Below, one piece after another: positions 1 through 32,213 of a stretch of 32,213 nucleotides of DNA. Numbering within the stretch: position 1 is the first letter of the stretch; every line of letters starts with the position of its first letter. A program made the position numbers and the translations under genes. Under the pieces are notes generated by a model. The model saw only the letters and a program-made list of their open reading frames with translations, had not been told where the DNA came from and did no database searches. Source of the DNA: Planctomycetota bacterium (lineage in GTDB: Bacteria > Planctomycetota > UBA8742 > JACQVU01 > JANLHZ01). The stretch spans positions 1 to 32,213 of the forward strand of contig JANLHZ010000123.1 in the NCBI GenBank assembly GCA_024653775.1. Direction: 5' to 3'.

Positions 1-82
1 GCGCAACATTGTAGTAAGCGTTAGAAAGTCGAAGACCATCGAGTGTCGATTGAATTTGTTCAATTTTCTCTTTTGCATCCAT
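1..82 (-). CDS. Partial unknown protein, N-terminus only
   Basis: An open frame begins with ATG at 82 and runs off the left edge without a stop, giving 27 residues that start MDAKEKIEQIQ and end SNAYYNVA. The segment is helical and charged. No strong ribosome binding site precedes it and too little is visible for a family call. A perfect 12-bp inverted repeat lies about 50 bp upstream (129-157), where an operator would be expected. It could also be a chance frame. Confidence 0.35.
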   Translation of the reverse strand, partial: MDAKEKIEQIQSTLDGLRLSNAYYNVA

Positions 83-128
83 GGTGCGTAAACTTTCAAA
101 AAATGGAATTTTAGTAATCAGACCGACG

Positions 129-157
129 TGATCGAAATTCACACCGAATTTCGATCA
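129..157. promoter_or_regulatory. Perfect 12-bp inverted repeat
   Basis: Two 12-bp arms (129-140 and 146-157) are exact reverse complements around a 5-nt loop. There is no T-run on either side, so a simple intrinsic terminator is unlikely. It lies between the 3' end of the glycoside-hydrolase-like gene and the start of the partial gene at the left edge, so it may be an operator for that gene or an RNA hairpin. Confidence 0.5.
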
Positions 158-232
158 TAACAGCTTATTTACTCTGCTATTAAGTGTTATTTCATTAATT
201 AAGGAAATAAATCTTGGCTTTCCAAGTCCTAA

Positions 233-2107
233 CTACTCCTCGCAGTGGATCATCACGGGCATCTTTCCGAGGGTCACTCGCACCCGCCCGCGCGCTATTT
301 CGAGACTTTCGGACCTCGGCGCGCCTTCGTCGATGTAGAACCGCTCGATCGTCGCGCCGTTTCCGGAAACTGGGAAGCTCGTCTGGCGCGTGGGTTGCTC
401 CGAGTCCATCGTCGAAAAGAGATCGTCTTCGAGCCACGCGACGATTACGTGATCCCCTGTAGCGGAGTCGAACTTGAACGCATATACCCCCTGACCCGCG
501 TTTTCGATGCGCGCGAAGTCCTTGCAGTTCTCGAAGCGCTTCGATAGCAGCGCCATCGCGCCCATCACGGGCCGCGGCGTGCGGTACGCGTCCGCAAGTC
601 CGTGGAACGGATAAGGCGACAGCGCGCCCCAGTCTTCGAGGGAGCACAGGAAAATCCGCTTCGCGCCGGACGCCTTCGTCATCACGATCTTCTTGATCGA
701 CATCCCTACCTGCTCGCGCTCGTACCAGGTTTTTGTTTCCCCGTAGTCCGCATGTCGCGGGTTCTGCAGAACGTTCCTGATCTCCGTCCGCTGCGGGATC
801 GAGGCCTCCCAGGGAAGTTCGCCGCTCGAAACGCCGACGTCGATGCCGATCTCAGGAGCGCTGGTGGCGTCGCCGACCCAGATGTCCGCATCGTGACCGA
901 GCCTTCGGAGGTGATTTTCGATGAACTTCACCGTGTCGAAAATCTCGTGATAGCTAGCGAGCGAGTGAAACTCGACGATGTCATAATATTCCGTCGCCTC
1001 GAAAATCCCGGAAACGAACTGCACGATCCTCTCTGCGAGATACCTCTGGAACTCGGGCTTCCCCCGGACGATTTCGTTCACGCGGCTTTCAAGCTCCGTA
1101 AGCGAATGCAGCCCGATGAGCTGGTTTCCGAAGTGCATTCCGCTCAAGATGATCTTCACGTCCGGAGAGGCTTCCTTCGCGGCTTTATGGGACAGCTCGA
1201 GAGTTTTCAGGTACTCGTCCACGCCATCGCACCAGAAAGGTATGTGCTGGACTTCGCTCGAAATTTCGTAGTGCAGCACCGGAGCCTTCAGTCCGGGCAT
1301 GTCGTCCCTACCGTCGTGATCGTAGCGCTCGACGACCGCGGTAACGAAAGCCGAGTAGTCGTCCAGATATTCCTCCAGCGGAAGCGATCCCGCGTCGTTC
1401 CCGATGATCAGGCCGCCGTTTCTGTACTCCGGGAATTCCGACAGCGGCGGCTGCGCGCCCCGGACCGCCCACTTCGCGTTGCAGTGCAGAACCATCTGGA
1501 TGTGCGCGTCCGCTTCCTGCCAGGATTTCACCATCTGGTCGAGCACCGCAAAATCGTACGCATGTGCTTCCCCCCGCGGCGCGTTTGGTTCGATGAACTT
1601 CCAGAACACGTTCTGGAATTTGATCCAACTCGCGCCGGAGCGGGCGAAAAGCCGCGCGGTGCCGGGCATCCGGTGCACGGGATTGTTGTTAAGCGCGTAT
1701 TGGATTCCGATTATCGCGTCCTCTGAATCTTCAAGGCTCCAGACCGCGGAATCCGGAAGCGGAAGTCCGCCGGGTTCATCGGGCGGTTCGGATTCTCCTT
1801 CGGTCTCCGGACCCGGAGTCGGCGCGCGCTCCGGGCGATTCTCGGCTAGCCCGAGGGCGCGGTACGCTTCCGCGATCTTCCGCTCGCAGAGGTCGAGCTG
1901 ATTCGTGTTCAGCGCGATCTCCGCGTGTGCGGAAAGTCCGGTCGCCTGGAGCCGCTGAAGTCCCTGAGGCTGGCTCTCTATGAGTTCCTTCAGCGCGTCC
2001 AGTCTTCGGCGGAGTTCCTGGCTTCGAGACTCCTGAGCCGAAGCCGCCAGCGAGATCGAAAGCGCGAACGCCGCGGCGAATAAGAAAATCCTGACTGCGT
2101 GGTTCAT
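233..2107 (-). CDS. Exported glycoside-hydrolase-fold protein
   Basis: This is a 624-residue protein with a clear Sec signal peptide (hydrophobic residues 6-20, likely cleavage after ASA near residue 24). A charged helical segment (25-90) and a Pro/Glu-rich linker (91-120) lead to a long domain that reads like a (beta/alpha)8 clan-A glycosidase. The segment FQNVFWKFIEPN (165-175) resembles strand 2 of such barrels. HYEISSEV (279-286) sits where these enzymes have the general acid/base Glu (E285), although the usual preceding Asn is Ser. The strand-7 nucleophile Glu is not obvious: the region around 409-419 (IWVGDATSAPE) has Asp where Glu is expected. A small beta-rich C-terminal domain follows. 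It may be a carbohydrate-binding or degenerate hydrolase; substrate and activity are unknown. It stands alone, divergent from the next gene. Confidence 0.6.
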   Translation of the reverse strand: MNHAVRIFLFAAAFALSISLAASAQESRSQELRRRLDALKELIESQPQGLQRLQATGLSAHAEIALNTNQLDLCERKIAEAYRALGLAENRPERAPTPGPETEGESEPPDEPGGLPLPDSAVWSLEDSEDAIIGIQYALNNNPVHRMPGTARLFARSGASWIKFQNVFWKFIEPNAPRGEAHAYDFAVLDQMVKSWQEADAHIQMVLHCNAKWAVRGAQPPLSEFPEYRNGGLIIGNDAGSLPLEEYLDDYSAFVTAVVERYDHDGRDDMPGLKAPVLHYEISSEVQHIPFWCDGVDEYLKTLELSHKAAKEASPDVKIILSGMHFGNQLIGLHSLTELESRVNEIVRGKPEFQRYLAERIVQFVSGIFEATEYYDIVEFHSLASYHEIFDTVKFIENHLRRLGHDADIWVGDATSAPEIGIDVGVSSGELPWEASIPQRTEIRNVLQNPRHADYGETKTWYEREQVGMSIKKIVMTKASGAKRIFLCSLEDWGALSPYPFHGLADAYRTPRPVMGAMALLSKRFENCKDFARIENAGQGVYAFKFDSATGDHVIVAWLEDDLFSTMDSEQPTRQTSFPVSGNGATIERFYIDEGAPRSESLEIARGRVRVTLGKMPVMIHCEE

Positions 2108-2194
2108 AATGGCTCCCGAAGCGGATAGAAAACAATTGCATCATATTTGAGCTATGAACGTGAAGCAGAAATATTTAGAATCCGAAATGAAATT

Positions 2195-3043
2195 ATGAGG
2201 ACTTCGGAAAAGATAATGTTCAGACTGTTCCTGCTGGTGGTGATCGCCACTCCGCCGATGGTGCTGCTTGCGCTGAATTCGAGCCGAAAAACTGCGGAAC
2301 CGCAGCAGATCGAGGAAGCCGCGGAAGATGCGCTGACAGTGGAGGAGGAACCGCCTCCACTGGAACGCGAATCCGAGGAGCCGCGGGAGCTTGAAACTCC
2401 AGATGTTGTTCGCTCGGACGTCTTCGCGGCGCGGATAGGGGTTTCGAGAAGTTCCGTCATCGGGAACATAGCGGTGGGGGACGCTGTTCGCGAAGTCCAG
2501 ATCGCAGACCTGGACGGCGCGGTCCACACGCTTTACGAGGATTACGAATCCGCGCCGAAGTTCGTGATCCTGATTTTCCAGCCCCGCGGAAACGGTCTGA
2601 CCGCGCTGATGTCCCGGAGAATGCGCGCGTTCCTGACTTCCGCGCAGGATTCGCTCGCAGTCTATTTCATCACGGGAAACGTCGCGCTCGAACGCGCGGT
2701 CCGCGAAGCAGCGGGCGGCGCGGAGAATCAGATAGACCCGAACATTCTGCTGCTGCTCCGCGGACTCGGCGGCGACGTTTCGATTCCGGGTTACGTCTGC
2801 GAGCATCAAAGCGCGCTCGCGGACGAATTCGGCGTGGACGAAAGCCATGACGTCAGCTACGCCCTGATCGACGACAATGGACGGCTCGTGGACGTTATCG
2901 CGCCCGATCCAGCGCTAAGCCGCGGACCGCCGTTTATTTCGGACGTCTACGAGTACGCGAGGCTGCGAAGCGAAGAACTCGCCGCGGACCGCCGGAACGC
3001 CGCGGAGCCGCCCGCCGCAGCGGAAGGCGACGAGGAGTTCTAG
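2195..3043 (+). CDS. Membrane-anchored thioredoxin-fold protein without CxxC
   Basis: The protein has a single N-terminal membrane segment (MFRLFLLVVIATPPMVLLAL), an acidic linker, and a domain that follows the redoxin/AhpC-TSA pattern. The pieces are 'IADLDGAVHTL' (entry strand), 'KFVILIFQPRGNG' (strand and loop that normally carries Cys-x-x-Cys) and 'ALADEFGVDESHDVSYALIDDNGRLVDVI' read in two parts (the typical end of a redoxin domain). The loop holds no cysteine, so a thiol-disulfide role is doubtful. The C-terminus is Ala/Glu-rich. Starts at 2147 (TTG), 2195 (ATG) and 2216 (ATG) are in frame; 2195 is used here because it adds a short positive N-terminus before the membrane helix. It is divergent from the hydrolase-like gene. 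Function is unknown. Confidence 0.55.
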   Translation: MRTSEKIMFRLFLLVVIATPPMVLLALNSSRKTAEPQQIEEAAEDALTVEEEPPPLERESEEPRELETPDVVRSDVFAARIGVSRSSVIGNIAVGDAVREVQIADLDGAVHTLYEDYESAPKFVILIFQPRGNGLTALMSRRMRAFLTSAQDSLAVYFITGNVALERAVREAAGGAENQIDPNILLLLRGLGGDVSIPGYVCEHQSALADEFGVDESHDVSYALIDDNGRLVDVIAPDPALSRGPPFISDVYEYARLRSEELAADRRNAAEPPAAAEGDEEF

Positions 3044-3111
3044 AAGCTCTGGTAGCGTGTCCGCTCTCGTCTGCGCGGGACCTTGGGACCGCGGTCGTCT
3101 ATGTCCGCAAA

Positions 3112-3138
3112 AGCCGTCAAGCGCATCGTTTGACGGCT
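3112..3138 (+). terminator. Hairpin after the thioredoxin-fold gene
   Basis: Nine-bp arms (3112-3120 and 3130-3138) are perfect reverse complements around a 9-nt loop, about 70 bp past the stop codon. No T-tract follows, so it may be a rho-dependent or stabilising hairpin instead of a classical terminator. Confidence 0.4.
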
Positions 3139-3215
3139 CCGAATTATCGATGTCGCTTGCTTGAAATAGTCTCTAAGTCATGCAGCAAATTAGTTGAAAA
3201 TTTATATATTGCGAC

Positions 3216-3242
3216 TTGCATTTTCAATGGGGGGGGTAAACT
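3216..3242 (+). promoter_or_regulatory. G8 tract in a possible promoter spacer
   Basis: A run of eight G (3229-3236) lies between a weak -35-like TTGCAT (3216-3221) and a weak -10-like TAAACT (3237-3242), 15 nt apart, upstream of the membrane-protein gene at 3296. Both boxes match the consensus poorly, so the promoter itself is a guess; the homopolymer is certain. Confidence 0.3.
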
Positions 3243-3295
3243 CCACGTAATTCTTAACAACAATATCCGGTTGCTTTTTCTGATAGGAGAGACTT

Positions 3296-3793
3296 ATGTG
3301 GAACGGCGCGCGCGCGATTTCTGCTTTATTCGCATTTCTGATCGTAGTTTGGGCAATACTCGCAGGCGTCCTCTGGGCTGTCCTCGAAGCAACCTTCCCA
3401 GGCGGAGTCCCCGACGGCTTCGCGATCTTTACGGCACTCTTCGGCGGCGGCGTCCTCATCGCGGCGGCGGGACTCATCGTCGCGCTGATTTCTCGTCAGG
3501 GCGTCTTGTTTAGAATCGAAAGAATGAATCGCGACTTCTTCGACATTCTCCGCGCACTCGGCGCGATCATTTTCTTCGACGCGATCTCCGGCTGGCTTCT
3601 TTTCACATTTTTTGGCACATCGATCTTTCTTGGGGTAGCATTTCTCATGCGGGTATCCGACCCCGCGTTCTACGGCGCGGGCGTCTTCACGGTTTTCATC
3701 GCGTACATTCTTGAAGGTATCGGCATCGTCTTCCGCACCATCTACATCTTCGGCTCCGTGACGTTCGCGCAGTCCAGGCTCGGCAGCGTCTAA
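3296..3793 (+). CDS. Small integral membrane protein, unknown
   Basis: A 165-residue, very hydrophobic protein preceded by a good ribosome binding site (AGGAGA, 6 nt before ATG). About four membrane helices are visible, roughly at residues 6-30, 42-66, 84-117 and 128-152, with a short positive loop (SRQGVLFRIERMNRD) between the second and third. No family was recognised. It begins a same-strand cluster with the coiled-coil gene (18 bp downstream, with a near-identical Shine-Dalgarno) and a lipoprotein gene, which suggests an envelope-associated function. A G8 tract sits about 60 bp upstream of its start. Confidence 0.7.
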   Translation: MWNGARAISALFAFLIVVWAILAGVLWAVLEATFPGGVPDGFAIFTALFGGGVLIAAAGLIVALISRQGVLFRIERMNRDFFDILRALGAIIFFDAISGWLLFTFFGTSIFLGVAFLMRVSDPAFYGAGVFTVFIAYILEGIGIVFRTIYIFGSVTFAQSRLGSV

Positions 3794-3811
3794 TAGAAAG
3801 GAGAGACAGAA

Positions 3812-4516
3812 ATGAGCTTCAACGATTTCATATACAGTCTCTTCATGGGAGGCGAAAAACCGCCGGGGACATGCGGCAATGCTGACGTGTCAAGAATTGC
3901 TACAACGCTAATTAACACTGCTATTTTCCCGTCAGATATTACCGGAAATCTTAAAACGAATGCAGATATTGTAACTCCGTTTGTAGCTACTCCAGCATTG
4001 CTGTTTGATCCGGTCACGGTCATACGTGGAAAAATAGCTCAAGCAGAAGAAGCTGGGAGCGGAAAATCAGATCAAGAAGTGAAGGATCGTATTACCACTC
4101 TTGAAACTAGAATTGCGGATCTAAAAGCTTGGCTTGCAATCTATCAAGATAGTGATGGGGAGCCTCTTACAGGAACCGCTGCAGGCGAACTTCGAGAATC
4201 GATAAGAGGAATAATCGCATTTTGGATTGCAAATCTGCAAGAACAAATTCGCGTGTTAAGAAGACAAGGACTTGCGGCGAATGATCCTCAGGTTCAGAGC
4301 GTACAACAGTTAATTGATAGTGCAGATGAACTACAGGAACACCTTCTTTCGCTTGTCGGTAACACCGACGCGCAAAGAGCACTCGCAGAACAAATTAGAA
4401 GTCTGGAAACGGAAAAACGAGCGCTGATCAATTATCAGAACATTGATGGATTACGCAGTTTACTTAATCTGCTTGAGCTTCGACAACAACAACAACAACC
4501 CCGAAGACCCCGATGA
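3812..4516 (+). CDS. Coiled-coil protein with Gln-rich tail, unknown
   Basis: This 234-residue protein follows a strong Shine-Dalgarno (AAAGGAGA, 7 nt before ATG). The first 75 residues are mixed, with no signal peptide. Residues from about 80 to 225 are almost all helix-forming and heptad-like (for example 'KDRITTLETRIADLKAW' and 'LAEQIRSLETEKRAL'). The C-terminus is a poly-Gln stretch ending in PRRPR. Base composition is clearly more A+T-rich than the flanking genes. It may be a scaffold working with the membrane protein upstream and the lipoprotein downstream; no homologous family was recognised. Confidence 0.65.
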   Translation: MSFNDFIYSLFMGGEKPPGTCGNADVSRIATTLINTAIFPSDITGNLKTNADIVTPFVATPALLFDPVTVIRGKIAQAEEAGSGKSDQEVKDRITTLETRIADLKAWLAIYQDSDGEPLTGTAAGELRESIRGIIAFWIANLQEQIRVLRRQGLAANDPQVQSVQQLIDSADELQEHLLSLVGNTDAQRALAEQIRSLETEKRALINYQNIDGLRSLLNLLELRQQQQQPRRPR

Positions 4517-4529
4517 ATGAAGCAGTATC

Positions 4530-5369
4530 ATGTCAAGTAGATACCCAGTTGAAGTAATCGTTTTATTTCTAATCCTGAGTTTTACTGTTATTAGCTCCTG
4601 TAAAACTGCCACTCAAGACGAGTCATGCTGCGATTGCGCGCATGATAGTGCATTAATATTGCCGCTGTCTGGTCTGGTCGTTAAAGACAGAGAAACATTT
4701 TATATACAGGTCAATAAAACGGCGGATATATTCCTCGACAAGACGCGTTCTGTTGACGAACGCATCGAGGAAATCACCTTATGGTCAAAAAAAAATGCCG
4801 AGCGTGGACGCTATGGATTCTCTTATGGTAATGTCTTGTATAACATAACCGTAGATTATATCCCTTATGTACTGATGGACATTTTGGATAGATCGGATGA
4901 ACCTCTGCTCCGATTGTATGCCTCTTCATATCTGTGCAGGTTTTGGTGGAAAGTCGACGTAGCGGAATTCGCGCTTGATCGACTTAAATCAGAGCCGTTG
5001 CCGGGCGTGTTTGAGGATTACGCTGATTTACTCTATGAGCGAGGTTACTTACTTTATAACGACGGGGTATGGAAATACATTTCGAATTTATCGATTGTGA
5101 ATCAATTCGGTGATCCGGATTTGATCGCTCGACTGAGGAAAGAGATTCTTCCCTCGTTGAAAAACGCTCCAGAACTGCTTCCTGTATGGCTCTCCTCAGA
5201 CGGGAAAATAGAAGGAGTCCTGGAAAGAAGCGAATACGAGTTAAGCTCAACAAGTCGCTACGAGATACTGGAATACGTTATTACTCCCTCTATCCGGCAA
5301 CAGTACAACCAGAGGGGTGGGTTTCGACCGAACGATGCGAGTTCCGAGACGACGGAAGACGACGACTAA
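4530..5369 (+). CDS. Lipoprotein with helical-repeat body, unknown
   Basis: A 279-residue protein whose N-terminus is a lipoprotein signal: hydrophobic residues 8-20 and lipobox V-I-S-S-C with C24 as the lipidated residue. The mature part is rich in helix pairs, such as 'ILDRSDEPLLRLYASSYLCRF' (read as 13+8 residues) followed by 'FALDRLKSEPLPGVFEDYAD', and may be a HEAT-like or TPR-like solenoid. It starts 13 bp after the coiled-coil gene and is likely co-transcribed with it. Like that gene it is A+T-richer than its surroundings. The role is unknown; an outer-membrane or periplasmic partner of the two upstream products is the simplest reading. Confidence 0.65.
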   Translation: MSSRYPVEVIVLFLILSFTVISSCKTATQDESCCDCAHDSALILPLSGLVVKDRETFYIQVNKTADIFLDKTRSVDERIEEITLWSKKNAERGRYGFSYGNVLYNITVDYIPYVLMDILDRSDEPLLRLYASSYLCRFWWKVDVAEFALDRLKSEPLPGVFEDYADLLYERGYLLYNDGVWKYISNLSIVNQFGDPDLIARLRKEILPSLKNAPELLPVWLSSDGKIEGVLERSEYELSSTSRYEILEYVITPSIRQQYNQRGGFRPNDASSETTEDDD

Positions 5370-5406
5370 AAGAAACTGGCTCAGGATGGGGTTTTCGTCT
5401 CTTCAG

Positions 5407-5434
5407 AGCCTTCGAACGAGACCGCCCGAAGGCT
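5407..5434. terminator. Hairpin between convergent genes
   Basis: Eight-bp arms (5407-5414 and 5427-5434) pair perfectly around a 12-nt loop and are followed by TTT on the plus strand. It lies between the lipoprotein gene and the convergent ATP-grasp gene, where a terminator is expected. Confidence 0.5.
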
Positions 5435-5480
5435 TTTGCGCAGACGATGGCGGAAGCGCTCCCATAGCCTACGACAGTTT

Positions 5481-6953
5481 CTAAGGTTTCTTCTTCTCAG
5501 AAACTCTCTTCGAAGTTTTCTTCTTTGACGAGGCGATCTTCGCGGTTTTTTTCGCTTCGGACTTTTTAGACGCCTTTGTTTTCTTCTTTTCGACTTTCTC
5601 GGTTTTCTTTTTGATCGCGGTCTTTTTTTCTGTCCCCACGGAAGCATCGTCCGATGCCGTCGCGTTCGGCGCAGCCAGTCTTGCGGACGTCTTCTTTTTC
5701 GCGGACTTCTTCTCCGTCTTTTTCTTCGCCGAGGTTTTCTTCTTCGCTGAAGTTTTCTTTTTCGCGGCGGGTTTCGCGACCTCATCTTCAGTCGGCATCT
5801 GCGGAGCTGGATCGGCCATCGGAGCCGGCGCGGGCGCGGGTTCCTCGTAATCGCTGAGCGGCCTTGCGATGGAGGGCGCACGTACCGAGGAAACGGTGTT
5901 GACGCCGAGGATCGCGAACTTTCGCGTCGTTTTCCTCGTCCGGACGTATCCCTTGCGCGGCGCGGTCTTCGGCTTTTCCCTTCTTCTTGCCCGCTTCGCA
6001 GGAGCGACCGGCACGGGTTCGCCTGCGATTCTCGTCGGAAGCTGCGTTTGCCTCGCGTCCGACATCGAAAGCGCGATCTGCACCGCGACCTCCGCGAGCG
6101 CGCTAACCGCGAAGCCGTGGTAATCCGGAGTGATAGTCTTCGGCTCCATATCCGGCACCGGGTTCTGGAAGTCGATCGCGTAGTGTTTTCCGTCCCTGAC
6201 CACGAACTCGACGCAGTTCGCGTCGTAGCCGAGGAGTTCGCAAAGCTTGATCGCGTCCCGTTCGATCGCGGCGCCGAGGTCCGCGGAAAGATGCTCGTGA
6301 TCGACGATGTACCGCGACTCCCTCGCGTCGTACTTCGTGGTCAGGACCTTCTTCTTCCCGAAAACGAAGCTGCGGACGTAGCTGCCTGAGGCGATGAACT
6401 CCTGGAGCATCATCGTGGTCGTGCCGGACTTGTCGTAGGCGGTGAAGAATTCCTCGGGATTACGCACGACGTAGATCCCGGCGGTGTTCTTTCCGGTGAC
6501 GGGTTTCAGCACAGCGGGGAATCCGACCCGCGCGAAGATCGCCTCCCAGTCGAGAGGATACGCGAGGTTGTGAAGGTCCGCGGGTTCGAGCGCGAACTCC
6601 TTCGGATGCGCCTTCGTCGGGATGATCGCGGTTCTTGGGACGGAAACTCCGTGTTCGGTGGCGATGCGATAATCGAAGAACTTGTCGTCCGCGTCCATCC
6701 AGAACGGGTTGTTGATGACGTAGGTTCCGGAGAGCACCGCGGATTTCATCAGCGAGCGGTAGAAGCTGCTATAGTGGCTCGCGCGGTCGATTATGAGGTT
6801 GTACCGGCACTTCCAGTTTTCCGGAGCGTCGCCGAAAATCGCGTGTTCGCAAACGACGTCGCCTTTTCCGATGGAGTTGATTTTGTCGTAGAGCGCGTGC
6901 AATGCGAGGGAGCTTGAGGACCCGATAAGTCCGATTGTTATTTTCGAAGACAT
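5481..6953 (-). CDS. ATP-grasp enzyme with lysine-rich H1-like tail
   Basis: A 490-residue protein. Residues 1-90 form a Rossmann-like pre-ATP-grasp region, and about 90-295 an ATP-grasp ligase of RimK/D-Ala-D-Ala-ligase type. K150 in FPAVLKP is the nucleotide-binding lysine; 'MMLQEFIASGSYVRSFVFG' covers the linker and strand region; E249 together with D261 and N264 in AIDFQNPVPD are the Mg-binding acid and amide. It should catalyse ATP-dependent carboxylate-amine (or thiol) ligation, but the substrate cannot be read. From about 316 the protein becomes basic, and 393-490 is a low-complexity run of repeats such as SAKKKT resembling the C-terminal tail of histone H1 or bacterial Hc1-like proteins. 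Both parts lie in one uninterrupted frame. The gene is divergent from the flavoprotein gene. Confidence 0.75.
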   Translation of the reverse strand: MSSKITIGLIGSSSSLALHALYDKINSIGKGDVVCEHAIFGDAPENWKCRYNLIIDRASHYSSFYRSLMKSAVLSGTYVINNPFWMDADDKFFDYRIATEHGVSVPRTAIIPTKAHPKEFALEPADLHNLAYPLDWEAIFARVGFPAVLKPVTGKNTAGIYVVRNPEEFFTAYDKSGTTTMMLQEFIASGSYVRSFVFGKKKVLTTKYDARESRYIVDHEHLSADLGAAIERDAIKLCELLGYDANCVEFVVRDGKHYAIDFQNPVPDMEPKTITPDYHGFAVSALAEVAVQIALSMSDARQTQLPTRIAGEPVPVAPAKRARRREKPKTAPRKGYVRTRKTTRKFAILGVNTVSSVRAPSIARPLSDYEEPAPAPAPMADPAPQMPTEDEVAKPAAKKKTSAKKKTSAKKKTEKKSAKKKTSARLAAPNATASDDASVGTEKKTAIKKKTEKVEKKKTKASKKSEAKKTAKIASSKKKTSKRVSEKKKP

Positions 6954-7046
6954 TTGTCACTCCGCGGGAGAAATGTTGAGGTATGGGGGATCATATTTTT
7001 TTGAATTTAGCCGCGCACGCGGTTTCGGGATAATTCTTGGAAAAAA

Positions 7047-8684
7047 ATGCTAAATGTTAAACGAATAAAAACGGACGTGCTCGTGATGGGCGCGGGCGCC
7101 GCGGGACTTTCAGCCGCGATCGCGGCGGCGGAGAAAGGCGCGAAGGTCACGGTGCTCACGAAGGGCAGAATCGGGAAAGCCGGAGCGACATTCGTAAACG
7201 TCAGCAAAGCCCTTGGGATGCAGGTCGGATTCACCGGAGACGAGAAGGCGTTCTTCTATCTCGACGTCGCGAAGGCGGGCCAGGACGTTCACGACGCGAA
7301 GCTCGCAATGATTCTCGTTTCGGAAGCGGAAGCGAGGTTCAACTGGCTTAAGGAACTCGGCGTACGGTTCCGCGAAGACCGCGAAGGACTCGTCCGGCTG
7401 CGCGGATGTTTTTCCGAGCACAAGCGCGCGGTCGCGATAGACGATCTCGGACAGCTATGCAGCGTCCTGAAGGCTCGCGCGGCGAGTCTCGGAGTGAAGT
7501 TCATCGAGGAAGCGTCGGTCGCCACGTTCCTTCGCAACTACGATTTCGGATACGTCGACGTCGCGGGAGTCCTCGCCAAGAAGAGCGGAGGCGAGTTCGT
7601 CCTCGCGTGTGCGAAGGCGTACGTCGTCGCTTCCGGCGGCGGCGGCGGGCTTTTCAAACACACGATGATGCCGCGGTCACAGAACGGAGTCCCGCTATGG
7701 CTTTCGATCAGATCGAGGGCGGACGCGGGGAACCTCGAGTTCGTGCAGTGGATGATCACCGCGGGCAGGAAGTTCTTCCCGCTCGAGATGCTGAAGGACT
7801 ACGTGCCTCATATCGCGGGGAAGCCATTCAAGGACAAGGAACTGCTAGAGAAGCGGATGATGCACTATCCGTTCTCCACTATCGACGAAACCCACCTTTT
7901 CGACGCCGCTATCTTCAAGGCCTGTAAGGAAAAGTGGCAGAAGGAGGACGACAAGGAGGAGAAAGCCGCGGAATCGAAATCGGCGAAGAAAACGGGCAAG
8001 CCGGGTCCGAAGCGTCGCGGAGAAGGAATTCCGGTGATAATGAGGTCGAGGAAGGGCGACAAGGAACTCGTGATCGAGGACGTCAAGATGAGCGCGCACT
8101 CGTTCAACGGTGGGCTCCATATCGACGAACGCGCGAAAACGTCCGTGGCGAATCTCTACGCCTGCGGGGAAGTCACCACGGGAATGCACGGCGCGAATCG
8201 CATCGGCGGCGCGATGCTGACGAACTGCTTCGTCTTCGGAAGGATCGCCGGGGAGTCCGCGGCGCAGCACGAGAAGGCGTCCGACTTCGCGACCGCGGCG
8301 GAGGCGAAAGCGTTCCTCGAACGAAGAATCGATCCGAAGTCGGGAGAAACGAAGAAGGACATCGAGCGAGACTATAGCGTTCTGCGGAACACGTTCCACG
8401 AAAATTACGGAATCGTGAAGGACGCGTGGTCGCATTTCGCGTCCGGGAACACGATCCACGGCGCGGGAATGGTCATGGGTTCGCGGGACGGAAAATCCGC
8501 CGACGTAGTGGGCGACATCTACGAACTCGACTCGGCGACGCGGATGGTGGGAGCGCTTGTGAAGCAGGCGCAGCTCCGGAAGGGCAAAACCCTCGGCCCG
8601 CACTACTTCGAGGGCGACGGCGGCGAACCCGACGATCCGAACGACCACGAAATCGCCCCAGGAGTGTACGTTGTGAACATTTAG
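7047..8684 (+). CDS. FrdA/SdhA-like FAD-dependent oxidoreductase
   Basis: A 545-residue flavoprotein of the succinate dehydrogenase/fumarate reductase family. The FAD dinucleotide motif GAGAAG is at 15-20, the substrate/FAD-domain block HGANRIGG at 381-388 and the FGRIAG block just after; a helical C-terminal domain follows. Two departures from classical SdhA/FrdA are visible. The histidine used for covalent FAD attachment is absent near residue 43-50 (KAGATFVNV). The block aligned with QFHPT reads QWMIT (234-238), so the usual dicarboxylate-binding residues are not kept. A lysine-rich insertion occupies about 292-327. No iron-sulphur or membrane subunit gene is adjacent. It may oxidise or reduce a different substrate; L-aspartate-oxidase-like activity is one alternative. 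Confidence 0.75.
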   Translation: MLNVKRIKTDVLVMGAGAAGLSAAIAAAEKGAKVTVLTKGRIGKAGATFVNVSKALGMQVGFTGDEKAFFYLDVAKAGQDVHDAKLAMILVSEAEARFNWLKELGVRFREDREGLVRLRGCFSEHKRAVAIDDLGQLCSVLKARAASLGVKFIEEASVATFLRNYDFGYVDVAGVLAKKSGGEFVLACAKAYVVASGGGGGLFKHTMMPRSQNGVPLWLSIRSRADAGNLEFVQWMITAGRKFFPLEMLKDYVPHIAGKPFKDKELLEKRMMHYPFSTIDETHLFDAAIFKACKEKWQKEDDKEEKAAESKSAKKTGKPGPKRRGEGIPVIMRSRKGDKELVIEDVKMSAHSFNGGLHIDERAKTSVANLYACGEVTTGMHGANRIGGAMLTNCFVFGRIAGESAAQHEKASDFATAAEAKAFLERRIDPKSGETKKDIERDYSVLRNTFHENYGIVKDAWSHFASGNTIHGAGMVMGSRDGKSADVVGDIYELDSATRMVGALVKQAQLRKGKTLGPHYFEGDGGEPDDPNDHEIAPGVYVVNI

Positions 8685-8804
8685 GAACCGTTCCTGAGCG
8701 TGGCGCAGGTATCTTGCTTCATCATACTACACATCCCCGCCAGCGTTTATGACGCGCTCGCGTTGACAGCGCTGCCGGATACAAGAAAGGGTAACTGTTC
8801 ACGG

Positions 8805-8835
8805 GGTTTCCCTCTCCCTCCGGGAGAAGGAAACC
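8805..8835. repeat. Palindromic repeat (long imperfect hairpin)
   Basis: Arms of 14 nt with one internal mismatch (outer block GGTTTCC/GGAAACC, inner block TCTCCC/GGGAGA) close on a 3-nt loop. The inner CCCTCTCCCTCCGGGAG core resembles widespread intergenic palindromes. It may stabilise or end the flavoprotein transcript. Confidence 0.55.
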
Positions 8836-8861
8836 GCGCGGACGAGGACGTGCGCACTTCC

Positions 8862-8966
8862 AGGTTTGTAGTGTGCCCGTGAGGGCATATAAACGCCTGA
8901 CGGCGTCACTACGAACTTCACCGCCTGACGGCGCCACTACGAACTTGTGCCCGGCACATGAAGATT
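8862..8966. repeat. Cluster of short palindromic repeat units
   Basis: Three related units lie here. Two are tandem and read, on the minus strand, TTCGTAGTG followed by a hairpin GCGCCGTCAGGCG or ACGCCGTCAGGCG. The third points the other way (TTTGTAGTG followed by the hairpin GCCCGTGAGGGC). Together they form a REP/BIME-like arrangement of a conserved TTYGTAGTG head plus a variable-sequence hairpin. With the palindrome at 8805 and the hairpin at 8996 they fill most of the 454-bp gap between 8685 and 9138, in which no gene was found. Confidence 0.55.
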
Positions 8967-8995
8967 ACGCGTGAGTGGCGGTGAAGGCAGACGGG

Positions 8996-9021
8996 ACGTT
9001 CGCACTCCCAGGCGCGAACGT
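8996..9021. repeat. 8-bp stem hairpin
   Basis: Arms 8996-9003 and 9014-9021 (ACGTTCGC/GCGAACGT) are perfect reverse complements around a 10-nt loop, upstream of the aconitase promoter region. The role is unknown. Confidence 0.45.
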
Positions 9022-9067
9022 GGTTCATCGAACCAATACGCAGAATGACGCTTTTCGGAATAGTAGA

Positions 9068-9097
9068 TTGTCGCTCCGAGTTGAAAGGATGTACAAT
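9068..9097 (+). promoter_or_regulatory. Possible sigma-70 promoter for aconitase
   Basis: TTGTCG (9068-9073) and TACAAT (9092-9097) are 18 nt apart and about 40 bp upstream of the aconitase start codon. The -10 box is good (5 of 6); the -35 box is moderate. Confidence 0.4.
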
Positions 9098-9138
9098 CGC
9101 GGTATCCATTGCGGTCATAATTTCAGGAGGAGCGATAA

Positions 9139-11241
9139 ATGGGGAAGAACCTTACTTACAAGATTCTGGAGAAACATCTCGTCAGCGGAAAACTCGTCGA
9201 GGGTGAAAAGATCGGAATCAAGATCGACCAGACCCTCACACAGGACGCCACGGGAACCATGGCCTTCCTCGAATACGAGGCCATAGGCGCGAGCAAGGTC
9301 AAGACCGAGCTGAGCGTGTCGTACGTCGATCACAACATGATGCAGATCGGCCCGGAAAATCAGAACGACCACCAGTACCTCCAGAGCGTCGCGCAGAAGA
9401 CCGGCGTCTACTTTTCCCGCGCCGGGAACGGTATCTGCCACCAGGTCCATCTCGAAAGGTTCTCTAGACCCGGAAGAACGCTCCTCGGCTCCGACAGCCA
9501 CACGCCGACGAGCGGAGGTAACGGAATGCTCGCGATCGGCGCGGGCGGTTTCAACGTCGCGCTCGCGATGGCGGGCGAGCCGTTTCCGATGACCGCGCCG
9601 AAGGTCGTTGGAGTGAAGCTCACGGGGAAGCTCCAGCCCTGGGTCGCGGCGAAGGACATCATCCTCCGCGTGCTTTCGATTCTTTCGACCAAGGGCAACG
9701 TCGGCTGCATCGTCGAGTATTTCGGCGAAGGCGTTTCGTCGCTGTCCGTCCCCGAGCGCGGCACCGTGACGAATATGGGCGCGGAACTCGGCGCGACCAC
9801 GAGCATTTTCCCCGCGGACGAGAAGTCGAAGGCGTATCTGACCGCCCAGGGTCGAGAAGATCAGTACGAGCCTGCGAGTGCCGACGCGGACGCGAAATAC
9901 AGCCACATCGTCAAGTGGCTTCACCCGGAGAAGGACGCGACGTTCATCGAGAACATCCGTCGTTACTGTCCTGGCGCGCAGATCAATGAAAACGAAAAGA
10001 ACAGCGACGGCGCGATACAGGTAGAATTCGACGAGATTCATATCGATCTGAACGAACTCGAGCCGCTCGCGGCGCAGCCTGGGTCGCCGGACCGGGTGAT
10101 CGAGGTCCGGAAGATCGCGGGGATGACGGTGGGGCAGGTGATCGTAGGAAGCTGCACGAACAGCTCGTATCACGATCTTATGACCGTTTCGACCGCGCTG
10201 AAGAACAAGTCCGTCCACCCCGGAGTCAGTTTCGCGATCGCTCCGGGATCGAAGCAGGTATACACGATGATCGCAAAGAACGGGGGCCTCGGCGACCTTA
10301 TCGCGTCGGGCGCGCGAATCCTCGAAAGCGCCTGCGGGCCGTGCATAGGCCAGGGTCAGTCGCCCGGTTCCGGAGTCGTGAGTCTGCGTTCGTTCAATCG
10401 CAACTTCGTCGGTCGCAGCGGGACGTCGAACGACAACGTCTATCTCGTCAGTCCGGAGACGGCCGCCGCCGCCGCGCTCACGGGAAAGATCACCGACCCG
10501 CGGGACATCGGCGAGTATCCGAACATCGAGTGGCCCGAGAAGTTCCTCGTGGACGATTCTATGATCATCGCGCCGAAAGACGATCCGGTGGAGGTCATCC
10601 GGCGCGATACGATCGGCTCGCCTCCCGATAACCAGCCGCTACCCGCGAATATCAGCGGCCTCGTGCTGCTGAAAGCCGGAGACAAGGTGACGACGGATCA
10701 CATAATGCCCGCTGGCGAGTGGCTGAAGTATCGTTCGAACATTCCCGCGTACAGCCGGGCGGTGTTCGTAAACGTGGACAGCACAGGTCACGAGCGCGGC
10801 AAGGAAGGCTTCGACGCGGGCGAGCCGAGCTTCCACGATCGCGCCCTCGCGGTTAAAAAGACCGGCAAACACGGCATCATCGTCGGTCGCGACAGCTACG
10901 CGCAGGGCAGCTCCCGCGAACACGCCGCGATATGCCCGATGTATCTGGGCGTCAAGGTGGTTCTCGCGCTCGCGATCGAGCGCATCCACCGCGACAACCT
11001 CGTGAACTTTGGAATCGTGCCGCTGCTTTTCAAAAGCGAAACCGACTACGACGGAATCACGTCGGGCGACAATTTATCTATCGATGACATCCGTAATCAG
11101 CTAAAACCCGGCCACGATGTCCATGTAATCAACCCGATCACAACCAAAGACTTTTACGCTAGTCACAACCTCACGCAGACGGAGATCGACTGGGTTCTCG
11201 CCGGCGGACGGCTCTCGTTCATCGCTGCGAGCAAGAACTGA
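9139..11241 (+). CDS. Aconitate hydratase, Aquifex-type
   Basis: A 700-residue aconitase that should isomerise citrate and isocitrate through cis-aconitate in the TCA cycle, using a [4Fe-4S] cluster. The three cluster cysteines are visible: C339 in GSCTNSS, and C399 and C402 in SACGPCIG. Substrate-binding blocks GSDSHTPTSGG (117-127) and the swivel-domain motif YAQGSSREHAA near the C-terminus are intact. The domain order (three N-terminal domains, linker, C-terminal swivel) is that of mitochondrial-type/AcnA enzymes, while length and N-terminus suit the putative Aquifex-type subfamily. The start has a textbook ribosome binding site (AGGAGG, 8 nt before ATG). The upstream flavoprotein suggests a loose central-carbon association, but the long repeat-filled gap argues for separate transcription. 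Confidence 0.92.
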   Translation: MGKNLTYKILEKHLVSGKLVEGEKIGIKIDQTLTQDATGTMAFLEYEAIGASKVKTELSVSYVDHNMMQIGPENQNDHQYLQSVAQKTGVYFSRAGNGICHQVHLERFSRPGRTLLGSDSHTPTSGGNGMLAIGAGGFNVALAMAGEPFPMTAPKVVGVKLTGKLQPWVAAKDIILRVLSILSTKGNVGCIVEYFGEGVSSLSVPERGTVTNMGAELGATTSIFPADEKSKAYLTAQGREDQYEPASADADAKYSHIVKWLHPEKDATFIENIRRYCPGAQINENEKNSDGAIQVEFDEIHIDLNELEPLAAQPGSPDRVIEVRKIAGMTVGQVIVGSCTNSSYHDLMTVSTALKNKSVHPGVSFAIAPGSKQVYTMIAKNGGLGDLIASGARILESACGPCIGQGQSPGSGVVSLRSFNRNFVGRSGTSNDNVYLVSPETAAAAALTGKITDPRDIGEYPNIEWPEKFLVDDSMIIAPKDDPVEVIRRDTIGSPPDNQPLPANISGLVLLKAGDKVTTDHIMPAGEWLKYRSNIPAYSRAVFVNVDSTGHERGKEGFDAGEPSFHDRALAVKKTGKHGIIVGRDSYAQGSSREHAAICPMYLGVKVVLALAIERIHRDNLVNFGIVPLLFKSETDYDGITSGDNLSIDDIRNQLKPGHDVHVINPITTKDFYASHNLTQTEIDWVLAGGRLSFIAASKN

Positions 11242-11248
11242 ACACTAT

Positions 11249-11267
11249 ATTCGTACCGTCTACGAAT
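11249..11267. terminator. Short hairpin between convergent genes
   Basis: Seven-bp perfect arms (11249-11255, 11261-11267) with a 5-nt loop sit in the 39-bp gap between aconitase and the convergent prenyltransferase-repeat gene. It is A+T-rich and may serve as a weak two-way terminator. Confidence 0.4.
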
Positions 11268-11280
11268 AAAATGTAATATA

Positions 11281-12873
11281 TCAATCTCGTCGCATCGGCG
11301 AGATGAAGTCGTAACGGTAATAAACCTCCAGGCAAAGGCACGCCATCGCGGTGGCGTAAACTCTTCCGCCTATAGCGCCCCAAGATCCTGCGGGATCCCA
11401 GCTACCGTCAATGCAACGACGCTCACCCTGCCACTGGGTTTGTATGAGTTCACTCTTCATGGATTCGTTCCATTTCGATATCCATTCCGTTCCCGTCTGG
11501 AACATCGCAAGGGAACCGAAGTAGCAATATTCGAGATAGCCGTCGGGCATGAAACTCCATGTTGGCTTTGAACTAAACACCACGTTCGCCGAATACCTCA
11601 TCGAGGCGTCGTCGCGACTGACACCGAGAAGGGTCTTTGCCCAGATCGACGCCGCGGCGAGGGTCGGATACGTCGAAAGGTTCGCGACTCCGCTCGCTTC
11701 CAGAAGATTTGCGTTTACGACCCTTTCGACTTCCCATCTGACAAAACCGTTCAACGGATCGACAACTTTGTCAATATATTCGCGAGCGCAGTCTAAAACC
11801 TCCTGCTTCATGTGAAGTCCGGCTTTTTTCGCGCTCCAGAGCGCCGAGACCATCCACACGGTGATGGAGAAGTCCTTCGCGCCCGGTCTCCCTCCGTTGT
11901 CCCAGCCGCCGTCCTCGTACTCTGCGCTCGCGATCAGGTCCACCGCATTTTGCGCAGGCGTCGCGAGTCTTTCGAACGCCGTCACGCCGTATGACTCCGC
12001 GACCGCGATCGTCGCCACCGCGTGGTTGAAAACGGCGAGAGGTCCGTCCGCGCTCCCGAATCTCCCGTCCGGCTGTTGCTGCTGCAGCAGCCAACGAAGC
12101 GAGTTCTGCACGGTTCGTCTATAGTTACCCTGCGTGTTGGTGTGTCCCGCGGCAAGAAACGCCATAAGCGCAAGCGCGGTGAGTCCCGTATCCGCCTCCT
12201 CGAAACCCGCGTCGTATGCTGGCGACGTCTCCACGCATCTTCCGGGAAATTCCGGGTCGGAGTCGCAGCGTTCGCCAAAACTCTTCGCGCTCCAGTTTCC
12301 ACTCTGACCCTGGTGTCTCTTCAGCCACTTAAGAGCGGCCTCGACGACGGATTCGGTATTCCCATCTCCGCCGTTCTCGTGCAGGCCGACACGTCCCCAG
12401 CGATTCGAGACTCCTCGGTTCGCTGGGTGATGTCCGTGGCAGAACGAATGGTTCACGCATGGATTCGGAACGTCGGACAAACGATCCATATCGCTCGGAG
12501 TGAGTTCATTGAAAGCGGTGTCCTCCTCGCGCTCAGGTTCATAAGGTTGTTCTTCGCGTGTCGCGGAAACTTCCGCGCAATCGCGAGTTTCCGCCGGATA
12601 CACCGTCGCTGGCTTAGTCTCTATATTTTGCGCGAATTGGTCGGAAGCGGCATCCGCCAATTCCAGCGCGCGGATTTCGATTTCGTGGGGAGTTACGAAT
12701 GTTTCCGGTATCTCTTTCCATGAGGCATCGACGAACTCCGGAACCTCCAGATAGATCGCATCCCGCTTATCCGCCGTCAGCAAGTCCGCCGCGAAAGCAA
12801 AGACGATAGCCGAGCCACTCGCGGCGGAGAGAGCGAGTGCCACGAAGATTCTGATAACGAAAGAAATCTGCAC
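11281..12873 (-). CDS. Exported prenyltransferase/squalene-oxidase repeat protein
   Basis: A 530-residue protein starting at GTG with a hydrophobic signal segment (residues 4-28). After an acidic linker (30-130), the rest forms an alpha/alpha-toroid of the squalene cyclase/prenyltransferase type. Typical repeats include 'ALKWLKRHQGQSGNWSAKSF', 'SLRWLLQQQQPDGRFGS', 'YEDGGWDNGG' and 'DFSITVWMVSALWSAKKAG', with QW-like Q/G/W spacing. The cyclase DxDD catalytic motif is not visible, and proteins of this kind with signal peptides (common in Planctomycetota and relatives) are not known terpene cyclases. A periplasmic or secreted binding or structural role is more likely. The gene is divergent from lpxC-fabZ. 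Confidence 0.75.
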   Translation of the reverse strand: MQISFVIRIFVALALSAASGSAIVFAFAADLLTADKRDAIYLEVPEFVDASWKEIPETFVTPHEIEIRALELADAASDQFAQNIETKPATVYPAETRDCAEVSATREEQPYEPEREEDTAFNELTPSDMDRLSDVPNPCVNHSFCHGHHPANRGVSNRWGRVGLHENGGDGNTESVVEAALKWLKRHQGQSGNWSAKSFGERCDSDPEFPGRCVETSPAYDAGFEEADTGLTALALMAFLAAGHTNTQGNYRRTVQNSLRWLLQQQQPDGRFGSADGPLAVFNHAVATIAVAESYGVTAFERLATPAQNAVDLIASAEYEDGGWDNGGRPGAKDFSITVWMVSALWSAKKAGLHMKQEVLDCAREYIDKVVDPLNGFVRWEVERVVNANLLEASGVANLSTYPTLAAASIWAKTLLGVSRDDASMRYSANVVFSSKPTWSFMPDGYLEYCYFGSLAMFQTGTEWISKWNESMKSELIQTQWQGERRCIDGSWDPAGSWGAIGGRVYATAMACLCLEVYYRYDFISPMRRD

Positions 12874-13086
12874 AAGGCTGGTTTTTCAAGCGCGGAATTG
12901 CGCCCAACAATTGAAACGAGAGTTTCGCGAAGTTGGTTCGACGTGATTCGAAAAGTTTCCGTACCACAATCGTCCGAGTTGCCTGGAACCAGAATTCTTG
13001 GCGGACATTTGACCGAAGCGAGGGAATCGTTATGATAATTCGCTTCATCGCGCGAGGAAGGTTTTCGCGCGCAACGCGACTCACCA

Positions 13087-14394
13087 ATGACCGACACGCC
13101 GCAAAAGACAGTCAGACGTCCCTGGAAGTGGGAAGGCCCAGGCCTCCACACCGGCGGGAACACTCGCGTCACGATCAATCCCGCGCCGCCGAACGTTGGC
13201 GTGCGATTCTGCCGGGTCGATCTTCCGGGCAAGCCCATCATCGATGTCGATCAGGATCACATCTCCCACAAGCAGCGGAGGACCGCGCTGCGAAAGGGCG
13301 ACGCGGAAGTCCAGACGGTAGAACACTTGCTCGCGCCGCTCTATATGCTGGGCGTTACGAACTGCGTCGTCGAGATGGACGCGCCGGAGATTCCGGGTCT
13401 CGACGGAAGCGCGCGCAGCTACGTCGAAGGCATCGAGGAAGCCGGACTTGAAGAGCAGAACGCGCCCGCGAAAGAGTTCCGGGTACGGGAGCCGATCAGC
13501 TTCGTCGATGGCGACGTCTGTCTCGTCGCGCTTCCGCACGAAAGCGGCCTCAAGATTTCGTACACGCTCGACTACGGATCGAGCGCGCTCCAGCCGCAAT
13601 TCTTTTCGCGCGACGTAGACGCGATCGCGTTCAAGAAGGAGGTCGCGCCCGCTCGGACGTTCTGTCTGAAATCCGAGGCTGACGCGCTGCTTGCCGCGGG
13701 ACTCGGGAAAGGCGCGAACGATCAGAACACCGTGGTCTTCCAGGACGATGGCTCGCTACTTAACAACACGCTCCGTTTTCCGGACGAACCCTGCCGGCAC
13801 AAGGTTCTCGACCTGATCGGCGATCTCAGCATCATCGGACGGAGGCTCTACGCCCACGTCGTCGCCACCAAAAGCGGCCACAGTACGAACCTCCAGCTCG
13901 TCAAGCGCCTGTACCGCAGGATGCAGGAGCTCGAAGACCTCGGCTACGTCCCCGCGGAAACACGTCTCGAAGTCGTCGACCTGCTGAGCGTCATGCCGCA
14001 CAGGTATCCGTTCCTGCTTGTCGACCGGATTATCGAGATCGAGCCGAATCAGCGCGTCGTCGGAATAAAGAACGTCACCTTCAACGAGCCGTTCTTCCAG
14101 GGCCACTTCCCCGGAAAGCCCATCATGCCGGGGGTTCTTCAGGTCGAGGCGATGGCGCAGACCGCGGGCGCGCTGATGCTGCCGCGCGTGCGCTCTGGCG
14201 AGATCAAGCTCGCGTACCTGCTTTCCATCGACAAATGCCACTTTCGAAAGATGGTCGTTCCGGGGGATCAGCTTCGTCTCGAAGCGCGCGCGGAACGACT
14301 CAAAACTTATACCGCGCAGTTCAGTTGCCGCGGACTCGTCAAGGGCGAGGTTGTTTGCGAGGCGGTCATCCGCTTCATGCTCGTGGGGAACTAA
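13087..14394 (+). CDS. lpxC/fabZ: Bifunctional LpxC-FabZ
   Basis: This 435-residue fusion joins two lipid-pathway enzymes. Residues 1-290 are UDP-3-O-acyl-GlcNAc deacetylase (LpxC), the committed zinc-dependent step of lipid A synthesis: catalytic E79 with zinc ligand H80 in TVEHLL, H238 and D242 in HKVLDLIGD, and H265 in GHSTN. Residues 295-435 are 3-hydroxyacyl-ACP dehydratase (FabZ), with 'HRYPFLLVDR', catalytic H340 in GHFPGKPIMPG and E354 in LQVEAMAQ. Such fusions are known in Bacteroidota and some other Gram-negative phyla. The start fits the normal LpxC N-terminus (GPGLHTG at 17-23), although the ribosome binding site is weak. lpxA follows after 1 bp, so the two are one transcription unit. 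Confidence 0.95.
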   Translation: MTDTPQKTVRRPWKWEGPGLHTGGNTRVTINPAPPNVGVRFCRVDLPGKPIIDVDQDHISHKQRRTALRKGDAEVQTVEHLLAPLYMLGVTNCVVEMDAPEIPGLDGSARSYVEGIEEAGLEEQNAPAKEFRVREPISFVDGDVCLVALPHESGLKISYTLDYGSSALQPQFFSRDVDAIAFKKEVAPARTFCLKSEADALLAAGLGKGANDQNTVVFQDDGSLLNNTLRFPDEPCRHKVLDLIGDLSIIGRRLYAHVVATKSGHSTNLQLVKRLYRRMQELEDLGYVPAETRLEVVDLLSVMPHRYPFLLVDRIIEIEPNQRVVGIKNVTFNEPFFQGHFPGKPIMPGVLQVEAMAQTAGALMLPRVRSGEIKLAYLLSIDKCHFRKMVVPGDQLRLEARAERLKTYTAQFSCRGLVKGEVVCEAVIRFMLVGN

Positions 14395-14395
14395 T

Positions 14396-15292
14396 ATGCC
14401 AAACATTCATCATACAGCGGTCGTTCATCCAGACGCGGAAATCGCGGACACCGTCGAAATCGGGCCGCACAGCGTCATAGGCCCGAACGTCAAAATAGGC
14501 GAGGGTACGCACATCTCGAACGGCGTCTCGATCTACGGCTACACCACGATCGGCGAAGGGAACCGAATATTCCCCGGCTCAGTCATCGGAACCGAGCCGC
14601 AGGACCTTCGCTACAAAGGCGAGCCGACCAAGCTCGATATCGGGAACCACAACATCATCCGCGAGCACGTCACGATAAACACGGGCACCGAGCACGGCTC
14701 GCGCGTTACGAAGGTCGGGAGCTACGGACTTTTCATGGCGGGGAGTCATATCGCGCACGACTGCGAGGTTGCGGATAACGTCATCCTCGCCAACGCGGTG
14801 CTGCTCGCGGGTCACGTGAAGGTCGAGCGCAACGTCACGATTTCCGGGAACACGGGCATCCACCATTTCGTCACCATCGGCGAATACTGTTTCATCGGCG
14901 GGATGTCGCGGATTTCGACCGACTCGCCGCCTTACATGCTCGTCGAGGGCAACCCGGCGACCGTGGTAATGCCGAACGTGGTCGGACTCCAGCGCGCCGG
15001 CTTCACGAACGCGGAAATGAAGGCGCTCAAACGCGCGCACCGTCTGCTTTATCGCAGCGATCTTCGCAAAGTCGAAGCGTACGAGGAAATCCACGCGCTC
15101 GGCCCCGTGCCGCCGTGCGTCGAGTACCTCGTGAACTTCCTCAAAATCCAGAGTCAGGGCATCAACGGACGGTTCCGCGAGGTTCTTCGTCATCCGCCGG
15201 AGAGCGTCGAGGAAGTCCCGGAAGAACTCGCGCCGCCCGACCACGAGTCGTTCCGCTATAAACTTCTATCGAGCGAAGAATCCTCGCAATGA
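14396..15292 (+). CDS. lpxA: UDP-N-acetylglucosamine acyltransferase LpxA
   Basis: This 298-residue protein transfers a 3-hydroxyacyl chain from ACP to UDP-GlcNAc, the first step of lipid A synthesis. The first ~195 residues are left-handed beta-helix hexapeptide repeats (for example VEIGPHSVIGPNVKIGEGT). H140 in LLAGHVKV corresponds to the catalytic His125 of E. coli LpxA. The 'MSRISTDSPPYMLVEGNPA' block and helical C-terminus (RAHRLLYRS) are typical. The frame stays open upstream to 14351, but ATG 14396 is chosen because it begins the hexad domain and follows the lpxC-fabZ stop directly. The protein is about 35 residues longer than the E. coli enzyme, mostly in an acidic C-terminal extension. 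Confidence 0.95.
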   Translation: MPNIHHTAVVHPDAEIADTVEIGPHSVIGPNVKIGEGTHISNGVSIYGYTTIGEGNRIFPGSVIGTEPQDLRYKGEPTKLDIGNHNIIREHVTINTGTEHGSRVTKVGSYGLFMAGSHIAHDCEVADNVILANAVLLAGHVKVERNVTISGNTGIHHFVTIGEYCFIGGMSRISTDSPPYMLVEGNPATVVMPNVVGLQRAGFTNAEMKALKRAHRLLYRSDLRKVEAYEEIHALGPVPPCVEYLVNFLKIQSQGINGRFREVLRHPPESVEEVPEELAPPDHESFRYKLLSSEESSQ

Positions 15293-15378
15293 ACTTGTCG
15301 AGCTGAAGTAGTTTCATCCGGCAAATCCGCACTTGAATTTCATGCGTCAAAGTTTTTGGGTCATAGAACATTTAATTA

Positions 15379-15406
15379 TTGACAGACGGTTCGTCAAACT
15401 TAGAAT
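15379..15406 (+). promoter_or_regulatory. Strong sigma-70-like promoter
   Basis: A perfect -35 TTGACA (15379-15384) and a good -10 TAGAAT (15401-15406) are 16 nt apart, about 70 bp upstream of an ATG at 15474 that has its own ribosome binding site. The short inverted repeat TTGAC/GTCAA (15379-15383, 15392-15396) overlaps the -35 box and spacer and may be an operator. Confidence 0.55.
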
Positions 15407-15424
15407 CGGCATGTCGCGCTATCA

Positions 15425-15451
15425 CACTCTACATCTCGCTCTACATCTCGC
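15425..15451 (+). repeat. 12-bp tandem repeat in the leader
   Basis: CTCTACATCTCG occurs twice head to tail in the untranslated leader between the promoter and the AGGAG ribosome binding site. The role is unknown. Confidence 0.5.
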
Positions 15452-15493
15452 GCTGGAAATTTAGGAGAGTTTCATGATTAACACTTTGCATCG

Positions 15494-15502
15494 CCCCCCC
15501 CC
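15494..15502 (+). repeat. C9 homopolymer at a gene start
   Basis: Nine consecutive C follow codon 7 of an ATG at 15474 (AGGAG at 15463-15467, 6-nt spacing). In the given sequence that frame stops at 15516. With one C fewer (or two more) it would join the long exported-protein frame and supply a complete signal peptide. Confidence 0.75.
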
Positions 15503-15540
15503 ACAAATCGTTAGATAATCGACGTATCCAGCGAACGTTG

Positions 15541-16995
15541 ATGTTCATAGCTGCGCTTTCGCAACTTGTGTTCGCGCCTTCGATGCTGAAAGCGCTCTCG
15601 ACTGGGGAAGAGGAGGATGCGCTAAACCTTTCCGGCGACTGGATTTTCAATATGACCCTGCTCAGCGGTTCCTCAACCTATGGCAAGTGGCCAGAATACG
15701 CGCAGCAGGGGACCTCGCCTTTGATTCCCGTGGTTCATAACGATGACGGGACGTTAGAGTTCGAATCGCCCGACCAGTCGATAACGCTCAGCGGGTCGGT
15801 CAGCGGCGATCAGGTGACGATCGACTTCCATCAGGTACTCGTAGACGAAGAAACGAGCAACGTTTTCGAGGGCAACGCAACGTTCACGAGCACGATAACG
15901 AAAAAGCCATCGGACGACGGCACCGGCATAATAGCCACCATCGAGGGAACCTACTCCGGCTCCGGCTGGCTCAAGTTTTATGACGAACAAACGCTGTTGA
16001 CTGACTTTGGATCGTGGAGCGGAGAATTCAGAACTATAGCCTACAAATCCATAGACAATGATCCAGGCCTATTGTTGCAGCATCAACTGAGCGATCAAAA
16101 GACTTTGCTATACGCTGAACTCTCTAATTTCGACCACATGTCTTTGGAATTACTAGTAAACATAGTTGATGAAGTAAGTCAAGTCGACACACGCAGCGAA
16201 AAAGAGACGATAATCGCCGACAACAAAAAACAGATGGAAGAACTGTACCAGCAAACGATTGTTGACTTCCGCGAGGTATTCGAGGAATCCAGGGATTTAA
16301 TAACCGATTTTTCGAGTAACGGCGGTCAAAAGGAAACATGGCAAACATTCGCCAGTGTTTATTCCGATCAAGCAGGCATAATGAAAGATTTATTCAGCGA
16401 AGTCATACAGTTGATTTCGCCTATAGCCAATCCGAATTCAAAGGCGACTATCTGCAAAAAAGCAATAACGATATTTTACGAAAGTTGCGCGGAACTCAAA
16501 AAGCTTCCGGGGCAAGTCATCCAATTTTCTAATCAAATACAGATTACTCAAGTTCTAATCACATTTAAGGAATCATCGATAAATGATGCCGTCAATGCTA
16601 TGAATGATCTTATCAAAGTACCTCTTTCAGATGTAACTCGGAAGCTAGACGAAGCAAATATCGCGCTAGCTGACGCAAGGGAAGCGCTTAGGCAGTGTGA
16701 AATAATAAATGGGATAGGTAATTGTCCCGATAAAGAAAATGAGACCAGAGATGCACAAGTAAAAGTTGATATTGCTGTAGATAACTATAAATCAATCTTA
16801 AAGCAAATCGAGGACTACTCTATACTTATCGGAATGTATCGCAACGAATTATCAGATTTTTATAAAGAAAAACAAAAGATAGAAGACGCAAAATTATATA
16901 CTCAACAATTAATTGACCATCACGAGGAGATCGAAGCGCAGTTCAGCGTCTTTATATTCAATTTATGCAACATTGTCGTTTCTTGCCCAGACTAG
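15541..16995 (+). CDS. Exported unknown protein, beta domain plus coiled coil
   Basis: The readable frame has ATG at 15541 with no ribosome binding site and begins inside a hydrophobic segment (MFIAALSQLVFAPSMLKALS) that looks like the h-region of a signal peptide. The native start is probably 15474, which is out of frame by one base across the C9 tract. With eight C the product would begin MINTLHRPPHKSLDNRRIQR before this segment. Residues ~25-170 are Gly/Thr/Ser-rich and beta-like (a lipocalin-like or hydrolase-inhibitor-like sandwich is possible). About 190-470 is helical with coiled-coil character. No family was recognised. It is followed after 6 bp by another exported unknown gene and is A+T-rich, particularly in its 3' half. 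Confidence 0.6.
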   Translation: MFIAALSQLVFAPSMLKALSTGEEEDALNLSGDWIFNMTLLSGSSTYGKWPEYAQQGTSPLIPVVHNDDGTLEFESPDQSITLSGSVSGDQVTIDFHQVLVDEETSNVFEGNATFTSTITKKPSDDGTGIIATIEGTYSGSGWLKFYDEQTLLTDFGSWSGEFRTIAYKSIDNDPGLLLQHQLSDQKTLLYAELSNFDHMSLELLVNIVDEVSQVDTRSEKETIIADNKKQMEELYQQTIVDFREVFEESRDLITDFSSNGGQKETWQTFASVYSDQAGIMKDLFSEVIQLISPIANPNSKATICKKAITIFYESCAELKKLPGQVIQFSNQIQITQVLITFKESSINDAVNAMNDLIKVPLSDVTRKLDEANIALADAREALRQCEIINGIGNCPDKENETRDAQVKVDIAVDNYKSILKQIEDYSILIGMYRNELSDFYKEKQKIEDAKLYTQQLIDHHEEIEAQFSVFIFNLCNIVVSCPD

Positions 16996-17001
16996 AATCT
17001 T

Positions 17002-18978
17002 ATGACAAAAACATGTTTTATTATCGGAGTTTGTTCTTGCTTTGTCTCCGTCTTTTTTGTGGTCTCGATGATAGTCGATTCATCGACGGAGCATAGACCC
17101 GATTCATCGACATTTTCCTTCGATAGAAAAGATAACGAGGCCGAGTTTAACTCGAATGATTACCGTCCAACAGACGCAAGTGCGCATGATAGCGATGTCG
17201 GACAAGCGGTTTCGTCGGTCGACATCATTGGCTCAGGATGGCTTGAAGATAGACTTTCGATTTCATCAAGACTTCAGGAATTTTCTGAGCCTTCGGCTGC
17301 GGACACGTCGCGCGTTAATGGTATCGATTTTCTCAAGCAAAGATACGAGGAAACACAATCCATTATAAATGCTTTGAATGGCTGGGCCGATCCTATTCCC
17401 AAGGTAATGGACGAAGACAAATATCTCATAGAGCGATTATTTAGCAATAGATGTGAGTCCCGTGCTACCGAAGATACCTCGTCGTTCGATGCCAGATCCG
17501 AAAGCATAGACTGTGAAATCAGAAAAATCATCCGTGAGATGGCTGGTTTGCGATACGACATCGGAAGTAACGCGATCAATTATCGATCCTATTTACTTGA
17601 CCTTGCGTACTATGATAGATGGGCTTCAGTTGAATTGCAGCGATTTCTGAAAGGCAATGACAATCAGCTTTCACGAATATATGACAGTATCTCCTTGCTA
17701 CCAGTGGGTGGGTGGAATGGCAGAGGATTAATTTCAGAACTATTGTGCTCACTTGCTCGTTTGCAATTATCTTCATCCGAAGAGGTTTTCCGGAAATATT
17801 GTAACAGCAATCTGAATGAAGTACGGTTGTCCGCCTTGCGAGGAACTGCTGAAATTGGGGTTTTGCCGGAGTTTTCTGAAATGGCTCGGCGAGACAAAAA
17901 TTTGCTTTTTGATGTTTTTCCTCTTTATTCGCTTGTTTTTGAAATTTCACGGTCCAATAACCAAATTTACCTTCCATCCATATTGGATTTATTAAAAGCG
18001 ATCGATGAAATAGTCAATCTCGTAACGCCTGATTTGCCTTTTTCTAATGACAATTTAAAATGCCTTCAACTGGCTGTTACAGAATGTGTTGTTCGCTTGA
18101 CCAATTTTTCATTCGGTGACAACACTTCGGATACAAACATCGAAAACTGGTTGTCGATGATTCGAAACGCTTCTGTCGACTCAGAGACCGCGGAAAACCG
18201 AATCGAAGAATATTTTGATTTCGTTATTGGAAAGGTAACGGAGCCACGGAATGATATTGATTTGAATCTCAACGAGCCCCGAATACGTTGCCCCGATTTC
18301 TTGACGTCAAACACCAGTTATTTTGTCTGTGAAAGACTTTTAAAATCGGTGAGAAATGTAACTGGCGTCGACGTATACACCTTAATGCAATTCGGACCGG
18401 AGTTTACGGACGATATCATTTCACATTGCGAGAATGTCATTAATGAATCGTCGCTTTGGTGCGTGGACCAGCGATTGCGCACCTTATTTTGGGCGCTGAT
18501 AAATATGGGCGACGACAAATCGAGAGAATATCTCGCAAAGTTTATAGAACGTGAAGCAGGACATCTTGAAAAACACTTCAATAAAAATGTATTCCTAAAT
18601 ATCAATAATAGATATTTAAAACTTCCATTCATAGATGCTGCCAACATACATTGCCCATTTGTACTGGCGTTGTATGGAACGATGTTGAACCGAAGTAAAA
18701 TCTGTCTTCCAGCGCTTAAAAGGTCTCTTTTGAAACCGATCAGCAGTGCAGAGAAGATTTTGATAATTTATGCTATGGCTTTTATCGAACCAAGCGATGA
18801 CTACATTCAGCCGTTGATAGTATCGCTGCGAGAGAATGACAGCGAAGAGATGGCGCCAGTGATAGTGCATGCACTTGTGCTTCATTCCGGTCACACGTTC
18901 GGTAGTCCCCAGGCGGATAGCGATCCGACTGCCTGGGAAGACTGGTGGAATACTCCTGCCGAGTCGAGAGTCCGTTGA
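17002..18978 (+). CDS. Exported or membrane-anchored helical-repeat protein, unknown
   Basis: A 658-residue protein with an N-terminal hydrophobic segment (residues 5-25, FIIGVCSCFVSVFFVVSMIV) that may be a signal peptide or anchor. The body is mostly helical with HEAT/ARM-like features, for example 'LISELLCSLARLQLSSSEEV', 'VRLSALRGTAEIGVLPEF' and 'LIIYAMAFIEPSDDYIQPLI'. It lacks recognisable catalytic motifs. It starts 6 bp after the preceding exported protein and so is very likely in the same operon and subject to the same possible C-tract switch. Its base composition is distinctly A+T-rich compared with tgt and lpxA on either side, suggesting acquisition from elsewhere. Convergent with tgt, 6 bp apart. 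Confidence 0.65.
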   Translation: MTKTCFIIGVCSCFVSVFFVVSMIVDSSTEHRPDSSTFSFDRKDNEAEFNSNDYRPTDASAHDSDVGQAVSSVDIIGSGWLEDRLSISSRLQEFSEPSAADTSRVNGIDFLKQRYEETQSIINALNGWADPIPKVMDEDKYLIERLFSNRCESRATEDTSSFDARSESIDCEIRKIIREMAGLRYDIGSNAINYRSYLLDLAYYDRWASVELQRFLKGNDNQLSRIYDSISLLPVGGWNGRGLISELLCSLARLQLSSSEEVFRKYCNSNLNEVRLSALRGTAEIGVLPEFSEMARRDKNLLFDVFPLYSLVFEISRSNNQIYLPSILDLLKAIDEIVNLVTPDLPFSNDNLKCLQLAVTECVVRLTNFSFGDNTSDTNIENWLSMIRNASVDSETAENRIEEYFDFVIGKVTEPRNDIDLNLNEPRIRCPDFLTSNTSYFVCERLLKSVRNVTGVDVYTLMQFGPEFTDDIISHCENVINESSLWCVDQRLRTLFWALINMGDDKSREYLAKFIEREAGHLEKHFNKNVFLNINNRYLKLPFIDAANIHCPFVLALYGTMLNRSKICLPALKRSLLKPISSAEKILIIYAMAFIEPSDDYIQPLIVSLRENDSEEMAPVIVHALVLHSGHTFGSPQADSDPTAWEDWWNTPAESRVR

Positions 18979-18984
18979 AACTGT

Positions 18985-20091
18985 TTATGCACTAGTAAAA
19001 TTTTTCCGGAAGATGTCCCATGTTCCGCCGACGATCGACTCTCTCGCTTTGCGCGTCAGGTCGAGGTAGTAGCTCACGTTGTGGATCGTCAGCAGGATGG
19101 ACGCCAGAATCTCTCCTGCGACCACGAGGTGCCGGATATACGCCCGGCTGAACTTCGCGCACGCGACGCACGAGCACTTTTCGTCGAGGGGTCGTTTGTC
19201 CTCGCGAAACTGGAGCGTTTTGAGCGACATCGTGCCCTCGCTCGTGAATGCCTGAGCGTGCCGCGCGTTGCGGGTCGGGAGCACGCAGTCGAACATATCG
19301 ACGCCGCGGTGGATCGCCTCTACGATGTCCCTGGGCGTACCGACCCCCATCAGATACCGCGGCTTCTCCACCGGCAGATGCACCGCCACTGCTTCGAGCG
19401 TTTGCAGCATCGCCTTCTGATCCTCGCCGACGCTGAGGCCGCCGATGGCGTAGCCGGGGAAATCGAGCGCGCGTAGAAACTCGGCGCTTTCTCTGCGAAG
19501 GTCTTCGTGTACGCCTCCCTGGACTATCGCGAACTGCGCCGCTCCGTGTGGCGGTTCGCGTTCGAATTCGGCCTTGCACCGAACCGCCCAGCGGTGGGTG
19601 CGCTCCATCGCGTCGCGTACCCGCTCCTTCTCCGACGGTAGCTTGACGCACTCGTCGAAAACCATCTGGACGTCGCTTCCGAGATTGCGCTGGATGCGCA
19701 CCGCGTCCTCGGGCGAAATGAACACGCGCGAACCGTCGATGTGCGACTGGAACGCGGCGCCTTCGTCAGTGATCCGCACCTTCTCGCCTAGGCTGTAGAC
19801 CTGGAACCCGCCCGAGTCGGTAAGGATCGGCCCGCGCCACGACATGAATTCGTGCAGCCCGCCCTGATTACGGATGAGTTCGTCTCCGGGGCGAAGGTGC
19901 AGATGGTACGTGTTCCCGAGGATGATTTTCGCGCCAGCATTTTCGAGTTGGTCAGGGAGCATCGACTTCACGGTCGCCTGCGTCCCGACCGGCATGAAAA
20001 TCGGCGTCGGAATCTCGCCGCGAGTCGTGAGAATCCGCCCCGCCCTCGCGGCTTCGTCAGTGGCTTCGAGTTTGAACGAGAACTCAGACAC
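18985..20091 (-). CDS. tgt: tRNA-guanine(34) transglycosylase
   Basis: This 368-residue enzyme exchanges the wobble guanine of GUN-anticodon tRNAs for the queuosine precursor preQ1. The family landmarks are present: D92 in DSGGFQ (general acid/base), D145 in FDEC, nucleophile D268 in MFDCVLPTRNARH, and the structural zinc site C306, C308, C311 and H337. Length matches bacterial Tgt. The start is GTG at 20091, and it overlaps by 8 bp the end of the small membrane-protein gene upstream, implying translational coupling. Confidence 0.96.
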   Translation of the reverse strand: MSEFSFKLEATDEAARAGRILTTRGEIPTPIFMPVGTQATVKSMLPDQLENAGAKIILGNTYHLHLRPGDELIRNQGGLHEFMSWRGPILTDSGGFQVYSLGEKVRITDEGAAFQSHIDGSRVFISPEDAVRIQRNLGSDVQMVFDECVKLPSEKERVRDAMERTHRWAVRCKAEFEREPPHGAAQFAIVQGGVHEDLRRESAEFLRALDFPGYAIGGLSVGEDQKAMLQTLEAVAVHLPVEKPRYLMGVGTPRDIVEAIHRGVDMFDCVLPTRNARHAQAFTSEGTMSLKTLQFREDKRPLDEKCSCVACAKFSRAYIRHLVVAGEILASILLTIHNVSYYLDLTRKARESIVGGTWDIFRKNFTSA

Positions 20092-20470
20092 CCTTCTCCC
20101 ACTTCCAGTTGAAGACGATCACCGCCTGCGCGAACGCGAACAGGATCGCCGCGAAACAAACGTACGGGCTGAACCTCGTCGCGTTTCCCCACGCGAACAG
20201 CGGCGTCAGCACGAAATTCCCGATACCGCCGCTCGCGATCGACCCGACGACCGCCGCGAGCAGAAATCTCCGGCGCGCCTTGCCTTTGGTGATGAACTTA
20301 CCGGAGCCGTCTTTCGCGCGCTTCTTGCCGAGGCGCACAAATAAAGCCGTGACCTCGACAAGCAGAAATCCCGCGACCATATTCGAGAACAGGTCGGGGT
20401 ACGCGTGGAACACCTCCCCCGCGTCGATTACGAACTGACTGAACGTGTACTCGGCTATTGCGATCATCAC
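20084..20470 (-). CDS. Small membrane protein upstream of tgt, unknown
   Basis: A 128-residue protein with about four hydrophobic segments (residues ~3-18, 28-46, 68-92 and 99-120) and a positive loop GKKRAKDGSGKFITKGKARRR between the second and third. It starts at GTG 20470 or ATG 20467. It overlaps tgt by 8 bp and should be co-transcribed with it. It is not YajC or SecD, the usual tgt neighbours, and no family was recognised. Confidence 0.6.
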   Translation of the reverse strand: MMIAIAEYTFSQFVIDAGEVFHAYPDLFSNMVAGFLLVEVTALFVRLGKKRAKDGSGKFITKGKARRRFLLAAVVGSIASGGIGNFVLTPLFAWGNATRFSPYVCFAAILFAFAQAVIVFNWKWEKGV

Positions 20471-20506
20471 GAAATTTAACCACAGATCAGCACGGAATTT
20501 TAGATT

Positions 20507-20530
20507 TCAGATCGCAGATTTCAGATTTAT
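20507..20530 (+). repeat. Short tandem repeat AGATTTCAGAT
   Basis: The 11-mer AGATTTCAGAT occurs twice, separated by CGC, in the gap between the small membrane-protein gene and the 51-bp repeat. It is a minor intergenic repeat. Confidence 0.4.
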
Positions 20531-20549
20531 CCCCGGCGTAGTGACTTAC

Positions 20550-20600
20550 GATCCCCCCGAACTCCTCGAATCTGTATCTCGCAATCGGCTTTCTGGGCAT
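20550..20600 (-). repeat. 51-bp direct repeat, copy 1 (gene 5'-end remnant)
   Basis: This 51-bp block matches 21144-21194 at 49 positions, and weaker similarity extends toward 20530. Read on the minus strand it begins with ATG and encodes MPRKPIARYRFEEFGGI; the frame runs on briefly before a stop. It seems to be the truncated 5' end of a gene whose paralogue's 5' end is copy 2. It lies just downstream of hicA. Confidence 0.6.
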
Positions 20601-20651
20601 AACTGGATGGAACATCGTCGCGTGAAGAAATCATTAATCGGAGCGCGACGA

Positions 20652-20858
20652 TTAAAGATCGTCTTCTGAAAGAGCTGCATCTCCAAGGATTTTTCTAAGT
20701 GTACCGATTCGTAGATCCTTGTTACCGTGAACGGGCACGGTGATAATCACGTCGGTTCCTTCTCGCGCAAGAATATGGTGGGAACCGCGGACGCGCTTCA
20801 AAATCCATCCATGTTTCTCCAGAACCTTGCAGAGCTTCTTTCCTGAGATTGACTTCAC
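20652..20858 (-). CDS. hicA: HicA-family mRNA interferase toxin
   Basis: A 68-residue protein with the double-stranded-RNA-binding-like fold of HicA/YcfA toxins, which cut mRNA. It has the KxLxKxGW region (KVLEKHGW), the catalytic histidine in GSHHIL (H27), and 'VPVHGNKDLRIGTLRKIL', the common C-terminal signature (VPxHxNKELxxGTLxxIL). It starts at GTG 20858, overlapping the antitoxin stop in GTGA, so translation should be coupled. It looks intact. Confidence 0.9.
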   Translation of the reverse strand: MKSISGKKLCKVLEKHGWILKRVRGSHHILAREGTDVIITVPVHGNKDLRIGTLRKILGDAALSEDDL

Positions 20859-21058
20859 AAATCGATTTCCGCAAGCTGAGCGTCGTCCGAAATTTCTGCT
20901 TTCTCTCCAGCCACGTCAAGCCAGCCTTCCGCGGCTTCACGAATATTCGCAAGCGTTTCATCATAGGTATCGCCTTCCGATACGCATCCTGGAAGCGCAG
21001 GAATCTCAGCCCAGAATCCGCCTTCCTCTGCTGGATGGATAACAATTTTGAGTTTCAT
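20855..21058 (-). CDS. hicB: HicB-family antitoxin
   Basis: A 67-residue protein with the partially degraded RNase-H fold of HicB: 'VIHPAEEGGFWAEIPALPGC' followed by 'SEGDTYDETLANIREAAEGW'. It should bind and neutralise HicA. The frame is open farther upstream to 21178, but ATG 21058 has a good ribosome binding site (AAGGAAAG) and starts at the conserved N-terminus. There is no C-terminal DNA-binding domain, so autorepression would need another mechanism. The antitoxin-first order is a common variant of hicAB. Confidence 0.88.
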   Translation of the reverse strand: MKLKIVIHPAEEGGFWAEIPALPGCVSEGDTYDETLANIREAAEGWLDVAGEKAEISDDAQLAEIDL

Positions 21059-21143
21059 AGGCGCTTTCCTTTCGACTGAAAGAGTACCTTGGGAATTCCG
21101 AAAGCGCAAGACGATCATCCCCCTACCCGCGCTCGTAGCTGAC

Positions 21144-21194
21144 GATCCCCCCGAACTCCTCGAATCGGTATCTCGCAATCGGCTCTCTGGGCAT
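21144..21194 (-). repeat. 51-bp direct repeat, copy 2 (gene 5'-end remnant)
   Basis: Pair of 20550-20600. On the minus strand it encodes MPREPIARYRFEEFGGI and then SYERG-stop a few codons later. The two copies bracket hicB-hicA. The protein start resembles the N-terminus of radical-SAM/RRE-type peptide maturation proteins (R-x-R-x-E-x-FGG-I-V), but this identification rests on memory of the pattern only. Confidence 0.55.
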
Positions 21195-21358
21195 GTCGCA
21201 ATGATACCACTGGTAAGTGAACAAATGATGATCGGCGCACATAGCGGTATTACGTAAAACAGTTTGACATACTCCGGTAATCTTGCATAATTTACAGTAA
21301 AATGTTTTCATAACACTTTTTTCCTTTTATTCAGTCGGTTCGTAGTTGGAGTTGCCTC

Positions 21359-22354
21359 ATGGAATTGGGAAATCTTAATAAATTCGACAAAATTAGGCTA
21401 AGGGAGATTTGGGGAAACGAGGCATCAGATTTCACGCCATGGTTAGCTGAGGAGGAAAATATGGCGCTACTATCGAATGAGATAGGGATCGAAATTGAAG
21501 ATGCAATAACTGAGTACAGCGTTGGTCCATTTAAAGTAGATATATATGCCAAGGAAACAAACACGGATAAGAATATTATAATTGAAAATCAGCTTGACGA
21601 AACGGATCACAAACATCTAGGGCAGTTAATAACTTACGCTGCTGGACTTGAAGCATCGTTCGTAATTTGGATTGTCCGAGACGCCAGAGACGAACATAGG
21701 CAGGCAATTGATTGGTTGAACGAACACACGAACGAAAATTTAAACTTTTTCCTTATTGAGATACAATTGTGGGAGATCGATAACTCGAAACCTGCTGTGA
21801 AGTTTGAAGCAATTTCGCTACCTAATGAATGGACTAAATCGGTTCGCACTAGTGCCAAGGACGGACGTCTGACCGAAACAAAAATCAAACAGCAGGAATT
21901 TTGGCGGCAATTCATAGAGTTTGGGCAAGCCAAGGATACAGAGGAAGTGTTGTATTTCGGTGATCCGATGCCGAAAAATCATCATACTGTTGCCTTTCTT
22001 GGAGGCGGTAATCGTGTCCCGTTGACAGTAGATATCCGTGGGAATAAGGTTGGGTGTGAATTGTATATTGGAAATTCAAAGGAGTGGTTCTCCCCACTCT
22101 ATGATAAGAAGGAAGAGATAGAAAAGGAGTTAGATTTAAGTCAATCTATTGATTGGCAGGAACTTCCGGGCAAGAAAGCGAGTCGCATAAAAGCAGAAAT
22201 ACCATTTAAATTGGAGGACGAATCTACATGGGAAGAGGCATTTGAATGGCTTGTTGAAACGTCAGTAAAGTTCGTGAAGGTTTTTAGTAATAACCTCCGT
22301 AAAATTTCATATAGTTTTTATAATGAATGGAAATCGACACCGACCGTTGAATAA
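21359..22354 (+). CDS. DUF4268 protein with PD-(D/E)XK-like N-terminus
   Basis: A 331-residue protein. Residues ~40-125 resemble a PD-(D/E)XK nuclease core: 'GPFKVDIYAKE' supplies D61, 'NIIIENQLDETDH' supplies E76-x-Q78, and 'HLGQLITYAAGL' follows as the usual helix. Residues ~180-325 fit DUF4268 ('QQEFWRQFIEF', then a beta-rich part with 'LYIGNSKEWFSPLYDKKEEI'). Such proteins are found as solitary genes in accessory and defence-rich regions; target and function are unproven. GGAG lies about 8 nt before ATG. It is A+T-richer than the core genes, consistent with horizontal gain. Confidence 0.75.
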   Translation: MELGNLNKFDKIRLREIWGNEASDFTPWLAEEENMALLSNEIGIEIEDAITEYSVGPFKVDIYAKETNTDKNIIIENQLDETDHKHLGQLITYAAGLEASFVIWIVRDARDEHRQAIDWLNEHTNENLNFFLIEIQLWEIDNSKPAVKFEAISLPNEWTKSVRTSAKDGRLTETKIKQQEFWRQFIEFGQAKDTEEVLYFGDPMPKNHHTVAFLGGGNRVPLTVDIRGNKVGCELYIGNSKEWFSPLYDKKEEIEKELDLSQSIDWQELPGKKASRIKAEIPFKLEDESTWEEAFEWLVETSVKFVKVFSNNLRKISYSFYNEWKSTPTVE

Positions 22355-22406
22355 AATGAAATTCAGTCCTCGACAAATTGACAATGATTGCTAAAGGGTC
22401 ATAGTG

Positions 22407-22493
22407 TTATAAAATATACCGGCTCAAGTCCTCGTCCCTTACCGCGTCTTTGAGGCGCTGATCGACGAATTGCTCGCATGGGCGGACGAAGTC
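22407..22493 (-). pseudogene. Duplicated hslU 3' end
   Basis: These 87 bp align without gaps to the last 87 bp of hslU (23041-23127), about 85% identical. On the minus strand they encode EQFVDQRLKDAVRDEDLSRY-IL-stop, the HslU C-terminal tail. Most differences inside the conserved part are synonymous, so it was a functional coding end once. It lies beyond the GxxExxY cassette, as expected if that cassette arrived with or displaced an hslU 3' end. Confidence 0.8.
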
Positions 22494-22501
22494 TATATTA
22501 T

Positions 22502-22533
22502 TTCTTTGTGCTCTTTGTGTTCTTTGTGGCTAT
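22502..22533. repeat. 32-bp inverted repeat, left arm
   Basis: It matches the reverse complement of 22993-23024 at 31 of 32 positions. Internally it is three near-identical 9-mers of the form YTCTTTGTG, followed by GCTAT. It overlaps the stop codon of the GxxExxY gene. Confidence 0.85.
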
Positions 22534-22922
22534 TCTTCAATCGCTTGGTTACCCGCGTACTTTTTGATCTGGAAACGGTAGGATCCGAAATTTATTAATA
22601 AACCATGCTTTTTTCTCGACGATTTCAGGTATCCGAGAATCTGAGCGGTATGTTCCGCAGCAAGAGCTTTGACCGCTTTGAGTTCAATTATAACGACATT
22701 CTCAACAAGCAAATCTGCGAAGTATTCTCCGATGATCGTTCCATCTTCATCATAGACCGTTATTGGGTGTTGCTGTTCGACTTTGATGCCAGTCTTTCGC
22801 AGGCGGTGTGCGAGAGCGTTTTCGTAAACTTTTTCGAGATGTCCATGGCCGTGATAGACATGAATGTCGAAAGACGTTTGCCTGATTTTGTCGCAAAGCT
22901 CCCGAACTGTTTGTTCGTCCAT
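22530..22922 (-). CDS. GxxExxY family protein
   Basis: A 130-residue protein of the GxxExxY family: the signature is G27-H-L-E30-K-V-Y33, and the PD-(D/E)XK-like residues D70 and E80-L-K82 follow ('YFADLLVENVVIIELKAVKAL'). The family is widespread and often mobile, with no established function; the fold suggests a nuclease. ATG 22922 has GGAG about 8 nt upstream. The gene lies between two 32-bp inverted repeats and between two copies of the hslU 3' end, so the whole 22.4-23.04 kb segment looks like a compact cassette. The stop codon is formed inside the left repeat. Confidence 0.88.
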   Translation of the reverse strand: MDEQTVRELCDKIRQTSFDIHVYHGHGHLEKVYENALAHRLRKTGIKVEQQHPITVYDEDGTIIGEYFADLLVENVVIIELKAVKALAAEHTAQILGYLKSSRKKHGLLINFGSYRFQIKKYAGNQAIEE

Positions 22923-22992
22923 ATTCGATCTCCAATTAAAAATCCAAATTCGATAGCCACAAAATTATCGAAGGCTATTTGGAAAATTTTTT

Positions 22993-23024
22993 ATAGCCAC
23001 AAAGAACACAAAGATCACAAAGAA
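22993..23024. repeat. 32-bp inverted repeat, right arm
   Basis: Pair of 22502-22533, in opposite orientation, located between the GxxExxY start codon and the hslU stop codon. A partial extra copy (ATAGCCACAAA) occurs near 22957. Confidence 0.85.
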
Positions 23025-23040
23025 TTCTGTGGACTATTCG

Positions 23041-24402
23041 TTATAGAATATATCGGCTCAAATCCTCATCCTTTACCGCGTCTTTGAGGCGCTGATCGAC
23101 GAACTGTTCGTCGATGCGAACGAAGTCGGTCGCCGCGCCGGGGACGTCGAACATGATGTCTTCGAGGACGCGTTCCATAACGGTGTGGAGTCTGCGCGCG
23201 CCGATGTTTTCGATGCGGGAGTTGATTTCGAACGCGAGTTCCGCGATGCGTTTCAGCGCGCCGGGGGTGAATTCGAGCTTCACGTTTTCGCTTCCGAGAA
23301 GCGCTTCGTACTGTTTCGGGAGCGCCGCTTTGGTTTCGTTAAGGATCGCGAGGAGGTTTTCCGCAGTAAGGCTCGTCAGCTCGACGCGGATCGGGAACCT
23401 GCCCTGAAGCTCCGGGATGAGGTCCGCGGGTTTCGACATATGGAACGCGCCCGCCGCGATGAAGAGGACGTGGTCGGTCTTGACGGGACCGTACTTGGTA
23501 TTCACCGTGCATCCCTCTACGACGGGGAGCAGGTCACGCTGCACCCCCTCCCGGCTGACGTCCGGCCCGGAGCGCTTTCCGCCCTCGCTACCAACCGCGA
23601 CCTTGTCGATCTCGTCAAGGAAGATGATGCCCATCTGCTGGGTGCGCTCGATGCCTTCCCGCTTGACTTTGTCGGGATTGATGAACTTTTCGCTTTCCTC
23701 CTCGACGAACTTGGCAAGCGCGTCCGGCACCTTCACCTTCACGTTCTTCGACTTTTTCGGCGCGAACTTCTCCATCAGGCCTTCCATGTCGAAGCCCATC
23801 TGGTCCATGCCGCCCTGGGGGCCGAAGATTTCGAACATCGGCGCCTTCGATTCCTGCACCGTGATCTCGATTTCCTCTTCGTCGAAATGCCCCGCAATGA
23901 CCTTCTCGCGGATTTTCGCGCGCTGCTTGCTTTGCTGGTCGAGCCGTCTGCGCTTCTCTTCGTCCGGAAGGGTGGGATCGAGCTTGTCGAATTTGTGGAG
24001 GTGATCGACGACGCGATCGAGCGCGCGTTCGCGCGCCTTACTCGCGACTTCCTCGCGCTGCTCCGCGCGGACGAGGTTGATGCCCACCTCGACGAGATCG
24101 CGGACCATGCTCTCGACGTCGCGACCGACGTAGCCGACCTCGGTGAACTTGCTCGCCTCGACCTTTATAAACGGCGCGCCGACGAGGGTCGCGAGCCTGC
24201 GCGCGATTTCGGTTTTGCCGACACCCGTGGGACCGATGAGGATTATGTTCTTCGGCGTTATCTCGCGCTGGAGTTCCGCATCGAGCTGCTGCCTGCGCCA
24301 GCGGTTACGAATCGCGACGGCGACCGCGCGCTTCGCGGCTTCCTGACCGATGATGTATTCGTTCAGGTAGTGGACGATTGCTTTGGGAGTTAGGTGCTTC
24401 AC
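23041..24402 (-). CDS. hslU: HslU, ATPase subunit of HslVU protease
   Basis: This 453-residue AAA+ unfoldase feeds substrates into the HslV peptidase. Visible parts are Walker A GPTGVGKT (57-64), Walker B in GIIFLDEIDKVA, the inserted I-domain (roughly 110-230) and the C-terminal tail DLSRYIL that docks into HslV. The start is GTG 24402, overlapping the hepT stop in GTGA; the N-terminus (LTPKAIVHYLNEYIIGQ) is the normal one, so no coding sequence was lost. Uniquely here, it is separated from hslV by an mntA-hepT pair, and its translation now appears coupled to the toxin gene. Confidence 0.96.
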   Translation of the reverse strand: MKHLTPKAIVHYLNEYIIGQEAAKRAVAVAIRNRWRRQQLDAELQREITPKNIILIGPTGVGKTEIARRLATLVGAPFIKVEASKFTEVGYVGRDVESMVRDLVEVGINLVRAEQREEVASKARERALDRVVDHLHKFDKLDPTLPDEEKRRRLDQQSKQRAKIREKVIAGHFDEEEIEITVQESKAPMFEIFGPQGGMDQMGFDMEGLMEKFAPKKSKNVKVKVPDALAKFVEEESEKFINPDKVKREGIERTQQMGIIFLDEIDKVAVGSEGGKRSGPDVSREGVQRDLLPVVEGCTVNTKYGPVKTDHVLFIAAGAFHMSKPADLIPELQGRFPIRVELTSLTAENLLAILNETKAALPKQYEALLGSENVKLEFTPGALKRIAELAFEINSRIENIGARRLHTVMERVLEDIMFDVPGAATDFVRIDEQFVDQRLKDAVKDEDLSRYIL

Positions 24403-24770
24403 GTAACTTCGTCTCCTCGAATTTTTGGGCTTCTACTTCCGCTCAGGAACGATCCAACTTTAGATTTCACGTCGGGCAATTCATTCGAAATCGTATCCCA
24501 TAGCACTTCGGGATCGACATCGAAGTAGCCATGAACTATCCGATTTCTCATTCCTGTCATCAGGTGCCATGGAACATCGATACAATCCTTGAGTTCGTCT
24601 TCGATGTAGTTCGCTGACTCACCTATAACCGTGAAGTTGGCGACTACCGCTTGAATGGTTTTTCTGTCATTCAGAAATTCGTTGCGAGTCAAGTCACCAA
24701 CGAAGGATTCAATCTCTTCAATCGCGACAAGAATGTCGTTTAACCTTTCTCTGCCGGTTCTAGAAGACAT
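24399..24770 (-). CDS. hepT: HepT-family (DUF86) HEPN toxin
   Basis: A 123-residue HEPN RNase toxin. The R-x4-H catalytic motif is R75-N-R-I-V-H80, and the following Y82 (GYFDVD) is the tyrosine that MntA-type antitoxins AMPylate. ATG 24770 is preferred to the upstream in-frame ATG at 24806, because HepT proteins begin like MSSRxxRERLNDIL and this start gives an 11-bp overlap with mntA. Its stop overlaps the hslU start by 4 bp. It looks intact. Confidence 0.9.
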   Translation of the reverse strand: MSSRTGRERLNDILVAIEEIESFVGDLTRNEFLNDRKTIQAVVANFTVIGESANYIEDELKDCIDVPWHLMTGMRNRIVHGYFDVDPEVLWDTISNELPDVKSKVGSFLSGSRSPKIRGDEVT

Positions 24771-25068
24771 AGATACACTCGGCGAGAACTTTTTCGCGAA
24801 CGGCATCTTTCAATCCTCCTGGCGTAACCAGATCGACTTTAACGCCGAGTATTTCCGCCAGGCGCGATTCGCATTCCGCGAGACCGAAGTATCCTGTCGG
24901 TCTGCCGAAGGTAATGAGTATATCCACGTCGCTGCTTTCGTTATGTTCCCTTCTGGCGACGGAGCCGAACAGCTTCAGGCGCTGGACGCCGAAATTGGTT
25001 TTCAGCTCCGCTTCACTCGATCGAAGCAATTCGACAATTTCATCAGTGTCTAGTTTTGCGACTTGCAT
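24760..25068 (-). CDS. mntA: MntA-family nucleotidyltransferase antitoxin
   Basis: A 102-residue minimal nucleotidyltransferase. The family motif GSxAR...DxD is complete (G35-S36 in LFGSVARRE, D47 and D49 in SSDVDIL). In characterised pairs this enzyme AMPylates HepT to inactivate it. ATG 25068 follows a GAGG Shine-Dalgarno. It overlaps hepT by 11 bp and lies 60 bp after hslV, with its own probable promoter in that gap. Confidence 0.9.
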   Translation of the reverse strand: MQVAKLDTDEIVELLRSSEAELKTNFGVQRLKLFGSVARREHNESSDVDILITFGRPTGYFGLAECESRLAEILGVKVDLVTPGGLKDAVREKVLAECIYVF

Positions 25069-25084
25069 CTCTTACCTCAATAAA

Positions 25085-25112
25085 ATTATACACGTTCCCG
25101 CGCGCGGTTGAA
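25085..25112 (-). promoter_or_regulatory. Promoter with palindrome upstream of mntA
   Basis: On the minus strand a perfect -10 TATAAT (25085-25090) is preceded by TG and, 16 nt farther, by a weak -35 TTCAAC (25107-25112). The spacer contains the perfect 10-bp palindrome CCGCGCGCGG (25098-25107). This would let the toxin-antitoxin pair and hslU be transcribed independently of hslV and could be autoregulated. Confidence 0.5.
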
Positions 25113-25128
25113 CCAATCTTTGTAAGTA

Positions 25129-25662
25129 TCAGATCTCCTGAATTTCGAGTTCGTGGTTGGTGTAGATGCAAATATCCGCGGCGATGTGCATCGCTTTCAT
25201 GGCGACTTCGCGGGCGCTGAGGCTCGTTTCCGCGATAAGCGCTCGCGCCGCCGCGAGCGCGTAACTGCCGCCCGATCCGATGGCGATTACGCCGTCCTCG
25301 GGTTCGATGACGTCTCCCGTGCCGCTGAGCATGAAAATGCTCTTCGCGTTCGCGACGATCATCACCGCCTCGAGTTTGCGAAGCGCGCGATCGGTGCGCC
25401 AGGTCTTTGCAAGCTCCACCGCGGCGCGTTGGAGGTTCCCGCCGAATTTTTGAAGCATCCCCTCGAATCGCTCGACCAGCGCGATGCCGTCCGCGGCGCT
25501 CCCAGCGAAGCCACAGAGGACCTTGCCCTCATCGAGAACGCGGATCTTTTTCGCGCTCGCCTTCACTACGGTGTGTCCGAGCGTTACCTGCCCGTCGCCG
25601 GCGATACAGGTTTTGCCGTCCCGCGAGCAGCAAAGGATTGTTGTCGATCTGATTTTTTCCAT
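25129..25662 (-). CDS. hslV: HslV, peptidase subunit of HslVU protease
   Basis: A 177-residue N-terminal-nucleophile threonine peptidase, the proteolytic chamber of HslVU. After a six-residue propeptide (MEKIRS), maturation would expose T7 in [10 protein letters not shown], aligned with Thr1 of E. coli HslV; the [13 protein letters not shown] and GFAGSAADG blocks are typical. Two cysteines directly after the active-site region are unusual but not in catalytic positions. The usual partner hslU lies 0.7 kb downstream, beyond the inserted mntA-hepT pair. Confidence 0.95.
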
Positions 25663-25749
25663 CCGCGCATTGTTTCTGAGCCAAACGGCCTGCGCAACAG
25701 CGGAGCAAAAAGTTGGACCTAGCTGACGGCGGTAAGTTTCTACGACTCT

Positions 25750-26427
25750 TCAGAACCCTGTCATCCGTTTTCGCAATCTGCTCGCGAGAAGTTCCGACAG
25801 GAAAATCGCCGCGAGGGAAATCGTGAGCGAGATTGCCGCGAGCCACAGGGTTTCGCTTTCCTTCGACGGATCCTGCATCGCAGAGAAGATCGCGAGCGAC
25901 AGCGTCCGTGTCTCGCCCTCGATGCTACCGGCGAAAGTGATCGTCGCACCGAATTCTCCGAGGCTGCGCGCGAAGGTCAGAACCGCGCCCGTGACGATTC
26001 CCGGAAGCGCGAGCGGCGCCGTGATAGTCAGGAATACGCGGACCGGACCCGCGCCGAGCGTTGACGCGGCGAGTTCGAGTCTCCGGTCCACGAGTTCGAT
26101 CGCGAGTTTCGCGCTCCGGACGAACAGCGGGAACGAAACGATCAGACTCGCGATCACCGCCGCTTGGAAGGTGAACGCCAGCGAAAACCCGGTCAGTTCG
26201 TACAGCGGCTTTCCGAACACGCCGTTTCTGCCGAGGAGAACGAGCAGCAGATACCCCGTCACCACAGGCGGTACGACCATCGGCGCGAGCAAAATGCTTT
26301 CGACGAGCGGCTTCCCCGGAAACGATTTCCGAGCGAGCAGGAACGACGTCAGCACCGCGGGAACGAACGCGAATAGCGTCGCCGCGAACGCCACTTCGAG
26401 CGAAAGTAAAATCGTCGTCCAGAGCAT
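25750..26427 (-). CDS. modB: Molybdate-type ABC transporter permease
   Basis: A 225-residue inner-membrane permease with about five or six helices. It has the PVVTGYLLL and PGIVTGAVLTFARSLGEFGAT blocks typical of ModB, and the EAA-like loop 'ELAASTLGAGPVRVFLTI' that contacts the ATPase. The frame stays open to 26517, but the added residues come from a repeat element, so ATG 26427 is the better start and matches ModB length. No modA (binding protein) or modC (ATPase) gene is visible nearby, so the permease is an orphan here. It lies upstream of hslV on the same strand. Confidence 0.88.
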   Translation of the reverse strand: MLWTTILLSLEVAFAATLFAFVPAVLTSFLLARKSFPGKPLVESILLAPMVVPPVVTGYLLLVLLGRNGVFGKPLYELTGFSLAFTFQAAVIASLIVSFPLFVRSAKLAIELVDRRLELAASTLGAGPVRVFLTITAPLALPGIVTGAVLTFARSLGEFGATITFAGSIEGETRTLSLAIFSAMQDPSKESETLWLAAISLTISLAAIFLSELLASRLRKRMTGF

Positions 26428-26486
26428 TAAAATCGTCTCGCAGGGGACAAAACCGAATTTCGAAGTTATAAATTGTTTAGGGAGTC

Positions 26487-26654
26487 GGAACAAAATAAAC
26501 TTCCGTTTCTGCATCACATCTTCACGCCGTATTCGCTTTGTGCTCGGTCGTCAAATCCTCATCGGAACTATGGCTACGATTCCGGTTTGTCTTCCTCGCT
26601 CAAATCGAATTCGACATAAATCTGCGCGCATAAATCAGGACTTTATTTTGTTCC
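26487..26654. mobile_element. MITE-like element, copy 1
   Basis: A 168-bp non-coding element whose ends are exact 13-bp inverted repeats (GGAACAAAATAAA and its complement). Its interior is alignable, with indels, to 32039-32213, for example TCACATCTTCACGCC, CTCGGTCG and CCGGTTTG blocks in the same order. It has no gene and depends on a transposase elsewhere if mobile. It accounts for most of the 310-bp gap between modB and the pyrophosphorylase gene. Confidence 0.65.
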
Positions 26655-26737
26655 GCCTCCTGACGCGCGGGATTGTAAAAAAATCCGGAAAGTCAGACGG
26701 AATTCCGCGCAATCGCGCGTAACCGAGGCAGAAGAAA

Positions 26738-28108
26738 ATGAAGCGCAAGGACGATCTCGATAAAACCATCCGGATTCCGTATTCGGAGCCGAAGAAGGAA
26801 CGGAAAGCGAGCCGCGAAGCCGAGCGGGCGATGCAGCTTGCGAAGGACAGCGGACACGATCATCTTTTCAGATTCTGGAAGGAGCTTGGCGATGACGAGC
26901 GCGCGGAACTCGTCCGCGACGTCGAAAGCATCGACTTCGGACTCCTTGGGAAACTCGCGGACAAATCTTCGGAAGACGCGGGCGAAAGGAAATTCGGAGC
27001 GATCGACGCCGTGCCGCTTCCGAGGTCGCAGGAGGAAACCCTGCGCCACGATGAGATCGAACGGCTCGGCAGCGGCATCATTTCGAAAGGCCTCGCGTGC
27101 GCGTTTCTCGTCGCGGGTGGGCAAGGTTCGCGCCTCGGCTTCGAAGGCCCCAAAGGATGCTTTCCGCTCGGCCCGAAGACAGGAATGACGCTGTACGAGA
27201 TTTTCGCAATCAAGCTGGACGGGCTTTGCAACAGTCTCGGCGTCAGCGTTCCCTGGTACATTCTGACCAGCGTCCACACCCACGACGAAACCGTGAACTG
27301 CTTCGTCGATAACGACTTTTTTGGGTTTCCGCGGTCTGACGTCTGGTTCTTCCCGCAGGACGAGATTCCAGCGATCGACGCGACCGCTATTGACGGCGGT
27401 CGAAGGCATCCAGGGAAGGCGTTCCTGCAGACTCGTTCGCGAGTGTTCAAGAATCCGAACGGCCACGGCGGTTCGCTGCTTGCGCTTTCGAAAAGCGGCG
27501 CACTTGCGGACATGAAAAAACGCGGAATCGAAGAAATATTCTATTTTCAGGTCGATAATCCGCTCGTCCGGATGTGCGATCCTTACCTGCTCGGGCTTCA
27601 CTGTATCGAAGGGAGCGAGATGTCGAATAAAGCCGTGATGAAAACCGACCCGAATGAACGCGTCGGGATTCTGGGACTGATAAATAATGAACCGGGCGTA
27701 ATAGAATATTCGGAACTCAGCGACGAGCAGAATAACCGTCGCGACCCGAACGGCGATCTCGTTTTCCGCGCCGGCAACGCGGCGATACATTATATCAATC
27801 GCGATTTTGTGGAACGCATAACTTCGGGCGGGCTTTCGCTTCCATATCATCGCGCGCGGAAATCGTGTCCATCGGTAGACGATAGCGGAAGTCCGGTGAC
27901 AGTCACCGCGACGAAGTTTGAAATGTTCGTGTTCGATGCGCTTAAGCTCGCCAGACGGACTTTGACGCACGAAATAAGCAGGGAGCTGGAATTCGCGCCG
28001 GTGAAGAACTCTGAAGGCGCGGATAGTCCGGAGACTTCCAGCGCAGCGATGAGGCATCTCGCAAAAGAGCGGCTCCTGCCTGATAAACTGATAGCGGAGT
28101 TTCTGTAA
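26738..28108 (+). CDS. UDP-sugar pyrophosphorylase, UAP/AGX type
   Basis: A 456-residue nucleotidyltransferase of the UDPGP family. The signature 'FLVAGGQGSRLGFEGPKG' (123-140) is the UTP-binding loop with its lysine, and the block around 'GHGGSLLAL' fits the base- and substrate-binding region. Further pieces ('FYFQVDNPLVRMCDP' and the later 'EYSELSD') match eukaryotic UDP-N-acetylglucosamine pyrophosphorylase. It probably makes UDP-GlcNAc/GalNAc from UTP and hexosamine-1-phosphate, which would supply lipid A and peptidoglycan synthesis. UDP-glucose formation is an alternative. It stands alone between an element and a convergent gene. Confidence 0.88.
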   Translation: MKRKDDLDKTIRIPYSEPKKERKASREAERAMQLAKDSGHDHLFRFWKELGDDERAELVRDVESIDFGLLGKLADKSSEDAGERKFGAIDAVPLPRSQEETLRHDEIERLGSGIISKGLACAFLVAGGQGSRLGFEGPKGCFPLGPKTGMTLYEIFAIKLDGLCNSLGVSVPWYILTSVHTHDETVNCFVDNDFFGFPRSDVWFFPQDEIPAIDATAIDGGRRHPGKAFLQTRSRVFKNPNGHGGSLLALSKSGALADMKKRGIEEIFYFQVDNPLVRMCDPYLLGLHCIEGSEMSNKAVMKTDPNERVGILGLINNEPGVIEYSELSDEQNNRRDPNGDLVFRAGNAAIHYINRDFVERITSGGLSLPYHRARKSCPSVDDSGSPVTVTATKFEMFVFDALKLARRTLTHEISRELEFAPVKNSEGADSPETSSAAMRHLAKERLLPDKLIAEFL

Positions 28109-28208
28109 TTGACCGATAAATTGTGGCTATATTGACTATCGATATTATTTTTATAGCATTCCATATCGATCCCATTCAATTACTATCAGATGCGAAAGGT
28201 CCGCATTG

Positions 28209-30446
28209 CTATTGATATTGTTTGAAGTTCGATGGAATCAGCGACGCCGCGAGCCAGGATTCGATAGCAATTGCGATAGCGATCAGAATAAATATTATAG
28301 GCCAGAGAGATACTGGTTTATTCGATTTATCCATCGCCGAAATAAAATCGTCGTTCGCGCTGAAAGTTTCAACGCTATTATTTCCCAGATATTTGCCGAC
28401 GAGCGAAATATCGATAGTGTGCGCTCTGCCTGAGAAAACCTCATTCTTAGGCGGATTGACGACAATATGAATTCTGCCATTTTCGATTCCCGCGGACCCG
28501 GGCAATGAAACCTGATGAACGCCGGGGGAATATGTTATTATGGACGAAGACGATGGAACGACGATTTCGCGCGGTTCCGGTGTTTTCCAGATGAACGATT
28601 CTTCAAGTCCGGCGGCGGAAGCAATTCTAAACTCGCTGAATAACGCGGAATCGTATACTGGTATAGCGGCGTCGAAAAGACCGACGCGAATCGATCCGAA
28701 CTCCGTCCCAGGCGCGCCAGGAGTCGCCGCGAAGATCGAGTTTCTTCCCGCACAGAGATACTTCGCGAGTTCACGCATAATCGGGACGTACACAGGCTTT
28801 GCGGGAAAGTTCGTGAACGTGTCGTCTCCGGGGAACGCGAAGAGCACGAGTTTGCCCGCGCCCGTGGTCACTTCGATAAACGCCGGATGATTTGTATCGA
28901 ACTTCAGCGACGGCATCGAAAGACTTTCATCGCTGGCGCGAATAGCGTACGCCTTTCTGAATTCCGGAGGGCCGAGAATGCTTTGGAGGTCGGCTTCGCG
29001 AAGTCGTTCGAAGGGAGGATAGCCGGAGCGAAGCCAGGGCATTAGTTTCAAGTTCTCGGATTCTATCGGCGGTCCGATCCGAGCGTATTCTCCGAAAAAG
29101 GACTCGTTGAACTCGGCGTCGTCGATGTTTTCGCCCGGAAAAATCATCATTCTGCCGCCGGCGCGAAGGTAGCGCGCGATCTCATCGCCCGCGGCCACCG
29201 GGATTACATCCATCTTCGGGAACACGACGAGTCGGAAGTCCGAAAGCCTGGCGTCCAGCAGCGACGACTGCGGGATTTCGGAAATCCGGTATTCCGCGTC
29301 GTTGCCCGCGAAGCCGTCTGAGCGAAGCGCGGCCTTCAGGAAAAACGACGCTTCGCGGTGAGCGTCGCCTGGTTCGTCGTAAACCATCAGCACGGGAATA
29401 TCCGGAATGACTTCGACCGCGCCGAAAATCTGATCGTCCTGGGCAAGAGAGCCGTCAGCGACGCTCGCGCGAAGGGTATCGAAGCCTTCGTTTTTCAGCG
29501 TGACTTCGAATTTCTCGAAGCGGCTTTCCTGGCTTTCGAGGTTCACTTGGCGCACTTCGATGACGCTGTCCCCGGCGTACAACGTGATCGCGTCCGAAGT
29601 AGTCTCCGAAGACGGATTCGCGAGTCCGACGACTACTTCGAACGGAACTCCCGCGCAGACGAGATGAGAGGATGCCGACAGTGAAGTCAGCGCCAGACCC
29701 GCGTTCGCGTCCGACGAGCAATCGACCGCGTAGAGTTTTGCGTCCGACGGAATTTCGAGTTCGCGGCCGAGAAGGGAACTCCAGGTCGCGCGTTGAAGGT
29801 CCGACAGAATCAGGATCTCCTTCGCGCGGGGTCCGGCGGATTCGAGGTGCTTGAGCGCCGCACGAATGGCTGCGAACAGATCGCCAGAGGCGGGCAGCGG
29901 CTTCATTCTTCGGACGTACGATAACGCGGCTTCCGCGCGCATCGACCCCCCCGCGGCGGTCGGCGTTCCGCCCGCGACGGTGACGATGAAGACCTTCTCG
30001 CCCTCCGCGGCGATCAGGTACTCGGCGGCTTTTTCGCGGATCAGATCGAACGCGCTTTTCCCGGAAATCGTGAGCGCGGTGCTGTGCGTGTCGTCGATAA
30101 CAAGGACGCGATCCTTCAGAGCGAGTGCGTCCTGAGCGGCTGCTTCGTCGTTCGACCAGACGAGATTCGAGATCAGCAGCACGATCAGCAGGATGAGCAG
30201 ACTCCGGCACACGAGCAGCAGAATCTCGCGCAGGCGCTGTTTTCTCGCAAGCTGCTTTTCGATGATTTCGAGAAGACGGATGCTCGGAAATTCGACCTCC
30301 CGCGCCCTCCGGAAGTTGATCAGATGGATGATTACCGGGATTACGCAGAGCGTCGCGAACAGAAGAAACCACGGATTCGTCGCGCCCACGCAGGACGGAA
30401 GGGTAATCAGCCAGAAAGCCGATGAAATCGTGATGGGTCTAAACAT
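28209..30446 (-). CDS. BatA-type membrane protein with VWA domain
   Basis: A 745-residue membrane protein. Residues 24-97 are the two-helix BatA N-terminal anchor ('NPWFLLFATLCVIPVIIHLI' and 'LREILLLVCRSLLILLIVLL', with the cytoplasmic R-R-A-R-E loop between). A von Willebrand factor A-like domain starts near 112; its MIDAS reads IDDTHST in place of DxSxS. The large middle part includes a glutamine-amidotransferase-like segment ('VVFPKMDVIPVAAGDEIARY' then 'GGRMMIFPG'), and a C-terminal helix (about 712-733) ends ESWLAASLI. Such proteins are common in Planctomycetota and relatives, often beside MoxR ATPases, which are not present here. The start at 30446 lacks a clear ribosome binding site; GTG 30389 would give a more typical N-terminus. 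Confidence 0.8.
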   Translation of the reverse strand: MFRPITISSAFWLITLPSCVGATNPWFLLFATLCVIPVIIHLINFRRAREVEFPSIRLLEIIEKQLARKQRLREILLLVCRSLLILLIVLLISNLVWSNDEAAAQDALALKDRVLVIDDTHSTALTISGKSAFDLIREKAAEYLIAAEGEKVFIVTVAGGTPTAAGGSMRAEAALSYVRRMKPLPASGDLFAAIRAALKHLESAGPRAKEILILSDLQRATWSSLLGRELEIPSDAKLYAVDCSSDANAGLALTSLSASSHLVCAGVPFEVVVGLANPSSETTSDAITLYAGDSVIEVRQVNLESQESRFEKFEVTLKNEGFDTLRASVADGSLAQDDQIFGAVEVIPDIPVLMVYDEPGDAHREASFFLKAALRSDGFAGNDAEYRISEIPQSSLLDARLSDFRLVVFPKMDVIPVAAGDEIARYLRAGGRMMIFPGENIDDAEFNESFFGEYARIGPPIESENLKLMPWLRSGYPPFERLREADLQSILGPPEFRKAYAIRASDESLSMPSLKFDTNHPAFIEVTTGAGKLVLFAFPGDDTFTNFPAKPVYVPIMRELAKYLCAGRNSIFAATPGAPGTEFGSIRVGLFDAAIPVYDSALFSEFRIASAAGLEESFIWKTPEPREIVVPSSSSIITYSPGVHQVSLPGSAGIENGRIHIVVNPPKNEVFSGRAHTIDISLVGKYLGNNSVETFSANDDFISAMDKSNKPVSLWPIIFILIAIAIAIESWLAASLIPSNFKQYQ

Positions 30447-30547
30447 CGTTTGGGTTCAAATAACTGAGTTCGGACTTATGTTCGGCGCACGTAATTCGTA
30501 TTTTGTTTTCCGCGATCATCTTCCCACGAACTGCGGGTTCAACTCAA

Positions 30548-31654
30548 ATGACTTCGATAAACCTCAATCTGCCGCTGAGTCCATATCCGGTGGCGTTTCT
30601 GCGGAACTTCTTCGATCTCGCCCAGGAGATCGACGAACCGGTGCTGCGCCATCTGCTAGGCGATCAGAAACAGGCGGTGCTGCTCACGGACGAGACCATC
30701 ATCGAGCATTATAGCGAAACCATCGAAGCGCGGCTCTCCGGGATCGACGATCTGCGCATAATCGCGTTTCCGACCCTTGCGGAGGACGAGGACTACACAC
30801 GGGAAGGCAGCATCGAAGCGCTGCACGCGTTTTTGGACGAAGAGGGGATTCCGCGCGACGTTCTCGTGATCGCGATCGGCGGCGGAAAGCTGCTCGATCT
30901 CGCGGCGCTTTTCACGAGCGTTTCCGAAGAGCAGGAACCCGCGCTGCTCTTTCCGACTACGCTCAGCGCGATGGCGGATTACGCGCTCTATCCGACGATG
31001 CTCGACCTCAGCTTCGGCGATCTCGATGAGCCGCTGACGCTGAGACCGCCGCGGGCGGTGGTGATCGACGTCAGCGCCACGCGGACGCTTTCGGAGGACG
31101 ATTTCAATTTCGGGCTGTGCCTCATTATTTCGTGGGCGCTCGCGGACGGCGGCGAATTCTGGACCCGCGTGAAGGACGAGCCGGTGTTTTATTCGTCGTA
31201 CTCACTTGGCGAACTCGAGGAATTCGTCAGAATGAGCGTGCGTGCGAAAATCCTTTACAACGCGAAAATCGAGGAGGACTTCACTATGCTCGGTCTCGCG
31301 GACGTCGGCGCGAGCTTCTCGTTTGCGTTCCGGAGCGCGTCAGGAATGCGCACCAGCCGAGGGGACGCGCTCGCGCGGGGGATCGACATCCTGATGGCGC
31401 TCGCAGTGAAGAACGGTTTCGCTTCGAAGGAAACGCGCGCGGAAGTCGCGGCAGTCCTTCGCGACTACGGCTTCGATCTCGATTCGAAAGTGAAGTTCAA
31501 GACAGAAGAGTTCCTGAATGCGATGTTCGCCAGACTCGACCAGACTTCGAAGATCGGTCTTCCGATGATCTCGCAGCCTGGGGACGTGAAACTCGTGACG
31601 TCATTCACCCTCGCAGACGTCACGAACGCGCTACTCGATCTGATGCTCGAGTAA
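30548..31654 (+). CDS. AroB-like protein lacking catalytic residues
   Basis: A 368-residue protein with the 3-dehydroquinate-synthase fold. The NAD-binding region ('AVLLTDETIIEHY', then AIGGGKLLDLAALF at 109-122), PTTLSAMAD (136-144) and 'PPRAVVIDVSATRTL' follow AroB closely. However, the zinc ligands are gone: the AEVIKYGLI block reads 'CLIISWALA' (191-199), GHTFGHA reads GASFSFA (254-260), and LHGEA reads TSRGDA (269-274). The SSVGGKTGVN substrate loop is also replaced. It is therefore unlikely to be a dehydroquinate synthase. The frame is intact and codon-typical, so it is probably a functional, repurposed protein and not a decaying gene. ATG 30548 is chosen over 30503 because the AroB pattern starts after it. 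It is divergent from the BatA-like gene. Confidence 0.75.
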   Translation: MTSINLNLPLSPYPVAFLRNFFDLAQEIDEPVLRHLLGDQKQAVLLTDETIIEHYSETIEARLSGIDDLRIIAFPTLAEDEDYTREGSIEALHAFLDEEGIPRDVLVIAIGGGKLLDLAALFTSVSEEQEPALLFPTTLSAMADYALYPTMLDLSFGDLDEPLTLRPPRAVVIDVSATRTLSEDDFNFGLCLIISWALADGGEFWTRVKDEPVFYSSYSLGELEEFVRMSVRAKILYNAKIEEDFTMLGLADVGASFSFAFRSASGMRTSRGDALARGIDILMALAVKNGFASKETRAEVAAVLRDYGFDLDSKVKFKTEEFLNAMFARLDQTSKIGLPMISQPGDVKLVTSFTLADVTNALLDLMLE

Positions 31655-31690
31655 AAGCTTGCGGATGTCAGTACGCACTTTTGCGCCTCC

Positions 31691-32041
31691 TTAGAGATTC
31701 AGCACGCGCCTTAGAGCGTTGTCGAGCTGAGTCGAGTCGGCGCATTTTCCGAGAGTTCTTATTATATACATATCCCGGATTGTTGCGAGATTGTCAGCTA
31801 CGATGACCGAATCCACCATAAGCCCCATGCGTCGTCACTGACTCGAGTCCTTTTTGACTTTGACTCTGGTTGGTCCCGTCCTTCCTCGATTAGAAGTAAT
31901 CAGCGCGACGATTTTTTGGTCCAGCCCGGTTTTCAATCCGTCTGCCTGAACGATCACCGCCGGCCTCTTTTTATATGTCATCAGGTCGGAATTGGGAAAG
32001 CTGACGAGTACGACATCGCCGCGACTAAGGACGTGTGTCAA
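31691..32041 (-). pseudogene. Broken MazF/PemK-type toxin gene
   Basis: The minus-strand frame encodes a MazF-family endoribonuclease: 'RGDVVLVSFPNSDL', 'KRPAVIVQADGL', 'IVALITSNRG' and 'TRVKVKKDSSQ'. It then meets an in-frame TGA at 31835-31837 and continues in the same frame with RRMGLMVDSVIVADNLATI and a normal C-terminus ending 'ALRRVLNL' at 31691. The TGA stands where the family usually has Gly (a GGA-to-TGA change would explain it). The 5' end is also disturbed: the only start is TTG 32041, inside the terminal repeat of the element at 32039-32213. No antitoxin gene is visible in the window. Confidence 0.8.
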
Positions 32042-32213
32042 AATAAGTTGACGTTTTCACATCACATCTTCACGCCATCTTCGCTTCGCACTCGGTCGCC
32101 CCATAACATCGAGATAATGGCTCAACGGAACTATAGCTACGCTTCCGGTTTGGCTTCCTCGCGCAAAACGAACCTGACGTAAATCTGAGCGCGAAATCCG
32201 TAAACTTATTTTG
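32039..32213. mobile_element. MITE-like element, copy 2
   Basis: Related to 26487-26654. The left end CAAAATAAGTT (32039-32049) is repeated inverted as AACTTATTTTG at the last bases of the window, so it is complete or nearly so at about 175 bp. It carries roughly 15 bp more than copy 1 in the middle. It abuts the 5' end of the broken mazF. Confidence 0.65.

Follow-up and report, generated by a model that had tools for sequence, protein, structure and literature searches.

The window, the whole stretch of 32,213 nucleotides analyzed here, comes from a contig of a Planctomycetota bacterium. At positions 22530-22922 on its reverse strand lies a gene, identified from its open reading frame and profile matches, for a 130-aa protein of the GxxExxY family (PF13366/TIGR04256; PD-(D/E)XK nuclease fold). 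The gene is enclosed by two inverted arms of 32 nt each, 459 nt apart: a left arm (22502-22533) on its 3' side, which holds the stop codon, and a right arm (22993-23024) on its 5' side, which repeats the left arm in inverted orientation, with 31 of 32 positions matching (97% complementary). Each arm contains three near-copies of a 9-mer (TTCTTTGTG, CTCTTTGTG, and TTCTTTGTGG). The original prediction had described the inverted arms exactly, and the tripled 9-mers and the enclosed gene with its stop codon inside the left arm were also found again, the encoded protein (P0001) scoring well above the cutoffs of TIGR04256 (124.8 bits, cutoff 35) and PF13366 (116.4 bits, cutoff 22). When folded, the arms form a long stem around the gene, and a search of the window against Rfam matched no family. 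For a comparison of arms that does not depend on a motif, the upstream flank of each gene was aligned with the reverse complement of its downstream flank, and a score of at least 14 was counted as a pass. The window arms score 29.5, whereas 1.9% of shifted control positions reach 14, and CCACAAAGAACACAAAG occurs, with up to two mismatches, at 17 sites in the 5.4-Mb window genome, while its reversed control occurs at none, which argues that the arms did not arise by chance. The majority of the repeats of this type in the window genome have no GxxExxY gene alongside. The window arms are also "inside-out", in that their conserved (T)AGCCAC/AACCAC end points towards the gene, whereas in most relatives it points away from it; this orientation had gone unremarked in the original prediction.

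The unit adjoins hslU (23041-24402; TIGR00390, 604.9 bits). Just outside both arms is an 88-bp direct repeat of the hslU 3' end, a feature absent from the original prediction: the native end lies at 23040-23127, and beyond the opposite arm, at 22406-22493, lies a truncated second copy that is 85% identical, both on the reverse strand. The duplication and the inside-out arms make the window copy atypical of its class. A 124-bp gene-end duplication brackets another GxxExxY unit (locus L099), and it may be that insertion has two outcomes, of which a duplication of this kind is the less frequent. Through drift the hslU-end copies are now 85% identical whereas the arms are still 97% alike, so that, if both date from the insertion, the window arms have been maintained since. 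A HepT-like/MntA-like toxin-antitoxin pair (24399-25068, reverse strand) lies between hslV (25129-25662) and hslU and interrupts the hslVU operon. This pair and a DUF4268 ORF near the unit were checked for repeat arms, and neither has any.

The window protein carries the signature residues GHLEKVY, D70, and E80-L-K82, which are invariant in our alignment of the family (A1), and the G-x-x-E-x-x-Y, D, and E-x-K positions are conserved in 122 to 125 of 125 genes. An AlphaFold2 model of a GxxExxY protein (pLDDT 91.9) has as its closest solved folds the lambda-type exonucleases and SSO0001, which we take to be a member of the Cas4 family. The predicted Cas4/lambda-exonuclease-like fold would suit an enzyme that acts on DNA ends or single strands. 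Searches of PHROGs and of PDB sequences gave no strong match, and a PADLOC search gave weak matches only (E = 0.0014).

Association with arms of this kind is general among GxxExxY genes. A search of named genomes with a single protein yielded 79 loci, whose proteins are 65% to 81% identical, mainly in Verrucomicrobia and also in Planctomycetes, Lentisphaerae, Kiritimatiellae, Hydrogenedentota, Acidobacteria, and Chloroflexi, as well as in one cyanobacterium and in Trichlorobacter. The motif CRCARAGAWCRCARAG is present within 300 bp of the gene in 76 of these loci and flanks it on both sides in 57. Arrays number 1.4 per 250 bp beside the gene and about 0.03 per 250 bp further off; expressed per kilobase, there are 3.07 arrays near the gene and 0.12 far from it, with 0.57 in far intergenic DNA. 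The commonest layout is a pair of arms that face each other across the gene (arm > gene < arm), the 5' arm at a median of 18 nt upstream of the gene start and the 3' arm frequently overlapping the end of the ORF. Additional hairpin doublets frequently adjoin the unit in a stack, which at L047 reaches seven. By the motif-free test, 70% of 125 distinct genes have inverted arms scoring at least 14, compared with 1.9% of 372 shifted positions (p = 1.7e-35), and outside the clade of the window 32 of 52 genes pass, compared with 4.6% of mismatched flank pairs. A lack of such association elsewhere had been named in the original prediction as the result that would overturn it; the arms accompany GxxExxY genes across phyla.

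The sequence of the arms varies with the protein they enclose. Other GxxExxY genes of the window genome have different arms (for example, ATCCGCAGATTACGCAGATTACGCAG and CCACGAAACACACGAAAGTCACGAAA), and the arms of paralogues within a genome are no more similar than the baseline of unrelated pairs (0.30). Between genomes, protein similarity and arm similarity are correlated (Mantel r = 0.74, 80 genes), also when the clade of the window is left out (r = 0.51, p = 2e-4). At protein identities of 60% to 80% the arms are 80% to 83% identical, compared with 30% to 33% at 4-fold sites, which are saturated at this divergence. Taken together, these results indicate that the arms are constrained or homogenized and that they follow the protein, not the genome. 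Co-inheritance of gene and arms could explain part of this coupling. Some GxxExxY genes of genome G017 (L212, L213, and L210) lack arms; their scores are close to those of single copies found in the majority of that family's genomes, and they are possibly domesticated.

Empty sites, which the original prediction had proposed to look for, were found for relatives of the window unit. In G017 two units lie about 2 kb apart inside a cell-wall gene cluster (L205), and neither is present at the corresponding orthologous position in four related genomes (G019, G016, G012, and G007), where the flanking genes are 14 to 36 bp apart and in one case 107 bp apart. These sites show that the family is mobile. 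The inserted block spans roughly from arm to arm, and the absence of both L205 units from the four relatives identifies the arms as the approximate termini of an inserted unit of about 490 to 530 bp. Since G019, the closest of the four, is also without both units, it is simpler to assume that they inserted in the lineage of G017. With arrays masked, the flanks have no excess of direct repeats that would indicate short target-site duplications, and at the L205 sites, where the sequences are too diverged, no duplication was definable. Plasmids were considered as a vehicle and rejected, as each of eight records is below 60% identity.

The ends of the unit are also dispersed without an intact gene. 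Genome G008 contains dozens of hairpins of about 88 bp (GGCCACGAAAACAC...GTGTTTTCGTGGCC) that consist of both ends of an L205-type unit with the gene missing, and that fold strongly as single-stranded DNA (z = -8.4). The arm of this hairpin is present in 85 copies in G017, 49 in G008, and 38 in G019, compared with 0 to 3 in 38 other genomes. A cognate gene (at least 69% identity) is present in G017 and G019. In G008, which has 49 copies of the arm, a search for an intact close cognate found none, the best match being 51% identical and cut at a contig end, so that the match between gene and repeat is good and not perfect. A 326-bp composite insert containing one such hairpin is absent in G017; two doublet insertions in G008 sit within composite repeat clusters, and their boundaries are not base-exact. 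Palindromes at L239:8496-8644 in G008 (GGGGACTGTCCCC/GGGGACAGTCCCC) belong to a separate repeat family that is dispersed in G008, G017, and G019.

In a further genome (G032, L166-L199) about 35 attC-like cassettes are dispersed at scattered chromosomal sites. One, of 387 bp from arm to arm, is full length; the majority are GxxExxY genes with internal deletions that keep the N- and C-terminal codons. They start with GTTGGGCGG and end in an attC-like hairpin, and the flanks diverge immediately beyond; this end and the immediate divergence suggest an integron-type route in the G032 lineage, where another recombinase may move the copies. The window genome (G000) contains a gene-less cluster of several different repeat hairpins, including the arm family of the window (C289, L153:1660-2310), and a further GxxExxY gene split over two contig ends (the end of L161 in C171 and the start of L162 in C249), apparently broken by an insertion with the terminal repeat CGTTATTCAC/GTGAATAACACG.

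A second protein family occurs in units of the same architecture. All six 23S_rRNA_IVP genes (PF05635) of the window genome are flanked by short tandem repeats arranged as inverted arms. Of 31 IVP genes 27 pass the arm test, whereas shifted positions pass in 4 of 61 cases and mismatched pairs in 2.5%. These genes encode a four-helix bundle, and each has its own repeat (L294-L299 and L300-L327). The length of the repeat unit follows the protein family: GxxExxY arms are built from units of 8, 9, 10, and 11 nt in 6, 58, 13, and 2 genes, respectively (8 to 10 nt in 77 of 79, with a mode of 9), and IVP arms from units of 6, 7, and 8 nt in 1, 23, and 3 of 27 genes. Because unit length follows the protein, a role for both families becomes testable. 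The intervening sequence in the 23S rRNA gene of Coxiella is 428 nt long and encodes S23p; its ends form a stem of 28 bp, and heptamers are repeated in tandem ahead of the ORF (PMC4990558). With these heptamers and this stem, it fits the 7-mer IVP arms found here. An ORF of 185 aa with weak HEPN-like similarity lies between arms of the window's family in G000 (C142, L154:1442-2158). As this is not a GxxExxY gene, arms of the window type can carry other genes.

The reading that we favor, and consider rather probable, is that of a compact mobile unit that has inverted arms of tandem repeats of about 9 nt as its termini and GxxExxY as its sole gene, and whose protein recognizes and processes its own arms. 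The unit would insert between genes as a block of about 460 to 540 bp, and its ends alone would spread as short hairpins. From the observed association, insertion, dispersal, arm constraint, and arm-protein coupling, we infer that the GxxExxY protein binds its own arms; the form bound is most likely a hairpin of single-stranded DNA (possibly RNA), which the protein may cut or process, thereby driving movement of the unit or of its ends. The minimal mobile or repeat-processing unit of the original prediction thus stands for the family with respect to association, empty sites, and dispersed gene-less copies, and that the nuclease does the moving is a proposal of ours. On such a mechanism the GxxExxY unit would correspond to the RAYT/REPIN pair, with a nuclease fold in place of the RAYT enzyme, and would have as its sister the 23S rRNA intervening sequences with 7-mer arms and a four-helix-bundle (S23p) protein. 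More tentatively, and with the balance of probability against it, GxxExxY and IVP units might be two branches of one hairpin-armed class, in which the protein reads the arms and determines how long their repeat unit is (about 9 or 7 nt). This would be an undescribed mechanism, in which the repeat hairpins are the substrate of the unit's own Cas4-like nuclease, and at about 490 bp such units would rank among the smallest elements known to move themselves.

In the main rival, to which we assign a rather low probability, other machinery acts in trans to move the arms, be it a reverse transcriptase, an integron integrase, or repair by the host at hairpins, and GxxExxY is a partner, or a passenger that helps to keep or regulate the unit. 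Movement in trans would be consistent with the sharing of one architecture by two unrelated folds (nuclease and four-helix bundle) and the 185-aa HEPN-like ORF, with the attC-like site that ends the G032 copies, and with the reverse transcriptases of the four genomes that were checked, each of which has between one and three. However, arm sequence and unit length track the encoded protein family and not the genome, and the catalytic residues are retained in a gene that, as a passenger, would not need matching arms. The same specificity of the arms for the gene family argues against a defence or toxin-antitoxin cargo lying by chance in repeat-rich intergenic DNA. The nuclease fold, the adjacent HepT/MntA pair, and the weak HEPN-like ORF within the same arm family would fit such a cargo, but we consider it improbable, as the HepT/MntA pair has no such arms and the PADLOC matches are weak (E = 0.0014). 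Still less probable, to the point of being very unlikely, is a stationary gene whose repeats serve in regulation or mRNA structure and are not the termini of a mobile unit. The long stem enclosing the gene and the position of the 5' arm, a median of 18 nt before the start codon, are what this explanation would predict; four genomes with empty sites contradict it, as does the dispersal of gene-less copies. A hairpin in sense-strand RNA is ruled against by the lack of a strand-specific wobble bias (79 versus 104, p = 0.08), which also speaks against a stationary gene.

If the compact mobile unit with its own processing nuclease is real, the widespread GxxExxY family, whose role has so far been unknown, would gain a concrete, testable role and a substrate. 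It would also be connected with the 23S rRNA intervening sequences, which have long lacked an explanation, and a large class of tandem 7-mer and 9-mer repeats dispersed in bacterial genomes would be explained. The rule that unit length follows the protein family is a prediction that a single binding experiment could check.

A literature search, which included the repeat strings and left most subscription journals outside its reach, found nothing on the GxxExxY family or these repeats, and several known systems resemble the unit in part. By the classical criteria for insertion sequences, the window unit has no known transposase and no short duplication was detected, while the 88-bp duplication is present. 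Among miniature inverted-repeat elements (MITEs), the hupL MITEs of Thiomargarita have been linked to PD-(D/E)XK_2 "Yhg-A" transposases (PMC4853749). Like the derivatives described here, MITEs are internally deleted copies that retain both ends, and the Thiomargarita nuclease is in the same superfamily; however, it belongs to PF12784 and not PF13366, and the arms of the present units are tandem repeats, with no target-site duplication defined. Cyanobacterial STRR are heptamer repeats. TAACTGA heptamers are found in Beggiatoaceae (PMC4853749). Both are intergenic tandem 7-mers in direct and inverted orientation, and the literature searched links neither to a gene family.

Closer in layout are the REPIN/RAYT systems, in which a gene with flanking inverted repeats is accompanied by many gene-less hairpin doublets (PMC3116915, PMC8266576). 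The same arrangement is present in the G017 family and in the arm family of the window (17 sites, with doublets in C289). RAYT (TnpA-REP) is an HUH (Y1) transposase, whereas GxxExxY has the PD-(D/E)XK fold, and its arms are tandem arrays of 9-mers in place of a tagged palindrome. In the 23S rRNA intervening sequences, too, inverted repeats at the two ends pair into a stem with a small ORF between them, but their protein is the four-helix-bundle S23p/IVP (PF05635), unrelated to the nuclease fold of P0001, which matches PF13366, and arms of their type are built from 7-mers and not from units of about 9 nt. They also sit inside 23S rRNA and are excised by RNase III, whereas the window unit adjoins hslU and the copies inspected here lie between protein genes, outside 23S rRNA. 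The GxxExxY class is thus like REPIN/RAYT and the intervening sequences in layout and belongs to neither by its defining protein.
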